A stretch of 64,000 bases of DNA from Roseibium sediminis (GTDB taxonomy: Bacteria; Pseudomonadota; Alphaproteobacteria; Rhizobiales; Stappiaceae): the NCBI RefSeq assembly GCF_008711325.1, contig NZ_VXDB01000009.1, positions 1-64,000 on the forward strand, read 5' to 3'. The notes below the pieces were generated by a model. It saw nothing but the letters and a program-made list of their open reading frames with translations. It was not told the DNA's origin and did not search any database. Below are positions 1 to 64,000 of the stretch, piece by piece. The position numbers were made by a program, and so were the translations under genes. The first letter of the stretch is position 1; every line of letters starts with the position of its first letter.

Positions 1-58
1 CCAAGATCAAGCCGCCGCATGACGCTCGCCTGGACACCAGATTTGACAATAGCTCGGT

Positions 59-820
59 GTGATCGGCGGGGCGGCGACTGCGGCTGACTGTGGTGGGCCG
101 AACGAGGCGTGTCAGCTTGAAAGCGGACGCTCCTATCATGTGCTGGCGCCAGACGGATGGGATGGTGTCAGCAAGCTGCCTGTGCTGATGCATTTTCATG
201 GATGGGGGCGGACGGGCGCCGATCCTGTTCGCAATGACCGGATTGCCGGGGCTACGCGCACGCGCGGCGTGCTGCTCGTTTCCCCGAACGGCCTGCGAAA
301 AAGCTGGAACTTCTGGGCGGAGCGGTCAGACGATATCGGCTTTGCAAGTGAGGTTCTGGCTGATGTGGCGAAGCGGTATCCGCTGGACAGGAGCCGGATC
401 TATCTCTCGGGATATTCCTATGGGTCTGCGATGGCGTGGCGTTATTCCTGCCAGAATGGAGCGGGCGTTGCCGCCCTGCTTGGTATTGCAGGAACATTGG
501 ATCAGCAAGAGACCTGTCCTGAAGCTCCAGGGGAAGTGCGCCATGTCCATGGCTTGAAAGACACGGTGATGGACTTTCCGTATGGGTCGGATGGAGACAC
601 GGACTACCCGGTGCATTTGTGGCGGCAAAGGCTGGGTTGCGGCGAAGCGAGCGATGACTATCGCTGGACTGCCGAAGGCGGTCTGTCGTTCGACAGAACT
701 GTCTGGACCGACTGCTCAGCCGGTTCGGTTCGCCTTGATCTTCACGAGGGCGGACATCTCATTCCGCGGGGATGGTTGGCCCGGCAACTGGATGAGCTTC
801 TGGGCCAACCTTCCAGATAG
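59..820 (+). CDS. PHB-depolymerase-like alpha/beta hydrolase (esterase), possibly lacking its signal peptide
   Basis: The 253-residue protein resembles the LpqC/polyhydroxybutyrate-depolymerase esterase group (alpha/beta-hydrolase fold, normally secreted). Visible features are an early HFHGWG oxyanion-type motif, the nucleophile elbow GYSYGS, a late Asp in HGLKDTVMD and a catalytic-type His in EGGHLIPRGW, so the core looks intact. The start is a GTG. The N-terminus, GGAATAADCGGPNEAC, looks like the end of a cleaved signal peptide without its basic and hydrophobic parts, and in-frame stops lie at 20 and 50. The true signal peptide may therefore be lost by a frameshift, or the start may be misplaced. 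The natural substrate cannot be told from sequence; a feruloyl or acetylxylan esterase is as possible as a PHB depolymerase. Confidence 0.75.
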   Translation: MIGGAATAADCGGPNEACQLESGRSYHVLAPDGWDGVSKLPVLMHFHGWGRTGADPVRNDRIAGATRTRGVLLVSPNGLRKSWNFWAERSDDIGFASEVLADVAKRYPLDRSRIYLSGYSYGSAMAWRYSCQNGAGVAALLGIAGTLDQQETCPEAPGEVRHVHGLKDTVMDFPYGSDGDTDYPVHLWRQRLGCGEASDDYRWTAEGGLSFDRTVWTDCSAGSVRLDLHEGGHLIPRGWLARQLDELLGQPSR

Positions 821-827
821 TCTGCCG

Positions 828-1163
828 TTAAGCCTTCTGGCCCGGGTTCATCAGTCCAAGAAGAACACGATGCACCAGCCATGCAATGAAACCAGCCGCA
901 CAAAGGGCGGCAATTGCGGCCAGAGAGTCGCCCAGAAGTTCATAGGGCATTGGCATTGTGGCGGTGAACACACCGATGATGGAGGCGACCAGCGCGCCGG
1001 TAAGCAGCGCGCCAAGCATCATGCGCATGACGTCGCCGTTCAGCCATGAGGGCACTTTAAGGGACGCGTAGAGATCGCCCAATGCCATGTAGCAGAAGAT
1101 GGTGAGCGTAAAGGCTGCGCCTGCAAGCAGCAGGGAACTGTAGGATGTAAGGGCGGAAACCAT
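828..1163 (-). CDS. small three-helix membrane protein, unknown function
   Basis: A hypothetical inner-membrane protein of 111 residues with about three hydrophobic segments (roughly residues 9-30, 48-68 and 80-102) and a short basic tail. No family was recognised. I chose the ATG at 1163 because the protein then starts just before its first helix; AGGA lies about ten bases upstream of it. An in-frame ATG at 1244 would add 27 polar residues containing two Cys, but no ribosome-binding site precedes it. The gene converges with the upstream esterase, with only 7 bases between their ends. Confidence 0.6.
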   Translation of the reverse strand: MVSALTSYSSLLLAGAAFTLTIFCYMALGDLYASLKVPSWLNGDVMRMMLGALLTGALVASIIGVFTATMPMPYELLGDSLAAIAALCAAGFIAWLVHRVLLGLMNPGQKA

Positions 1164-1533
1164 TTGACGAAGGTCCTGGGCACCTTGGCCCGATACGCGA
1201 CGAGCTTTCGCGCAAAGCTGCGGACAGGTGCCGGTCTTCTTCATGTCACTTGGTCGGAAGGTCCGGCCAGTTGGTGCTCTGCCCGCCTTGTTTATCTTGT
1301 GGATCGGGGCGAGGAACTCAGAAGTGGCAGTGTGTCAGCGGCTATATTTTCTGCCGAAATCCGTCCTTTCGCAAGCCTCTGAACATGCCCTTGGCACGAG
1401 TATATTTTTGTATCAGCGCTGGAAAGCGTCATGGATTCGCCGGAATTCGCGAGGCAGACGGGAAAATCCGCTGTTTTGGCGATAGGTCAACGATCGAGAC
1501 GAGTAACGACAATCGAAAAGTCGCTATTGAAGT

Positions 1534-1555
1534 ACGGTAATATAATACCGTTTTT
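1534..1555 (+). terminator. AT-rich hairpin followed by T-run (terminator or operator)
   Basis: ACGGTA at 1534-1539 pairs exactly with TACCGT at 1546-1551 across a six-base loop, and five T follow. It could end an unannotated short transcript from the left or act as an operator. The stem is short for a terminator. Confidence 0.35.
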
Positions 1556-1607
1556 GTAAGCCGTTGAAAATGCAGTATTATTTAATGCATCTTCCAGATA
1601 AACGTGC

Positions 1608-1636
1608 TTGACGGACTTTTGGGCTCGGCGTATAAG
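1608..1636 (+). promoter_or_regulatory. sigma-70-type promoter of rplM-rpsI
   Basis: TTGACG at 1608-1613 and TATAAG at 1631-1636 are separated by 17 bases, a near-consensus housekeeping promoter. Transcription would start near 1643, giving a leader of about 80 bases before rplM. Confidence 0.75.
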
Positions 1637-1655
1637 CTCCCTCGAACGAATTTGA

Positions 1656-1697
1656 GGCCCGTTCCTTCGGCATATTGCCGAGCGGGCCCTTTTCTTT
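1656..1697 (+). promoter_or_regulatory. terminator-like hairpin in the rplM leader (candidate attenuator)
   Basis: GGCCCG at 1656-1661 pairs with CGGGCC at 1683-1688. Inside it CGGCA (1668-1672) pairs with TGCCG (1676-1680). The T-rich run TTTTCTTT follows at 1690-1697, only 25 bases before the rplM start. Placed inside the transcribed leader, it looks like an intrinsic terminator used for attenuation or autoregulation of the ribosomal protein operon. It could instead end upstream transcription. Confidence 0.55.
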
Positions 1698-1722
1698 AAC
1701 CGATCAAATACGGATCAATCTC

Positions 1723-2193
1723 ATGAAGACCTTCTCTGCCAAGCCGGCCGAGGTCGAGAAAAAGTGGATCGTGATCGACGCAGAAGGCATGGTTGTTGGC
1801 CGTTTGGCTGCATACATCGCCAACCATCTGCGCGGCAAGCATCTGCCGACCTACACGCCGCATGTCGACTGTGGTGACAACGTTATCGTTATCAACGCTG
1901 ACAAGGTTATCCTGACCGGCCGAAAGTACGAAAACAAGAAGTACTACTGGCACACCGGCCATCCGGGCGGCATCAAGGAGCGTACAGCTCGCCAGATCAT
2001 CGAGGGCCGCTTCCCGGAGCGCGTTCTTGAGAAAGCCGTTCAGCGCATGATGCCAGGCGGTCCGCTGTCCAACAAGCAGCTGTCCAACCTGCGTGTTTAC
2101 GCTGGCCCGACCCACCCGCATGAAGCTCAGTCGCCGGTTCTGGTTGACGTAAAGAGCCTGAATGCCAAGAACGACGGATTGAGGGCAAACTAA
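1723..2193 (+). CDS. rplM: 50S ribosomal protein L13
   Basis: L13 binds 23S rRNA early in large-subunit assembly. The 156-residue protein has the family hallmarks: [16 protein letters not shown] near the N-terminus, [29 protein letters not shown] and [13 protein letters not shown] near the C-terminus. The ATG at 1723 gives the usual alphaproteobacterial start [10 protein letters not shown]; an earlier in-frame start would lie inside the leader hairpin. Its stop overlaps the rpsI start (TAATG), so the two are translationally coupled, as in most bacteria. Confidence 0.98.
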
Positions 2194-2669
2194 TGGCTGA
2201 GCTGCAATCTTTGGAAGAATTGGGCGGCGCTGTTGGCACTGCTGCCCCGGAAGCTCCGGTTCATGTTCAGAAGCTGGACGCTCAAGGCCGCGCCTATGCA
2301 ACGGGCAAGCGTAAAGACGCTATTGCACGTGTTTGGGTGAAGCCGGGCTCTGGCAAGATCATCGTGAACAAGAAGGACTTCACCGAGTACTTCGCACGTC
2401 CGGTCCTGCAGATGATCCTGCAACAGCCGATCGCTCTGACAGATCGCTCTGGCCAGTACGACATCATCGCCACTGTTGTTGGTGGTGGTCTGTCCGGTCA
2501 GGCCGGTGCTGTTCGTCACGGCATCTCCAAGGCTCTGACTCACTACGAGCCGGAACTGCGTTCGATCCTGAAGAAGAACGGCTTCCTCACTCGCGACAGC
2601 CGTGTCGTCGAGCGTAAGAAGTTCGGTCGCGCAAAGGCTCGCAAGAGCTTCCAGTTCTCCAAGCGCTAA
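2193..2669 (+). CDS. rpsI: 30S ribosomal protein S9
   Basis: S9 contacts the P-site tRNA through its basic C-terminal tail. The 158-residue protein has an N-terminal extension of about 35 residues typical of alphaproteobacteria. The core follows, with [38 protein letters not shown], and the C-terminus ends in FQFSKR. It starts within the rplM stop codon and shares its promoter; a strong terminator follows. Confidence 0.98.
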
Positions 2670-2699
2670 TCGCTGGACCAACTGGTTTCAAATTCGAAG

Positions 2700-2730
2700 A
2701 ACCCGCGGGAGCAATCCGGCGGGTTTTTTG
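2700..2730 (+). terminator. intrinsic terminator of rplM-rpsI
   Basis: AACCCGC at 2700-2706 pairs with GCGGGTT at 2719-2725 over a 12-base loop, followed by a run of six T. Confidence 0.85.
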
Positions 2731-2942
2731 TTTGGCTTTGGTTTGCCGTTGTATTGGCATCGCGTAAAGGCTGGCTGATCTGGAATTGCAAGCCGGGAGA
2801 TTGTTCATGCCGGGGTATTGCTCCCGCTATGTTGAGGGAATACCTGTCGCTGCCGTATGAAATTGATTTCAAAGCGCGAACCTGAAATACGTTATGCAAC
2901 TTTTGATTGTTTTACGTGTTGGTCCTTGCAGGAGTTATTTGC

Positions 2943-3593
2943 GTGTATTTCATAGGGATTGTTTGGGCGATCATTGCGCCGGTCATGTTGTTGCCGCTGA
3001 TTTTGCTCGTAGCGCTTGTGATGCGTCCTTTGGGGCGGAAATGGGCGTTGTCCGTTGCGACCGTTTTGGTTTTGGCGCCTGTAATTTATATCTATTCCCA
3101 AGATCTGGCCGAATTCAAAGCCACTTGCACGGGCGTCAGCCCTCCGACAATTGCTGATCGTGCGACCGCTGAAGGAATTTACCTCAACTCCGGAACAGCC
3201 AATAGTTTCGGCAACAGGTATCTTCGTGAGGAGGGGTTTAGCTGGTTGGAACGTCAGGATATTTACGACCGCTCCACCTTTGTTCGAGTGACCCTTGATC
3301 CGGACAATCGGCCAAGTGGAGAAAAAATCCCGGCCATCACCGCGCGATATGAAGTCAGGGAGCTTTTTGAACAACGACCGCCTGATCTCAGCGTGTCCTT
3401 GACCGAGATTGTAGACAGGCAAACGGGTCTTGTAATGGCGCGTGCTGAGCAGGTTCGGTTTGGTGGAGGCCGGATGAAATGGGTTCTGGGCGCTCATGGG
3501 AGTGGGAAATGCCCCGACCCACGGTTTGCGCCCGATTTTTTCCATGACTATTACCATCTGGCCCGCAATACCTTGCGACCGGATACAAAATAA
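2943..3593 (+). CDS. membrane-anchored protein of unknown function
   Basis: Not recognised. The 216-residue product has two hydrophobic stretches in its first 60 residues, then a soluble, presumably periplasmic, domain of about 150 residues containing two Cys (in FKATCTGVS and GSGKCPDPRF) that could form a disulfide. I chose GTG at 2943 because GCAGGAG sits 8 bases upstream; a TTG at 2907 would add 12 hydrophobic residues. The gene stands alone between the rpsI terminator and the acyltransferase pair. Confidence 0.55.
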   Translation: MYFIGIVWAIIAPVMLLPLILLVALVMRPLGRKWALSVATVLVLAPVIYIYSQDLAEFKATCTGVSPPTIADRATAEGIYLNSGTANSFGNRYLREEGFSWLERQDIYDRSTFVRVTLDPDNRPSGEKIPAITARYEVRELFEQRPPDLSVSLTEIVDRQTGLVMARAEQVRFGGGRMKWVLGAHGSGKCPDPRFAPDFFHDYYHLARNTLRPDTK

Positions 3594-3798
3594 CTCCTCC
3601 GGAGAAGTCTGTATCTAAAGTTCGAATGTAAGCAGGAGCATCTCAAAACGAATGGCCTGCCAGATTGTTCAAGTTATTTCTGTTCCTGCCCTCGTAAAAT
3701 ATTACAGGCCTTAACCATACCGCTTAAGCGTCATGCAAGACCTTGAGGCTACAACTGGGAATGGTTGAGGCTTTGAAGTCTGGCAGTGACGGGGGCAT

Positions 3799-5946
3799 AT
3801 GGAGTATCGGCGCGAAATAGATGGCCTGCGGGCCGTTGCGGTGGTGCCGGTTGTCCTGTTTCACGGCGGGGTGTCGCTGTTTTCCGGCGGCTTTGCCGGT
3901 GTGGACGTCTTTTTTGTCATTTCCGGCTATCTCATCACCGCGCTGATCCTTCAGGACCTCGAGAGAGGACAGTTTTCCCTTTCCCGTTTCTATGAACGTC
4001 GCGCTCGGCGCATACTGCCAGCTTTGCTGGTGATGCTGTTTGTCAGTTTTGTTCTGGCCTGGCTGTGGATGCCACCCAGCCAGATGAGCTTTTTCTCCAG
4101 GTCGCTCGCCGCTGTGGCGCTCTTTGCCTCCAACATCTTCTTCTGGCGGGAAAGCGGATATTTCGATGTCGAATCGCAGACGAGCCCGCTGCTCCATACG
4201 TGGAGCCTTGCCGTTGAGGAGCAGTTCTACATCCTGTTTCCGCTGGTGTTGTTGTTCGGGTGGCGGTTCGGGCGGAACCGGGTGTTCTGGGCGCTGGTGA
4301 TCGTTGCGGCGATCAGCCTTCTCTTGACCGAATATGGCTGGAGATACCGGGCCTGGGCGAATTTCTACCTCTTGCCAACCCGGTTGTGGGAACTGCTCGC
4401 CGGGAGCCTCTGCGCCTTCTGGCTGGTCGGACGCAAGACGCAAGGCAACAACCTGCTGGGACTTGTTGGCCTGGCCGCAGTCGTCTCCTCGTTCTTCCTG
4501 TTCGACAAGACAACCCCATTTCCATCCTTCTGGACGGTTCTGCCGGTAGGTGGCACGGTCCTGCTTATCCTTTACGGAACCAAGGCGACGTGGGCGGCGC
4601 GCGTTCTGTCTGTGAGACCGCTCGTTGGCATCGGCCTGATCAGCTACAGTGTCTACCTGTGGCATCAGCCGCTGCTTGCCTTTCTGCGCATTCGTTCTCT
4701 CGGCGAGCCTTCGCAGGACGCTCTTTTGGTGGCTGCGCTGCTGAGTTTCCCGATTGCTTGGATCAGTTGGCGGCTGGTGGAGCAACCGTTTAGGAGAAGA
4801 CCCGATCCGTCACGCCAGACACCTGCTGCGCGGCGCATATTTGCCATGGGTGGGGCGGGGCTTGCCGGTTTTCTTCTGGTGGCGAGCCTTGGCTGGATGT
4901 CTGACGGCTATCGGTTCCGCTTTGACCCGGCTCTTGCAGCCATTGATGCGGCCAGAAGCGATGTCGCCCCGCTGATTTCGGATTGTTATCTGGAGCCACC
5001 CGCAGCCGGGGGCATGAAACTCGGTCCAATGCCGCGCCCGGCCTGCACCTTTCCCGCATCCGACGGGTCCGTCGATGTTGCGATCATTGGCGACAGCCAT
5101 GCCCTGACATTCTCATCCAAAGTGATCGAGGAGCTTCGGCGAGGTGATGTTGGTGTCACCACCATGTCCTTTGCCGCCTGCGTTCCCTTCGAAGGCTACT
5201 GGCATTCCCGGGCCCGGTGTGACGAGCCGGTGGCCGAGCTGGTCAACTACATCCTGTCGAGTGACATAAAGACCGTTGTTCTGGCAGGACGCTATGCGCT
5301 CTACACGCGCGATGATCCGTTCAATAATGGCGTCGGCGGCATAGAGCCCGAGCACATGGGCCCGAAATACTTCACCAACCCGCTGCTTGAGGGGGACTAC
5401 GAGAAGACCCTCGTGCCCAACATGCTCCATGTCATGCAGGAGGGGATCAGCAAGTATCTCGACGGAGGCAAGAACCTGGTACTGGTCTATCCTGTGCCGG
5501 AATCGGGCTGGTCCGTTCCCGATCGCTACTTCAAGGAACGTCTCTTCAATGACGGCGCTCAGGAGCTTTCCTTTCCCATGGAGGCGTTCCTGAAACGCAA
5601 TGAAGATGTGATTGGCTTCTTTGACAGCCTTGATCATCCGCACCTGAAAAAGGTACGTCCGCAGGATGTTCTGTGCTCCAGCGAGGAGGGGCGGTGTCTC
5701 AACGCTGTTGGAGAGAACGTGTACTATTATGACGACGACCATCTGTCGAATGCAGGTGCTGCGCTGCTTGTCCAGCCGATCGTTCAACCGGTTCTGGACA
5801 CACTCGGCCGCAAGTCCGAAATGCTTGTCGCAGAAGTTCCCGGCAAGCGGGCGTCAGATACGTTTGCTGCCAGCTGGGTGATGCGGCTTACCCCCATTTA
5901 TGTTGAAGAAATTGGCTTTTTGAATGAATTATCGGCGCGAAATTGA
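3799..5946 (+). CDS. membrane O-acyltransferase (acyltransferase 3 family) with C-terminal SGNH domain, copy 1
   Basis: This OafA/OatA-like enzyme probably moves acyl groups, often acetyl, across the inner membrane onto a surface polysaccharide or peptidoglycan. The first 340 or so residues form the polytopic domain: YRREIDGLRAVAVVPVVLFH carries the catalytic-type His, followed by GGFAGVDVFFVISGYLIT, RRARRILPAL and HTWSLAVEEQFYILFP. A periplasmic SGNH-hydrolase-like domain follows, with GDSH at residues 431-434 and a late DDDHLS at about 645-650 as its Ser/Asp-His. The length of 715 residues is normal for the fused form. The gene overlaps its tandem paralogue by 23 bases. The acceptor is unknown; no glycan biosynthesis genes are nearby. 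Confidence 0.9.
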   Translation: MEYRREIDGLRAVAVVPVVLFHGGVSLFSGGFAGVDVFFVISGYLITALILQDLERGQFSLSRFYERRARRILPALLVMLFVSFVLAWLWMPPSQMSFFSRSLAAVALFASNIFFWRESGYFDVESQTSPLLHTWSLAVEEQFYILFPLVLLFGWRFGRNRVFWALVIVAAISLLLTEYGWRYRAWANFYLLPTRLWELLAGSLCAFWLVGRKTQGNNLLGLVGLAAVVSSFFLFDKTTPFPSFWTVLPVGGTVLLILYGTKATWAARVLSVRPLVGIGLISYSVYLWHQPLLAFLRIRSLGEPSQDALLVAALLSFPIAWISWRLVEQPFRRRPDPSRQTPAARRIFAMGGAGLAGFLLVASLGWMSDGYRFRFDPALAAIDAARSDVAPLISDCYLEPPAAGGMKLGPMPRPACTFPASDGSVDVAIIGDSHALTFSSKVIEELRRGDVGVTTMSFAACVPFEGYWHSRARCDEPVAELVNYILSSDIKTVVLAGRYALYTRDDPFNNGVGGIEPEHMGPKYFTNPLLEGDYEKTLVPNMLHVMQEGISKYLDGGKNLVLVYPVPESGWSVPDRYFKERLFNDGAQELSFPMEAFLKRNEDVIGFFDSLDHPHLKKVRPQDVLCSSEEGRCLNAVGENVYYYDDDHLSNAGAALLVQPIVQPVLDTLGRKSEMLVAEVPGKRASDTFAASWVMRLTPIYVEEIGFLNELSARN

Positions 5947-7969
5947 TGGCCTGAGGGCTGTCGCCGTTCTGCCTGTAGTCCTGTTCCATGGCGGTTTTGA
6001 GTTCATCTCCGGCGGGTATGCCGGGGTGGATGTCTTCTTTGTCATTTCCGGGTATCTGATCACTGCATTGATCGTGCAGGATCTCGAAAAGGGTCGTTTC
6101 TCCATTCTGGAGTTCTACGAACGGCGTGCCCGGCGCATCCTGCCGGCGCTGTTCGTCATGCTGGCAGTCTGTAGCGTGATGGCGGCACTGTGGATGGCGC
6201 CGAGCCAGATGACCACCTATTCCAAGGCTCTAGCGTCAGTCGCACTCTTTGCGTCCAACATCTTCTTTTGGCGCAACAGCGGCTATTTCGACACCGGTTC
6301 TGAAAGCAATCCCTTGCTCCACACCTGGAGCCTTGCGGTTGAGGAACAGTTCTACATTCTCTTCCCGCTGTTTATGCTGGCAGCCTGGCGGTTCGGGCGT
6401 TCAAAGGTGTTCTGGACGCTGGTGCTGGCGGCACTGGTGAGCCTGCTGCTGACCGAGCCGGGGTGGCGGTTCAAGGCTTGGGCGAATTTCTATCTCCTGC
6501 CGACCCGTGCATGGGAGCTGCTCGCCGGTTCTCTATGTGCGCTCTGGCTGACCGCCAGACCGCAGCGGGAAAACGATTGGCTCGCCGCAGCGGGCCTTGC
6601 CGCGATTCTGGCCTCGTTTTTCCTCTTTGATCGCAACACGCCCTTTCCGTCATTTTGGACAGTGCTTCCGGTTGGTGGCACTGCCTTGCTGATCCTTTTT
6701 GCCGGACCTGCAACGCTGACCGGGCGTTTGTTGGCAATGAAACCCTTCGTCGGGATCGGCCTTGTCAGCTACAGCGTTTATCTGTGGCACCAGCCTCTGC
6801 TTGCCTTTCTTCGTATTCGCTCGCTTGATGCGCCGTCTGCAGAACTGCTGTTGGTCGCCGCGGTGATGTCGCTGCCGATCGGATATTTGAGCTGGCGATT
6901 TGTGGAGCAGCCCTGGCGCAAGGGGCAGGGTGCCCGGTTCCGCTCATTGTCGACTGCAAGGGTTCTCGGCTGCGCGCTCGCAGGGCTGATCGTTGTTGTT
7001 TCCCTCGGTGCCTGGGGAGCTGTCTCGCGCGGTTTCCCCGGCAGGTTCGATCCGGCCCTTGTGTCAATTGATAATGCCCGCAACGACACATCGCCGCTCA
7101 CGGATGCCTGTTACATCGAAACCCCGGCGGCTGGCGGCATTGATCTTGGTCCCTTACCGCGCCCGGAGTGCACTTATCCGGCAGCCGATGGATCTGTTGA
7201 CGTTGCAATTCTGGGCGATAGCCATGCCGAGGCCATTTCCTATCCGCTCATGCAAGATCTTAAGGACCAAGGCGTTGGTGTTACGACCCTGTCACTGGCC
7301 GCTTGCGTGCCGTTTGACGGCTATTGGCACACCAGAGCGCGCTGCGACGAGAGCGTCAAACAGGTGCTGGACTATGTGAAGAGCAGCTCGCTGAAGACCG
7401 TGATCCTCGCAGGTCGCTATTCGCTCTATGTCCGAGACGATGGTTTTGACAATGGTTTGGGCGGGGTTGAGCCGGACCAGATGGGGCCGAAGACTTTCGC
7501 CGATCCGCTGGTTTCAGGCTCGGGCGAGGCGGCAACCCTTGCCAACGGGCTCGACATGATGGCCCGCGGCGTGCGCTCCTATCTGGACATGGGCAAGACC
7601 GTCATTCTGGTCTATCCCATTCCTGAGGCGGGGTGGTCCGTTCCTGATCGCTATTTCAAGGAGCGTATGAGCTATCCGCAGGCAAGCGAACTCACCATCC
7701 CGATGCCGGTTTTTGAGGCGCGAAACGGTGATGTGATCCGGCATTTCGACGGGCTCAGTGACCCTAACCTTGCCAAGGTCGACCCGCGAAACGTGTTTTG
7801 CCGGAAGGAGGATGGGGTCTGCGTGAATGCCAGCGGAGATGACGTCTTCTATTACGACGATGACCATCTCAGCTTGACCGGAGCTCGGTTGCTGACCGGA
7901 GAAATTGTTCCACTCGTGCTCAATTCACTTGGCCGCAGGGTCGGGGAACAAGTCAGCGCTGTGCGGTAG
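5924..7969 (+). CDS. membrane O-acyltransferase (acyltransferase 3 family) with C-terminal SGNH domain, copy 2
   Basis: This is a close paralogue of the preceding gene (681 residues, same order of motifs, GDSH again at residues 431-434, DDDHLS near the end). It starts inside the last codons of copy 1. Both copies share long identical blocks in the membrane domain and in the SGNH domain (for example ACVPF and VPDRYFKER), so they arose by tandem duplication. Differences concentrate around residues 340-400 and near the C-terminus, which could mean different acceptor or acyl specificity. The pair is presumably one transcript. It converges with guaD across 19 bases, where I see no terminator. Confidence 0.9.
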   Translation: MNYRREIDGLRAVAVLPVVLFHGGFEFISGGYAGVDVFFVISGYLITALIVQDLEKGRFSILEFYERRARRILPALFVMLAVCSVMAALWMAPSQMTTYSKALASVALFASNIFFWRNSGYFDTGSESNPLLHTWSLAVEEQFYILFPLFMLAAWRFGRSKVFWTLVLAALVSLLLTEPGWRFKAWANFYLLPTRAWELLAGSLCALWLTARPQRENDWLAAAGLAAILASFFLFDRNTPFPSFWTVLPVGGTALLILFAGPATLTGRLLAMKPFVGIGLVSYSVYLWHQPLLAFLRIRSLDAPSAELLLVAAVMSLPIGYLSWRFVEQPWRKGQGARFRSLSTARVLGCALAGLIVVVSLGAWGAVSRGFPGRFDPALVSIDNARNDTSPLTDACYIETPAAGGIDLGPLPRPECTYPAADGSVDVAILGDSHAEAISYPLMQDLKDQGVGVTTLSLAACVPFDGYWHTRARCDESVKQVLDYVKSSSLKTVILAGRYSLYVRDDGFDNGLGGVEPDQMGPKTFADPLVSGSGEAATLANGLDMMARGVRSYLDMGKTVILVYPIPEAGWSVPDRYFKERMSYPQASELTIPMPVFEARNGDVIRHFDGLSDPNLAKVDPRNVFCRKEDGVCVNASGDDVFYYDDDHLSLTGARLLTGEIVPLVLNSLGRRVGEQVSAVR

Positions 7970-7988
7970 ACCACCGCCACCCAGTTTC

Positions 7989-9293
7989 TCAGGACTTCAT
8001 TGCCTGTCCAGCCACATAGGTCTGGGCCACCGCGCGGTCATCGCCGAGGGTTTGAAGAAGGAAAAGTTCTTCTGCCAGTGTTTCGATGGTTTCCATGCGC
8101 AGGGCCATCGCAGGCGTTGAACGGGCGTTGAGCACGATCACGTCCGCTTCTGTCCCGACCGCGAGATTACCGATCTTGTCTTGAAGAGAGAGGGACGTGG
8201 CATTCCCAAGCGTCGCCCAGTAGAACGTTTCGAATGGGTGGAGCCGCTGGCGCTGCAACTGCAGGACCTTGTAGCCTTCGTCGAGGGTACGCATCAGCGA
8301 ATAGTTCGTGCCGCCGCCGACATCGGTGGCGATGGCGGTCTTGATGTTGGCTCCTTCCAGTCGGGCCCGGTCAAACAGGCCGGAGCCGAGGAAGAGGTTG
8401 GACGTTGGACAGAACACGGCTACCGCGCCGGTTTCGCGCATGACACCCAGTTCCCGGTCATTCATGTGGATGCAGTGACCAAGAAGTGTCCTTTCGCCAA
8501 GCAGGCCAAAATTCTCATAGACCCGCAGGTAATCATCCGCCTCCGGATAGAGCTCCAGTGTCAGATCGATTTCGTTGTGGTTCTCATTGATATGGGTCTG
8601 CAGGTGGCAGTCGGGATGCTCTTTCAACAGCGCTCCGGCCGCTTCCAGCTGGGCCGGGGTTGATGTGATGGCAAAGCGCGGTGTGATCGTGTAGAGCGCG
8701 CGGCCTCGGCCGTGCCACTTGTTTAACAGCGCCTTGCTGTCGTCATAGGAGGACTGGGCCGTGTCGCACAGGTCGGCGGGTGCGTTCCTGTCCATCATTG
8801 TCTTGCCGCCCAGCATGCGCATGTTGCGGCGTTCGGCTTCCTCGAAATAGGCATCGACCGAATTGGGGTGGCTGGAACAATAGGCAACGGCGGTTGTGGT
8901 GCCGTTGGCAAGAAGCGCATCATAAAATGCACCGGCGATGCGCGTGCCGTGAGCCTTGTCGGCAAATTTCAGCTCTGCCGGAAACGTGTAGTCGTTGAGC
9001 CAGTCCAGCAGCTGCTCCGCCCAGGACGCAATCACCTGAGCTTGAGGGAAGTGAATATGCGGATCAATGAAACCGGAAGTGATCAGGTGAGGGCGGTGAT
9101 CAATGACTTCGGCCTCGGCGGGGGCCGTGTCCTTCAGGGCAGTAAAGTCACCGAGACCTGAAATCCGCCCGTTCTCGATCAGCAGACCACCATCTTCCAG
9201 ATAGGTAAGCGCATCATGATCGTCAGGACCAACCGGCTTGCGGTTGAAGGAAAGAACGCGTCCGCGCAGCAGCTTGGGGTGAGTGTCCGCCAA
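7989..9293 (-). CDS. guaD: guanine deaminase
   Basis: This enzyme converts guanine to xanthine and ammonia in purine catabolism. The 434-residue protein is an amidohydrolase-superfamily zinc enzyme of usual length. The metal-binding DPHIHFPQ lies near residue 80, followed by the guaD-typical HINENHNEI, GHCIHMNDRE and the late Asp in TDVGGGTNYS. The start is TTG at 9293, with GAGGA about 8 bases upstream, giving MADTHPKLLRGRVL. It runs divergently from the agmatinase-like gene, and the intervening region carries two inverted repeats. Confidence 0.92.
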   Translation of the reverse strand: MADTHPKLLRGRVLSFNRKPVGPDDHDALTYLEDGGLLIENGRISGLGDFTALKDTAPAEAEVIDHRPHLITSGFIDPHIHFPQAQVIASWAEQLLDWLNDYTFPAELKFADKAHGTRIAGAFYDALLANGTTTAVAYCSSHPNSVDAYFEEAERRNMRMLGGKTMMDRNAPADLCDTAQSSYDDSKALLNKWHGRGRALYTITPRFAITSTPAQLEAAGALLKEHPDCHLQTHINENHNEIDLTLELYPEADDYLRVYENFGLLGERTLLGHCIHMNDRELGVMRETGAVAVFCPTSNLFLGSGLFDRARLEGANIKTAIATDVGGGTNYSLMRTLDEGYKVLQLQRQRLHPFETFYWATLGNATSLSLQDKIGNLAVGTEADVIVLNARSTPAMALRMETIETLAEELFLLQTLGDDRAVAQTYVAGQAMKS

Positions 9294-9405
9294 GGGTAAG
9301 TCCTCACGACTGGAAGTTTCTAGGTTTTGAAGGATAGGCTGGGTGGGCGGATTGGAGGCGTATTTCGTGGATCAAACGGCAAAGGATGGTGGAAAGGGGC
9401 CTGTA

Positions 9406-9426
9406 GAACGTATTGAACATACGTTC
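9406..9426. promoter_or_regulatory. inverted repeat, candidate operator
   Basis: GAACGTAT (9406-9413) and ATACGTTC (9419-9426) form a perfect 8-base inverted repeat with a 5-base spacer, a geometry typical of dimeric repressors. It lies about 115 bases upstream of guaD. Confidence 0.45.
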
Positions 9427-9489
9427 AAAGGCAGTTTTCCTTCAGACTTCTGCCGTTTACTCCACCCAAAGGGCCGGGCCTGCATCGCC

Positions 9490-9553
9490 CAATACAAGGC
9501 GCACCTTGCTCGACGATGTACCACATCGCCTGTGCCAGTTTCACCTTGTATTG
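9490..9553. promoter_or_regulatory. widely spaced inverted repeat, candidate paired operator half-sites
   Basis: CAATACAAGG at 9490-9499 and its exact reverse complement CCTTGTATTG at 9544-9553 are 44 bases apart, so they look like two copies of one binding site facing each other rather than a hairpin. Confidence 0.4.
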
Positions 9554-9797
9554 AACACTGCATTTCCCGGCGAAATACATCGCCAATCCGTCCACACAGC
9601 CTGTGCTTCGTTCCATTTACTCCTGCTCTGGCGGGAAGGACAAGAGCGGAGGACTTTCTTGCGGAGGCTGGAAATGGGAGAGAAGTCCAGCATTGCGCCC
9701 TGGGCGGCTGTTCGCAATGCGATTGACGGCGATGACGGGATGTGGAACGAGGAGGTATGTTTGCGCGCTTTGGCGCCTTAACTTCGTGAGACCTAAA

Positions 9798-10757
9798 ATG
9801 CACTCCAAAGACCCGCGTCCGACCGACAATGCCTTTCTTGGCAGTTCCCTCAAAGGGGGCTCCCACGAGCCGACCTATGGCGGAGCGCTCAGCTTCATGC
9901 GCCGTCGCTACTCCAGGAATCTTGACGGGGTAGATCTAGCGATCTGGGGCATTCCGTTCGATGCTGCGGTGTCGAACCGACCGGGCGCTCGGTTCGGACC
10001 GCAAGGTGTTCGCCGGGCCTCAGCCATTTTTGATGGCGATCCGCAGTATCCCTTCGATATGGACCCGTTCGAGGTGCTCTCTGCCGTAGACTATGGTGAT
10101 TGCGTTTTCGATTATGGTGTCCATGCAGAAATACCCGGTCATATTGAGCGTCAGGCGCGGGAAATCCTCGATCAGGACACGCATCTGTTTTCCATCGGCG
10201 GGGACCACTTTGTTACCTGGCCTCTGCTCAAGGCTCATGCGGCCAAGCATGGACCGCTGGCTCTCGTGCATTTCGACGCCCATCAGGATACATGGCCGGA
10301 TGACGGTGGTCGGATCGACCACGGCAGTTTTGTTGGCAGGGCAGTGCGGGACGGGATCATTGATCCGGAAAAATCAATCCAGATCGGCATCCGGACTCAT
10401 GCGCCGGAAACATGCGGCTTGGAGATCCTCTATGGGGAGGAAATCGAGCTTCTGGGTGTCAATGGCGTGGTTGAAATGGTCAAGGACCGGGTCGGGGACG
10501 CGAAGGCTTACATGACCTTTGACATCGACTGTCTTGATCCTGCGTTTGCGCCGGGCACGGGAACTCCTGTTGCCGGAGGCCTGTCGAGCCGCGAAGCGCT
10601 GATGATCCTGCGTCGTCTGGGCGATATCAATTTCGTGGGCGGGGATATCGTGGAGGTCGCGCCTGCATATGACCATGCAGATATCACCTCGATTGCCGGG
10701 GCTTCAGTTGCACTGACCTATATAGGTTTGCTGGCGGAAAAACGCCGGGAGGACTAA
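9798..10757 (+). CDS. speB: agmatinase-family ureohydrolase
   Basis: A Mn-dependent ureohydrolase that would release urea from agmatine or a related guanidino compound. The 319-residue protein shows the full metal ligand set: His in GGDHFVTWPL, HFDAHQDT, and DIDCLDPAFAPGTGTPV. The N-terminus (FLGSSLKGG, YGGALSFMRRRYSR) fits the agmatinase branch rather than arginase, but guanidinobutyrase or guanidine-hydrolysing relatives are not excluded. The ATG at 9798 is chosen because the family alignment starts here; longer in-frame starts add unrelated sequence. It is divergent from guaD, so both may serve nitrogen scavenging. Confidence 0.85.
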   Translation: MHSKDPRPTDNAFLGSSLKGGSHEPTYGGALSFMRRRYSRNLDGVDLAIWGIPFDAAVSNRPGARFGPQGVRRASAIFDGDPQYPFDMDPFEVLSAVDYGDCVFDYGVHAEIPGHIERQAREILDQDTHLFSIGGDHFVTWPLLKAHAAKHGPLALVHFDAHQDTWPDDGGRIDHGSFVGRAVRDGIIDPEKSIQIGIRTHAPETCGLEILYGEEIELLGVNGVVEMVKDRVGDAKAYMTFDIDCLDPAFAPGTGTPVAGGLSSREALMILRRLGDINFVGGDIVEVAPAYDHADITSIAGASVALTYIGLLAEKRRED

Positions 10758-10772
10758 AAGTCTGACGGCGCT

Positions 10773-11402
10773 TCAGGCCGTTTTGCGCCGCGCCTTGCGC
10801 GGCGCATTGTCGTTTACGGGCTGAATGGACCAGAAACGATACAATGGATGAGCGTCCTGCATGCGTTCGTACAGGTCTGCCATCCGCTGCCAGTAGGCCA
10901 GTCGGGATGCGGCATACAGGCCAAGTGCCGATGGCAGGATCATCGGGTTGTTCATGTAGGCGGCGAATAACCCTGTCGCGGCACTCAATGCAGCGACGAT
11001 CCAGAAGGCCCGTGCAGTCTTGAGGTCGGTGTCAGGAATTTCGACTTGCATGCGGTTCATCAGGACCATTTCGCCGAAGGTTGCCTTTTGCAGCCAATTG
11101 CTCGGGGAAAGGCGCAGGGGAAGCGTGTGTCCAAGGGCATCCAGCCAGAACCAGAGCGACAAAAGCAGCCCGCCGCAAACAAACAGCCCCAGATCCGGAT
11201 GAAACCACAAGACAGCGCAGGCGCTGGGAAGAAGAAGGAACCGGGTACAAACCAGGGCTGGCGGCGTTGTTTTACGGGCCCGCAAAGTGGTGCTCGCCCG
11301 TGCCGTCAAGGCTCTTGTCGGCAAGTTCCGAACCGGAAGAATTTTGGCCGTTTCCTGGAACCGGGGAGTGATCATCAACAAACTCTTTGTGTAAATCTTC
11401 AT
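10773..11402 (-). CDS. integral membrane protein of unknown function
   Basis: A 209-residue protein with an Arg-rich N-terminus (about residues 20-50), a pair of hydrophobic segments at roughly 55-90, the motif NWLQKATFGEMVLMNR, two more hydrophobic stretches, and a basic tail ending KARRKTA. The start is uncertain: ATG at 11402 or 11435, neither with a clear ribosome-binding site. It converges with the agmatinase-like gene. No function can be proposed. Confidence 0.55.
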   Translation of the reverse strand: MKIYTKSLLMITPRFQETAKILPVRNLPTRALTARASTTLRARKTTPPALVCTRFLLLPSACAVLWFHPDLGLFVCGGLLLSLWFWLDALGHTLPLRLSPSNWLQKATFGEMVLMNRMQVEIPDTDLKTARAFWIVAALSAATGLFAAYMNNPMILPSALGLYAASRLAYWQRMADLYERMQDAHPLYRFWSIQPVNDNAPRKARRKTA

Positions 11403-11616
11403 GATAGTATTAGGCCACAGCCGCCGTTGTCGCAATTCACTTGGCGCACAGACTTTGGTGGAAACTGCGATGCACAGTGTTAACCCACTGAAAAATATTA
11501 AATTGTGGATTTATTTGCCTTGAATTGGCAATTATCCTAATTTCACAACTTTTAAATGGTGACTAACGTCATTTCTGGTGAGAATGGTTTTTTATGTAAT
11601 CCTTGGTTGAGTGGTG

Positions 11617-13947
11617 ATGCGTGAGAAAAAGGGCCATTCCTTCGATCTTGAGGTCGAAGATGCGGTCAGAAGGTCACAAATTCCCGATACGCAGGCACAG
11701 GCCTTCTCATTTGACGGTGAGCAGGTGATGGGAGCGCCCGACCTCGCCAAATCCGGCGAATGGCTGCAGGCCATTGCTGATGAAGTTGCCGACTACATCT
11801 ATCTTAAGGACCGCCACAGCAGGTTCGTGTTTGCCAATGCAATCGTTGCGCATGATTTCGGCTATGATACCGGAAGCGAATTGTCCGGTCTGACCGATCA
11901 CGATCTTCTGCCAACGGAAACAGCTGACCGTTTCCTTCAGGACGAGCAGGAAATCTTCGCAACCGGAATCGCCAATATCGACTACGAAGAATATGTCGAG
12001 TTTGGCAGCGGCGTGAAAAAATGGCTGTCGACTTCCAAGTTTCCGCTGAAAACACCCGATGGAGAAATTGTCGGGATCATGGGGCTTGCGCGCGACATTA
12101 CCGTGCGCAAGAAGCTGGAATCCCTTCGTATCGGCCAAACCCGTGTTCTGGAAATGATTGCAAAGGGCGGGGGAGAACAGGAGATCCTTGAAGGGATCGT
12201 GAACCTGATCGAGGATCAGCTGGATGGGGTTGTCGGGTCCATTTTGACGCTGTCCGATACTGGACGTCATTTGTTGCTCGGCGCTGCTCCATCCCTGCCA
12301 CAAGATTATAATGACGCCGTCCATGGAATTGAGATCGGACCCAATGTCGGATCTTGCGGGACTGCAGCATATTTGCGCGAGAGCGTGATTGTTGCAGATA
12401 TCGCAACCGATCCCCTTTGGGAGCCCTACAAGGATCTCGCCCTGTCGGCAGGTCTGCGGTCCTGCTGGTCGACACCGTTTTATTCCAAGACGGGCGAGAT
12501 GCTCGGCACGTTCGCTCTCTATAATCGCAAGGTTTCCGAGCCCTCTCCAATCGAGCTGAGGCTGGTGGAGGAAGCCACGCGTCTGGCGTCCATCGCTATT
12601 GATCGCTTGCGGGCAGACCGCGAGATCAACTTCCTTGCCCGTCACGACGTTTTGACAGGGTTGCCGAACAGGCTGGAGTTCAAGTCGCGGCTGGAAACAC
12701 TGCTGCGCCGGTCGAGAACCCGGGAAGAACAACTGGCAATCGTCTTTGTCGATCTCGACCAGTTCAAGATCGTCAACGACAGTTTCGGCCATTCGATCGG
12801 GGACGATGTTCTTCGGATCATCTCGAAGCGTCTGCAGAACATCATCTCTCAGGATGAGTCTGTGGTCCGGTTTGGCGGCGACGAGTTCGTGATCCTGCTC
12901 GGGCACGACAAGGTGACCAAGGACGCGATCATTCCCTTCCTCGTGGAGATGCGACGGACCCTGTCAGAGGCCATTCTGGTTCAGGGCCGCACGTTCCACA
13001 TGACTGCCAGCATCGGCGTTGCCTGTTTTCCTGACGACGGGGACGACGCGGAATTGCTTATCAGCCGGGCGGACAACGCCATGTATAAGGCGAAAGATGC
13101 GGGCAGGGACGTCTTCAAATTCTACACCCCATCCATGAGCAGCGGTGTTGCCCAAAGGCTGACGCTTCTGGAGGAAATGCGGGTTGGGCTGGAAACGGGC
13201 GAGTTCCGGCTGGACTATCAGCCGCAGGTCAATGTCCAAAGCGGACTGATCATCGGGATGGAAGCCCTGGTTCGGTGGGATCACCCCTATATGGGCACCC
13301 TGTTTCCGGGCCGGTTCATTCCGCTGATGGAGGATACCGACCTTATTTGCCAGTTGGGCAAGTGGGTTTTGGGTGAAGCCTGCAGACAGGCGCAGCTCTG
13401 GGACAGAGCCTATGGGCTGGAATGCACCATGGGGGTCAATGTCTCCGCGCGCCAGTTCAGCGACGACGCCTTTGTCGATACGGTCAGGTCCGCCCTTGAA
13501 GAGAGCAAGCTGGACCCGAGCCTGCTGGAGCTTGAAATCACGGAGAGCCTGCTATTTCGCAACAAGGTTCAGGCGACCAGTGTCATGGCCGAGCTGAGAA
13601 CGCTTGGGGTCATGCTGGCGATCGATGATTTCGGCACAGGATATTCCAGCCTCAGTACCTTGCGTTCGTTTCCGCTGACCCGGTTGAAGATCGACAAATC
13701 GTTCATTGGCGATCTTGATCGCGACGACGGGGACGGGTGTATTGCCCGCGCAATTGTTTCGCTTGGTAATGATCTGGGACTGTGTGTCGTCGCAGAAGGC
13801 GTGGAAACCGAAATGCAGCTGCGCAAGTTGCGGGAAATGGGATGCCGGGAAGTGCAGGGCTTCTTCTGCGGGCGGCCAATGCGCCCGGAAGATCTGGAAA
13901 AGCGCCTGTTATCCGGAGGGTTGATCACCAACGCTTTGCAAGCCTGA
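11617..13947 (+). CDS. PAS-GAF-GGDEF-EAL protein (cyclic-di-GMP turnover)
   Basis: A soluble 776-residue signalling protein that should make and/or degrade c-di-GMP. In order it has a PAS domain (about 45-165), a GAF domain (about 175-325), a GGDEF domain with the intact motif FGGDEF at residues 420-424, and an EAL domain with MEALVRW at 549-551, NVSARQF, ITESLL and DDFGTGYSS. Both catalytic motifs look intact. The inhibitory RxxD site is missing before GGDEF (the equivalent residues are SQDE). The start is ATG at 11617, with two in-frame GTG codons directly upstream. The preceding 200 bases are AT-rich. The input sensed by PAS/GAF is unknown. Confidence 0.92.
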   Translation: MREKKGHSFDLEVEDAVRRSQIPDTQAQAFSFDGEQVMGAPDLAKSGEWLQAIADEVADYIYLKDRHSRFVFANAIVAHDFGYDTGSELSGLTDHDLLPTETADRFLQDEQEIFATGIANIDYEEYVEFGSGVKKWLSTSKFPLKTPDGEIVGIMGLARDITVRKKLESLRIGQTRVLEMIAKGGGEQEILEGIVNLIEDQLDGVVGSILTLSDTGRHLLLGAAPSLPQDYNDAVHGIEIGPNVGSCGTAAYLRESVIVADIATDPLWEPYKDLALSAGLRSCWSTPFYSKTGEMLGTFALYNRKVSEPSPIELRLVEEATRLASIAIDRLRADREINFLARHDVLTGLPNRLEFKSRLETLLRRSRTREEQLAIVFVDLDQFKIVNDSFGHSIGDDVLRIISKRLQNIISQDESVVRFGGDEFVILLGHDKVTKDAIIPFLVEMRRTLSEAILVQGRTFHMTASIGVACFPDDGDDAELLISRADNAMYKAKDAGRDVFKFYTPSMSSGVAQRLTLLEEMRVGLETGEFRLDYQPQVNVQSGLIIGMEALVRWDHPYMGTLFPGRFIPLMEDTDLICQLGKWVLGEACRQAQLWDRAYGLECTMGVNVSARQFSDDAFVDTVRSALEESKLDPSLLELEITESLLFRNKVQATSVMAELRTLGVMLAIDDFGTGYSSLSTLRSFPLTRLKIDKSFIGDLDRDDGDGCIARAIVSLGNDLGLCVVAEGVETEMQLRKLREMGCREVQGFFCGRPMRPEDLEKRLLSGGLITNALQA

Positions 13948-13972
13948 TTGCAAATCAAGCCAGACGTGAAGG

Positions 13973-14000
13973 GCTGCCCGGTGGCCGGGCAGCTCATTTT
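13973..14000. terminator. bidirectional intrinsic terminator between the GGDEF-EAL gene and phaC
   Basis: GCTGCCCGG (13973-13981) and CCGGGCAGC (13985-13993) form a perfect 9-base stem with a three-base loop, followed by TCATTTTGTTT. It sits between two convergent genes and can serve both. Confidence 0.8.
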
Positions 14001-14016
14001 GTTTGGATTAGCTGTT

Positions 14017-15816
14017 TCAGACCCGTTCCATCACATAGGTTCCCGGCGCATCGCCCAGTACCTTCACCTTGTTGGCGCCGGGCTTGCGGGCCTTCACCGT
14101 ATCCCCGTCATTCTTGCGGATCCAGGTATCCCAATGTGGCCACCAGGACCCCGGTGTCTCTTTGGCGCTTGCAAGCCAGTCTTCCAGATCGCCTTTCGGC
14201 GCCCCGTTGGTCCAGAACTGGTATTTGTTCTTGTTCGGCGGATTGACCACACCGGCAATGTGACCCGACCCCGACAGGACATAATCGACCGGACCGCCAA
14301 AACAGGAACAGCCGAGGAAAACGGACTTCGGCGGCGCGATATGGTCTTCGCGGGTCGCAAGATTGTAGATCGGGATTTTTACGTTCTTCAGGTCAAGCGT
14401 GACATTGTCTATGACCATCCGGCCCTGCGACAGCTTGTTTTCCAGATAACAGTTGCGCAGATAGAAGGAGTGATTGGCCGCCGGCATGCGGGTGGAATCG
14501 GAATTCCAGTACAACAGGTCGAACGGGAAGGGCTCCTTGCCCTTCAGATAATTGTTCACGACGTAAGACCAGATGAGATCGTTTGAGCGCAGCATATTGA
14601 ACGCTGACGACATCTTGCTGCCATCCAGATAACCTTGCTCGCTCATCCGGTTCTCGAGCATCTCGATCTGCTCTTCATCCACGAAGACCTTGAGGTCGCC
14701 GGCATGGGTGAAGTCCACCTGTGTGGTGAAGAAGGTCGCGCTCTTGATGCGGTCGTCGTTTTTCGCCGCCATGTAGGCAAGTGTGACGGCCAGCAGGGTG
14801 CCGCCGACGCAATAGCCGATTGCGTTCACTTCTTCCTGTTTGGTGGCTTTCTTGATGACATCCAGCGTGTTCAGGATGCCTTCCTTCATGTAGTGCTCGA
14901 AACTCTTTTCGGCCTGTCGCTCGTCCGGGTTTACCCATGAGATGACGAAAACCGTATGGCCCTGATCCACCGCCCACTTGATGAAGGATTTTTCCTGATT
15001 GAGGTCCAGGATGTAGAACTTGTTGATCCACGGCGGCACGATCATCAGCGGCCGCTTGAGCACGGTGTCCGTGGTCGGCGTGTATTGCAGAACCTGACAG
15101 ACATCGTTTTCCGCAATCACCTTGCCCGGAGTCATGGCGAGGTTCTTGCCGACAGCGAACTTGGAAAGGTCCGTCTGACGAATTCGGATATCGCCTTTTC
15201 CCGCCAGAATGTCCTCGGCGAGGAACTGGGTTCCCTTGACCAGATTCTCGCCGTTGCTTTCCAGCGTCAGGCGGAGAAGCTCGGGGTTGGTCATCAGGAA
15301 GTTGGAAGGCGAGATCGCGTTGGAAATCTGCTGCACATAAAAGCCGGCCTTGTGGCGGGTGTGCTCATCCAATCCCTCTGCGTCGTCGACCATCGTCTCC
15401 GCCCAGTTGCTGGTGATCAGGTAGAGCTGCTTGAGGAAATCGAAAAACTGGTTCTCCGACCATTCCGGATCGGCGAAGCGCTTGTCGCGCGCCGGTGTTT
15501 CGACTGCAGGCGCCGCGGTTTCACCCATCATTCGTTTCAAGGAAGAGTTCCACAGGCCGATATATCCGGACCAAAGGCGCGATTGGGCCTCCACTGCCCG
15601 TTGTGGATCGGAAATCCAGTATTCTCCGACTTGGGCCAGCGTCTTGATGACGTTTGTCAGTTCATCTGTGTTGTCGACCTTGCCCTTTTCACGGGGTTCG
15701 AGATAGGCGGCAACGGCCTTTCCCGTGTTTTCGAGTGTCTTGGCAAGGTTTTGGGCAAAAGCTTCCGGATTATTGATAATATACTGCAGCATGGGATGCT
15801 GGCGTTCGTCGGCCAT
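14017..15816 (-). CDS. phaC: class I poly(3-hydroxyalkanoate) synthase
   Basis: Polymerises (R)-3-hydroxyacyl-CoA, mainly hydroxybutyryl-CoA, into storage granules. The length of 599 residues is usual for class I enzymes. The lipase-like box GYCVGG holds the catalytic Cys336; Asp491 (TREDHIAP) and His519 ([12 protein letters not shown]) complete the triad. The N-terminal domain with W-rich [16 protein letters not shown] is typical. The ATG at 15816 is preceded by GGGAACC. No phaA, phaB, phasin or phaR gene lies in the window. The gene ends at a shared bidirectional terminator. Confidence 0.96.
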
Positions 15817-16081
15817 TGATGCAGGTTCCCTGTTAACGTCTTCGGGGGCTACCGGTTTTCAAATGGTTCAGGCTTTTTCGGTTGCCTATGTTTGACTTGG
15901 AATTGCTTGTTGTTATTTTGCGCCTGGTTCAGCATGTCACGGTATTTATGACACAGGTTAGGCCCTTGCGTCGAATGCGAATCTCGTAAGGACATGGTCA
16001 ACTTTCGCATAGTCAGGATTCTGCGTATCCGATAGGTGTTTGTTGCACTTTCGGACGTGAAACGAGTGAAAACAGGGAACT

Positions 16082-16432
16082 GTGACATTGAAAAGACAAA
16101 CCGTAATGGCCATCGGTCTTGGGTTGGCGCTGTCGGGATGTGCGCTTGGTCCGGACAAGGGGCTTGTGGATTCGCTGGTTTCCTTCGGCAGCGATGAATA
16201 TGCCTTGCCTGCCGATGTCGTTGCGGATGCACCGCCGCCAACTGGCCTGATCGACGAAGAAGAACGTGTTGCCACGATGGATCACCTGCGGTCTCTCGCT
16301 GCTGACAACGCGAGCAAGGCAGCAACGGAGAAGCCGACCGCCGACGAACTGCTGTGGTTGAAAGACAATCACGGAAAGGCGGCTCTCGACGAAATCGAGG
16401 GGGGCGAGGCGGCTACCCAGCTGCGCAACTGA
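16082..16432 (+). CDS. small lipoprotein of unknown function
   Basis: A 116-residue protein with a lipoprotein signal: basic start, hydrophobic core, then the lipobox LSGC with the lipidated Cys at residue 20. The mature part is acidic and Ala-rich, probably helical, and no family was recognised. It starts with GTG. It lies 265 bases from the divergent phaC and in front of the aminotransferase gene. Confidence 0.65.
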   Translation: MTLKRQTVMAIGLGLALSGCALGPDKGLVDSLVSFGSDEYALPADVVADAPPPTGLIDEEERVATMDHLRSLAADNASKAATEKPTADELLWLKDNHGKAALDEIEGGEAATQLRN

Positions 16433-16590
16433 GCCCTGATCGGCGATTTCCAGAATTTAATCGATAAAATTCAGTACGAAGACCCTCAAAGGTGGGTGCG
16501 AACTTGAAGAGAGGCTGATAAAAGGGCCGCGCAGCAGCAGGGGAATCCTGTCTTGCCTGAGTGTCAATTGTCGATTCAAGGATCCGCGCC

Positions 16591-17808
16591 ATGGAGGAGT
16601 TCCACAAGACCAAACGGCTTCCGCCGTACGTCTTTGAACAGGTCAACCGTCTCAAGGCCAAGGCACGAGCGGCGGGCGCGGACATTATCGATCTCGGCAT
16701 GGGCAACCCGGATCTGCCGACCCCGAAGCACATTGTCGACAAGCTGACCGAGGTTGTTCAGGACCCGCGCAGCCATCGCTACTCTGCTTCCAAGGGCATT
16801 CAGGGCCTTCGCAAGGCGCAGGCCAACTATTATCAGCGCCGCTTTGGCGTGAAACTCAATCCGGACACGCAAATCGTTGCCACCCTTGGCTCCAAGGAAG
16901 GCTTTGCAAACATGGCGCAGGCCATCACTGCGCCGGGCGATGTCATCTTGTGTCCGAACCCGAGTTATCCGATCCATGCCTTCGGCTTCCTGATGGCGGG
17001 CGCTTCCATCCGCTCCGTTCCAGCCGAGCCGGGGCCGGAGCTCTTCCATGCTCTGGAGCGGGCCATCATTCATTCGGTGCCCAAGCCGATTGCGCTTATC
17101 CTGTGTTACCCGGCAAACCCGACGGCCTATTGCGCTGATCTGGAATTCTACAAGGATGTCGTCGCGTTTGCCCGCAAGCACGAGATCTTCATTCTTTCCG
17201 ATCTGGCCTATTCCGAAATCTATTTCGGCGACACGCCTCCGCCGTCTGTGCTGCAGGTGCCGGGTGCGATGGATGTCACGGCTGAGTTTACCTCCTTGTC
17301 CAAGACCTTCTCCATGCCGGGCTGGCGCATGGGCTTTGCGGTCGGCAACGAGCGCTTGATCAATGCGCTGTCTCGCGTGAAATCCTATCTGGACTATGGG
17401 GCATTCACGCCGATCCAGGTGGCAGCCACCGCTGCTCTCAACGGGCCGGACGACTGCATTCGCGAAACACGCGCGATCTACAAGCGCCGCCGCGATGTGG
17501 TGGTGGAATCCTTCGGGCGGGCCGGGTTTGATATTCCAGCACCGGAGGCCAGCATGTTCTGCTGGGCGCCGATTCCGGAAAAATTCCGCCACCTTGGCAG
17601 TCTGGAATTTTCCAAGTTGCTGCTTGAAAAGGCAGAGGTTGCGGTTGCACCGGGTATCGGGTTTGGCGAGCACGGTGATGACTATGTGCGCATCGGTCTG
17701 GTCGAAAATGAACAGCGCTTGCGTCAGGCAGCAAGGAATGTCCGTCGCTTCCTTGAAAGCGCGGACAAAACAATGCACAACGTGGTCCAGCTCGAGACAT
17801 CGAGCTGA
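16591..17808 (+). CDS. PLP-dependent class I/II aminotransferase (AlaC-like)
   Basis: A 405-residue fold-type I aminotransferase, in the alphaproteobacterial group found next to hom. Motifs are LGMGNPDLPTP, the PLP-phosphate region LGSKEGFANM, CYPANPT, SDLAYSEIYF, the Schiff-base Lys in SLSKTFSMPGWRMGF, and VRIGLVENEQR. It probably transaminates pyruvate/glutamate or aspartate; the exact substrate is unclear. I chose ATG at 16591, with AAGGA 8 bases upstream, giving MEEFHKTKRLPPYVFEQ, the usual start of this family. A GTG at 16561 would add ten residues. It is followed 28 bases later by hom, probably in one operon. Confidence 0.9.
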   Translation: MEEFHKTKRLPPYVFEQVNRLKAKARAAGADIIDLGMGNPDLPTPKHIVDKLTEVVQDPRSHRYSASKGIQGLRKAQANYYQRRFGVKLNPDTQIVATLGSKEGFANMAQAITAPGDVILCPNPSYPIHAFGFLMAGASIRSVPAEPGPELFHALERAIIHSVPKPIALILCYPANPTAYCADLEFYKDVVAFARKHEIFILSDLAYSEIYFGDTPPPSVLQVPGAMDVTAEFTSLSKTFSMPGWRMGFAVGNERLINALSRVKSYLDYGAFTPIQVAATAALNGPDDCIRETRAIYKRRRDVVVESFGRAGFDIPAPEASMFCWAPIPEKFRHLGSLEFSKLLLEKAEVAVAPGIGFGEHGDDYVRIGLVENEQRLRQAARNVRRFLESADKTMHNVVQLETSS

Positions 17809-17836
17809 GACTGATCGAACTGGAATTCATTGAAAT

Positions 17837-19150
17837 ATGGCAGATGCATTGAAAGTCGGCGTAGCGGGACTTGGTACCGTTGGGGCCTCCGTCGTTCGCC
17901 TGATTGGCAAACATAGCGCGCAATTGGCGAAAAGAACCGGCAAGACCCTTGAGGTTACCGCTGTGAGCGCTCGTGACCGCACGCGCGATCGCGGTGTGGA
18001 TCTGTCTGCCATGACCTGGTTTACCGATCCGGTCGACATGGCCAAGACCGCAGACATCGATATCTTTGTCGAGCTGGTTGGCGGCGATTCCGGTGCAGCT
18101 GAAGACAGCGTTCGCGCAGCGCTGTCCCGCGGCATCCATGTCGTGACTGCGAACAAGGCGTTGTTGGCCAAACATGGCGTATCTCTTGCTGTTCTGGCAG
18201 AGGAAAACAATGCGTCACTGAATTACGAAGCTGCCGTTGCTGGCGGGATTCCGATCGTCAAGACGATGCGCGAAACCCTTGCAGGCAATGAAGTATCGCG
18301 CGTCTACGGCATCTTGAACGGGACCTGCAATTACATCCTGACCCGCATGGAAGCGGAAGGCATCAGTTTTGAAGACTGCCTTGCCGATGCGCAGCGGCTT
18401 GGATATGCGGAGGCCGATCCGACCTTCGATATCGAGGGCAATGACACCGCGCACAAGCTGGCGATTTTGACCAGCCTTGCGTTCGGGACGAAGATTTCCG
18501 ACGACACGATCTATATCGAGGGCATCACGTCCATCACGACTGCTGACATTCAGGCGGCGGATGAACTGGGCTACCGGATCAAGCTGCTGGGCGTTGCTCA
18601 GAAGACTGAAACTGGCATCGAGCAGCGCGTTCATCCGACCATGGTTCCCAAATCTTCCGCGATTGCGCGGATCGATGGTGTGCTCAATGCGGTTGCCGTT
18701 GACGGCGATTTTGTTGGCGAGGTGATCCTTGTTGGTCCCGGAGCAGGTGGCAATGCGACGGCGTCATCCGTTGTGGCGGATATAGCCGATATCGCGCGCG
18801 GCGACCGCACACCGGTGCTGGGCATGCCCGCTGTCGACCTTGCCGATTACACACGCGCTGGCATGCGCAAGCATGAGGGTGGCTACTACATCCGCCTGTC
18901 GGTCTACGACCGTCCGGGGGCATTTGCGACCATTGCCAGCTGTATGGGGGAGAAGGGCATTTCCCTTGAATCCATCGTCCAGCGGCGGGGTGAGGCACGG
19001 GCCAACACGCCCAAGGACGAGCCGCAACCGGTCATCCTGATCACCTATGAGACAACCGAAGAGGCCGTCAAGGAAGCGCTTGAGGCCATCTTGTCCAAGG
19101 GTGTCGTTGCCGATGCACCGCGCATGATCCGTATTGAAAAACTGAGCTGA
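17837..19150 (+). CDS. hom: homoserine dehydrogenase
   Basis: Reduces aspartate semialdehyde to homoserine for threonine and methionine synthesis. The 437-residue monofunctional enzyme has an N-terminal NAD(P)-binding GVAGLGTVGASVV, the catalytic region GGIPIVKTMRETLAGN with NGTCNYILTRM, and a C-terminal ACT domain (LSVYDRPGAFATIASCMGEKGISLESIVQR region) for feedback control by threonine. It sits between the aminotransferase and glpX, the common alphaproteobacterial order. Confidence 0.97.
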   Translation: MADALKVGVAGLGTVGASVVRLIGKHSAQLAKRTGKTLEVTAVSARDRTRDRGVDLSAMTWFTDPVDMAKTADIDIFVELVGGDSGAAEDSVRAALSRGIHVVTANKALLAKHGVSLAVLAEENNASLNYEAAVAGGIPIVKTMRETLAGNEVSRVYGILNGTCNYILTRMEAEGISFEDCLADAQRLGYAEADPTFDIEGNDTAHKLAILTSLAFGTKISDDTIYIEGITSITTADIQAADELGYRIKLLGVAQKTETGIEQRVHPTMVPKSSAIARIDGVLNAVAVDGDFVGEVILVGPGAGGNATASSVVADIADIARGDRTPVLGMPAVDLADYTRAGMRKHEGGYYIRLSVYDRPGAFATIASCMGEKGISLESIVQRRGEARANTPKDEPQPVILITYETTEEAVKEALEAILSKGVVADAPRMIRIEKLS

Positions 19151-19205
19151 ACAGGGACCGGCAGAGACCCGAAGACGGGCGGACCGGACAGGACTGGAGA
19201 GTTTA

Positions 19206-20201
19206 ATGTCGAACACCGATGTAGCTGCAGAGAGCGGTCTGGACCGGATTTTGACCCTCGAGCTGGCGCGTGTCAGTGAACGCGCGGCAGTGGCTGCGGC
19301 GCGTCTGCGGGGTCGGGGTGACGAAATGGCTGCCGATCAGGCTGCCGTTGATGCAATGCGCCGGGAGTTGAATCGCCTGCCGATCGACGGGACCGTGGTT
19401 ATCGGTGAAGGAGAGCGCGACGAAGCGCCGATGCTTTATATTGGCGAGAACGTCGGCACGAAGCACGGCCCAAAGGTCGACATCGCTCTTGATCCGCTCG
19501 AAGGCACGACGATTTGCGCGAAGAACCTGCCGAACTCGCTGGCTGTTATTGCGCTGGCTCCGGAAGGCGAACTTCTGAACGCGCCTGACAGCTACATGGA
19601 CAAGATCGCAATCGGCCCTGGCTATCCGGCTGGCCTGATAGATCTGGATGCCCCGATTGCCGACAACCTGAATGCCTTGGCAAAGGCAAAGGGCGTCAAG
19701 ATCGGCGAAATCACCGCCTGTGTGCTTGACCGTCCGCGCCATGCTCGGCTGATCGAGGACATTCGGGCAACCGGTGCTGCGATCCGCCTGATTGGCGATG
19801 GTGACGTGGCCGGTGTCATTCACACGACTGACCCGGAAGAAACCGGCATCGATCTTTATGCCGGGATCGGCGGCGCACCGGAAGGCGTTCTGGCCGCGGC
19901 GGCTCTGCGTTGCATTGGGGGCCAGATGCAGTCTCGCCTGGTCATCACCCGCGACGAGCAGGTCGAGCGGGCGCATCGCATGGGCATCGACGATATCAAG
20001 AAGAAATACACGCTTGAGGAAATGGCCGGACCGGACGTGCTGTTCGCAGCTACGGGCGTGACTGACGGCAACTTCCTGCAGGGTGTGAAGTTCGGTCGCA
20101 ACATGATCACCACACACACCGTGGTGATGCGGTCTTCCACCGGAACCGTTCGTTACATCAAGGCCCAGCATCAGCTTACGGACCGGTTCGAGCTGGCCTG
20201 A
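19206..20201 (+). CDS. glpX: class II fructose-1,6-bisphosphatase (GlpX)
   Basis: Hydrolyses fructose-1,6-bisphosphate in gluconeogenesis. The 331-residue protein carries the class II metal site motifs GEGERDEAP and DPLEGTT, plus GDGDVAGVI and TGVTDGNFLQGV. GGAG precedes the ATG. A second, class I, bisphosphatase gene (cbbF) lies at the right end of the window in a Calvin-cycle context, so this copy is likely the housekeeping one. Confidence 0.95.
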   Translation: MSNTDVAAESGLDRILTLELARVSERAAVAAARLRGRGDEMAADQAAVDAMRRELNRLPIDGTVVIGEGERDEAPMLYIGENVGTKHGPKVDIALDPLEGTTICAKNLPNSLAVIALAPEGELLNAPDSYMDKIAIGPGYPAGLIDLDAPIADNLNALAKAKGVKIGEITACVLDRPRHARLIEDIRATGAAIRLIGDGDVAGVIHTTDPEETGIDLYAGIGGAPEGVLAAAALRCIGGQMQSRLVITRDEQVERAHRMGIDDIKKKYTLEEMAGPDVLFAATGVTDGNFLQGVKFGRNMITTHTVVMRSSTGTVRYIKAQHQLTDRFELA

Positions 20202-20248
20202 GGAGCACCTGTGCGGAAGGTTGGACTACAGGATCCGGAGCTAAAATC

Positions 20249-22069
20249 ATGACCGGGTTGGCTGGCATCGATCAGCCCGCCCGTCTTGTGCTCGGGGTCC
20301 AAAAGTCGTTCAACCAGAATGCCTGGCGGGATCGCTTGACTGAGGAGCAGGTGCGCAATGCACTTGCGATTTCCCAGCGTCTTGGCGTTCCCGATGTTCT
20401 GGCGCGGGTCATGGCGGCCCGCGATGTTCAGCCTGAGCAGGCTGAGGAATTTCTCGCTCCCTCCATCAAGGCGCTGATGCCCGATCCCTCGACACTGGTC
20501 GACATGGATGCGGCCGTTGCGCGAGTGGCCGATGCGGTTCAGGCCGGGACCGCAGTTGCCATTTTCGGTGATTACGACGTCGATGGCGCCACGTCATCTG
20601 CCGTGCTGGCCCGTTACCTCAGATGGGTAGGGCTTGATCCGCAAATTCACATTCCTGACCGGATCATCGAAGGCTATGGCCCGAATGGCCCCGCGCTCGA
20701 ACAGCTTCATGCCGATGGAGCGCGGCTGCTGATCACCGTCGACTGTGGCAGTACCTCGTATGAAGCCTTTGAGGTTGCCCGCAAGATCGGCCTCGAGATT
20801 GTCGTGATCGACCACCATCAGGTGGGCGAAACGCTTCCCGACGTCCGCGCTCTGGTCAATCCCAATCGACAGGATGATTTGTCGGGGCAGGGGCATCTGG
20901 CGGCTGTCGGAGTGACCTTTCTGTTCCTTGTTGGTCTGAACAGGGAGTTGCGCCAGCGCGGGTTCTTTAACGGTCGGGCTGTGCCGGATCTCATGGCCTT
21001 GCTCGATCTTGTAGCGCTCGGGACGGTTTGCGACGTGGTTCCGCTGAAAGGCCTCAACCGGGCCTATGTCTCACGCGGCCTTGAGATCATGCATCAACGC
21101 CGCAATCCCGGACTTGCCTTTCTGGCAGATGTTGCGCGGGTTGTCGGAAAAGTGTCCCCCTACCATCTCGGGTTTCTGCTCGGCCCACGGATCAATGCCG
21201 GAGGGCGAATTGGTGACGCTGCCCTTGGCGCGCGGTTGCTGACGTCGGAAGGCCATGTCGATGCCCGCCAGATCGCGGCCCGGCTTGATGAGCTCAATAC
21301 GGAGCGTCAGGCGATGGAAGCGGTGATGCTGGAACAGGCGGATGCGCAGGCCGTCATGGCCATTCAGTCGGAAGATCCCGCCGTGTTGATCACCGGGTCA
21401 AATGAATGGCATCCGGGTATTGTCGGTCTCATTGCCTCCCGTCTCAAGGAAGCTCATCGACGACCTGCCTTTGCCATCGCCTATGATGAAAGCGGCAAGG
21501 GGACAGGATCAGGCCGTTCGATTGCCGGTGTCGACCTTGGCCGGGTTGTTCGCGGCGCTGTGGATGAAGGAATTCTGGAAAAGGGCGGTGGCCACGCCAT
21601 GGCGGCTGGCCTCACGGTCAGGAAAGACCGCGCCGAAGACCTTGCAGCCTATTTCGATGCCCAGTTGAAGGCACAGGTTGAAGCGGCCAATGCGTCACGT
21701 GACCTGAAAATCGACGGTGCCCTGACGGCCAGCGGTGCCAATCTGGACCTGATGGAGTATCTGGAGCGCGCCGGACCCTATGGTGCGGGGCATGCCGAGC
21801 CGGTTTTTGCCTTCCCGGCACACCGCGTTTCCTTTGCCGATGTTGTCGGCAACGGCCATGTTCGTGCCAGCTTGAGCAGCTCGGACGGAAACAAGATCAA
21901 GGCCATTGCCTTCAAGGCGGCGGATCGCCCTCATGGACAGGCAATGTTGGAAAGACGTGGGCAGATGCTTCACGTTGCAGGAACCTTGTCCGTGGATACA
22001 TGGCAGGGAACGCCGCGTGTCCAGCTGCGGATTATCGATGTTGCCGATCCGCAAAAGTCACAGCGCTAG
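20249..22069 (+). CDS. recJ: single-stranded-DNA-specific exonuclease RecJ
   Basis: A 5'-3' single-strand exonuclease for recombination and mismatch repair. The 606-residue protein has the DHH phosphoesterase core: FGDYDVDGATSSAV, DHH at residues 188-190 and DLVALGTVCDVVPL. The DHHA1 part follows with GSGRSIAGVDLG and GGGHAMAAGLTV, then the C-terminal OB-fold region. GGAG lies before the ATG. Last gene of the aminotransferase-hom-glpX-recJ block. Confidence 0.97.
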   Translation: MTGLAGIDQPARLVLGVQKSFNQNAWRDRLTEEQVRNALAISQRLGVPDVLARVMAARDVQPEQAEEFLAPSIKALMPDPSTLVDMDAAVARVADAVQAGTAVAIFGDYDVDGATSSAVLARYLRWVGLDPQIHIPDRIIEGYGPNGPALEQLHADGARLLITVDCGSTSYEAFEVARKIGLEIVVIDHHQVGETLPDVRALVNPNRQDDLSGQGHLAAVGVTFLFLVGLNRELRQRGFFNGRAVPDLMALLDLVALGTVCDVVPLKGLNRAYVSRGLEIMHQRRNPGLAFLADVARVVGKVSPYHLGFLLGPRINAGGRIGDAALGARLLTSEGHVDARQIAARLDELNTERQAMEAVMLEQADAQAVMAIQSEDPAVLITGSNEWHPGIVGLIASRLKEAHRRPAFAIAYDESGKGTGSGRSIAGVDLGRVVRGAVDEGILEKGGGHAMAAGLTVRKDRAEDLAAYFDAQLKAQVEAANASRDLKIDGALTASGANLDLMEYLERAGPYGAGHAEPVFAFPAHRVSFADVVGNGHVRASLSSSDGNKIKAIAFKAADRPHGQAMLERRGQMLHVAGTLSVDTWQGTPRVQLRIIDVADPQKSQR

Positions 22070-22077
22070 CTACTTGC

Positions 22078-22093
22078 GTTAATTCGAATTAAC
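22078..22093. promoter_or_regulatory. 16-base perfect palindrome upstream of a small membrane-protein gene
   Basis: GTTAATTCGAATTAAC is a perfect palindrome 61 bases before the next gene. It contains TTAA-N6-TTAACC, close to but one base shorter than the CtrA consensus TTAA-N7-TTAA, and the half-site TTAACCA. It could be a CtrA-like or dimeric-repressor site. Confidence 0.35.
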
Positions 22094-22153
22094 CAAGTTT
22101 CAAGGTTCTTCACCCTAGAGTTGCCCTGCTGAAGAAATCGGCGGAGGGAATTC

Positions 22154-22342
22154 ATGGCTCAGAACGAGCTGAGCGACCTGTTCAGGCAGATCGACTTGCA
22201 TACAGACCGTGCGCTTGCCGGGGTGGACTATATGCGCCGGAATGGACATGCACGCATTTTGCCGGGCAACCGCGCCATCCACCGTCTGGGAACGATGCTG
22301 ACATTCGCATTGTTTGCCTTTGGAGCTCTCATGGTTCTCTGA
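22154..22342 (+). CDS. 62-residue single-span membrane protein
   Basis: A small protein of unknown function: a polar N-terminal helix (NELSDLFRQIDLHTDRALAGVDYMRR), a basic stretch, then one hydrophobic C-terminal helix (about 44-62). A strong ribosome-binding site, GGCGGAGGG, sits just before the ATG, which is the main reason to call it. It is separated from recJ by 84 bases and a perfect palindrome. Confidence 0.6.
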   Translation: MAQNELSDLFRQIDLHTDRALAGVDYMRRNGHARILPGNRAIHRLGTMLTFALFAFGALMVL

Positions 22343-22549
22343 GAGACGTTTCAAGCCCGAAGTCTGCCTTGAAACGCATTGTCTTTTCGGTTTCTACTGC
22401 CATTTCTGAATCGTATTCGCAAATCATCTCCCGGATTCTGGTCCGGATATTCTCCTGTTCAAGTTGACGTTTCGTCCGGACCAAATGGTCGACATCAGCG
22501 AAAAGGGGATTGATTGCGAGGCGACCTCTCCAGGCATCGGATACTGACC

Positions 22550-23446
22550 ATGGACACTTACAAGATTGCCCTTTTGTCGCTGAATGTCGGCTTCGCTCCC
22601 GCCAGTGTTGAGGCGTTTGCAGAGCATGTTGAGCACTATGTTCGCCGGTCTGCGGAGAAGGGGGCAAAACTTCTCGTTCTGCCGGAATATGCGATTGAAG
22701 CCTGTCTGGCGTTCAAGCCTGCTGGCCTTGCCCCGGTGGATGAAATGGCGTTCCTCGCCGAATGCGGTGTGGAGTTGCTTGAGCGGGTGCAGGATTGGCC
22801 GCGCCGATATGGAGTTCACCTGTGTCTCGGTTCTCTTCCGGTTCACAAGGGCGGACGGTCCTTTACGAACACCGCCATTTTGCTTACCTCGGACGGGCGT
22901 GACATTCGGCAGGACAAGTTGTGCCTCACACCGGGGGAAAAGGACCCCGACAGCTGGCAGCTGACGCCCGGCAATGATCTCGTCCTGTTCGAGCTGGACG
23001 GCCTGAAAATGGCCATTGTGATCTGCCTTGATATCGAGATGCCGGCACATTCGCTTCTGCTTGCAAGGGCGGATCTTGATCTGGTTCTGGTTCCTTCGAT
23101 GACGGAACGGCTGGCCGGGTTCCACCGGGTCTATGACTGCGCGAAGGCCCGCGCTGTCGAACTCATGACCAGCATCGCCGTGTGCGGCGTGATCGGGGCG
23201 TCCAAGGGAAGCACGCAGAACATGACCAATTTTTCAGGCGCGGCGCTGTTCGTTCCCTGCGAGGAAGAGCTTGGACATCGCGGTGTGGCGGCATTCGTTG
23301 ATCCGACGGACGGTGAGGATGGAAAGGACATCTTTATTCAGGCCTCGGTTCCGGTCGGGATCGTTCGGCAGTTGCGACAGGGCGATGCTGAGGTCTGGCC
23401 AGGTGCCTGGACTGCAGAGCACGTGAAAACCCGTAGCTTGTTCTAG
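22550..23446 (+). CDS. carbon-nitrogen hydrolase (nitrilase superfamily)
   Basis: A 298-residue amidase/nitrilase-superfamily enzyme that hydrolyses a non-peptide C-N bond. The Glu-Lys-Cys triad is visible: E46 in LLVLPEYAIE, K123 in RQDKLCLTPGEKD, and C159 in AIVICLDIEMP. I chose ATG at 22550, where the family's first strand begins (MDTYKIALLSLNVG); an earlier start at 22514 adds 12 residues. The substrate is not predictable. It stands alone between the small membrane protein and the NUDIX gene. Confidence 0.85.
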   Translation: MDTYKIALLSLNVGFAPASVEAFAEHVEHYVRRSAEKGAKLLVLPEYAIEACLAFKPAGLAPVDEMAFLAECGVELLERVQDWPRRYGVHLCLGSLPVHKGGRSFTNTAILLTSDGRDIRQDKLCLTPGEKDPDSWQLTPGNDLVLFELDGLKMAIVICLDIEMPAHSLLLARADLDLVLVPSMTERLAGFHRVYDCAKARAVELMTSIAVCGVIGASKGSTQNMTNFSGAALFVPCEEELGHRGVAAFVDPTDGEDGKDIFIQASVPVGIVRQLRQGDAEVWPGAWTAEHVKTRSLF

Positions 23447-23560
23447 AAAAATTCACCGTTTTGTCGTAACGTAAAGCGCACATTGTGCATCCGCAGATAT
23501 GGAAATTGGAACTCTGCTGCCTACATAACAACGAACGCTGTGAAGAATAACGAACACAAA

Positions 23561-24055
23561 ATGGCAATTGCTGAGCCGTATAATTCCCCGTCGCCTTCCT
23601 GGTTGGACACCTTGATAGGTTTGTTCAAGAAGCCCGCGCGTTTGCAGGTTGCCGCACTGTGTTATCGGCTGACAGATCATGGTCCGGAAATCCTGCTTCT
23701 GACATCCCGAGGAAAGGGGCGCTGGATCCTGCCAAAGGGATGGCCCGAGCTTCACTTCGCGTCCCATGTCACTGCGTCCATTGAGGCTTTTGAAGAGGCT
23801 GGCATTCGGGGAGAGGTTGAACCGAAACCCTATGCCTCCTTCAAGTCCCACAAGGGGCTCGAAAAAGGTATCGACATTCGCACAACCGTTCTGGTCTATC
23901 TGGTGAAAGTGACCGAAGAGCTCGATGACTACCCGGAAAAGGGCCAGCGGCAGGTCAAGTGGTTCCCGGTCGCGGATGCGGTCGAGCAGGTCGATGAGCC
24001 CGCATTGAAGCCTATTCTGGAAGCTTTCGGCAAGGACATGACCGGCAATCGGTGA
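23561..24055 (+). CDS. NUDIX hydrolase
   Basis: A 164-residue NUDIX-fold protein resembling the diphosphoinositol-polyphosphate/ADP-ribose type group of alphaproteobacteria (GRWILPKGWPE and a C-terminal RQVKWFPVADA). The box is degenerate: the usual REUxEExGU reads IEAFEEAG, so the conserved Arg is replaced by Ile while the Glu residues that bind metal remain. Activity may be altered. The start is uncertain: ATG at 23561 or GTG at 23540. Confidence 0.8.
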   Translation: MAIAEPYNSPSPSWLDTLIGLFKKPARLQVAALCYRLTDHGPEILLLTSRGKGRWILPKGWPELHFASHVTASIEAFEEAGIRGEVEPKPYASFKSHKGLEKGIDIRTTVLVYLVKVTEELDDYPEKGQRQVKWFPVADAVEQVDEPALKPILEAFGKDMTGNR

Positions 24056-24152
24056 CTTCCTTGATTATTTTGCCGGGCAAGCATTTTATTCATCAAACTG
24101 ACACAGGGACGAGTTCAGATTCGATCTGGCTTGGACAAGCGGGACGATCAAT

Positions 24153-25685
24153 TTGAACGACATGGACCCACCCCGGAAATACAAGGGACCGGTTCTCGAC
24201 AAGGATCTGGACAAGATCGCTTATGTCGAAGGAGCGGCGGATAGTCTTGGGCGACGACTGGTCGGCCCCGGGTTGGCGCTTGCCTTCATCGTGTTTTGCG
24301 GATTCGTGGCGACCACCCAGTTTGCGGCAATCTCCAATCCGAACGCCATCATTCTGGCGGCGGCTGCAGCAATCGGGGCCTATATGGCTCTCAATATCGG
24401 CGCAAATGATGTCGCGAACAACGTTGGCCCTGCGGTAGGCGCAAAGGCGATTAGCTTGCGCACGGCGCTGTTGATTGCTGTTGTCTTCGAATGTGCAGGC
24501 GCATTGCTTGCCGGCGACAAGGTCCTCAACACGGTCGCCACCAACATCATGCCCATCACCCCGCAAATGAATGCGAGCCTGATCACGTCGGCGATGATGG
24601 CGGCGCTTGTCTCCTCGGCTGTCTGGATCCATATCGCGACCTATGTGGGGGCGCCGGTTTCCACGACCCATTCGGTGATTGGCGGGATAATGGGGGCGGG
24701 CATCGCCGCAGCAGGCTGGTCTGCCGTCAGCTGGCCAATCATGGGCACTATTGCAGCCAGCTGGGTCATGTCTCCCTTGCTTGGGGCTCTCGTGGCTGCC
24801 TGCCTTCTGGCTTTCATAAATGCCGTCATTGTTGATCGTGAAGACAAGCTGGCGGCGGCAAGACAGTGGTTGCCAATCCTCATCGGCATCATGGTGTGTG
24901 CCTTTACAGCCTTCTTCCTGATCAAGGCGCTGGACCGCGTTCTGCTTGTCCCGGTCTGGCTGGCTTTTGCGGTTTCCCTCATCCTTGGCGGCATTGGCTG
25001 GTTCTCCAGCCGTCCGGTCATTGCCCGGCAAACAGTTGGTCTTGAAAATCGATCCCAGTCTCTCAAGCGGCTGTTTGTCTGGCCGTTGGTTGCTGCCGCA
25101 TCGGTTCTGTCCTTTGCGCATGGGGCAAATGATGTTGCCAATGCGGTCGGCCCGGTGGCAGCGATTGTCGAGATCCAGCGCATTCAGGCTGCGGGGCTCG
25201 ATCCGGTGGCGCTGGAGTTTCAGAGCGCGGGGATGCCTCTTTGGGTCAGCGCCATCGGCGCATTGGGCATTTCCCTTGGCCTCATTCTATTTGGCCCGCG
25301 CCTCATTCGGGTGGTGGGACAACGGATTACCAAGCTCAATCCCATTCGCGCCTTCTGCGTGTCGTTGTCGGCGGCGATCACTGTCCTGCTGGCCACGAGT
25401 TTCGGACTTCCGGTCAGCTCCACCTATATCGCGGTCGGGGCCATTTTCGGCGTCGGGTTCTACCGAGAATGGCGCAAGGATCGCAGTCGTACGGCGTCTT
25501 CACATATCTTCGGCCTGCTGGCTGCCCGCAGCCGCGGTCCGAACAGGGAAGTGCTTTACAGGCGGCTGCTGGTTCGCAGGTCCTATCTTCTGACCATTAT
25601 TGGCGCATGGGTGGTGACTGTCCCGATTGCCGGCTGTCTTGCCGCCGTCACATTCCACGTTATTCAGCTGCTATCGGCGCTTTGA
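24153..25685 (+). CDS. pit: PiT-family inorganic phosphate transporter, copy 1
   Basis: A polytopic symporter for phosphate (as metal-phosphate) with H+ or Na+. The 510-residue protein has the duplicated PiT signature GANDVANNVGPAVG (N-half) and HGANDVANAVGPVAA (C-half), and about ten membrane helices. A polar N-terminus of about 25 residues carries VLDKDLDK, also present in the tandem copy. The start is a TTG (24153) with GGGAC upstream; ATG at 24162 is the alternative. No phoU-like partner is adjacent. Confidence 0.93.
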   Translation: MNDMDPPRKYKGPVLDKDLDKIAYVEGAADSLGRRLVGPGLALAFIVFCGFVATTQFAAISNPNAIILAAAAAIGAYMALNIGANDVANNVGPAVGAKAISLRTALLIAVVFECAGALLAGDKVLNTVATNIMPITPQMNASLITSAMMAALVSSAVWIHIATYVGAPVSTTHSVIGGIMGAGIAAAGWSAVSWPIMGTIAASWVMSPLLGALVAACLLAFINAVIVDREDKLAAARQWLPILIGIMVCAFTAFFLIKALDRVLLVPVWLAFAVSLILGGIGWFSSRPVIARQTVGLENRSQSLKRLFVWPLVAAASVLSFAHGANDVANAVGPVAAIVEIQRIQAAGLDPVALEFQSAGMPLWVSAIGALGISLGLILFGPRLIRVVGQRITKLNPIRAFCVSLSAAITVLLATSFGLPVSSTYIAVGAIFGVGFYREWRKDRSRTASSHIFGLLAARSRGPNREVLYRRLLVRRSYLLTIIGAWVVTVPIAGCLAAVTFHVIQLLSAL

Positions 25686-25961
25686 AGGAAGCACTCCATT
25701 CTGAGTGTCCGACACCGATTCCCCTCAGGCTGTCTTCGCGTTGTGCAGGGCTGCCAAACAGGTCCGGGAATCCCGAAGGTTTTCGAAAGTGGCACTCAGT
25801 TCGCCAGAATCTCGCCATGATTGGAAGGCGGCTAAGGAAATTGCTTGATTTCGCGTTTTTGCAATTGAGTTTTCCGGAGGATCAGGTATCGCCGATCCAG
25901 TAGAATCCTCGGCAACGCCTCGGATTTAAGGCTCTGACACTGATCCGGACGAAACATCCCC
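25686..25961. other. intergenic region between the two PiT genes
   Basis: 276 bases without a convincing gene. A weak hairpin (ATCC...GGAT) lies near 25904-25925. No strong terminator is visible, so read-through between the two transporter genes is possible. Confidence 0.35.
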
Positions 25962-27452
25962 ATGACAAGCTATCAAAAGCCGACCCTGGACAAGGACCTC
26001 GACAAGCTGAGTTCGATGGAACAGGCGACCGTCAGTCTTGGCCGGCGACTTGCCGCGCCGGGTCTCGCGCTGCTCTTCATTGTCCTGTGCGCGGTGGTCG
26101 CCGCGTCCTTCATGTTCGAATCCAAGGGCGGGGTTGTCATCGTCGCAGCTGCTGCCATCGGGGCCTACATGGCCCTGAACATTGGTGCGAACGACGTGGC
26201 CAACAATGTGGGACCGGCCGTTGGGTCACGCGCCATGACGCTGGTCACCGCGCTGATCATTGCGGCGGTCTTTGAAAGTGCCGGTGCGCTGATTGCCGGT
26301 GGGGACGTTGTCGGAACCATTTCGAAGGGCATCATCGACCCGTCGTCCGTTTCCAGCCCGAGTGTCTTCGTGGCGGCAATGATGGCCGCGCTGGTGTCCT
26401 CCGCGCTTTGGATCAATATGGCGACCTGGCTTGGAGCTCCGGTGTCCACCACCCACTCTATTGTCGGTGGTGTCATGGGAGCAGGGATCGCAGCAGCCGG
26501 ATTTTCCGCCGTGAACTGGGTCACGATGAGCAGCATTGCGGCAAGCTGGGTGATTTCACCGGTTCTTGGCGGCGTCATTGCTGCGCTGTTCCTTGCCTTC
26601 ATCAAGACTTTCATCATCTATCAGGAAGACAAGATTGCCGCCGCCCGTCGCTGGGTGCCGGTGTTGATTGCCATCATGGCTGGCGCCTTCGCGTCCTACC
26701 TCGCCATGAAGGGCCTCAAGAAGCTCATCAAGATCGATTTTGCCACGGCTTTGTGGATTGGCCTTGGTGTCGCGGTTCTGGCGTGGGGCATTACCCGTCC
26801 GCTGATCATTCGCCAGTCGGAAGGTCTTGAAAACCGCAACCAGTCCCTGCGCAAGCTGTTCGCCATCCCGCTCGTGTGTTCCGCTGCGCTGCTGTCCTTT
26901 GCTCACGGTGCAAATGATGTTGCCAATGCGGTTGGTCCGCTGGCGGCAATTGTTCACACCGCTGGTCTTGGTGAAGTTGCGGACAAGGTCACGATCCCGC
27001 TCTGGGTGATGGCCGTTGGTGCTCTCGGCATTTCCTTTGGCCTGCTGCTGTTTGGTCCGAAACTGATCAACATGGTCGGTCAGCAGATCACCAAGCTGAA
27101 CCCGATGCGCGCCTACTGCGTCGCTCTGTCTGCGGCCATCACGGTGATTGTCGCGTCCAAGCTCGGTCTGCCGGTGTCCTCGACACATATTGCGGTCGGT
27201 GCGGTCTTCGGCGTTGGCTTCTTCCGCGAGTGGTATACGGAGAAATCCAAGCGCCGCGTTGCCTATATGGAACGCAAGAACGGCGGGCGGGAAATCCGCT
27301 CGGCTGAACGCACGCGTGAGGATCAGGCGCGGCGCAAGCTCGTTCGCCGTTCGCATTTCATGACCATCATTGCAGCCTGGGTGATTACGGTACCAGCAGC
27401 AGCACTCCTCTCTGGTGTGCTTTACCACATTCTGGTCCGGTTCATCGCCTGA
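25962..27452 (+). CDS. pit: PiT-family inorganic phosphate transporter, copy 2
   Basis: A 496-residue tandem paralogue of the previous gene, with the same N-terminal LDKDLDKLSSMEQATVSLGRR segment and both PiT signatures (GANDVANNVGPAVG and HGANDVANAVGPLAA). The cytoplasmic loop before the last helix is longer and very basic (KSKRRVAYMERKNGGREIRSAERTRE region split over about 30 residues), unlike copy 1. Affinity or regulation may differ. It ends at a large palindromic terminator element. Confidence 0.93.
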   Translation: MTSYQKPTLDKDLDKLSSMEQATVSLGRRLAAPGLALLFIVLCAVVAASFMFESKGGVVIVAAAAIGAYMALNIGANDVANNVGPAVGSRAMTLVTALIIAAVFESAGALIAGGDVVGTISKGIIDPSSVSSPSVFVAAMMAALVSSALWINMATWLGAPVSTTHSIVGGVMGAGIAAAGFSAVNWVTMSSIAASWVISPVLGGVIAALFLAFIKTFIIYQEDKIAAARRWVPVLIAIMAGAFASYLAMKGLKKLIKIDFATALWIGLGVAVLAWGITRPLIIRQSEGLENRNQSLRKLFAIPLVCSAALLSFAHGANDVANAVGPLAAIVHTAGLGEVADKVTIPLWVMAVGALGISFGLLLFGPKLINMVGQQITKLNPMRAYCVALSAAITVIVASKLGLPVSSTHIAVGAVFGVGFFREWYTEKSKRRVAYMERKNGGREIRSAERTREDQARRKLVRRSHFMTIIAAWVITVPAAALLSGVLYHILVRFIA

Positions 27453-27478
27453 CCAGTCAGCTCGCACGAAACAAAAAT

Positions 27479-27601
27479 GGGCCCTAGAGCACGTCTCGCA
27501 TTCACTGAATCACTCGACGTGCTCTAGATATTTGATTTGGCGCATTTCCTGACGGCGAACCGGTATCCACTTCGCCTGGAAATGCTCTAGCGGGCCCTTT
27601 T
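27479..27601. repeat. palindromic intergenic element acting as bidirectional terminator
   Basis: The outer arms GGGCCC (27479-27484) and CGGGCCC (27591-27597) enclose two further inverted repeats: CTAGAGCACGTC/GACGTGCTCTAG (27484-27495 and 27516-27527) and GCATTTCC...GGCGAA/TTCGCC...GGAAATGC (27542-27559 and 27571-27585). T-runs flank both sides in the outward direction, so it can terminate both the pit and tup transcripts. The GAGCATTTCC/GGCGAA/TTCGCC pattern is like dispersed palindromic elements common in Rhizobiales genomes. Confidence 0.7.
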
Positions 27602-27620
27602 CTTGTTTCTGCCTGAAGGT

Positions 27621-28460
27621 TCAGTTGGGCGCCGAGCTCTTTGCGTTTGGAAAGAACAGCTGCTCGCCATTGACCTTGAAGCTCGCGATTGCCTTTTGGC
27701 CTTCCTCGCCAGTTAGCCAGTCTATGAACGTCTGTCCGAACTCGGCTTTCACGTTGGCATGTTTTTCCGGGTTCACGAGGATAACGCCATACTGGTTGAA
27801 CAGGCGATCGTCGCCTTGGGTCAGGATGTCCAGGTTGCCCTTGTTTTCAAAGGCAAGCCAGGTTGCCCGGTCAGACAGGGCATAAGCGTCCATGCCGGAC
27901 GCGGCATTCAGGGTTGCGCCCATCCCCGAGCCGGTCTCGCGATACCAACCGCCTGAACTTGCAGCAGCATCCACTTCGGCCAGCGTCCAGAGTGCCTTTT
28001 CCTTCTTGTGAGTGCCGCTGTCATCGCCGCGAGAGGCAAAGACGGAGCCGGTTTCGGCGATTTTCTTCAAGGCACTGGTGACGTCGGTCATGCCCCGGAT
28101 CCCGGCGGGGTCGGATTTCGGGCCGACGAGAACGAAGTCGTTATACATGACGTCAAAGCGCTCGACGCCGTAACCGTCGGTCACAAACTTTTCTTCGGAC
28201 GGTTTTGCATGGACGAGAAGAACATCACCATCACCGTTTGCCGCGTTCTTCAGAGCCTGACCGGTGCCAACGGCAACGACCCGCACATCAATGCCGGTCT
28301 TTTCCTCAAATGCAGGCAGGATCGCATCCAGCAGGCCCGAGTTCTGGGTGGAGGTGGTCGACTGGACGATGATGAAATCTTCCGCCAAAGCTGCAGATGA
28401 AACAGCAGATCCAACGCTTGTTGCGAACAGGGTTGACGCGAGAAATTTCGAGAAGCTCAT
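27621..28460 (-). CDS. tupA: tungstate-type ABC transporter substrate-binding protein
   Basis: A periplasmic oxyanion-binding protein of 279 residues. The signal peptide ends at about AALA (26), and the mature start FIIVQSTTSTQNSGLLD carries the TTSTQNSGL motif typical of TupA tungstate binders. SRGDDSGTHKKE and ETGSGMGATLN are further ligand-site signatures. GGAG precedes the ATG. Tungstate versus molybdate preference is inferred from the TupA-like motif. Confidence 0.88.
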   Translation of the reverse strand: MSFSKFLASTLFATSVGSAVSSAALAEDFIIVQSTTSTQNSGLLDAILPAFEEKTGIDVRVVAVGTGQALKNAANGDGDVLLVHAKPSEEKFVTDGYGVERFDVMYNDFVLVGPKSDPAGIRGMTDVTSALKKIAETGSVFASRGDDSGTHKKEKALWTLAEVDAAASSGGWYRETGSGMGATLNAASGMDAYALSDRATWLAFENKGNLDILTQGDDRLFNQYGVILVNPEKHANVKAEFGQTFIDWLTGEEGQKAIASFKVNGEQLFFPNAKSSAPN

Positions 28461-28482
28461 GAAATACTCCGGACAGTGAAAA

Positions 28483-29250
28483 TCAAACGAGGATTTCGCC
28501 GCCGAGATAGGCTCGCGCGGCGTCGGATTTCGGATTGCTGAAGAAGTCTGTAGCGGGCGTGTGTTCGCTCACATGGCCTTTGTGCAGGAACACCACTTCT
28601 TCGCCGAGGCGCTTTGCCTGATGCTGATCATGGGTCACGAGAATGACCTTCACGCCTTGCCGCCGCACCCGGCGGACGATCTGTTCGATCATCAGGACAG
28701 AGGCCGGATCAAGATTGGTGGTCGGCTCGTCCAGCAGGAGAACCTTGGGCTCCAGAATGAGAGCACGGGCAAGGGCAAGCCGTTGCTGCTCTCCGCCTGA
28801 AAGCACGCGGGCAGGGCGGCTCGCCAGATCTGTCAGAGACGCTTCTTCCAGTGCCTGCTCCAGCCGCTCCTTCCTGTTAGCCAAGGAGCGCAGCCCAAGG
28901 GCAAATTGCAAATTGGCTCGAACCGATCTGCGCAGAAGCGTCGGCTTCTGGAAGACCAGTGCCTGTTGCTTGCGGATCGCCTTTGTCAGTGTTTGCCCGT
29001 CCCAGGTGATTTCGCCAACGGTCGGCTGCAACAAGCCATGGATCAGCCGCAAGAAGACGCTCTTTCCAGCGCCATTCGGGCCCATGAGCACCGTGAGCGC
29101 ATCGGTCGTCAGATCGAGGTCAATGCCGGAGAGGATTGGCGTTGGGCCTGCCTGATACGCCAGATGCCGGACGCGGAGCGCCATTGGCGAAGCGTGTTTG
29201 TGCCTGAGTGCTTCCTCGTGAGCTGCTGGAAAGGAGACCACACTAGGCAT
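28483..29250 (-). CDS. tupC: tungstate-type ABC transporter ATP-binding protein
   Basis: A 255-residue ATPase with Walker A GPNGAGKSV, signature LSGGEQQRLALARAL, Walker B VLLLDEPTTNLDP and switch His in VTHDQHQ. It powers the TupB permease. Its start overlaps the tupB stop by 8 bases and tupA follows 22 bases later, so all three are one operon in the order tupB-tupC-tupA. Confidence 0.9.
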   Translation of the reverse strand: MPSVVSFPAAHEEALRHKHASPMALRVRHLAYQAGPTPILSGIDLDLTTDALTVLMGPNGAGKSVFLRLIHGLLQPTVGEITWDGQTLTKAIRKQQALVFQKPTLLRRSVRANLQFALGLRSLANRKERLEQALEEASLTDLASRPARVLSGGEQQRLALARALILEPKVLLLDEPTTNLDPASVLMIEQIVRRVRRQGVKVILVTHDQHQAKRLGEEVVFLHKGHVSEHTPATDFFSNPKSDAARAYLGGEILV

Positions 29251-29950
29251 GGGCGAAGCGTCCTTCTACCGATTTCAGAAGACTGGCTGTGGCATTGACA
29301 GCAAGGGCGATGAGCAACAAGACCATGCCGAGCGCCAAAGCCAGCGCAAGTTCGCCCTTGGACGTTTCAAGGGCAATCGCTGTCGTCATGACGCGGGTCA
29401 CGTGATTGATGTTGCCGCCGACAATCATCACCGCTCCGACTTCGGCAATGGCCCGGCCAAAGCCTGCCAAGAGGACAGTCATCAGCGAAAAACGGGCATC
29501 CCACAACAAGGTCGCAATGGCCGTGTGAACCGGCACCACCATGGAGCGGAACGTGTCGGCATAGTCCTCATTCAGGTCGGCGATGACCTGACGGGTAAGA
29601 GCGATGATGATCGGCGTGATCAGGATCGACTGGGCGATGATCATCGCCGTGGGTGTGTAGAGCAGTTTCAGGACGCCGAAGGGGCCAGCATTGGACAGCA
29701 TCATGTAAACGCAAAGGCCAACGACGACCGGAGGCAGGCCCATGAGCGCATTCGACAGCACGACCAGAATGCCACGCCCGGGGAATCGGGCAATGGCAAG
29801 GACGGCTCCAAGCGGCAGTCCGATCAACGCAGAAACGAGCAAGGCTGTGGCGGTGACGCGCAACGACAGGCCGACAATTTGCACAAGTGCAGGGTCTGCA
29901 TCCAGTACGAGCGTTCCTGCCAATACGAAGCTTTGTGCAAAATCCTGCAT
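29243..29950 (-). CDS. tupB: tungstate-type ABC transporter permease
   Basis: A 235-residue inner-membrane permease with about five helices and the permease loop GRAIAEVGAVMIVGGNINHVTRVMTTAI, characteristic of TupB. I start it at ATG 29950 (MQDFAQSFV), where the family begins; a longer open frame runs upstream without coding character. Confidence 0.9.
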   Translation of the reverse strand: MQDFAQSFVLAGTLVLDADPALVQIVGLSLRVTATALLVSALIGLPLGAVLAIARFPGRGILVVLSNALMGLPPVVVGLCVYMMLSNAGPFGVLKLLYTPTAMIIAQSILITPIIIALTRQVIADLNEDYADTFRSMVVPVHTAIATLLWDARFSLMTVLLAGFGRAIAEVGAVMIVGGNINHVTRVMTTAIALETSKGELALALALGMVLLLIALAVNATASLLKSVEGRFAHA

Positions 29951-29984
29951 TATTACGCTTCTTGTCCCGTCATTGTGATCATTT

Positions 29985-29996
29985 CGTATCATAACG
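29985..29996. promoter_or_regulatory. weak ModE-like half palindrome upstream of tupB
   Basis: CGTATCATAACG lies 34 bases upstream of tupB. It vaguely resembles ModE-type CGTTAT/ATAACG boxes but the arms are unequal. Low confidence. Confidence 0.15.
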
Positions 29997-30049
29997 CAGT
30001 ATTTTGGAGTCGCAAAGCCCGACAGAAGGCTAGCAGGCCAAATCATACG

Positions 30050-30080
30050 GGCAAAAAGAAAGGGCGCCTGATTGGCGCCC
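30050..30080 (-). terminator. intrinsic terminator of the sox operon
   Basis: On the minus strand GGGCGCC and GGCGCCC (genomic 30062-30068 and 30074-30080) form a perfect 7-base stem with a five-base loop, followed by TTTCTTTTTG. It is positioned 37 bases beyond soxG. Confidence 0.85.
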
Positions 30081-30116
30081 TTGCACGTTCTGATTGGTGG
30101 TGGTTGACCAAATCCC

Positions 30117-30692
30117 TCAGGCTGCGGAAAGCTCTCCGGCAGACTGAACGAGAAGACCGGCCACATAGTCCATGAACGATACCCAGGCCTCGACCACGAA
30201 ACTGTCTTCACCTGTTCGCCACACCATGACCGGTGCCTTGTGAAAGACGGTGCGGGTCACTGAACCGACAGGGAAGGCGGACACGTCCAGATCGATCGGA
30301 ATGCCTGTGTTCAGCAGCCAGACAGCACGATCGCCGGAGACGAGGATGGCTTCCTGCCGATGAGACACGTCTACAAGCGACGTTGGATGGCTTTCCAGTG
30401 CGGCCTCTAGCTTGGCTGAAACCGCTTCGAGATCGCTTTCCGGGGCAATCAGCATCCATTCGTCCGGGCCGAGCCAAAAGGCGATGCGGTCAGACGTGGT
30501 TTCGGCTGACAGAGGTTTTGCGGGCAGGGCAACGCCAAAGGCTTTGCCTGCCGCCGCGCGGGCATCGTCCCGGCAGCGGAAAGAAAGGCGTGAAACCGGA
30601 GCGGCTCTCAAAATAGAGACGCTGGAAATGGCCAGAAGCGGTTCTTCGCCAGCATCCGGCACATAGAGATCGGCGGTTACCTGATCAACCAT
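30117..30692 (-). CDS. soxG: heterotetrameric sarcosine oxidase gamma subunit
   Basis: The gamma subunit of the four-subunit enzyme that oxidises sarcosine to glycine, H2O2 and a C1 unit. The 191-residue protein has the family pattern DRIAFWLGPDEWMLIAPE and VDVSHRQEAILVSGDRAVWLLNTGIPIDLD (in two stretches), related to the GcvT/GAD fold. AGGAGG lies before the ATG at 30692; its start overlaps the end of soxA by 8 bases. Last gene of soxBDAG. Confidence 0.92.
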   Translation of the reverse strand: MVDQVTADLYVPDAGEEPLLAISSVSILRAAPVSRLSFRCRDDARAAAGKAFGVALPAKPLSAETTSDRIAFWLGPDEWMLIAPESDLEAVSAKLEAALESHPTSLVDVSHRQEAILVSGDRAVWLLNTGIPIDLDVSAFPVGSVTRTVFHKAPVMVWRTGEDSFVVEAWVSFMDYVAGLLVQSAGELSAA

Positions 30693-33684
30693 TGACCCGG
30701 CCTCCTTCCTTGTCGACAAAGATCGTGTCGGTCACTTCAACCTCGATGGCCCCGCTGGGCATTGGGACATGAAGCGTCTTGCCCATGAGGTCGCGGCCAC
30801 CCTTGACCATGGCAAGGGCGATGGACCGGCCGAGCACCGAGCTGTGGTAGGATGAGGTGACGTGGCCTTCCGCAGACGTTCCCGCTGGCGGGTTGGCCAG
30901 TTTCGTTACCTGCGCGCCTTCTTCCAGAACGACCTTCGGATCCTTGGTCAACAGACCGACAAGCTGCTTGCGCCCCTCGGCAACGAGATCTGGCCGCTGC
31001 AAGCCGCGCTTGCCGACAAAGTCGAACTTGTTCTTGCCGATGGCCCAGGACATGCCGACATCGTGCGGGGTCACCGTTCCGTCGGTTTCCTGTCCGACGA
31101 TAATGTAGCCCTTTTCGGCGCGAAGAACGTGCATCGTTTCCGTGCCGTAGACCGTGCCGTCGTGCTTCTCGATTTCCTTGGCCAGCGTCTCCCAGACCAT
31201 CTTGCCATGGCGGCGGGGAATGTTGACTTCAAAGCCGAGTTCACCGGTGAACGAAATACGCATCAGGCGGCAAGGAACACCGCAGAATGTTCCCGTGGCA
31301 ACGCTCATGTGCGGGAACGCGTCCGGCGACAGGTCGATGCCTTCCACAAACGGTGCGATCACCTCACGGGCCTTGGGCCCCTGAACCGCACAGACGGCAT
31401 ATTGCTCCGTGGTTGAAGTGATCCAGACATTCAGGTCCGGCCACTCGGTCTGGAGATAGTCCTCCATCGTCGCAAAGACATGGGCCGCGCCACCTGTTGT
31501 CGTGGTGACGTGGAAACGGTCTTCTGCCAGCCGTCCGATGACGCCGTCGTCGATGATGAAGCCGGCCTCATTGAGAAGCAGGCCATAGCGGCAGCGACCA
31601 ACACCGAGCTTCTTCCACGGGTTGGTATACATCCGCTCCAGAAATTCAGCAGCATCCGGCCCGACAACCTCGATCTTGCCGAGTGTCGAGGCATCAAAAA
31701 GGCCGACGGATTTGCGCACTGTTTCGCATTCCCGAGCAACGGCTGCATGCATGTCCTCGCCATTGATCGGAAAATACCAGGTGCGTTTCCACTGACCGAC
31801 ATCTTCAAAGACACCGTCATTTTCCACCACCCAGTCATGGGATGGAGTGCGGCGAACAGGATCAAAGAAGTCTCCGCGCGAAACGTTGGCAAAGACACCG
31901 AAAGTGGTCGGCGTATAGGGCTGGCGGAACGTCGTCAGGCCCACATCTGTCAGCGGTTTGCCAAGCGAGGTGGAGGCGATCTGCAGGGCGTTCAGGTTGG
32001 ACAAACGTCCCTGATCAGTCGCCATGCCTGTCGTTGTATAGCGCTTGATGTGCTCGATGGAGTGCATGCCCTCGCGCACGGCAAGCTTGACGTCCTTGGC
32101 GGTCACATCGTTCTGGTAGTCGACGAAAGCCTTGACCTTGGACGCGTTGCGATCATGCGGCAGGGCGCCAAGAATGCCGCCATTTCCGGCATCGGCTCCA
32201 TTTGCCTCTGCCCGGGCGAGCTTGGCGGTTTTGCCGGTCGCTGCCTTCGCCGCTTGCTCCCCGGCATTGTATCCGGCTTCCAGGGTTGCACTGAGGCCAT
32301 AGACCCCGGCGCAGGCACCTGCGGAGCGTTCGTTCTGGACGGGGGCGCCGGGAACGAAAGTGCCCAGCGTGTCGTCCCAGACGACCTTGCCGCGGGACTG
32401 AGAATAGAGGCTGACTGTTGGTGTCCAGCCGCCGGACATCAGCAGCGCGTCGCAGGTTACTTCTCCCGCAGACGTGACACCACCGGATGTTACTCGGCCT
32501 AGGAGCGCGCCTGACACGCGTTTGCGGCCTTGCGTCCCGGTGATGACACAGCCGGTTTCAACACGAATGCCGCGTGCATGGGCGACCGACAGCAAGGCTT
32601 CGGAAGGCTTCTCGCGCATGTCGGCAATGGCCGCAATGTCGACGCCGCGATCAGCGAGATCAAAAGCGGCCTGCCATGCAGTGTCGCAGGCGGTTGCGAC
32701 AAGGACGTTGTCCCCGACCTTGACGCCATAGCGATTGAGATAGGTGCGACCGGCGTCGGCAAGCATGATGCCGGGGCGATCATTCTCCGGAAACACCATG
32801 GGACGTTCGATGGCACCGGCTGCGATCACCACTTCCTTGGCCCGCACCTGCCAGAGCCGCTCGCGCGGCAGGGCCGGATCGGGGTCGGCCATATGCTCGG
32901 TCACGCGTTCGGCCAGAGACACAAAGTTCTGGGCGAAATAGCCGAAGGCCGTCGTGCGGGGCAGGAGGGTGACATTATCCTTGGCCGAAAGGCTGCGGAT
33001 GCTGTCTTCAACCCATTCTGTTGCCGACTTCCCGTCAATCGTCGCATCGCTTTCGGACAGCAATGAGCCGCCGAATTCGGACTGTTCGTCGCACAGGATC
33101 ACGCGGGCGCCGGTTTCGGCGGCAGCAAGGGCTGCAGCAAGACCGGCAGGACCGGAGCCGATGACCAGAACATCGCAATGAGCATATAGATTGCCGTAAG
33201 TGTCATGATCCGGGTTGATCGGAGGTTTTCCAAGGCCTGCGGCTGCACGGATGATCGGTTCATACACCCGGTCCCAGAAGGCGCGCGGCCACATGAAGGT
33301 CTTGTAGTAGAACCCGGCAGGAAACAGCGGTGACAGAAGGTCGTTCACTGCGCCTACGTCGAAGTCGAGCGATGGAAACCGGTTCTGGCTGATCGCCTTC
33401 AGGCCATCATAAAGCTCGACCTGTGTCGCCCGGAGGTTCGGGGTCTGGTCGCCCTTGCGATAGATGCCAACCAGTGCATTCGGCTCTTCGGATCCGGCAG
33501 TGAGGATGCCGCGCGGGCGGTGATACTTGAAGGACCGGCCAACAAGATGACGGCCATTGGCCAGCAGGGCGGAAGCGAGGGTGTCGCCTTCAACGCCAGT
33601 CAGTTCTTCGCCGTCGAACTGAAAAGTCAACTGCTTGTTGCGGTCGATCCGGCCACCGGAATGGGTGCGGAAGGGCTGGCTCAT
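30685..33684 (-). CDS. soxA: heterotetrameric sarcosine oxidase alpha subunit
   Basis: The large subunit (999 residues). In order: an N-terminal ferredoxin-like segment (TFQFDGEELTGVEGDTLASALLANG), an NAD-binding Rossmann region with VLVIGSGPAGLAAALAAAETG, a flavoprotein middle, and a C-terminal GcvT-like aminomethyltransferase domain (about 610-995) that passes formaldehyde to tetrahydrofolate. The ATG at 33684 overlaps the soxD stop (ATGA) and has GGAGG upstream; a longer frame upstream is not coding. Neighbouring glyA, purU or folD genes often found with sox are absent here. Confidence 0.96.
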   Translation of the reverse strand: MSQPFRTHSGGRIDRNKQLTFQFDGEELTGVEGDTLASALLANGRHLVGRSFKYHRPRGILTAGSEEPNALVGIYRKGDQTPNLRATQVELYDGLKAISQNRFPSLDFDVGAVNDLLSPLFPAGFYYKTFMWPRAFWDRVYEPIIRAAAGLGKPPINPDHDTYGNLYAHCDVLVIGSGPAGLAAALAAAETGARVILCDEQSEFGGSLLSESDATIDGKSATEWVEDSIRSLSAKDNVTLLPRTTAFGYFAQNFVSLAERVTEHMADPDPALPRERLWQVRAKEVVIAAGAIERPMVFPENDRPGIMLADAGRTYLNRYGVKVGDNVLVATACDTAWQAAFDLADRGVDIAAIADMREKPSEALLSVAHARGIRVETGCVITGTQGRKRVSGALLGRVTSGGVTSAGEVTCDALLMSGGWTPTVSLYSQSRGKVVWDDTLGTFVPGAPVQNERSAGACAGVYGLSATLEAGYNAGEQAAKAATGKTAKLARAEANGADAGNGGILGALPHDRNASKVKAFVDYQNDVTAKDVKLAVREGMHSIEHIKRYTTTGMATDQGRLSNLNALQIASTSLGKPLTDVGLTTFRQPYTPTTFGVFANVSRGDFFDPVRRTPSHDWVVENDGVFEDVGQWKRTWYFPINGEDMHAAVARECETVRKSVGLFDASTLGKIEVVGPDAAEFLERMYTNPWKKLGVGRCRYGLLLNEAGFIIDDGVIGRLAEDRFHVTTTTGGAAHVFATMEDYLQTEWPDLNVWITSTTEQYAVCAVQGPKAREVIAPFVEGIDLSPDAFPHMSVATGTFCGVPCRLMRISFTGELGFEVNIPRRHGKMVWETLAKEIEKHDGTVYGTETMHVLRAEKGYIIVGQETDGTVTPHDVGMSWAIGKNKFDFVGKRGLQRPDLVAEGRKQLVGLLTKDPKVVLEEGAQVTKLANPPAGTSAEGHVTSSYHSSVLGRSIALAMVKGGRDLMGKTLHVPMPSGAIEVEVTDTIFVDKEGGRVNG

Positions 33685-33986
33685 CGGGAGGCCTCCTTCG
33701 CGATGGCGTCGAGATCCGGCTTCGGCTCTCCGGTCTTGTAGACTTTCAGGAACTTGTCGCCGACGGTCTCGCGCAGGGCGTTGAAGAACCGGCCGCATCC
33801 ATGGATGTGGCGCCAACGCTCGGCGTAGATGCCCTTAGTGTTGGTGCGCATGTAGAGGAAGTCAGCCCATTGTTCGTCGCTTTGTGTCGACGGGTCAGTC
33901 GGCCGGGCAATATGCGCTTCGCCGCCGCAGCGGAACTCAAGCTCCGGGCGCTCCACCTCACAATAAGGGCAGTATATCAATAGCAT
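33681..33986 (-). CDS. soxD: heterotetrameric sarcosine oxidase delta subunit
   Basis: A 101-residue zinc-binding subunit. Zinc ligands are visible as CPYC near the N-terminus, FRCGGEAH, and HGCGRFFN. The YMRTNTKGIYAERWRHIHGC stretch is typical. It lies 11 bases after soxB and overlaps soxA by 4 bases. Confidence 0.95.
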   Translation of the reverse strand: MLLIYCPYCEVERPELEFRCGGEAHIARPTDPSTQSDEQWADFLYMRTNTKGIYAERWRHIHGCGRFFNALRETVGDKFLKVYKTGEPKPDLDAIAKEASR

Positions 33987-33997
33987 GTCGAGAACCT

Positions 33998-35251
33998 TTA
34001 ATGTGCCACTGCAGCTGCGGCAGCCTCGTCGATGAGGCGACCAGTGCGGAACCGCTCCAACGAGAAGGGAGCAGCGATCGGATGTGGCTCATCCTTGGCG
34101 ATTGTATGTGCGAAGACATGGGCAGAGCCCGGCGTGGCCTTGAAGCCGCCGGTTCCCCAGCCGCAGTTCACGAAGAGGCCCGGAACCGGTGTCTTTGCAA
34201 TGATGGGCGAGCGATCCGGTGTGACGTCGACGATGCCGCCCCAGTTGCGCAGCATGCGCATGCGGCGGAACATCGGGAACAGTTCGCAGATCGCATCGAT
34301 CGTGTGGGTGGTGATGTGGATGCCGCCAGTCTGCGAATAGGAGACGAACTGGTCGGTTCCCGCGCCGATCACCAGCTCTCCCTTGTCGGACTGGGAGATA
34401 TAGGCGTGGATCGTGTTGGACATGACCACACAGGGGAAGGCGGGTTTCACCGGTTCGGAGACGAGAGCCTGCAGCGGGTTTGACTCCAGCGGCATTCGAA
34501 TTCCGGCCATTTCCATCAGCACGGATGTGTGGCCTGCAGCAACAACGCCGACCTTTTTTGCCTTGATGAAGCCCTTGGCTGTTTCGACACCTTCAACAGA
34601 TCCATCCGCTGCCCGGCGAATGCCGGTCACGGCGCAGTTCTGGATGATGTCGACGCCCAGATCATCGGCAGCACGGGCATAGCCCCAGGCCACCGCATCG
34701 TGACGGGCTGTACCGCCGACCCGCTGCAGGGCTGCGCCAACGACTGGGTAGCGGATGTCCTTGGAAATGTTCAGCGGCGGGCAGTATTCCTTGGCTTCTT
34801 CCGGGGTCAGCCACTCGTTCTGGACACCGGCGAGGCGGTTGGCATGCACATGCCGCTTGAACACCTGAATGTCATGCACTGTGTGTGCGAGCATCATCAC
34901 GCCGCGCGCCGAGTACATCACGTTGTAGTTCAGCTCGTCAGACAGGCCATCCCAAAGCTTGACTGCGTGGTTGTAGAGCGCCGCGCTTTCTTCCCAAAGA
35001 TAGTTCGAGCGGATGATGGTCGTGTTTCGACCGGTGTTGCCACCGCCCAGCCAGCCTTTTTCGATAACGGCAATGTTTTTGATGCCGTGTTCCTTGGCCA
35101 GATAATAGGCTGTGCCCAGACCATGTCCGCCCGCGCCAACGATGACCACATCATACTCGGCCTTCGGCTCGGGCGCGCGCCATTGACGACCCCAGTTCTG
35201 GTGCGCCGAAAAGGCGTTTTTGGCCAGTTCCAGAAAAGAATATCGCTTCAT
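33998..35251 (-). CDS. soxB: heterotetrameric sarcosine oxidase beta subunit
   Basis: The FAD/FMN-carrying beta subunit (417 residues). It has the dinucleotide-binding [22 protein letters not shown], the [22 protein letters not shown] segment (in two parts), the flavin-linkage region [16 protein letters not shown], and C-terminal [16 protein letters not shown]. First gene of soxBDAG. Its upstream region is shared with the divergent mtoX operon. The role is growth on sarcosine or glycine-betaine-derived methyl groups. Confidence 0.96.
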
Positions 35252-35755
35252 CAGCGAGCTGCTCCAACACTCCAGAGAACGGACAGCGTGATTGTTACCA
35301 CGGTTTTGCGGAATACTGGCTGGCGTTTGCCCATGATTTCAAGTGCCAACGATACATCCAGTCTCGTGCATCATTGCGATCAGGCATTGATAAGCATGGC
35401 GATTTTCAGTCGCCCGCTGGTCTGAAAGCGACACCGGTCAGGAACTATCGTCGCAGGGCGTTCTCCCGCCATTTGATGCGATTGTTTGGCAGGTTCGATG
35501 TCGATAGCACTGAATGTACCGCAATACAGACCTTAGTATATCCGCTGAAAATATTTTTAAAGATCGCATCTTGACGCAAAGGAATAGGTGCGACTTCATA
35601 TGTGTAAAGGCAATGATTACTAAATATCGCTCGTTTGAGGAAAAAATATAACAATCAACTGGTCGCAGTCCTGCTTTTTGGGTGGGGGAAACGGTCAGTC
35701 GCATCAGTTCAGGCGATGAATTAAGTCCGATACTGCGATTTTGGAGGAAAACACT
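35252..35755. other. divergent regulatory region between soxB and mtoX
   Basis: About 500 bases hold no convincing gene. The stretch 35530-35660 is AT-rich. A GG-N10-GC pair at 35661-35674 is a possible sigma-54 site for mtoX. No regulator gene for either operon lies beside them. Confidence 0.45.
35659..35676 (+). promoter_or_regulatory. weak sigma-54-like -24/-12 site upstream of mtoX
   Basis: CTGG at 35659-35662 and TGCT at 35672-35675 give GG and GC exactly ten bases apart, as required. However, the CACG part of the consensus is not matched, so this is only suggestive. Confidence 0.25.
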
Positions 35756-37063
35756 ATGGGTTTCAGGAAGTTGGCGTCGGTTTTTGCAGGTGCTACCATG
35801 CTCATGTCGCCGGGCTTGTCCTTGGCCGATGAAACCTGTCAGTCCCCCTATATGCCGAAGATCACGGGCGAAGAGGAGTTCGTCTACGTCTGGACGCTCG
35901 GCAAGGAAGGAATTGGCGACGAATCCGACAAGCTGGTAACCGTGGATGTTCGCAAGGGATCAGATACCTACGGCAAGGTGGTGGCCAGTCTTTCGGTGGG
36001 CGGGCGAAACGAGGCTCATCATGCCGGCTTTTCCGCCGACCGTCGCTTTCTTTGGGCCGGTGGCCTCGATACCAACAAGATCTTTGTTTTCGACGTGCAT
36101 TCCGATCCTGGCAAACCCATTTTGACCAAGACGATCGACACCTTCGTCAAGGATACCGGCGGGGCCGTTGGCCCGCACACTTTCTACGGCCTTCCGGGGC
36201 GCATGATGATTTCGGCCCTGTCGAATGACAAGGATCACGGCGGGCGCACGGCTCTGGTGGAGTATTCCGATGAAGGTGAGTTTATTGCCACTCACTGGAT
36301 GCCGACCGCAGAAGATCCACGCGGCGCCAAGATCGCCAGCGATGTTGTCGACGGCTACGGTTATGACGTGCGCGCCCTGATCCGCAAGAACGTGATGCTG
36401 AGTTCCTCTTTCACCGGCTGGTCCAACTACATGATGGATTTTGGCCAGATGCTGGAAGACGGCGAGGCAATGAAGCGCTTCGGCCAGACCGTTGTCCAAT
36501 GGGACCTGCATTCGCGTCAGCCGAAGAAGGTGATGCATGTGCCCGGTGCGCCGCTGGAGATCCGCTTCGCATGGGGCCCGGAAAACAATTACGCGTTCAC
36601 GACTGCGGCCCTGACTTCCAAGTTGTGGCTGATCCACGCGGATGACAACAATGAATGGCATGCCAAGGAAGTTGCCGATATCGGCGACCCAGCGTCCATC
36701 CCGCTGCCCGTGGACATCTCCATCTCTGCGGATGATTCCCGCCTTTGGATCAACACCTTCATGGATGGAAAGACCCGCCTTTTCGACATTTCCGATCCCT
36801 ATGCGCCCAAGCAGATCTACGAGAAGGTGATTGGTGATCAGGTGAACATGGTATCCCAGAGTTGGGATGGAAAACGGGTCTATTTCACCAGCTCGCTGCT
36901 CGCCCAATGGGACAAGAAAGGCGATGCGGACGACCAGTATCTGAAAGCCTATGACTGGGACGGGAAAGACCTGAAGCTGCAGTTCGAGCTCGACTTTTAC
37001 AAGGAAGGTCTTGGCCGCGCACATATCATGCGCTTCGGCTCCAGCAAGCTTTTCGGCAGCTGA
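35756..37063 (+). CDS. mtoX: methanethiol oxidase (SBP56/selenium-binding protein family)
   Basis: Expected to oxidise methanethiol to formaldehyde, hydrogen sulfide and H2O2 in the periplasm. The 435-residue protein has a signal peptide ending near residue 24 (LSLA-DE). The mature SBP56 beta-propeller core is recognisable by SVGGRNEAHHAGFSADRR, GLDTNKIFVFDV, PHTFYGLPGRMMISALSN, YGYDVRALIRKNVMLSSS and the His-rich ends of blades. GGAGGA lies before the ATG at 35756. It is followed by a SCO1-like and a MauG-like gene, the arrangement described for the copper-containing enzyme of Hyphomicrobium. The name rests on family plus this context; plain SBP56 proteins of other function exist. Confidence 0.85.
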   Translation: MGFRKLASVFAGATMLMSPGLSLADETCQSPYMPKITGEEEFVYVWTLGKEGIGDESDKLVTVDVRKGSDTYGKVVASLSVGGRNEAHHAGFSADRRFLWAGGLDTNKIFVFDVHSDPGKPILTKTIDTFVKDTGGAVGPHTFYGLPGRMMISALSNDKDHGGRTALVEYSDEGEFIATHWMPTAEDPRGAKIASDVVDGYGYDVRALIRKNVMLSSSFTGWSNYMMDFGQMLEDGEAMKRFGQTVVQWDLHSRQPKKVMHVPGAPLEIRFAWGPENNYAFTTAALTSKLWLIHADDNNEWHAKEVADIGDPASIPLPVDISISADDSRLWINTFMDGKTRLFDISDPYAPKQIYEKVIGDQVNMVSQSWDGKRVYFTSSLLAQWDKKGDADDQYLKAYDWDGKDLKLQFELDFYKEGLGRAHIMRFGSSKLFGS

Positions 37064-37126
37064 TGTCTGAAGAAGTGCAGGTGGTTGATGCCGCCTGCAC
37101 ATCTTCCGGTCAGCGAGGTGATACCG

Positions 37127-37912
37127 ATGGAGCTCGGGTCTTTCATGCGAGCGATGTTTCTCTTCAAACCACGCAGTGAAACCGCGACAGGCCTGCTGAC
37201 GGCGTGTTTTGCCTGCCTCGTTGCTGCTGCCGTCGTGGTCGCGGCTGTGCCGCCCATAGCCGCGACGGTTGAAGACAGAGCGCTTGGGGGAGAGGTCGTT
37301 GATTTGGCAAGCCTTTTCCCCCGTACTGCCGATTATGACTTTGCAGTTCCGCTAGCTGGCACCTATCAGTTGCCTGCATTAAAGGCAGCGCCGGGCGGCC
37401 AGCTTCTCGATATGAACGGTGAAGCTCTGGATCTTGCCAAGGTGCTTGATGGTCGTATCTCGCTTGTGAGCTTCGTCTATCTTCTGTGTGCGGATACCAA
37501 CGGTTGCCCGCTGGCCTTGGCGACCCTGTTTGATGTCTTTGACGGTAGCGAAGCAGCGCCGTTTCTGAAACAGCATCTTCAGCTTGTCACGATCAGTTTT
37601 GATCCCGAGCGCGATACGCCGGAAGCGCTTGGCAGCTTTGCCTATCCCGTGCTGGCCGACCCCAAAGCGGGCAGAAAAGTTGACTGGCATTTCTATACGT
37701 CATCCGGCGCCAAGGTACTGCAGCCGGTTCTGGACGGGTTCGGTCAGGCGGTGATCCACACAGCAGACAGTGAGACGATCAATCACCTTTTGCGCATGTT
37801 CCTTGTGGACCGGCAGGGTCGGATCCGGAATGTTTACGGTCTTGGGATGATCGATCCGCGCCTCTTGATGAGTGACGTTGAAACCCTGCTGATGGAAGAG
37901 GCCGGGCAGTGA
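37127..37912 (+). CDS. SCO1/SenC-like copper chaperone of the mtoX operon
   Basis: A thioredoxin-fold SCO protein that would deliver copper to MtoX. The 261-residue protein has one N-terminal membrane helix (about 22-44), then a SCO domain: FVYLLCADTNGCPLA, the ISFDPERDTPEAL stretch, and TINHLLRMFLVDRQG with the metal His (H220). The Cys pair C121 and C127 is separated by five residues instead of the usual three (CxxxCP). The start was set at ATG 37127, with GCGAGGTG upstream; an ATG at 37085 is an alternative. Its end overlaps the MauG-like gene by 4 bases. Confidence 0.82.
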   Translation: MELGSFMRAMFLFKPRSETATGLLTACFACLVAAAVVVAAVPPIAATVEDRALGGEVVDLASLFPRTADYDFAVPLAGTYQLPALKAAPGGQLLDMNGEALDLAKVLDGRISLVSFVYLLCADTNGCPLALATLFDVFDGSEAAPFLKQHLQLVTISFDPERDTPEALGSFAYPVLADPKAGRKVDWHFYTSSGAKVLQPVLDGFGQAVIHTADSETINHLLRMFLVDRQGRIRNVYGLGMIDPRLLMSDVETLLMEEAGQ

Positions 37913-39087
37913 GCATTTCGCGGCTCATCTCTCTGGCTTTGCCGTTCTTCCTGTGTCTGTGTTTTGCCGTTCCGACAGTTCGGGCAGATAATTGGGCGGT
38001 TCGGGTGCTTGAAAGATCAATGACCGGCTCCCTCGGTTTGCCGGTTCCGACACATCCGGTTGAAAACCGCCCGACCGCGGACAAAATCCGCCTCGGGCGC
38101 AAGATTTTCTTTGATCGCAGGTTGTCGCTGAACAGAACCATGTCCTGTGGCATGTGCCATATTCCCGAGCAGGGCTTTGGCAATCATGAACTGCAGAAAG
38201 CCGTTGGTTTTGAAGGGCGAAGTCTTCGGCGCAATGCGCCAACGCTGGTCAATGCCGCGTTCTATGAGACCCTCTTTTGGGACGGGCGGGAAACCGGGTT
38301 TGAGACCCAGTTCATCTCTCCGTTGCTGGCTGCGAACGAGATGGCAAATCCGTCTGCAGGGCAAGTGGTGGCCCTGATCGAAGAGCTTTCCGACTATGAC
38401 GGGGCCTTTGAACAGGCGTTTGGACAGCCAGTCTCCCTGCATCGGATCGGGGAGGTGTTGGCCGCCTACCAGCGGTCATTGATTGCTGCAAACAGCCCAT
38501 TCGACCGCTGGCGGTTCGGAGGTGATACGAATGCGATTTCCGAACAGCAGCAACGTGGATATCAGCTGTTCACCGGCAAGGCAGGCTGCAGCCAGTGTCA
38601 CCAGATCGGAGAAACCAGTGCGCTTTTCACTGACAATGCCTATCACGACACGGGCTATGGCTGGATGCGCGAACACGAGCGCCAAAACCCTCCCTCCCAT
38701 CATCCGGTAGAGGTTGCGCCGGGGGTGGTCTTTCATGTTTCCAGAAAACAGATTGATGATGTGTCCGGTCCCTCTTTGCCGGATCTCGGGCGATACGAGG
38801 TGACACAGAACCCGGCAGACAGCTGGAAATACCGCACGCCCATCCTCAGAAATGTGGCGTTGACCGCTCCCTACATGCACGATGGTGGATTTGCCAAGTT
38901 GCGGGATGTCCTGGATTTCTACAATCGCGGCGGCGCGTCCCATGACCAGCAAAGCCCGTTGATCCGACCACTCGGTTTGACCGAGGCCGAGCTGCAGGAT
39001 CTGGAGGCTTTTCTTCAGGCGCTGACCTCTGCGGACTTTGCCGAACTGGCAAGGGAAGCACGGGTCGAAGAGCCGGACAACTGGTAA
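37909..39087 (+). CDS. MauG-like di-haem cytochrome c peroxidase family protein
   Basis: A periplasmic 392-residue protein with a signal peptide (cleaved around ADN) and two c-haem motifs, CGMCH at residues 80-84 and CSQCH at 227-231. DRRLSLNRTMSC, NAPTLVNAAFYETLFWDGR and RTPILRNVALTAPYMHDGGF are typical of the MauG/CcpA family. In the mtoX context it may modify or activate the oxidase, as MauG does for methylamine dehydrogenase, or remove H2O2. GTG start overlapping the previous stop (GTGA). Confidence 0.88.
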   Translation: MSISRLISLALPFFLCLCFAVPTVRADNWAVRVLERSMTGSLGLPVPTHPVENRPTADKIRLGRKIFFDRRLSLNRTMSCGMCHIPEQGFGNHELQKAVGFEGRSLRRNAPTLVNAAFYETLFWDGRETGFETQFISPLLAANEMANPSAGQVVALIEELSDYDGAFEQAFGQPVSLHRIGEVLAAYQRSLIAANSPFDRWRFGGDTNAISEQQQRGYQLFTGKAGCSQCHQIGETSALFTDNAYHDTGYGWMREHERQNPPSHHPVEVAPGVVFHVSRKQIDDVSGPSLPDLGRYEVTQNPADSWKYRTPILRNVALTAPYMHDGGFAKLRDVLDFYNRGGASHDQQSPLIRPLGLTEAELQDLEAFLQALTSADFAELAREARVEEPDNW

Positions 39088-39111
39088 CAGCATATGCTTG
39101 TCACGCTGGCA

Positions 39112-39124
39112 TTGAGTTAATCAA
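39112..39124 (+). promoter_or_regulatory. candidate activator-binding palindrome upstream of hupS
   Basis: TTGAGTTAATCAA has TTGA and TCAA arms five bases apart. It lies about 120 bases upstream of the -24/-12 promoter, where NtrC-type activators usually bind. HupR of Rhodobacter is reported to recognise TTG-N5-CAA; here the spacing between TTG and CAA is seven. An Fnr box would need one more spacer base. Confidence 0.4.
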
Positions 39125-39232
39125 TCTGGGTGGTTAGCTGCCTTCCATTGTGAAAACTACCCTGACGCATTTCTGGCGCCGATAGCATCCCGCCGGATCG
39201 AATAATTTATAGAATACAGATAGATGAACTGT

Positions 39233-39249
39233 TTGGCCCGCTTCCTGCT
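39233..39249 (+). promoter_or_regulatory. sigma-54 (-24/-12) promoter of hupSLEC
   Basis: TTGGCCCGCTTCCTGCT matches the consensus YTGGCACGRNNNTTGCW at all key positions, with GG and GC ten bases apart. Transcription would start near 39260, about 50 bases before hupS. Confidence 0.75.
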
Positions 39250-39310
39250 TTGCCATGAGCGGAAAGAGTGCCGCGTTTTCGCGGCCATGGCATGGGGAGG
39301 AGCCAACAGG

Positions 39311-40387
39311 ATGACTGAAACCTTTTATGAGGTGATGCGCCGCCAAGGCATCACGCGGCGAAGCTTCTTGAAGTTTTGCTCGCTGACCGCAGCAGCGCTC
39401 GGATTGGGGCCCAGCTTTGCCCCGAAGATTGCCGAGGCGATGGAGACCAAACCGCGCATACCGGTTCTCTGGTTGCATGGTCTTGAATGTACCTGCTGCT
39501 CGGAAAGCTTCATTCGATCCGCCCATCCGCTGGCAAAGGATGTGGTGCTGTCGATGATCTCGCTCGACTATGACGATACGATCATGGCGGCTGCCGGGCA
39601 TCAGGCCGAGGCCATCATCGAGGAAACCATCGCCAAATATGATGGCAACTACATCCTCGCCGTGGAAGGCAATCCGCCGCTCAATCAGGACGGCATGTCG
39701 TGTATCATCGCCGGGCGTCCGTTCCTTGAGCAGTTGAAGCATGCAGCGGATCACTGCAAGGCGATCATTTCGTGGGGCTCTTGTGCCTCATGGGGCTGTG
39801 TTCAGGCCGCGCGTCCGAACCCGACACAGGCGACACCGGTTCACAAGGTGCCGGGTCTTGCCGCCAAGCCGATCATCAAGGTGCCCGGGTGCCCGCCGAT
39901 TGCGGAAGTCATGACGGCGGTCATCACCTACATCCTGACCTTCGAGAAGTTTCCGGAGCTGGACCGACAGGGTCGTCCGAAGATGTTCTATTCGCAGCGC
40001 ATTCACGACAAGTGCTATCGGCGCCCGCATTTCGATGCAGGTCAATTCGTCGAGAAGTTCGACGATGAAGGCGCGAAGAAGGGGTACTGCCTCTACAAGG
40101 TCGGCTGCAAGGGGCCAACCACCTACAACGCCTGTTCTACGGTGCGCTGGAATGGCGGGTTGTCATTCCCGATCCAGGCTGGCCACCCGTGCATCGGGTG
40201 TTCGGAAGACGGGTTCTGGGACAAGGGCAGCTTCTATGACCGCCTGACCGACATCAAGGGGTTCGGCATCGAGGCCAATGCCGACGAGATCGGTGGAACC
40301 GCAGCGGTCGTTGTTGGAGCAGCAGCTGCCGCCCATGCCGCAGCAAGTGCCGTCAAACGCGCCCGTGACAAGGGAGGAAACAGCTAA
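39311..40387 (+). CDS. hupS: uptake [NiFe] hydrogenase small subunit
   Basis: The electron-transfer subunit carrying three FeS clusters; exported with HupL through Tat. The 358-residue precursor starts with a Tat signal (TRRSFLKFC, processed near AEA). The Cys ligands follow in [34 protein letters not shown] and [23 protein letters not shown] hydrophobic C-terminus (about 328-350) anchors it to the membrane next to cytochrome b. Start ATG 39311 has GGAGGAG upstream. It overlaps hupL by one base (TAATG). Confidence 0.98.
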
Positions 40388-42186
40388 TGGCGACGATCAC
40401 GACACCAAACGGTTTCAATCTCGACACCTCCGGTCAGCGTGTGGTGGTCGATCCGGTGACCCGGATTGAAGGCCACATGCGCTGTGAGGTGAATATCGAC
40501 GAGGAGAACATCATCCGCAATGCGGTCTCCACCGGTACGATGTGGCGCGGACTGGAGGTAATCCTGAAGGGACGCGACCCACGCGATGCATGGGCTTTTG
40601 TTCAGCGCATCTGCGGGGTTTGCACCGGCACGCATGCCTTGACCTCGGTTCGCGCCGTTGAAGATGCGCTGAAGATCGACATTCCAGAAAACGCGAATTC
40701 GATCCGCAATATCATGCAACTTTCGCTGCAGGTGCATGACCATCTCGTTCACTTCTACCACCTGCATGCGCTGGACTGGGTCAATCCGGTAAATGCCCTT
40801 CGCGCGGACCGGAAGGCGACATCAGAGCTGCAGATGAAAGTGTCGCCGCGACACGCCAAGTCATCACCCGGCTATTTCCGCGACATCCAGAACCGCTTGA
40901 AGAAATTCGTTGAATCCGGCCAGCTTGGCCCGTTCAAGAACGGCTACTGGACAAATCCGGCCTATCTGCTTCCGCCTGAAGCGGATCTGATGGCCGTGAC
41001 CCATTATCTGGAAGCGCTTGATTTCCAGAAGGAGATCATGACCACGCGGACGATCTTCGGGGGCAAAGACACCCATCCGAACTGGCTGGTGGGCGGCGTG
41101 CCCTGCGCCATCAACATGGATGGACCACTGGCGGCCGGCGCGCCGATCAACATGGAGCGGCTGAACTATGTTTCGGGTGTGATCGACCGGACGATCGAGT
41201 TCATCGACAACGTCTACATTCCGGACATCATCGCCATCGGCAACATATACAAGGGCTGGCTCTATGGCGGGGGATTGTCTTCGACAAGCCTGCTGTCCTA
41301 TGGCGACATCCCTGACAGGGCAAACGACTATTCGGCGTCCAACCTCATGATGCCACGCGGTGCGATCATCAATGGCAAGCTGAACGAGATCCACGACGTG
41401 GACCTGCGTGATCCGGAGCAGGTGCAGGAATTCGTGCCGCACTCCTGGTACAAGTATGACGACGAGAAGCGCGGACTGCATCCGTGGGACGGCATAACCG
41501 AGCCGAATTACGAGCTTGGTCCGGATCTCATCGGGACGAAGACCAATATCAAGCAGATCGACGAGAATGCCAAATACTCGTGGATCAAGGCACCGCGCTG
41601 GCGCGGGCATGCCATGGAGGTTGGTCCGCTTGCCCGATATGTCATCGGCTACATGCAGGGACATGAGGAGATCAAGGATCAGGTCGACAGCACGCTGAGG
41701 GCACTGAACGTACCGATCAACGCGCTGTTCTCCACCTTGGGCCGAACGGCTGCTCGTGGACTGGAGGCCAGTTGGGCAGCCCACAAGCAACGCTACTTCC
41801 TCGACAAGTTGATCGCCAACATCAAGGCCGGCGATTCAGCGACTGCGAACACCGATAAGTTTGATCCGTCCAGTTGGCCGACCGAGGTCAAAGGCGTCGG
41901 CTTTACCGAGGCACCACGCGGAGCTCTGGCGCACTGGATCAAGATCAAGGACACCAAGATCGACAATTACCAGTGCGTTGTTCCAACGACCTGGAACGGC
42001 AGTCCGCGTGACAACGAAGGCAATATCGGGGCTTTCGAAGCGTCGCTCATGAATACGAAAGTGGAGCGGCCGGAAGAACCAGTCGAAATATTGAGAACCC
42101 TGCACAGCTTCGATCCGTGCCTTGCCTGTTCGACCCATGTGATGGGGCCGGATGGACAGGAGTTGGCCGAAGTGAAGGTTCGCTAG
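40387..42186 (+). CDS. hupL: uptake [NiFe] hydrogenase large subunit
   Basis: The catalytic subunit oxidising H2. The 599-residue precursor has RIEGHMRC at about 26-33, the first NiFe ligand pair in [10 protein letters not shown] (C76, C79) and the second in DPCLACSTH (C578, C581). A 15-residue tail after H584 (starting VMGPDGQ) is to be removed by the HupD protease after nickel insertion. All four Cys ligands are present, so it should be active. Sequence fits the group 1 membrane-bound uptake type. Confidence 0.98.
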
Positions 42187-42197
42187 GGAGGGCGATG

Positions 42198-42761
42198 ATG
42201 AAAGTGATTGGAAAACTGTCTGGTGCAGGTCTGCTAGCCGTTCTTGCCAGCCCTGCCATGGCCCATACCGGCGGAGAGCTTAGTGCTCTTGCCGGAGCCC
42301 TGCACCCGTTGCAAGGGGTGGACCACCTTCTGGCGATGCTGGGTGTCGGGGTTCTGGCTTCCTGTCGCCCTGTTCATGAGGGCGTGATGATCGTCGCAGC
42401 CTTTCTGATGAGCCTGTTTGCCGCCAGCCTTCTGGGAATGGCGGGTTACGGCGTTGGATTTGCAGAACCGGGGATACTTGTCTCGCTGGTTGTCTTTGGC
42501 GGGTTGATTGCCTTTGGCAAAAGCCTTCCTGCGGCAACCGTTGCGGCGGTGACGGGGCTCTTCGGTCTTGCCCACGGGTTCGCCCACGGGGTTGAGGCCA
42601 TGGGTGCAACGCCGCTTTACCTCGCAGCGTTCCTGGCGACGAGTGCCGGTCTCCATGGGGCAGGGATGGTCTTCGGGCGGCGCCTTGTCACCTCTGACCT
42701 TGGCAGGCTGGCGACCGGAGCTTTCCTTGGTGCGGGCGGTCTCGTCCTCTCGCTTGCGTAG
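42198..42761 (+). CDS. hupE: HupE/UreJ-family nickel permease
   Basis: A small nickel (or cobalt) diffusion facilitator for hydrogenase maturation. The 187-residue protein has a signal peptide (cleaved at MAHTGG), the family motif HPLQGVDHLLAMLGVGVLA and about six membrane helices, including HGFAHGVEA. ATG 42198 is chosen over 42195 because GGAGGG is better spaced. It sits between hupL and hupC, whereas in rhizobial loci it usually follows hupD. Confidence 0.9.
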   Translation: MKVIGKLSGAGLLAVLASPAMAHTGGELSALAGALHPLQGVDHLLAMLGVGVLASCRPVHEGVMIVAAFLMSLFAASLLGMAGYGVGFAEPGILVSLVVFGGLIAFGKSLPAATVAAVTGLFGLAHGFAHGVEAMGATPLYLAAFLATSAGLHGAGMVFGRRLVTSDLGRLATGAFLGAGGLVLSLA

Positions 42762-42770
42762 GAGGGGGAG

Positions 42771-43520
42771 ATGAGCGTTGAAAGTCTTGATGATCACGAG
42801 CGCCGGGAGGTCGGTGCAGATGATCATGCCACACATGTCGAGCAGGCGGTCTATATCTATCAGGCACCGGTGCGCCTCTGGCACTGGGTGAATGTCTGCT
42901 CGATCCTTGTGCTTGGCGTTACCGGTTATCTGATCGGGTCGCCGTTGCCGTCCATCGGAGGAGAGGCTTATGACAGCTTCTTCTTCGGCTGGATCCGGTA
43001 TCTGCACTTTGTGGCCGGATACATTCTGGCCGTCGGTTTCCTGTTTCGCGTTTACTGGGCGTTTGTCGGCAACAAGCATGCCCGGCAAATCTTCATGCCG
43101 CCGGTTTGGCGCGTCAGCTTCTGGAAAGAGCTGGGGCATGAGCTGTCTTGGTACGCCATGATAGCCCGGCAACCGCTCAAATATGCAGGCCACAATCCTC
43201 TGGCGACCCTCGTCATGCACGTGATGTTCATCTGGGGCATTGTCTTCATGATCGTCACGGGCTTTGCCCTTTATGGCGAGGGAACAGGCATGGGATCATG
43301 GCAGCATACCTTCTTCTCGAGCTGGGTCATTCCGCTCTTCGGGCAGAGCCAGGATGTCCACACCTGGCACCACCTGGGACTCTGGGTGATTGTCTGCTTC
43401 GTGATCGTGCATGTCTATGCCGCCACCCGGGAAGACATCATGTCCCGGCAATCGATCATGTCGTCCATGTTCTCCGGCTGGAGAACATTCAGGGATAACA
43501 AGCCCGCAGAAGACGAGTAG
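42771..43520 (+). CDS. hupC: hydrogenase cytochrome b subunit
   Basis: A di-haem b-type cytochrome that passes electrons from HupSL to the quinone pool. The 249-residue protein has four hydrophobic helices, with haem-ligand His in VRLWHWVNV, RYLHFVAGY, and DVHTWHHLGLW. GGAGGGGG precedes the ATG. It is the last gene of the first hup block, followed by a terminator 25 bases later. Confidence 0.95.
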   Translation: MSVESLDDHERREVGADDHATHVEQAVYIYQAPVRLWHWVNVCSILVLGVTGYLIGSPLPSIGGEAYDSFFFGWIRYLHFVAGYILAVGFLFRVYWAFVGNKHARQIFMPPVWRVSFWKELGHELSWYAMIARQPLKYAGHNPLATLVMHVMFIWGIVFMIVTGFALYGEGTGMGSWQHTFFSSWVIPLFGQSQDVHTWHHLGLWVIVCFVIVHVYAATREDIMSRQSIMSSMFSGWRTFRDNKPAEDE

Positions 43521-43545
43521 GCGGAAACCAGTTGCAGGAAGTGGG

Positions 43546-43573
43546 AAAAGGCGGACTTCGGTTCGCCTTTTTT
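43546..43573 (+). terminator. UUCG-loop terminator after hupC
   Basis: GGCGGAC and GTTCGCC (43550-43556 and 43561-43567) form a stem closed by the stable TTCG tetraloop, flanked by AAAA and TTTTTT. Confidence 0.85.
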
Positions 43574-43863
43574 CATGCCTTGAGGGTACTGTTTTCCGGT
43601 GATCGAAGGCTAACCAGACGCTGATGCTAAGCGAAACAAGTCCTGCCACCACCAAAAGGAAGCAGACCTAGTGTCTGTAAATTCATCTTCCATCTTTGCG
43701 CATTCTTGGAAGGTATTTTTACAGTTCTATTTCTGGCTGATTTTCCCTCGTCAATAAAAACAAGGTTTTAGCTACCACGGGAGATTTGGCATGCGCCTTG
43801 CTGATGTCTTGGGCAGAACCGGCGGGGTCTTTTGACCATTTGTCGGCAAGGGAGGAATGAGCC
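43574..43863 (+). other. promoter region between the two hup blocks
   Basis: About 290 bases (343 between hupC and hupD, counting the terminator) hold no gene but contain the second sigma-54 promoter at 43786. I found no clear palindrome like that upstream of hupS. Confidence 0.5.
43786..43802 (+). promoter_or_regulatory. sigma-54 (-24/-12) promoter of the hupD-hypF block
   Basis: TTGGCATGCGCCTTGCT matches the -24/-12 consensus in nearly all positions, with GG and GC ten bases apart. Transcription would start near 43812, about 50 bases before hupD, like the spacing at hupS. Confidence 0.8.
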
Positions 43864-44556
43864 ATGGGAGGAGAGGCTCCAACTGCCCTTGTTCTCGGTA
43901 TCGGGAACTTGTTATGGGCGGATGAAGGCTTCGGCGTCAGGGCAGTTGAGGAGCTGCACCGGCGCTACAGGTTTGATGACAATGTTTTAGTCATGGATGG
44001 TGGGACGCAGGGTGTTTATCTCGTCCAGCACATCAGAGATGCCGATATTCTGGTCGTGTTCGACGCGGTCGACTACGGTTTGCCGCCGGGCACGCTGAAG
44101 CTCGTTCAGGGCGACGAGGTGCCCAAGTTTCTTGGCGCCAAGAAGATATCTCTTCACCAGACCGGATTTCAGGAAGTGCTCGCGATGGCGGAGATGCTTG
44201 GCGACTATCCGCGACATCTCTTGCTCATCGGCGTGCAGCCGGTCGAGCTGGATGATTATGGCGGCAGCTTGCGTCCGGCCGTGAAGGCGCAAATCGAGCC
44301 TTCAATCCGCCATGCCCTCCAGTTTCTGGCCGATCACGGCATTCAGGCGACAGAGCGAGACGGTGAACTGTCCGAAGACGACACCATCGCCAGTCTGGAA
44401 ATGACGCTCGGCCGGTATGAGGGCGGGCGACCTGATGCTGCGTCGGCCTATCGCCATGGGGATGACCGGGTTGTTTCCGCGAGTGGCTGGAGCGGGCCAT
44501 CCGACTTTGAGGCGGAAATGGAAGCGCTGGTCAAGCATCCGGCGGAGCGCGGCTGA
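43864..44556 (+). CDS. hupD: hydrogenase maturation endopeptidase
   Basis: The protease that cuts the HupL C-terminal tail. The 230-residue protein has the family start LVLGIGNLLWADEGFG with the nickel-sensing Glu/Asp region, VMDGGTQG, and FDAVDYGLPPG and KKISLHQTGFQEVL with the late His. The C-terminal 60 residues extend beyond most relatives. GGGAGGA lies upstream. Its stop overlaps the hupF start. Confidence 0.94.
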   Translation: MGGEAPTALVLGIGNLLWADEGFGVRAVEELHRRYRFDDNVLVMDGGTQGVYLVQHIRDADILVVFDAVDYGLPPGTLKLVQGDEVPKFLGAKKISLHQTGFQEVLAMAEMLGDYPRHLLLIGVQPVELDDYGGSLRPAVKAQIEPSIRHALQFLADHGIQATERDGELSEDDTIASLEMTLGRYEGGRPDAASAYRHGDDRVVSASGWSGPSDFEAEMEALVKHPAERG

Positions 44557-44828
44557 TGTGCGTTGGAATTCCGATGCAGGTGCTGTCGACCGATTTCGGC
44601 TTTGCCCGCTGCAAGGCAGAAGATGGAGAGCATGACGTTGATGTTCGCCTTGTCGGTGAGGTGAAGCCGGGTACCTGGATACTGGTGTTTCTGGGAGCGG
44701 CGCGTGAGGTGCTGGATGACCAGACCGCAGCGCGGATTTCGGACGCTTTGGCAGCGCTTCAATCAGTCATGCAGGGAGAGACCAATGTGGATCGCTTCTT
44801 TGAAGATCTGATCGACGCAAAAGAATGA
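44556..44828 (+). CDS. hupF: HypC-family hydrogenase chaperone HupF
   Basis: A 90-residue HypC paralogue starting MCVGIP with the catalytic Cys2, which holds the Fe(CN)2CO precursor or protects HupL, especially under oxygen. Relative to HypC it has a longer C-terminal helix. It starts within the hupD stop codon. Confidence 0.92.
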   Translation: MCVGIPMQVLSTDFGFARCKAEDGEHDVDVRLVGEVKPGTWILVFLGAAREVLDDQTAARISDALAALQSVMQGETNVDRFFEDLIDAKE

Positions 44829-44856
44829 AGGCGACAGCCTGAGGGAGAGGTTTGAT

Positions 44857-45291
44857 ATGCATTCCGCATTATTGACGTCAATTATCGTCAGGGAGGGGCT
44901 GGAAGTCATTCCCGACGCGGGACTGGATGAGGTGGCCGGGAACGAGGTGTTCTCGATGCTGCTGATTGCCGGCGATGCGAACCGATTGGCTGAGAGCAAC
45001 GATGTTGCAGTCATCTTCCCGGAAATCGCCAAGGCGCTGGATGGCAACGTTACTGCGCTTGTGGCGGCTTTTGACAGCGAACGCGAATTTCAAAAGCGCT
45101 TCCGGTTCAACAAGTTTCCGTGCGTCGTGTTCCTGCGCTACGGGGAATTTCTTGGCGTGATCCAGGGCGTGCGCGACTGGTCCGACTACATGACCGAGAT
45201 ATCCGAAATCCTGCTCCGTGACCCAAGTGAACCGCCACCCTTCCGGTTGCCGGATGGCTGCGGTGTACCCTCATCCCTGCAAACCCACTGA
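44857..45291 (+). CDS. hupG: hydrogenase maturation protein HupG (HyaE-like)
   Basis: A thioredoxin-like chaperone of 144 residues without the CxxC redox pair. It is thought to act on HupS before Tat export. NKFPCVVFLRYGEFLGVIQGVRDW is the recognisable part, and an active-site-like Pro is retained. The position between hupF and hupH fits. Confidence 0.88.
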   Translation: MHSALLTSIIVREGLEVIPDAGLDEVAGNEVFSMLLIAGDANRLAESNDVAVIFPEIAKALDGNVTALVAAFDSEREFQKRFRFNKFPCVVFLRYGEFLGVIQGVRDWSDYMTEISEILLRDPSEPPPFRLPDGCGVPSSLQTH

Positions 45292-45315
45292 CACTGTTCT
45301 GGAAGGACTGGACAC

Positions 45316-46179
45316 ATGAGCACAATCGATCCTTTCGGAAGCTTGGCGCTGGGCGGCGCTCTTGTCGGGCCGGGCAGCCAACCTACTGACGAAGATGGCG
45401 GCGTTCTGGAATATATGGAAATGCCATCGGCAATGATGACTTTTGCCACGCCCAACTTGCCTGAACCGGAAGATGCGGCAGGTTTGGAAGAGGGGCTCGC
45501 GCGCCTTGACAGCCTTTTGCAGCTGCTGGTCGCTGCGGCGGACGGGGCGCCGGGAGGTGTTGTTGAACTTGCCGGACTGGACGCAGCCAATCTTGAACTG
45601 ATCAATCAGGTGTTAGGGGAAGGCGAGGTTTCCGTCATTGCCGGAACCGACTGGCAGGCACAGGAGGCCGTTCTGGCCGGTGTCTGGCGTGTTCGGCGAA
45701 CCACGGCTGCAGGCGCGATCGATACAATCGAGGTCGGAGCGTTTCCGAGCGGTATCCGGGCTACGGTGTTCCAGGGTGCGAGATCGAGTGTGGCGATGCC
45801 CGAGCAACTGGGTCCAAACATCTTCAACGCGCCGCCGCTGGTGCCGGAGATCAACGAGCACATTGCCAAGTCTGAAGGTGCGAGCGAGCCGCATGTGATC
45901 AATCTGTCACTGCTCCCGCACACGGAAGAGGACCTGACTTTCCTCAATGAGCAGCTTGGACGCGGCGATGTGACGATCCTCTCGCGTGGCTATGGCAATT
46001 GCCGGATCACATCCACGCAGACCCGCAATACGTGGTGGGTGCAGTACTACAATTCGCAAGACACACTGATCCTGAATTCCATCGAGATCGGCGAAATCCC
46101 GGACGTTGCCTGTGCCGCGCTGGAAGATCTTGGCGATTCCGCCGAACGTCTTGGCGAGATCCTGGAGGTCTACCGGTGA
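45316..46179 (+). CDS. hupH: hydrogenase maturation protein HupH (HyaF-like)
   Basis: A 287-residue accessory protein needed for HupS processing. Recognisable by LINQVLGEGEVS, VWRVRR, IEVGAFP and the C-terminal GRGDVTILSRGYGNCRITSTQTRNTWWVQYYN (seen in stretches). The GTGA overlap with hupI shows coupling. Confidence 0.9.
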   Translation: MSTIDPFGSLALGGALVGPGSQPTDEDGGVLEYMEMPSAMMTFATPNLPEPEDAAGLEEGLARLDSLLQLLVAAADGAPGGVVELAGLDAANLELINQVLGEGEVSVIAGTDWQAQEAVLAGVWRVRRTTAAGAIDTIEVGAFPSGIRATVFQGARSSVAMPEQLGPNIFNAPPLVPEINEHIAKSEGASEPHVINLSLLPHTEEDLTFLNEQLGRGDVTILSRGYGNCRITSTQTRNTWWVQYYNSQDTLILNSIEIGEIPDVACAALEDLGDSAERLGEILEVYR

Positions 46180-46400
46180 CAGAAGGCATCTTCGAAGACT
46201 CCTATGGAGGCAATGACCAGAAGATTGGCCCGCTGACCCGGCTGGAATGCAAGATCTGCTGGCATGTCTATGACCCGGCGCTGGGGGATGACTACTGGCA
46301 GATCCCTGCCGGCACACCATTTTCGGCCCTGCCGGACCATTGGAGCTGTCCGGAATGTGATGCGGCAAAGTCCGGTTTCATGGTGCTGGAGGAGCACTGA
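46176..46400 (+). CDS. hupI: rubredoxin HupI
   Basis: A 74-residue rubredoxin with a single Fe site: C25, C28 (CKICWHVYDP) and C58, C61 (WSCPECDAAKSGF). In rhizobia HupI assists HupS maturation in oxygen. It starts with GTG at 46176 overlapping the hupH stop; the gene is too short to be found by simple length cut-offs. Confidence 0.93.
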   Translation: MTEGIFEDSYGGNDQKIGPLTRLECKICWHVYDPALGDDYWQIPAGTPFSALPDHWSCPECDAAKSGFMVLEEH

Positions 46401-46401
46401 A

Positions 46402-47043
46402 ATGGAGACCGTCCAAGAGCTTTCGCAGAAGATCGAGACTTGCTTTCGCGAGATTCACGAAACGCGCATGGACGGTATCCCGATTCTGAATCGGGCGCTG
46501 GAGGTGAAATGCATTGGCGGACAGGAGTGGAACGGCTCTTATCTGTTCGTGCTTCTGACGCCGTGGTTCATGAACATTCTTCTGGTGCCCGTTGAACCGG
46601 AAGATGGCGCACGCGCTGTCGGGGCAAAGCGGTCTGTTGCCTTTCCTGCCGGGAGATATGAGTTCATTTCCTCCCATGAAGACACGCTTGGCAGCTTCTG
46701 GATGTGTTCGCTGTTTTCGCCGGTGTTCGAATTTGCCGATCAGGATACGGCGCTGGCTTGCGCGGTGTCCATTCTCGATCTCTTGTTTGAAGCTGAGGAA
46801 CAGCGAAGCGAGCAGGAAGCGGAGATGGCGGCAATCTGGCGCGGGGAATATCCTGTGTCTGGGAAAGAGGGCGAGGCGAAAGAGGAACCTCTTCCCGAAG
46901 CTGTTCAAGATGCAGCGGTGATCGCTGACGCTGATGATGTCGATTTACCGGGACACCAGCCGGGATCAACATCCGGTGCAGATTTCAGCCGACGGGGCTT
47001 CCTCACCGGCAGATCGGATCAGGAGGTGCGCGATGTCTCTTGA
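46402..47043 (+). CDS. hupJ: HybE-type hydrogenase assembly chaperone HupJ
   Basis: A 213-residue protein of the HybE family that assists HupS assembly and proofreads Tat export. The first 150 residues form the HybE domain (PILNRALEVKCIGG, LLTPWFMNILLVPVE, LGSFWMCSLFSPVFEF). A Glu-rich linker follows, then the C-terminal motif SRRGFLTG at residues 196-203, which looks like a Tat signal. GGAGGAG lies before the ATG. It overlaps hupK by 11 bases. Confidence 0.9.
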   Translation: METVQELSQKIETCFREIHETRMDGIPILNRALEVKCIGGQEWNGSYLFVLLTPWFMNILLVPVEPEDGARAVGAKRSVAFPAGRYEFISSHEDTLGSFWMCSLFSPVFEFADQDTALACAVSILDLLFEAEEQRSEQEAEMAAIWRGEYPVSGKEGEAKEEPLPEAVQDAAVIADADDVDLPGHQPGSTSGADFSRRGFLTGRSDQEVRDVS

Positions 47044-48136
47044 AGGACTGGTCGAGATCCTCATCCCGATGGATCCACAGGAGCGGATAACCGTTCATTA
47101 TTCGGAGCCATTTGATCCGGAGTTGGTCCTGAAGGGCAAATCGAGGACCGAAGCCGTTCGCCTGATACCCTTGCTCTATTCGGTTTGCGGAACGGCTCAC
47201 GCAGCTGCGGCTGTGCGCGCGCTTGGCATTGAAGGGTCTGTCGGGAAGGAGCTGGTGCGCGAGGCGCTCGTCATGATGGAGCGGGCGCGCGAACATGTGT
47301 TTCGGATGGCGCTGGGTTGGCCTGCGCTCATTCAAAGGGAGCCAGACCAGAGCATCGGCAAGTTGGCCCTGCCGATGTTGCCTGATTTTTCCAAGGCCAT
47401 GGACCCAGATGGAGCAGCGTTTCTGGCCGGATCGGATGCGCCCCCCGACTACTCCAAGGCTCGGCAGGTAAATGCCGATATGCGCCGTCTAGTGGAAGAC
47501 GGCATCTTCTCAGAACCGCTGGAAGCATGGCTGCAGCGAGATCGTGCCTCTGTTCTGGAAGACTGGGTGGAAAGAGAAGCGTCTATCGCAGCCAGAGTGA
47601 TCGGTTGCCTTGTCCAGCAGAACATTGCGGGTCTGGCTGATGTTCCGGCAGTCTATCTCTGCGACACTGATCTGGCTGATGCCTGGTCGGGGTATGAGGG
47701 AGAGGGAGCACAGGTGCCGGAAACATCCGTCATGGAGCGCCGTTTGACCAATCACCTGCTGCAAGGATGTGTCCGGCCAGCCCTTGTCGACCGGTATCTG
47801 GTTCGGCTTGTTGATCTGGCCGAAACCATTCGTGAACTTGAAGAAATGCTCAAGGAACCGTCAAACTGGTCGATAGGTGAGCGAGAGCAAATAGCTGGAA
47901 CAGGAACAGCGAATACTGCGAGAGGGCGTTTGACGCATTTGGCAAAGATCGCAGGCGATACTATCGATGGCTACCGTATCGTATCGCCAACCCGGTGGAA
48001 TTTCGCTGAAAACGGCATTGCGGCCGGTTGCCTCAACGCCTTACCGCCACTTCCCGCAGGGGGACGTCTACTCATTGCAAACTGGATTGTCGGGGCAATC
48101 GACCCTTGCGTCCGTCATGAAATAAGGGGCGTTTGA
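47033..48136 (+). CDS. hupK: hydrogenase expression/formation protein HupK
   Basis: A HupL-like scaffold proposed to hold the Fe centre before transfer to HupL. The 367-residue protein keeps two relics of the large-subunit motifs: VCGTAHAAAAVRAL (C52, H56) and a C-terminal IDPCVRHEI (C359). One Cys of each pair is missing. AGGAGGTG precedes ATG 47033. Confidence 0.88.
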   Translation: MSLEGLVEILIPMDPQERITVHYSEPFDPELVLKGKSRTEAVRLIPLLYSVCGTAHAAAAVRALGIEGSVGKELVREALVMMERAREHVFRMALGWPALIQREPDQSIGKLALPMLPDFSKAMDPDGAAFLAGSDAPPDYSKARQVNADMRRLVEDGIFSEPLEAWLQRDRASVLEDWVEREASIAARVIGCLVQQNIAGLADVPAVYLCDTDLADAWSGYEGEGAQVPETSVMERRLTNHLLQGCVRPALVDRYLVRLVDLAETIRELEEMLKEPSNWSIGEREQIAGTGTANTARGRLTHLAKIAGDTIDGYRIVSPTRWNFAENGIAAGCLNALPPLPAGGRLLIANWIVGAIDPCVRHEIRGV

Positions 48137-48477
48137 TGCACGAAATGGCCCTATGCGAAAGCATCCTCGGCATTTTGAAGGATCAGGCCGAAAGCCAGGC
48201 CTTCTCCAGAGTGGACCGGGTGTGCCTCGAAGTCGGTCTCTTGTCCGGCGTTGAAACCGAGGCATTGCGGTTTGGCTTTGATGTCGTGATGCGCGGAAGT
48301 CTTGCAGAAGGGGCAAGGCTTGAGATCGTGAGCCCGCCAGCACTCGCCTGGTGCATGCCGTGTGCAGAACAAGTTGAGATAAAACAAAGATTTGATCCAT
48401 GTCCAACCTGTGGCTCTCATCAGCTGCAGGTGACCAGCGGGGAGGAGCTGCGGATCAAGGAGCTGGAGGTTTCCTGA
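48136..48477 (+). CDS. hypA: hydrogenase nickel-incorporation protein HypA
   Basis: Delivers nickel to HupL with HypB. The 113-residue protein begins [10 protein letters not shown] (His2 is the nickel ligand) and has a zinc site of C73, C76, C89, C92. It starts inside the hupK stop (TGATG) and ends inside the hypB start. Confidence 0.95.
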
Positions 48478-49358
48478 TGTGTACGGTTTGCGGTTGCGCC
48501 GAAGGCGAAGTCCGGATCGAGGGGCGACCCTCACACGGACAGGAGGGTAACGGGGGGCACCCTCACGTACATGATCATCACGATCATGATCAGGCAGGTC
48601 ATCACCATGACCACCATCATCACGACTACGGACGAGGCGAAGCCGGGGCGTCAGTTCCTGGAATGAGCCAATCCCGCATGATCCAGCTGGAGCAGGATAT
48701 CCTCTCCAAGAACAATAGCTACGCTGCGCGTAACCGGGCCTATTTCGAAGAGCGGGGCATTTTGGCGCTGAACCTTGTGTCCAGTCCGGGCTCTGGCAAG
48801 ACCACGTTGCTGGTGGAAACCTTGCGGCGGATGGCGGCTGATGTACCGTGCTCGGTGATCGAGGGAGATCAGCAGACCTCCAACGATGCCGAACGTATCC
48901 GTGAGACCGGGGTCAAGGCGCTTCAGATCAATACGGGCAAGGGGTGCCATCTGGATGGTCACATGATCGGCCATGCCCTTGAGCATCTCGATCCGGACGA
49001 AGGCAGCTGCGTCTTTATCGAAAATGTCGGCAATCTTGTCTGTCCGGCGGCCTTTGATCTGGGGGAGGCGCACAAGGTTGCGATCCTGTCGGTGACAGAA
49101 GGTGAGGACAAGCCGCTCAAGTATCCCGACATGTTTGCGGCAGCGGATTTGATGTTGCTCAACAAGACCGACCTTCTGCCGCATCTCGATTTTGACGTCG
49201 ATCTGGCCATCGCCAACGCCCGGAAAGTCAATCCGGGTATCAAGGCCCTTTGCGTTTCAGCGCGAAGTGGCGAGGGGCTGGAGGGCTGGATCAATTGGAT
49301 ACGAGCCGCCCACGCCATGCAGCGCATCGGGCATGTCGCTTCCCCGGCTGCGGAATAG
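48477..49358 (+). CDS. hypB: hydrogenase nickel-incorporation GTPase HypB
   Basis: The GTPase that powers nickel insertion. The 293-residue protein has an N-terminal CxxCGC nickel site (MCTVCGC), then a His-rich stretch (about 15 His in residues 20-50) that can store nickel. P-loop SSPGSGKTT (102-110), [21 protein letters not shown], the Walker B region [11 protein letters not shown] and the guanine-specificity NKTD follow. Confidence 0.97.
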
Positions 49359-49367
49359 GAGAGAACC

Positions 49368-49622
49368 ATGTGTCTGGCAATTCCGGCAAGGGTGACGGCT
49401 CTGGAGGATGGCGACATGGCAGTCGTCGCTCTGGAGGGGATCAAGAAGCGGATATCCGTAGCGCTTCTGGAGGATGTGGCGGTGGATGACTTCGTTCTCG
49501 TCCACGTTGGCTACGCGCTCCACAAGGTCAGCCCGGAGGAGGCTGAACGCACGCTTGCCATGATGGCAGAGGCGGGTGTTCTGCAGGAGGAATTGGCTGA
49601 AATCGCGGAGGGGCAGGCATGA
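49368..49622 (+). CDS. hypC: hydrogenase assembly chaperone HypC
   Basis: An 84-residue chaperone starting MCLAIPARV (Cys2) that works with HypD to build the Fe(CN)2CO unit. It overlaps hypD by 4 bases (ATGA). It is distinct from its paralogue HupF upstream. Confidence 0.96.
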   Translation: MCLAIPARVTALEDGDMAVVALEGIKKRISVALLEDVAVDDFVLVHVGYALHKVSPEEAERTLAMMAEAGVLQEELAEIAEGQA

Positions 49623-50788
49623 AATACGTCGACGAATACCGCAATCGTGATCTTGCCCGCACACTGGCTGATGCCATTCGCCGCGAAGCGAGGGCAGAGC
49701 GTTCCTACCACATCATGGAGTTTTGCGGCGGCCACACGCACGCGATCTTTCGCTATGGCGTTCAAGGGCTTATGCCGGGCAATGTGAAATATGTTCACGG
49801 CCCCGGCTGCCCGGTGTGCGTTCTGCCGGTTCGGCGGCTGGATGACGCTGTCGAGATTGCCGAGCACCATGATGTGATCCTGTGCACCTATGGTGACATG
49901 ATGCGCGTACCGGGAACCAAGCAACGAAGCCTGATCCGGGCCAAGGCAGAGGGCGCCGATATCCGGATGGTCTATTCAACACTGGATGCCCTGAAGATCG
50001 CGCGCGACAATCCCGAGCGTCAGGTGGTGTTCTTTGCCATCGGGTTTGAAACCACAACGCCTCCGACCGCCGTTGCCATCAAACAGGCGAAGGCGGAAGG
50101 CCTGCAGAATTTCTCGGTCTTCTGCAATCACGTTCTCACCCCTGCCGCCATCGCCCATATCCTAGGGTCTCCCGATGTTCAGGAAACGGGGGCTGTTCAG
50201 ATCGACGGGTTTCTTGGCCCGTCCCATGTCAGTTCGGTTATCGGGTCACGTCCCTATGAAGCGGCAGCCCGCCTTTACCGCAAGCCGGTGGTGATTGCCG
50301 GTTTCGAGCCACTGGACGTCATGCAGTCGACCCTCATGGTCATTCGACAGATCAACGAAGGACGGCATGACGTGGAAAACGAATACACGCGGGTCGTCAC
50401 ACGGGACGGCAATACCAAGGCGCAGTCCTTGGTGAATGACGTTCTGGAAATGCGTGACAGTTTTGAATGGCGGGGACTGGGAAGCGTCCCGGACAGCGCA
50501 TTGAAAATCCGGGATGCGTATCAGTTCTTTGACGCTGAAAAACGTTTCGAGATTTCCCAAAAGCAGTCCCGCGAGGTCAAATCCTGCGAGTGCCCGGCCA
50601 TTCTTCGCGGCGTGAAGCGCCCATCAGACTGCAAGCTTTTTGGAACGGTGTGCACTCCCGAGAACCCGATGGGGGCCTGCATGGTGTCTTCTGAAGGGGC
50701 CTGTGCTGCCTACTGGACCTATGCGCGGCACCAGACCATTGCCGAGGCAAAGGCCAAGCGGGAACAAAAGCCGGAGGCCGTGGCATGA
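49619..50788 (+). CDS. hypD: hydrogenase maturation protein HypD
   Basis: The FeS scaffold where cyanide and CO ligands are put on iron. The 389-residue protein has MEFCGGHTHAIFRYG, HGPGCPVCVLP, GFETTTPP, and the C-terminal Cys cluster CECPAILRG, DCKLFGTVCTPENPMGACMVSSEGACAAY (seen in parts). Start and stop overlap hypC and hypE. Confidence 0.97.
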   Translation: MKYVDEYRNRDLARTLADAIRREARAERSYHIMEFCGGHTHAIFRYGVQGLMPGNVKYVHGPGCPVCVLPVRRLDDAVEIAEHHDVILCTYGDMMRVPGTKQRSLIRAKAEGADIRMVYSTLDALKIARDNPERQVVFFAIGFETTTPPTAVAIKQAKAEGLQNFSVFCNHVLTPAAIAHILGSPDVQETGAVQIDGFLGPSHVSSVIGSRPYEAAARLYRKPVVIAGFEPLDVMQSTLMVIRQINEGRHDVENEYTRVVTRDGNTKAQSLVNDVLEMRDSFEWRGLGSVPDSALKIRDAYQFFDAEKRFEISQKQSREVKSCECPAILRGVKRPSDCKLFGTVCTPENPMGACMVSSEGACAAYWTYARHQTIAEAKAKREQKPEAVA

Positions 50789-51822
50789 ACTCGGTTGATA
50801 CATCCGCGCGCTTTCGCACAGGTTCGGTGGACATGACCCATGGCGGCGGCGGTCGTGCCATGGCGGAGCTGATCCGTGATCTCTTTCATCGTCATCTGAA
50901 TAACCCGCTGCTGGATCAGGGGCATGATGCCGCTGTTTTTCAACCTCCGGCGGGACGACTGGTCCTGTCGACGGACGGTCATGTGATTTCGCCGCTGTTT
51001 TTTCCCGGCGGCGACATCGGTTGCCTCTCGGTCCACGGAACTGTGAATGATATCGCCATGGGCGGCGCGCGTCCGCTGTATCTTACCGCGAGCTTCATTC
51101 TGGAAGAAGGCTATCCGCTTGCAGATCTGGAACGCATCGTCATGTCCATGGCGCGTGCTGCCAGCGAGGCGGGCGTTCCGGTCGTCACCGGCGATACGAA
51201 GGTCGTCGAGCGGGGCAAGGGTGATGGCGTGTTCATCACCACGACCGGGCTTGGCGTGGTGCCGGAAGGCGTGGACATTCGCGCAGATCGCATTCGTCCC
51301 GGACAACTCATCCTGCTTTCGGGGACAATGGGCGATCATGGCATCGCGATCCTGTCGAAGCGCGAAAATCTCGAGTTCGAAACGGAAATCCGTTCGGATA
51401 CGGCTGCGCTCCACGGGCTTGTTGGCGAAATGCTGGAGGCGGTGCCGTCGATTGCCATGTTGCGAGATCCGACGCGCGGAGGTGTGGCCTCCACGCTCAA
51501 CGAACTCGCAACGGCTGCAGATGTGGGTATGGTTCTGGATGAGGCGGAGATCCTGATCCGCCCGGATGTGGCTGCTGCCTGCGAGTTGCTCGGACTTGAT
51601 CCGCTGTACGTCGCCAACGAGGGCAAGTTGCTGTGTATCTGCGAAGCATCGGATGCGGATAACCTCCTGAAAATAATGAAGGCGCATCGCTATGGACAGG
51701 ATGCTGCAATTATTGGCAAGGTGACGGAGGGGTCGGCCGGGCTGGTCCAGATGGAAACCGGGTTGGGAGGCATGCGTGTCGTTGACTGGCTCTCGGGTGA
51801 GCAATTGCCGAGGATCTGCTAG
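50785..51822 (+). CDS. hypE: hydrogenase expression/formation protein HypE
   Basis: Makes the thiocyanate group on its C-terminal Cys. The 345-residue protein has MTHGGGGRAMAELI, DTKVVERGKGDG, and ends PRIC with the essential terminal Cys. PurM-like ATP-binding fold. It overlaps hypD by 4 bases and precedes hoxA by 3 bases. Confidence 0.97.
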   Translation: MNSVDTSARFRTGSVDMTHGGGGRAMAELIRDLFHRHLNNPLLDQGHDAAVFQPPAGRLVLSTDGHVISPLFFPGGDIGCLSVHGTVNDIAMGGARPLYLTASFILEEGYPLADLERIVMSMARAASEAGVPVVTGDTKVVERGKGDGVFITTTGLGVVPEGVDIRADRIRPGQLILLSGTMGDHGIAILSKRENLEFETEIRSDTAALHGLVGEMLEAVPSIAMLRDPTRGGVASTLNELATAADVGMVLDEAEILIRPDVAAACELLGLDPLYVANEGKLLCICEASDADNLLKIMKAHRYGQDAAIIGKVTEGSAGLVQMETGLGGMRVVDWLSGEQLPRIC

Positions 51823-51825
51823 GCC

Positions 51826-53319
51826 ATGAGTGAGCTGCCCACAATTCTGGTCATCGACGATGAGGTGCGGTCTCTGGAATCCATTACCCGCATCCTTGAT
51901 GAGGACTTTGATGTGCGGTCCGCATCGAAGATTGCTGATGCAGTCAAGATCCTGGAAGACAACTGGGTGCAGATCGTCCTGTGCGACCAGAGGATGCCCG
52001 AGCAGACCGGCGTCGAGTTCCTGAAGATGGTGCGTCAACGCTGGCCTGATGTCATTCGCATGATCATCTCGGGCTACACGGACGCACACGATATAATCGA
52101 CGGCGTCAATGAAGCGGGCATCTATCAGTACATCACCAAGCCGTGGCACCCGGAAAATCTTCTGCTGACACTGCAAAATGCTTGCCGTCTCTATGATCTT
52201 CAGAGGCAAAATGAGCTGCTTGCCGTCGAACTGAAAATGTCGCCGTCCGGCGCTGATGAAACCATGCGCAAGCGCAAGGAAAAGCTGCGCAAGGATTTCG
52301 ATTTCGAGGACGGAATTATTCGCGGACCGCAAAGTCCGATGAATGCCGTCTGCACGACGTTGAGACAGGTGGCTCCCTATGATGTCCCGGTGCTTTTGTC
52401 GGGCGCTTCGGGTACGGGCAAGGAACTGGCGGCACGGGCGCTTCATTACGGGTCGCTCAGGTGGAACAAGCCGTTCGTCATTGAAAACTGCGGTGCCTTG
52501 CCGGATGAGCTTCTGGAAAGCGAGTTGTTCGGCCACAAACGCGGTGCGTTCACCGGCGCTGTGGAGGATCATGTCGGGCTGTTTGAACGGGCCGATGGAG
52601 GCACGGTTTTTCTCGATGAGATCGGCGAGGTTTCACCGGCCTTTCAGGTGAAGCTCTTGCGAACGCTTCAGGAGGGGGAAATTCGCCCTGTTGGCAGCAC
52701 AAGGACGCGCAAGGTTGATGTGCGCGTGATTGCGGCCACCAACCGCGATCTGGATGATGAGGTGCGTGCGGGACGATTCCGCGCCGATCTCTTCTATCGA
52801 CTCGCCGGGATTGTGGTGCGTTTGCCAGACCTGAAGGACCGCGCCGGGGACATTCCGGTTCTGGCCGAAGCCCTTCTGGACCGAGCCATGAAGCAACTGG
52901 GAAAACGGGTGCGCGGACTGTCGCAGGAGGCAATTGACTGCATGTGCCTCTACAGCTGGCCGGGCAATATTCGCGAGATGCAGAATGAAATTCAGCAGAT
53001 GCTTGTAATGGGACCGCAGGACGGAGAGCTGGGGGCGGACCTGTTGTCGCGCCATATTCTGCAGGCCGAACCTGGCGATGAGGAGGGCGATCCGATTCCG
53101 GTTCTTGCGCAGCTGGATGGAACCCTGAAAGACCGAATTGGTGAGCTTGAGGCACGCATCATCAAGGAAACTCTCATTCGCCACCGGTGGAACAAGTCAA
53201 AGGCAGCTCGCGAGCTCGGTCTGTCCCGGGTTGGATTGCGTGCAAAACTGGAACGCTACGGGCTTGAGAATGTGAAGCCACTTCCCAAGACCCGCAGGGC
53301 AGCAGGAGGCGTGCACTAG
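51826..53319 (+). CDS. hoxA: NtrC-family hydrogenase transcription activator HoxA/HupR
   Basis: The response regulator activating hup transcription. The 497-residue protein has a receiver domain with Asp54 (LCDQRMP), an AAA+ domain with Walker A GASGTGKE (193-200), GAFTGA (240-245) and Walker B TVFLDEIGE, and a C-terminal Fis-type HTH (about 460-485). In this regulator family the unphosphorylated form can be the active one. Because GAFTGA is intact, it should work with sigma-54, which fits the promoters at 39233 and 43786. It is called hupR in Rhodobacter. Confidence 0.93.
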   Translation: MSELPTILVIDDEVRSLESITRILDEDFDVRSASKIADAVKILEDNWVQIVLCDQRMPEQTGVEFLKMVRQRWPDVIRMIISGYTDAHDIIDGVNEAGIYQYITKPWHPENLLLTLQNACRLYDLQRQNELLAVELKMSPSGADETMRKRKEKLRKDFDFEDGIIRGPQSPMNAVCTTLRQVAPYDVPVLLSGASGTGKELAARALHYGSLRWNKPFVIENCGALPDELLESELFGHKRGAFTGAVEDHVGLFERADGGTVFLDEIGEVSPAFQVKLLRTLQEGEIRPVGSTRTRKVDVRVIAATNRDLDDEVRAGRFRADLFYRLAGIVVRLPDLKDRAGDIPVLAEALLDRAMKQLGKRVRGLSQEAIDCMCLYSWPGNIREMQNEIQQMLVMGPQDGELGADLLSRHILQAEPGDEEGDPIPVLAQLDGTLKDRIGELEARIIKETLIRHRWNKSKAARELGLSRVGLRAKLERYGLENVKPLPKTRRAAGGVH

Positions 53320-53322
53320 CCA

Positions 53323-54693
53323 ATGGCTTCCGGTCTGGACAAACCCTTCTTTTCTGAAACAGACACCACCGCCCCCCGAAGCATGGGTCTGCAGGCGGGT
53401 GGCGAGGATGTCTGGATCGACGTCATCCGCAAGATGGATGATGTCTATGCCGATCTGGTTCGCTCGCAGACCGAGCTGGAGGAAAAGAACTCCGAACTTC
53501 AGGATGCCGATACGTTCATCAGCTCCGTGCTGGGAGCGATGACCGACGTCCTCATAGTTTGTGATGCGAAAGGCCGGGTTCAAAAGGTCAATCGCAAACT
53601 GATGGAAATAACCGGCAAGAGCGAGCGCGAGCTGGTCGGGATCAATTATTGTGATCTTGTTTGTCCGAAAAACCGGGCACAGGCCGCGGGCTTCGTTTCG
53701 GTGCTTGCATCAGGAAAATCGGTCGAACCGTGCGAGATTGGCATTTCGGTTCCCAAGGGGCCTCCAGCCTATGTGTCGCTCAATTGCGCTCCGCGCCGCG
53801 ACCAGCGCGGACGGCTTGCCGGTATGGTCATGGTCGGACGACCTATCGATGATCTGAAACGTGCCTACCGGGAACGCGATGCAGCTCGCGAGAAGCTGGA
53901 TCAGGCGCAGGAGCGGTTGCTGGTCTCGGAGAAAATGGCAGCTCTTGGTCGTCTGGTTGCCGGGGTTGCGCATGAGCTGAACAACCCGATCAGTTTTGTC
54001 TTCGGCAACATGTACGCGCTCAAGCGATACGGCAATGCGATTCGCAAATACCTGTCGGCTCTCGACGGGGCGGCCCCCGAGAAGGAAATGGCCGAACTCA
54101 GACAGGAGCTCAAGATCGACAAGGTGATCAGCGATATCGGTCCGCTGGTTGACGGCACGCTGGAAGGGGCCGAGCGGGTGCGCGATATTGTTGAGGACCT
54201 CAGAAGGTTCTCCAGCAATCAGCAGGAAATCCCGGAAACCTTCAATCTCATGCGATTGGTCCATACGGCGACCGACTGGGTCATCAAGGCGCAACGCGTA
54301 AAGCCGGAAATTCTCATTGACGGGCCGGAAATGATGGAGGTCTGCGGGAGGAAGGGGCAGGTGCATCAGATCCTCGTCAATCTGGTGCAGAACGCTGCCG
54401 ATGTTTTGTCGGGACGTGAGGACGGGCGGATATGGATAACCTGCACGCAAGCAGATGGGTTCGCATCCGTGGCCGTTTCGGATAACGGCACAGGCATTAC
54501 GGCAGATATCATGGATAAGCTGTTTGAACCCTTCTTCACCACCAAGCCGATTGGCACGGGAACGGGGCTTGGTCTTTATGTCAGCTACAACATGGCCATG
54601 AAACAGGGCGGCGAGTTGCACGCAGCAAATCGGCCAACTGGTGGCGCAGAATTTACTTTGAGGCTGCCGGTCAATGTCGAAACCGTTTCCTGA
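53323..54693 (+). CDS. hupT: hydrogen-responsive sensor histidine kinase HupT/HoxJ
   Basis: A soluble 456-residue kinase partner of HoxA. It has an N-terminal coiled region, a PAS domain (about 65-185), the HisKA box with H217 in VAHELNNPISF, and the ATPase motifs QILVNLVQNAADVL and DNGTGI/GTGTGLGLYVSYNM. It is thought to interact with the HupUV hydrogen sensor through PAS. It overlaps hupU by 20 bases. Confidence 0.93.
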   Translation: MASGLDKPFFSETDTTAPRSMGLQAGGEDVWIDVIRKMDDVYADLVRSQTELEEKNSELQDADTFISSVLGAMTDVLIVCDAKGRVQKVNRKLMEITGKSERELVGINYCDLVCPKNRAQAAGFVSVLASGKSVEPCEIGISVPKGPPAYVSLNCAPRRDQRGRLAGMVMVGRPIDDLKRAYRERDAAREKLDQAQERLLVSEKMAALGRLVAGVAHELNNPISFVFGNMYALKRYGNAIRKYLSALDGAAPEKEMAELRQELKIDKVISDIGPLVDGTLEGAERVRDIVEDLRRFSSNQQEIPETFNLMRLVHTATDWVIKAQRVKPEILIDGPEMMEVCGRKGQVHQILVNLVQNAADVLSGREDGRIWITCTQADGFASVAVSDNGTGITADIMDKLFEPFFTTKPIGTGTGLGLYVSYNMAMKQGGELHAANRPTGGAEFTLRLPVNVETVS

Positions 54694-55714
54694 GCCAGCG
54701 AATGCTGAGAGGAGCCGCCTGCGCCTCGTCTGGCTGCAGTCCGGCGGATGCGGCGGATGTTCCATGTCTCTTTTGTCTGCGGAAGGACCGGACCTTCTGA
54801 CTTCACTGGAGGCGGCGAATATCGAAGTTCTTTGGCATCCCTCGCTGAGCGAACAAAGCGGGCGGGAAGTCGTCCGGTTGATGACGCGGTTGGCGGATGG
54901 CGAGGAGCCACTTGATATCCTGTGTGTGGAAGGCTCGGTGATGATGGGGCCGAACGGCACCGGCCGGTTTCACCTGATGGCGGGAACGGGCCAGCCGATG
55001 ATGGACTGGATCAGGAAGCTGTCCCTGCGGGCACGCCACGTGGTCGCTGTTGGCTCATGTGCGGCCTTTGGCGGGATGACCGCTGCCGGAGACAACCACG
55101 TGGAAGCAACCGGACTGTCCCATGACGGCAAACGCGCTGGCGGACTTTTGGGCGCAGACTTTCGAGGGTTGGCCGGGCTGCCGGTGATCAATATTGCAGG
55201 CTGTCCGATCCATCCCGGCTGGTTGACGGAAACCCTTCACCAGATCTCGGCAGGAAGGTTTTCCGACAAGGATCTGGACGAGTGGTCAAGGCCGCTTTCC
55301 TATGCCCGGCATCTGGTGCATCACGGATGTTCGCGCAACGAGTTCTACGAGTACAAGGCAAGTGCGGAGCGTCTGTGTGATCAGGGCTGCATGATGGAAA
55401 ACCTTGGCTGCAAGGGAACGCAGGCCAAGGCGGATTGCAATATCAGGGCCTGGAACGGGTCCGGCTCGTGCCTTGATGGAAATTATCCCTGCATCAACTG
55501 TACCGCTCCGGAGTTTGAAGAGCCCGGGCATGAATTTGCGCGCACACCCAAAATTGCCGGTATTCCGGTTGGGCTTCCCACCGACATGCCAAAGGCTTGG
55601 TTTGTGGCTCTGGCGTCACTTTCCAAGGCGGCGACGCCGCCACGGCTGAAAGAAAACGCGACCCGGGATCACTATGCTCCCAAGCCTGACAGGAAAGGGA
55701 AGGCTGGATCATGA
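54674..55714 (+). CDS. hupU: regulatory (H2-sensing) [NiFe] hydrogenase small subunit
   Basis: The 346-residue small subunit of the sensory hydrogenase. It carries the FeS Cys set (C26, C29 in SGGCGGCS, GSCAAFGG, GCPIHPG, HHGCSRNE, DQGCMMENLGCKG) but no Tat signal and no C-terminal membrane anchor, so it stays in the cytoplasm. Overlaps hupT and hupV. Confidence 0.94.
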   Translation: MSKPFPEPANAERSRLRLVWLQSGGCGGCSMSLLSAEGPDLLTSLEAANIEVLWHPSLSEQSGREVVRLMTRLADGEEPLDILCVEGSVMMGPNGTGRFHLMAGTGQPMMDWIRKLSLRARHVVAVGSCAAFGGMTAAGDNHVEATGLSHDGKRAGGLLGADFRGLAGLPVINIAGCPIHPGWLTETLHQISAGRFSDKDLDEWSRPLSYARHLVHHGCSRNEFYEYKASAERLCDQGCMMENLGCKGTQAKADCNIRAWNGSGSCLDGNYPCINCTAPEFEEPGHEFARTPKIAGIPVGLPTDMPKAWFVALASLSKAATPPRLKENATRDHYAPKPDRKGKAGS

Positions 55715-57162
55715 CCCGGTTAATCGTTGGGCCGTTTAATCGGGTTGAGGGAGATCTGGAAGTTCGTATCGACTGCAAGGGCGGCGAGGTCGTGAATGCG
55801 GAGGTGGTGACACCGCTTTACCGGGGGTTCGAGCGCATCCTGCTCGGAAAGCCGCCGATGGATGCTCTTGTCTACGCGCCGCGCATTTGCGGTATCTGTT
55901 CGGTGTCCCAGTCCGTGGCGGCGGCAATGGCTTTGGCCGACACGATGAAGGTTGAGCTGCCGTCCAATGGCGAATTGGCGATCAATCTTGTGCATGCCAC
56001 AGAGAATGTCGCGGACCACCTGACCCACTTTTATCTGTTCTTTATGCCGGACTTCGCACGGGCAACCTACAAGAACGAACCCTGGTACGACGAGACAGCA
56101 GATCGGTTTGTGGCGATCAGGGGAACCGCAGCAGAGGACATGTTGCCCGCCCGCGCTCAATTCATGCACATGATGGGAATCCTTGCCGGGAAGTGGCCAC
56201 ACACGCTCTCCATCCAGCCGGGAGGGTCAACCCGTTCGGTAGATGGCGGCGAAGTCGTGCGGTTGATGGCAATCCTTGCCGCGTTTCGCAAGTTTCTTGA
56301 ACGGACACTCTTTGGCGACAAGCTGGAGAGAATTGCCAATCTTTCATCAGAAGCCGAGCTTGTAGCCTGGGCGGCTGAGCGAAGCGTTACCTCGTCAGAC
56401 TTTCGCAGGTTCCTGCATGTGTCTTCAGCGCTGGGCCTTAATTGTCTGGGACGGTCGACCGGCGCATTCCTCAGCTATGGTGCTTATGGCACTCAGGGGA
56501 ATTCGTTGTTCAGGATGGGCACCTTTGCGGCAGGCGACACTGGTTCAATGGATGTGGAAGGGATTACAGAGGATCTTTCGTCCAGCTGGTATCGCTCGGG
56601 AGTGACATCGGAAGCTCCGGCAGCAGGGACCACTGTGCCAGACGCGGACAAGGACGGAGCCTATAGCTGGTGCAAGGCACCACGGCTTGGCGGCAGCGTC
56701 ATGGAAGTCGGTGCGCTGGCCCGCCAACTGGTCAACGGCCATCCGCTTATCCGGGATCTTGTGGGGCGACATGGCGGTTCGGTTCACGCGCGCGTCGTTG
56801 CCCGACTGCTTGAGATTGCAATCGTTGTTCAGGCAATGGAGCGTTGGGCGGCGGGCCTTGTCATAGGGGAGCGATATATCGCCCATGCCGGATTGCCCGA
56901 TCAGGCTGAAGGCATTGGCCTGACGGAGGCCGCACGCGGATCTCTGGGGCACTGGCTGTCCATAGAGAAGGGCCGCATTGCTAACTACCAGATCATTGCT
57001 CCAACCACCTGGAACTTTTCACCGCGAGACCAGTCGGGTGTTCCGGGCCCGTTGGAGCAGGCTTTGGTGGGAGCGCCTGTCAGAGAGGGAGAAGAAGACC
57101 CGGTGTCGGTCCAACACATCGTGCGTTCCTTTGACCCCTGTATGGTCTGCACGGTTCACTGA
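55711..57162 (+). CDS. hupV: regulatory (H2-sensing) [NiFe] hydrogenase large subunit
   Basis: The 483-residue large subunit of the sensor. It has NRVEGDLEV, RICGICSVSQSVA and the C-terminal DPCMVCTVH ending exactly at the His, so no tail needs proteolysis, typical of HupV. It detects H2 and relays to HupT. Codes in one run with hupT and hupU. Confidence 0.96.
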   Translation: MTRLIVGPFNRVEGDLEVRIDCKGGEVVNAEVVTPLYRGFERILLGKPPMDALVYAPRICGICSVSQSVAAAMALADTMKVELPSNGELAINLVHATENVADHLTHFYLFFMPDFARATYKNEPWYDETADRFVAIRGTAAEDMLPARAQFMHMMGILAGKWPHTLSIQPGGSTRSVDGGEVVRLMAILAAFRKFLERTLFGDKLERIANLSSEAELVAWAAERSVTSSDFRRFLHVSSALGLNCLGRSTGAFLSYGAYGTQGNSLFRMGTFAAGDTGSMDVEGITEDLSSSWYRSGVTSEAPAAGTTVPDADKDGAYSWCKAPRLGGSVMEVGALARQLVNGHPLIRDLVGRHGGSVHARVVARLLEIAIVVQAMERWAAGLVIGERYIAHAGLPDQAEGIGLTEAARGSLGHWLSIEKGRIANYQIIAPTTWNFSPRDQSGVPGPLEQALVGAPVREGEEDPVSVQHIVRSFDPCMVCTVH

Positions 57163-57163
57163 C

Positions 57164-59509
57164 ATGACGACGTCGCCGCAACTCGGAGAGATCAAGGGGG
57201 TCCGGGTGCGGATAACCGGGCTGGTTCAGGGTGTCGGGTTTCGTCCTTTCGTCTGGAGGCTGGCCCATGAGGAGCAGCTATTCGGTACTGTCCTCAATGA
57301 TGCTGCTGGCGTAGAGGCGGATATATGGGGGGAAGAACCTAGGCTTTCGAGGTTTCTGGAGCGGCTTCAGACAGATCTCCCGCCGCTTGCCCGCATTACG
57401 TCGGTTGATACGCGTCCGATAGAGGAGGCCGCCCCGGACCCGGCCAAGGGTTTTCTCATCATCGAGAGTGTTGAGGGGGCGGTATCGACCGGCATTGTAC
57501 CGGACGCAGCCACCTGTCCTGCTTGTCTTCTGGATGTGAAGGAGAGCGGCAATCGGCGCGAGGGCTATGCTTTCACAAACTGTACGCATTGCGGTCCGCG
57601 CCTCTCCATCATCAAGTCCATTCCCTATGACCGTGAAAAGACTTCCATGGCGCACTTTGTCATGTGCGCTGCCTGTCGGCAGGAATACGAAAACCCCGCC
57701 GACCGACGCTTCCATGCACAGCCGAATGCCTGCCCGATCTGTGGACCGAGGCTATGGGCAGAGACACGGGAGGGGGAGATCACGGCGGAAAACCCGCTCC
57801 AATGGGCAGCGGCGCAACTGGTTGCTGGCCGGATACTGGCCATCAAGGGGCTGGGCGGGTTTCATCTGGCGGTGGATGCTTCCAACGAAAGCGCCGTTGC
57901 CGAGCTGCGTCTGCGCAAGAAAAGGCCTCACAAACCGCTGGCCCTCATGGTGCGCGATACTGCTCAGATAAAGGGCTTTTGCAATGTCGATGACGCGGAA
58001 GAAAAGCTCCTGAAGGATAGCGCAGCGCCGATCGTGCTCTTGCAGCAGCGTGCTGGTCATCATCTGGCCGATGGGCTTGCGCCGGGCCAGAGCCATCTTG
58101 GTGTGATGCTGCCCTATACGCCCTTGCATCACCTTCTCATGTCCCTCTTCGATGGCCCCGTGGTTTTGACGTCAGGCAATGTTTCGGACGAACCGCAAGT
58201 CATCGGGAACGGCGAGGCGAGAGACAAGCTCTCGGCAATTGCCGACGGTCTTCTGATGCACGACCGGGATATCGTCAATCGGCTGGACGATAGTGTCGTG
58301 CGCGTTACACAGGCCGGTCAGATGGTCTTGCGGCGGGCGAGGGGCTTTGCTCCGGCACCGCTCCGTCTTCCCTCTGCTTTCCATGGAACGCCGGCCGTCC
58401 TGGCGCTGGGCGGAGAGCTGAAGGCGACGTTCTGTCTTGCGGCGAATGGCGAAGCAATTCCCTCGCAACATATTGGCGATCTGGAAAACAGTCTTGCGCT
58501 TGAGGATTTGAAACGAAATCTGGCGCTTTATCGGGAGATGTACCGCTTTTGCCCCGATGTTATCGCCGTGGACAGCCATCCTGACTATCTTTCATCCCAA
58601 CTGGGGCGTGCCCTTGCCGGTGAATTGGGCATAGAGCTGATTGAGGTTCAGCACCACCATGCACATCTTGCCGCCGTTATGGCGGAAAACGATGTTGGCC
58701 CGGAAGAAGACGTGCTCGGGATCATTCTGGATGGGACGGGACATGGGCCCGACGGCACCATCTGGGGCGGTGAGTTTCTGGTTGGAAATTATCAGTCCTT
58801 CGAGCGTTCCGGGCATTTTCAGCCGGTCGCACTTCCAGGCGGAGGTGTAGCTGTTCGCGAGCCTTGGCGAAATCTTGCATCACATCTCTATTCGGCCTTC
58901 GGACCTGACTATCAGGCAGAGCTTCGCGGTTTGGCGCTGGGAAAAGCGCTCGAGACCAAAAACCTCGGCGTGATCCATCAAATGTTGGAGAAGCGGCTCA
59001 ACTCGCCGTTGTCGTCGTCCGCTGGCCGTCTTTTTGATGCGGTTGCTGCCGCGCTGGGCATCTGCTTTGACCGACAGACTTACGAAGGGCAGGCGGGAGC
59101 TCTCCTTGAAGCTCTCGCAGCACCGTTCATGGCAGGTGAGCAGGGCTACCGGATGGACACCTCCGACACCGGCGCAATCGATTGGGCCCCCTTCTGGAAA
59201 GGCCTCGTCGGGGACCTTGGCAGAGGTGTTGAAGCGGGGTGCCTGTCAGCACGGTTTCATGCGACTTTGATCAGCTCCGTCACTGCTCAGGCCGTGTGCG
59301 TTGCTGATGTGCGTGGGATTCGGCGTGTCGCGCTTTCGGGTGGTGTGATGCAGAACCAAATTGTTCTGGATGGCCTGGCGAATGCCCTCTCGGACAGGGG
59401 GCTGGAAGTCCTTGTGCCCAAGGCAGTACCCGCTAATGACGGCGGACTCTCGCTTGGGCAGGCGGTGATAGCTGCGGCCATCATCGAAGGGCGTGGGGCG
59501 AGCGCGTAA
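57164..59509 (+). CDS. hypF: carbamoyltransferase HypF
   Basis: Makes the cyanide precursor from carbamoyl phosphate together with HypE. The 781-residue protein has an acylphosphatase domain (VQGVGFRPFVWRLA), two zinc-finger pairs (CPACLLDV...CTHCGPR and CAACRQEY...CPICGPR), a YrdC-like domain and the Kae1-like domain with QHHHAHLAAVMAE. ATG at 57164 follows the hupV stop by one base. It closes the cluster; usually hypF is beside hypB or hypC. Confidence 0.96.
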   Translation: MTTSPQLGEIKGVRVRITGLVQGVGFRPFVWRLAHEEQLFGTVLNDAAGVEADIWGEEPRLSRFLERLQTDLPPLARITSVDTRPIEEAAPDPAKGFLIIESVEGAVSTGIVPDAATCPACLLDVKESGNRREGYAFTNCTHCGPRLSIIKSIPYDREKTSMAHFVMCAACRQEYENPADRRFHAQPNACPICGPRLWAETREGEITAENPLQWAAAQLVAGRILAIKGLGGFHLAVDASNESAVAELRLRKKRPHKPLALMVRDTAQIKGFCNVDDAEEKLLKDSAAPIVLLQQRAGHHLADGLAPGQSHLGVMLPYTPLHHLLMSLFDGPVVLTSGNVSDEPQVIGNGEARDKLSAIADGLLMHDRDIVNRLDDSVVRVTQAGQMVLRRARGFAPAPLRLPSAFHGTPAVLALGGELKATFCLAANGEAIPSQHIGDLENSLALEDLKRNLALYREMYRFCPDVIAVDSHPDYLSSQLGRALAGELGIELIEVQHHHAHLAAVMAENDVGPEEDVLGIILDGTGHGPDGTIWGGEFLVGNYQSFERSGHFQPVALPGGGVAVREPWRNLASHLYSAFGPDYQAELRGLALGKALETKNLGVIHQMLEKRLNSPLSSSAGRLFDAVAAALGICFDRQTYEGQAGALLEALAAPFMAGEQGYRMDTSDTGAIDWAPFWKGLVGDLGRGVEAGCLSARFHATLISSVTAQAVCVADVRGIRRVALSGGVMQNQIVLDGLANALSDRGLEVLVPKAVPANDGGLSLGQAVIAAAIIEGRGASA

Positions 59510-59541
59510 GCATCCGGACCGCGCGCAGGTGCAGTCCGATA

Positions 59542-60948
59542 TCAGTGTCGTCCGGCGAGGCTGCGTTTCAAGCTGCGCGGCAGGTTCGGGTCACCGGATA
59601 CTCCGCTATCGATCGTATAGATTTCAGCCGACTTCTGCTTTTTACGTTTTGCCTGATACATGGCTCCATCTGCCCGGGCGAGCAGGGTTTCCCAAGTCAG
59701 GCCACGCTCTGCAACGGCAATGCCCAATGATAGCGAGATGTTAAATTCCAGCTCGGCAAAGCTGACAGGTGTCATGCACGAGGTGAGGATGTGGTCAGAC
59801 ACGCTTTTGGCGGCTGTTTCCGGTGCATGATCACGGATAATGCAGATGAACTCGTCGCCACCGAGGCGCACCACGTGGTCACCTTTGCGGACGGCTTCCC
59901 GCAATCGGTCCGCGGTTACAGACAGGGCATGGTCCCCGACCTTGTGGCCGTAGTCGTCATTCAGCTTCTTGAAGTGATTGACGTCGACATAAATGATTGC
60001 CAAATGGCCGTGATCGATGCGCGCCCTGAGATCGGTAGAGCGAAGCAGTTCGTGAAGTCCGGAACGATTGAGAAGGCCGGTCAGCTGATCTGTGGAGGCA
60101 ATTGTCATTGCCTGATCGAGCGCCTTGCTTTGCTGATGAAAATATCGTGCTGCAGAGATGCAGATGGCAAAGATTCCGAAGCAGACAAGGAGAATTCCGG
60201 GCAGGATTTCTTCACGCAACGCAGCGCCGGGCCGGTGTGGCTGCCATACGAGTTTTGCAACAGGCGTACCCTGAGGTCCTACCAAATCGAGGTGTGCTTC
60301 CGTTGAATCAGCGTTTATGGGGGTGATCGCGTACTCGGTTCCCAATGTCAGTTGTGCAATTGCTTCGAGGGCATCATCTGTCATCATTCTTATGCCGACG
60401 ATGATTGGAAGTGGGGCACCATTGAGATTGGAATAGTAGTCTGGAGTGATCCAGGCTGCACCGACCGCCCCATATTGCCCGTTTATTCTGCCTATTCCGG
60501 ACACTGCGATCTTATCGCCAGGCTTGGTGGTTCTCAGCTGCGAGAGAAATGGCTCAATCCCGGTGCGGTCAAATTGCTCTGGCGTTGTGGTCTCTTCAGC
60601 CGCATCAAAAACGTGAAGGATGTTACCCTCTACATCGATTAGAACGATATTGTCGAATAATCCGCCATCAACCGCTCCGGAACCAATGTTCTCTAAGATT
60701 GAGTCAACATCGTTCTCCATGACAATTTCATAGGCGAGGTTCCAGTTTGCATAGTCACTGGCGGAGTTCTGCATATGCGATACTCTTTCGGTGACCATGA
60801 GTTGGACTATATTTATATCGTTTTCTTGTTCGACCTGATCAATTCGCGCGGTAAGCCAAATGACTGACGTGATGATCATGCCGACGGCAACTATGCCCAA
60901 CAAGAATAGTTTACCGAAAATCAATCGTGGTCTTGTCGTTGCGGTCAT
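59542..60948 (-). CDS. CHASE4-like membrane diguanylate cyclase
   Basis: A 468-residue c-di-GMP synthase. Membrane helices at about 12-33 and 248-268 bracket a periplasmic domain of about 210 residues resembling CHASE4 (SDYANWNLAYEIVMEND and DNIVLIDVEGNILHVF). The C-terminal GGDEF domain has an intact GGDEF at 363-367 and an RxxD inhibition site (RKGD, 354-357). It converges with hypF. The sensed molecule is unknown. Confidence 0.92.
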   Translation of the reverse strand: MTATTRPRLIFGKLFLLGIVAVGMIITSVIWLTARIDQVEQENDINIVQLMVTERVSHMQNSASDYANWNLAYEIVMENDVDSILENIGSGAVDGGLFDNIVLIDVEGNILHVFDAAEETTTPEQFDRTGIEPFLSQLRTTKPGDKIAVSGIGRINGQYGAVGAAWITPDYYSNLNGAPLPIIVGIRMMTDDALEAIAQLTLGTEYAITPINADSTEAHLDLVGPQGTPVAKLVWQPHRPGAALREEILPGILLVCFGIFAICISAARYFHQQSKALDQAMTIASTDQLTGLLNRSGLHELLRSTDLRARIDHGHLAIIYVDVNHFKKLNDDYGHKVGDHALSVTADRLREAVRKGDHVVRLGGDEFICIIRDHAPETAAKSVSDHILTSCMTPVSFAELEFNISLSLGIAVAERGLTWETLLARADGAMYQAKRKKQKSAEIYTIDSGVSGDPNLPRSLKRSLAGRH

Positions 60949-61205
60949 GGTCCCGTCCGTCAGAATGCCGTAGGGTTCAGTAAAGATGCTGAGTCTTAAC
61001 GATTGCCAAAGATGAAACTACAACTAGTGCGAGAAATCGCAATGGAAAACAGAAATAGTATCTTTAGTTCACAATATATGAAGATATGGAAGTATTCTGC
61101 CTGAAGCGGCTGCGGAGCAGAGCGCCAGAGAGCCGGGCACACCGGAGATGGTGATGAAGTGCGGGGCGCGATATCAGGAGGGAATGGGGGCTGTGAGCGT
61201 AATTT
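60949..61205. other. intergenic region upstream of the diguanylate cyclase
   Basis: 257 bases without a convincing gene, AT-rich near 61005-61090, probably the promoter of the cyclase gene and the 3' end of cbbR. No terminator seen. Confidence 0.3.
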
Positions 61206-62174
61206 CTATCCGCCCTGGATTTTTCCCTTACCGTTCAGGAGCAGGCTCAGATCTTCGATGTGAAGGAATTCCTCGGCTTTTGACCGGATACAGGAGAGGA
61301 TCGTCGCCATCGCTCCTGACAGGGTCTGGTCGGATCGATGCAAGACATACCATTGCCGGATGATGGGAAGATGTTCGGCGCGAATGGCGGCGAGACGTCC
61401 CGATTTCAGCTCCTCGATGATTGTGTGATAGGAGATGAGGGCAATGCCAAGCCCGGCGATGACCGCCTGCTTGATGGTTTCGTTGGAGTTCATTTCCGAG
61501 TATTCGAAGGGGATGCCTTCGCCGGACTGATCGAGGAAACGCATGGTGAGGATACGCGTGCCCGAGCCGCGTTCCCGCAACAGGAAATGCTCCCTAAAAA
61601 TCTCATCTGCGGCCACGTCCGCCCCCGTGACCAGCCGGTGATCGGGGGGAGCAATCAAAAGGTGCGGGTGATCTCCAATGGGATAGGCCGTGACAACAGG
61701 CTGACGCGGGGGACGACCCATGATGGCAAGATCAATCCGACCGGTCTCTAGCGCGGCTATGATCGCGTCCCGGTTTCCAACTTCCAGAACCACTTCGATA
61801 TCCGGAAATAGCGCCTTCATGCGCGCAACAATGCCGGGCGCGAAATATTTTCCCGTCGATACCACGCCGAGAATGACCGTGCCGGAGAGGCCGCGTTTCA
61901 GGGATTCGATCTGGTGAACTGCCTTTTCGAGAGAGGCGAAAGCAGCTTCATAGCCGCTTAAAAGGGCACTCCCTTCCGGAGTCAAATTGAAAAGGCCGTT
62001 CCGCCCGCGCTCCAGAAGTGAGCAGCCTAGGCAATCTTCCAGCGTTCGGATTTGATTGTGAACGGCCGGTGAGGTCAACCCAAGGTCTTCTGCCGCACCG
62101 CTGATTGTGCCTGCATTATATATAGATTTCAAAGCCTTGAGCTGCTTCAGTGTGACTGCATCAAGTTGCCGCAT
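61206..62174 (-). CDS. cbbR: LysR-type regulator CbbR
   Basis: A 322-residue LysR activator of Calvin-cycle genes. N-terminal HTH (TISGAAEDLGLTSPAVHNQIRTLED) and an effector domain with LGVVSTGKYFAPGIVARMKALFPDIEV. The name rests on this CbbR-like sequence and on divergence from cbbF. Confidence 0.92.
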   Translation of the reverse strand: MRQLDAVTLKQLKALKSIYNAGTISGAAEDLGLTSPAVHNQIRTLEDCLGCSLLERGRNGLFNLTPEGSALLSGYEAAFASLEKAVHQIESLKRGLSGTVILGVVSTGKYFAPGIVARMKALFPDIEVVLEVGNRDAIIAALETGRIDLAIMGRPPRQPVVTAYPIGDHPHLLIAPPDHRLVTGADVAADEIFREHFLLRERGSGTRILTMRFLDQSGEGIPFEYSEMNSNETIKQAVIAGLGIALISYHTIIEELKSGRLAAIRAEHLPIIRQWYVLHRSDQTLSGAMATILSCIRSKAEEFLHIEDLSLLLNGKGKIQGG

Positions 62175-62218
62175 TAGATTTTTCCTAATTCGACTTTCAG
62201 ATTATTAAATTTTCTTAA
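62174..62218. promoter_or_regulatory. candidate CbbR-binding LysR boxes
   Basis: Two T-N11-A palindromic boxes occur in the divergent promoter: TTAGATTTTTCCTAA at 62174-62188, overlapping the cbbR start codon, and TTAAATTTTCTTAA at 62205-62218. Their spacing resembles the recognition and activation sites of LysR regulators, allowing autorepression of cbbR. Confidence 0.5.
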
Positions 62219-62269
62219 CGTCAGAAATGCGGATGATCAAGTCCAACACGTTAGGGGCGGGAGGCCTTG

Positions 62270-63277
62270 ATGGACTTCGATCGGAAAATACTTGATCTCA
62301 CGGAACTGCCGGAAGGCCTGCATGAGCTTCTATTGGCCCTTTGCACCGTAGGTCGGGATCTGTCGCTGACCATCGCGCAGGGTTCTCTGGCTGCCGAGCT
62401 CGGCGCGACCATCGGCGGCACCAGCCATGGCGATGAGCAGAAAGCTCTGGATGTGATGGCTGACGAAGCCTTTGCAGACATGCTGAAGAGTGCCGGAGTG
62501 CGCTGGTACGCCTCTGAAGAGCGCGAGGATGTGCAGGAGCTGGATCCAACCGGCCCATATGCGCTGGCCATCGATCCGCTGGACGGGTCGTCAAACATTG
62601 ATGTGAATGTGTCCATCGGGACCATCTTCTCCGTCTTTCCGGCAAAAGAGGACGGGGAGGCGTCGTTCCTGAGACCTGCACGGGAGCAGATTGCTGCAGG
62701 CTATCTGATCTACGGTCCGCAGACGGCCTTGATGTTGACGGTCGGGGCGGGCGTTCGGCTCTACATTCTCGACCCGAAGTCGCGCACCTTCAAGCTGGCC
62801 AACGGCAATGTTCGCATCCCGGAGCACTCGACAGAGTTTGCGATCAACGCGTCGAATTACCGTCACTGGTCCAAGCCGATCCGCGCGTATATCGACGATT
62901 GTCTGGCAGGGTCGGAAGGGCCCCGCGAGAAGAATTTCAACATGCGCTGGGTCGCATCCCTTGTCGCAGAAACCCACCGGATCATGAGCCGCGGCGGTCT
63001 GTTCCTGTACCCTTCCGATGATCGTGAGGGGTATCGACGGGGTCGTCTTCGGATGATCTACGAATGTGCGCCGATTGCCTTACTGGTCGAACAGGCTGGC
63101 GGCAAGGCGACGACCGGAACAGCGGCAATCCTGAGCCAGCAGGCGGACACGCTGCATGCACGTACACCCTTCGTTTTCGGGTCGACCGAGAAGGTGGAAC
63201 GGGTCGCGGCCTATCACGATTTGCCTGAGAAGGAAGTCTCGGCGCTGTTTGGAACCCGCGGCCTGTTCCGCGCCTGA
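62270..63277 (+). CDS. cbbF: class I fructose-1,6-bisphosphatase of the Calvin cycle
   Basis: A 335-residue class I bisphosphatase, with [21 protein letters not shown] as the metal and substrate signature and [20 protein letters not shown] further on. In proteobacterial cbb operons it also dephosphorylates sedoheptulose bisphosphate. ATG 62270 is chosen, with GGGAGG upstream. Divergent from cbbR and followed by cbbP after 61 bases. Confidence 0.95.
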
Positions 63278-63338
63278 TCAACTCAACAAAGAACGTTCAC
63301 AGCCTGGCGACCCTGTTCGCCGGGATCGGGGAGAACTT

Positions 63339-64000
63339 ATGTCCAAGAAGCACCCAATCATTTCGGTCACGGGGTCATCCGGCGCGGGCACGACGACAGT
63401 CAAGGCGACGTTCGACCAGATATTTCGCCGCGAAAATGTGAAGGCCGTGTCCATCGAAGGGGATGCGTTTCACCGCTTCGACCGGATGGAGATGAAGGCC
63501 GAACTGGAGCGCCGCAAGGCCACAGGCGACGATACGTTCAGCCACTTTTCCTATGAAGCCAACATTCTCGACAAACTGGAGGAAGTGTTCCGCACGTATG
63601 GTCAGACCGGCAACGGCGAAACCCGCCACTACGTTCATGATGACCTGGAAGCTGAAAAATGGGGTGTTGCGCCTGGCAAATTCACTGACTGGAAGGCGTT
63701 TGAGGCGGGGTCGGACCTGCTGTTCTACGAAGGCCTGCATGGCGCAGTGGTGAATGATCAGGTCAATTTGGCAACTCATGCGGACCTGAAAATTGGCGTC
63801 GTTCCCGTCATCAATCTGGAGTGGATCCAGAAGATCCACCGCGACAAGGCAAGCCGTGGTTATTCCACCGAAGCGGTCACCGACACGATCCTTCGCCGCA
63901 TGCACGCCTATGTGCACTGCATTTGTCCGCAGTTCATTCAGACAGACGTGAACTTCCAGCGCGTACCGGTTGTCGATACGTCCAATCCGTTCATCGCCCG
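63339..64000 (+). CDS. cbbP: phosphoribulokinase (partial, runs off the window)
   Basis: The first 220 residues or so of phosphoribulokinase, which makes ribulose-1,5-bisphosphate for RuBisCO. The P-loop GSSGAGTTTV lies at about 12-21, then VSIEGDAFHRFDR, HFSYEANILD, FYEGLHGAVV and the RGYSTEAVTDTILRRM motif. ATG at 63339 is preceded by GGGGAG. The rest of the operon should continue beyond 64000. Confidence 0.96.
   Translation, partial: MSKKHPIISVTGSSGAGTTTVKATFDQIFRRENVKAVSIEGDAFHRFDRMEMKAELERRKATGDDTFSHFSYEANILDKLEEVFRTYGQTGNGETRHYVHDDLEAEKWGVAPGKFTDWKAFEAGSDLLFYEGLHGAVVNDQVNLATHADLKIGVVPVINLEWIQKIHRDKASRGYSTEAVTDTILRRMHAYVHCICPQFIQTDVNFQRVPVVDTSNPFIA

Follow-up and report, generated by a model that had tools for sequence, protein, structure and literature searches.

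A complete methanethiol oxidase operon in Roseibium sediminis, and a tryptophan of the oxidase that varies together with the adjacent di-haem protein gene

The DNA analysed here (the window) is a stretch of 64,000 nucleotides from Roseibium sediminis, which contains a complete methanethiol oxidase operon, mtoX-SCO-mauG, of an already published type (PMC5739008). The first gene, mtoX (35756–37063, plus strand), encodes an SBP56-type methanethiol oxidase in a complete frame that starts with ATG after GGAGG. A gene for a SCO1/SenC-like copper chaperone follows on the same strand (37127–37912); its longest frame opens at the earliest start codon, 37085, but the ribosome site is better at ATG 37127, and the gap to mtoX is thus taken to be about 63 bases. 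The third gene (37909–39087, plus strand) begins with GTG, overlaps the SCO stop by 4 bases and encodes a MauG/MbnH-like di-haem protein with two CXXCH motifs and Tyr338. A sequence-only reading had described three ordered, tightly spaced genes, and these are indeed three complete frames on one strand. MtoX scored 749.1 bits against the MtoX equivalog model of NCBIfam (NF052453, cut-off 650) and 160 bits against SBP56 (PF05694, cut-off 34), and it is the single SBP56 match in the whole 4.99 Mb genome (E ≤ 0.001). The SCO protein reached 47.5 bits with SCO1-SenC (PF02630, cut-off 22.8) and the di-haem protein 164 bits with CCP_MauG (PF03150, cut-off 25.6). Since relatives of both genes, separate or fused, lie downstream of mtoX in 89 of 106 MtoX rows, a chance arrangement of the three genes can be excluded.

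The key residues of MtoX are Cys28 in the motif TCQSPYM, the histidines H88, H89, H141 and H423, and the tryptophans W222 and W385. Cys28 and H423 are each kept in 104 of the 106 MtoX rows (two gaps in either case), H88 and H89 in all 106, and H141 in 105. The predicted structure has a mean pLDDT of 89.4 and superimposes on 2ECE with a TM score of 0.75; the N-terminus is hydrophobic by eye, and residues 1–22 are of low confidence in the model. Phylogenetic placement, proposed as a check in the sequence-only reading, was carried out with a tree of 111 rows, including R. pomeroyi (L144) and six remote SBP56 rows and none from eukaryotes. The window MtoX grouped with that of R. pomeroyi DSS-3 and those of other alphaproteobacteria, far from the one archaeal and five bacterial remote rows; the identity and operon proposed earlier are supported. 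The DSS-3 operon (SPOA0269-0271), of which the MtoX has been studied with a mutant (PMC5739008, PMC10936201), encodes an oxidase 77% identical to that of the window, with the single Cys28 in TCQSPYM common to both, followed likewise by a SCO protein (CX5C) and a di-haem protein. The surroundings differ, with an IclR regulator before and S-(hydroxymethyl)glutathione dehydrogenase after the operon in R. pomeroyi, and sarcosine oxidase and hydrogenase in the window. Hyphomicrobium sp. VS mtoX-SCO1/senC-mauG, compared by its published description (PMC5739008), is alike in gene set, gene order and copper histidines.

The SCO protein carries the motif CADTNGC (CX5C), two residues longer than the CPDVC (CX3C) of the solved SCO protein 4wbj; because CX5C replaces the canonical CX3C copper motif, which was absent from the window protein in this comparison, the chaperone is classified as SCO-like. 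The di-haem protein did not reach the model of the TTQ maturase MauG (TIGR03791; 199.4 bits, cut-off 443.85) or that of MbnH (TIGR04039; 236.8 bits, cut-off 362.85). Its best solved relative is MbnH (6e1c, 154 bits), and it matched solved bacterial cytochrome c peroxidases with 119–139 bits versus 90 bits for MauG. MauG reference sequences, taken from plasmid records, and an MbnH-type reference were used for residue comparisons. Y338 of the window protein aligns with Y314 of the P. denitrificans MauG precursor, which, given a signal of 20 residues, we take to be Tyr294 of mature MauG. The equivalent of this tyrosine, in place of methionine, is present in all 88 di-haem partner proteins, and the window protein also has the equivalents of Pro107 and Glu113. 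The equivalent of Trp199, the residue of hole transfer to the substrate in MauG, is missing: it is alanine in the window and alanine or glycine in 86 of the 88 partner proteins, as it is alanine in a second reference MauG (DM1). At the position of MauG Trp93 the window protein has tryptophan and 69 of the 88 partner proteins have histidine.

The presence of an adjacent mauG, the SCO motif and Trp222 were found to vary together. All 89 rows with an adjacent mauG have Trp222, and all 89 have a CX5C SCO protein. Nine rows combine a CX3C SCO protein with the lack of an adjacent mauG, and Trp222 is lost in eight of them; of the 126 conserved columns none is lost more often in these nine rows, although 227 ties with it, and Trp222 shows the most residue types. 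A Microvirga-type enzyme naturally has phenylalanine at this position. Wider sampling of MtoX around two genomes lacking mauG, which covered 2 and 1 genomes, added nothing new. Trp222 is kept in 4 of the 12 rows without an adjacent mauG: L187 has a CX3C SCO protein and a broken mtoX frame, L102 has a CX5C SCO protein, and for L064 and L079 a mauG relative lies on another, short contig of each genome. One or two evolutionary events underlie the covariation, because the CX3C rows lacking mauG share one region of the tree; an independent-pairs test yielded 3 pairs and a median p of 1, too few events. Of the loci sampled, 80 were the best of 91 found with peptide patterns from the window MtoX, any one of six patterns being sufficient, and one of these (YMMDFGQM) sits just past Trp222. 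The covariation looks new: the available portions of PMC5739008, PMC10936201, PMC6548844, PMC3912023, PMC6405878 and PMC9426467 do not mention it. Operons that lack mauG may, however, be given in Table S7 of PMC5739008. From the covariation we infer that the di-haem enzyme would act on Trp222, which is thus its likely target in MtoX.

Overall, we are confident that the locus is a complete methanethiol oxidase operon, the enzyme of which would be loaded with copper via the SCO protein and oxidised at Trp222 by its di-haem partner. MtoX, a β-propeller protein, would be exported to the periplasm, where the four conserved histidines could receive copper with the help of the SCO protein and Trp222 could be oxidised by the neighbouring di-haem enzyme. 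The mature protein, with O2, is predicted to split methanethiol, yielding formaldehyde together with sulfur in the form of either sulfane sulfur or H2S. The sequence-only reading had named H2S and H2O2 as products, which is doubtful: the window MtoX shares TCQSPYM with that of R. pomeroyi, the measured direct sulfur product of which is sulfane sulfur rather than H2S, with no H2O2 (PMC10936201).

Two chemical models may be considered for the Trp222 modification. The copper proteins of the MbnH and CorA/CorB systems belong to families other than MtoX. In MbnH of methanobactin operons and in CorA/CorB a di-haem protein likewise stands beside a copper protein, and a tryptophan near the copper of CorA is converted to kynurenine (PMC3912023); the window protein differs from MbnH in falling below the TIGR04039 cut-off (237 of 363 bits). 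One possibility is that the 'MauG' of mtoX operons is MbnH/CorB-like and not a TTQ maker, oxidising Trp222 (for example to kynurenine) and so building the copper site. The CX5C SCO protein would then be co-adapted to the modified site, and a Skermanella/Microvirga-type lineage would have an MtoX with a classical CX3C SCO protein and no modification of Trp222. Crosslinking of Trp222 and Trp385 into tryptophan tryptophylquinone, a proposal made in 2017 for the Hyphomicrobium enzyme with a fit of masses (PMC5739008), seems to us rather unlikely. The pair Trp223/Trp386 of RpMTO corresponds to W222 and W385, and the Tyr294, Pro107 and Glu113 equivalents, like the two CXXCH motifs, are shared with P. 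denitrificans MauG. However, 105 of the 106 MtoX rows have W385 (the other being a gap), among them all 8 readable CX3C rows, and of 18 remote SBP56 rows 17 have it too, so that it need not be a target of MauG; moreover, the partner protein lies below the TTQ_mauG cut-off (199 bits versus 444) and lacks the Trp199 equivalent, and 69 of the 88 partner proteins, though not that of the window, have histidine for Trp93. The idea of MtoX maturation was taken up later, with no test found in the available parts of these papers (PMC10936201, PMC6548844).

The di-haem protein could instead be a peroxidase that shields the periplasm against H2O2 produced by MtoX, with the SCO protein as a thiol-redox partner. 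Membership of the CCP_MauG family and the scores with cytochrome c peroxidases, above that with MauG, agree with such a role; H2O2 has classically been given as a co-product, and in Methylophaga catalase increases on DMS (PMC6548844). We nevertheless regard it as improbable, since all 88 partner proteins have tyrosine where peroxidases have a methionine ligand (ligand rule in PMC6405878), H2O2 was not found for Rhodobacteraceae MtoX enzymes (PMC10936201), and a peroxidase would not explain why Trp222 varies in rows that have no mauG next to mtoX.

The neighbours named earlier are present. A sarcosine oxidase set lies on the minus strand, divergent from mtoX, with the beta-type subunit at 33998–35251 and reaching down to 30117; the gamma subunit matches SoxG (PF04268) and the others were named by eye. 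Downstream are uptake hydrogenase genes, starting with hupS for the [NiFe] hydrogenase small subunit (39311–40387, plus strand; TIGR00391, 545 bits), for which ATG 39311, with a visible ribosome site, is likelier than the listed start at 39224. The three gene sets adjoin, RuBisCO large subunit is encoded on the same contig (70040) and SoxB elsewhere in the genome, so that several inorganic electron donors may be open to the strain. That they form one regulated sulfur/C1/H2 energy island, as had been suggested, is nonetheless very unlikely. True mtoX was absent from all 36 congeners searched, none of the nine hydrogenase-bearing congeners has mtoX beside the hydrogenase (16 kb stretches), and the flanks of the best 80 of 91 mtoX loci (at most 8 kb, often shorter) gave no match to hydrogenase or to sarcosine oxidase; among the genomes searched, the juxtaposition was seen in this one only. 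In addition, hup has its own sigma54-type −24/−12 element between mauG and hupS (39234–39248, plus strand), at the edge of the mtoX cassette, with its position and spacing shared between the window and all 8 aligned congeners. Matches to the sigma54 pattern were about as frequent in the window as expected by chance, and this site stands out only by its conserved position; simple scanning for promoters found 3 sites versus 2.0 expected, none of them before mtoX. The methanethiol oxidase system includes neither the hydrogenase nor the sarcosine oxidase, which are encoded next to it, and the operon was probably acquired horizontally. That the SBP56 protein serves another function, in a broad family of which 15 of the 36 congeners carry only remote matches under the MtoX cut-off, is hardly credible given the equivalog score and membership of the MtoX clade.

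Methanethiol is central to sulfur cycling in the sea. Its oxidation is predicted here for an alphaproteobacterium that also has genes for hydrogenase, SoxB and RuBisCO; the 36 congeners searched lack it. The covariation singles out one residue, and the oxidases that have no mauG beside them form a natural comparison group; a single mass measurement could tell the two chemical models of maturation apart.

Between the mtoX stop and the SCO gene lies an intergenic stem-loop without a T run (37069–37106, plus strand; MFE z −4.5), and a stem-loop also follows mtoX in R. pomeroyi DSS-3. Results of the energy test over 120 bases were mixed: z was about 0 in R. pomeroyi and −3.0 in the window, and 51 of 104 rows had a z below −2. 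A test of stem length gave a clearer picture: a stem of at least 9 pairs was found in 18 of 25 clade rows, versus 1.2% of mononucleotide shuffles.

The protein encoded by mtoX (35756-37063, +) scored 749 bits against the NCBIfam methanethiol oxidase equivalog model, above the cut-off of 650. Its single cysteine, Cys28, lies within an exact TCQSPYM motif, which is reported for MtoX of the R. pomeroyi type (PMC10936201), and its copper histidines H88, H89, H141 and H423 correspond to His88, His89, His141 and His424 of the R. pomeroyi enzyme. Among 106 different MtoX rows (each one sequence with its locus, own included), H88 and H89 were kept in all, H141 in 105, and C28 and H423 in 104 each (two gaps in either case). 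The phylogenetic placement proposed in the sequence-only reading was carried out with 111 rows, position 222 and eukaryotic proteins being left out. The window MtoX grouped with R. pomeroyi MtoX in a set of 24 rows with a support of 98, and six remote SBP56 rows, one of them archaeal, were on a long branch. Structure 2ECE, a Sulfolobus SBP56 protein, was the best match of the AlphaFold model (mean pLDDT 89.4); two copper enzymes, nitrous oxide reductase and thiocyanate dehydrogenase, ranked lower. Formaldehyde, H2S and H2O2 were the products proposed in the sequence-only reading; the sulfur product may be H2S or sulfane sulfur. One row, L113, comes from a bin titled Klebsiella pneumoniae; its mtoX (61%) clusters with rows whose titles name Deltaproteobacteria and Binatia, and the bin is probably misnamed.

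The claim of a complete mtoX-SCO-mauG set is sound: three complete genes are tightly packed on the same strand, in an operon type that is already published. The second gene (37127-37912, +) is SCO1/SenC-like, and the third (37909-39087, +) encodes a CCP_MauG di-haem protein. Among solved structures the latter scored highest with MbnH (154 bits), ahead of bacterial cytochrome c peroxidases (at most 139) and then MauG (90); it fell below both curated cut-offs, those for MbnH and for the MauG of tryptophan tryptophylquinone (TTQ). In the mtoX-linked di-haem partners, equivalents of MauG Tyr294, Pro107 and Glu113 are present and that of Trp199 is not kept. At the place of MauG Trp93 the window protein has Trp, the sole case among 88 aligned, of which 69 have His. 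In one relative, L132 (genome G087), a tandem pair of mtoX genes precedes one SCO and one mauG relative.

The closest relative of the window MtoX (83% identity, tblastn) belongs to another family of the same order. No match over the MtoX cut-off was found in 36 congeners (other genomes of the genus), and where the family does have mtoX, in two genomes from a different genus, these do not stand beside the window in the tree; horizontal acquisition is therefore likely, with loss of mtoX in the congeners, instead of gain by the window lineage, as a possible alternative.

A divergent sarcosine oxidase set lies 5' of mtoX. On the 3' side are hupSL (hupS probably from 39311), hyp and accessory genes, genes for a histidine kinase and for a response regulator carrying a sigma54-interaction domain, a second hydrogenase pair and hypF. 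Beyond these, a LysR gene and a class I fructose bisphosphatase gene point away from each other (61206-63277); with a RuBisCO large subunit past the window on the same contig (70040), they probably form the start of a Calvin-cycle cluster. SoxB was found above its cut-off on a different contig. Of the genus's 45 genomes, 10 carry a hydrogenase large subunit, the window's own counted. In 16 kb stretches of the nine others, covering about 10 kb upstream of hupS, no match above 60 bits to mtoX, SCO, mauG or sarcosine oxidase was found. A TGGC-N8-TGC element lies between mauG and hupS, and its position is shared by the window and each of the eight congeners aligned (of the nine; L143 was left out). 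Thus, hup very probably has a promoter of its own and the mtoX operon very probably ends immediately ahead of it, and a joint sulfur/C1/H2 oxidation island is an over-reading.

All 106 MtoX rows, the majority found with peptide patterns from the window's own MtoX (best 80 of 91), were scored for residue 222, for the SCO cysteine spacing (CX5C or CX3C) and for whether the next 5 kb downstream contained a same-strand mauG relative. W222, CX5C and mauG occurred together in 89 rows; in eight rows a residue other than Trp (Q, F, F, L, K, K, F, L) was combined with CX3C and absence of mauG. Contigs ended too early in five rows (four W222 with CX5C, one W222 without SCO). L064 and L079 have W222 with neither SCO nor mauG adjacent; in both genomes a short contig other than that of mtoX carries a strong mauG relative. 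L102, a metagenome bin, has W222 and CX5C without mauG, and its genome gave no mauG relative at 1e-20; L187 has W222 and CX3C without mauG. The mtoX frame of L187 (genome G556) is broken at about residue 274. No mauG relative was found on either strand (tblastn, 1e-3) in the ten stretches of L102 and the nine CX3C rows. A whole-genome check at 1e-20, in which the positive control L038 was detected, covered four of the nine CX3C cases: none was found in G155, G117 and the genome of L106, and that of L107 gave a single partial match (40%). The five CX3C cases outside this check are L187 and four known from plasmid records only, two of them from Skermanella and two further ones from Microvirga. 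On the Skermanella plasmids (L145, L152), an opposite-strand gene for a cobalamin-dependent protein follows mtoX-SCO in mauG's place.

As a control, 126 columns, each at least 97% conserved across 87 mauG-linked rows, were compared. In the nine CX3C rows 108 of these were fully kept; W222 was kept in one row. Position 227 showed an equal loss but only one alternative residue, whereas position 222 held five residue types, the maximum of any control column. Positions 67, 105 and 228 were also looser.

The covariation is a testable clue to the open question of MtoX maturation. In the MbnP family, copper binding depends on kynurenine. The di-haem enzyme may oxidize a single tryptophan, Trp222; this has precedent in CorA, where the tryptophan next to copper is kynurenine, and CorB, co-transcribed with CorA, resembles MauG-type proteins, although the authors regard the role of such partners as unsettled (PMC3912023). 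Formation of a two-tryptophan TTQ cofactor from Trp222 and Trp385, equivalent to the supposed R. pomeroyi pair Trp223 and Trp386 (PMC10936201), seems rather unlikely: loss of the enzyme might be expected to free both partners, but Trp222 alone was freed. Residue 385 is Trp in 105 of 106 MtoX rows (one gap), including all eight readable CX3C rows; the remote SBP56 rows have Trp there in 17 of 18 cases. Trp385 could also be retained for structural reasons, which would be compatible with TTQ.

Every CX3C row falls inside one supported set of 15 rows, shared with mauG-bearing rows, with inner forks partly unresolved. The covariation therefore represents one or two evolutionary events, and the pattern at 222 is relaxed constraint inside one lineage rather than a series of parallel losses; an independent-pairs test of the covariation was not significant.

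Directly after the mtoX stop, ahead of SCO, lies a strong stem-loop that lacks a T run (37069-37106), constant in position and variable in sequence among relatives. Within the window's clade, 18 of 25 rows had a stem of at least 9 pairs, as did 30 of the 64 mauG-linked rows outside it, compared with about 1% of mononucleotide shuffles; folding energies over a longer stretch were mixed and less uniform than these counts. The element, possibly a partial terminator or a stability element, may lower SCO and mauG relative to mtoX.
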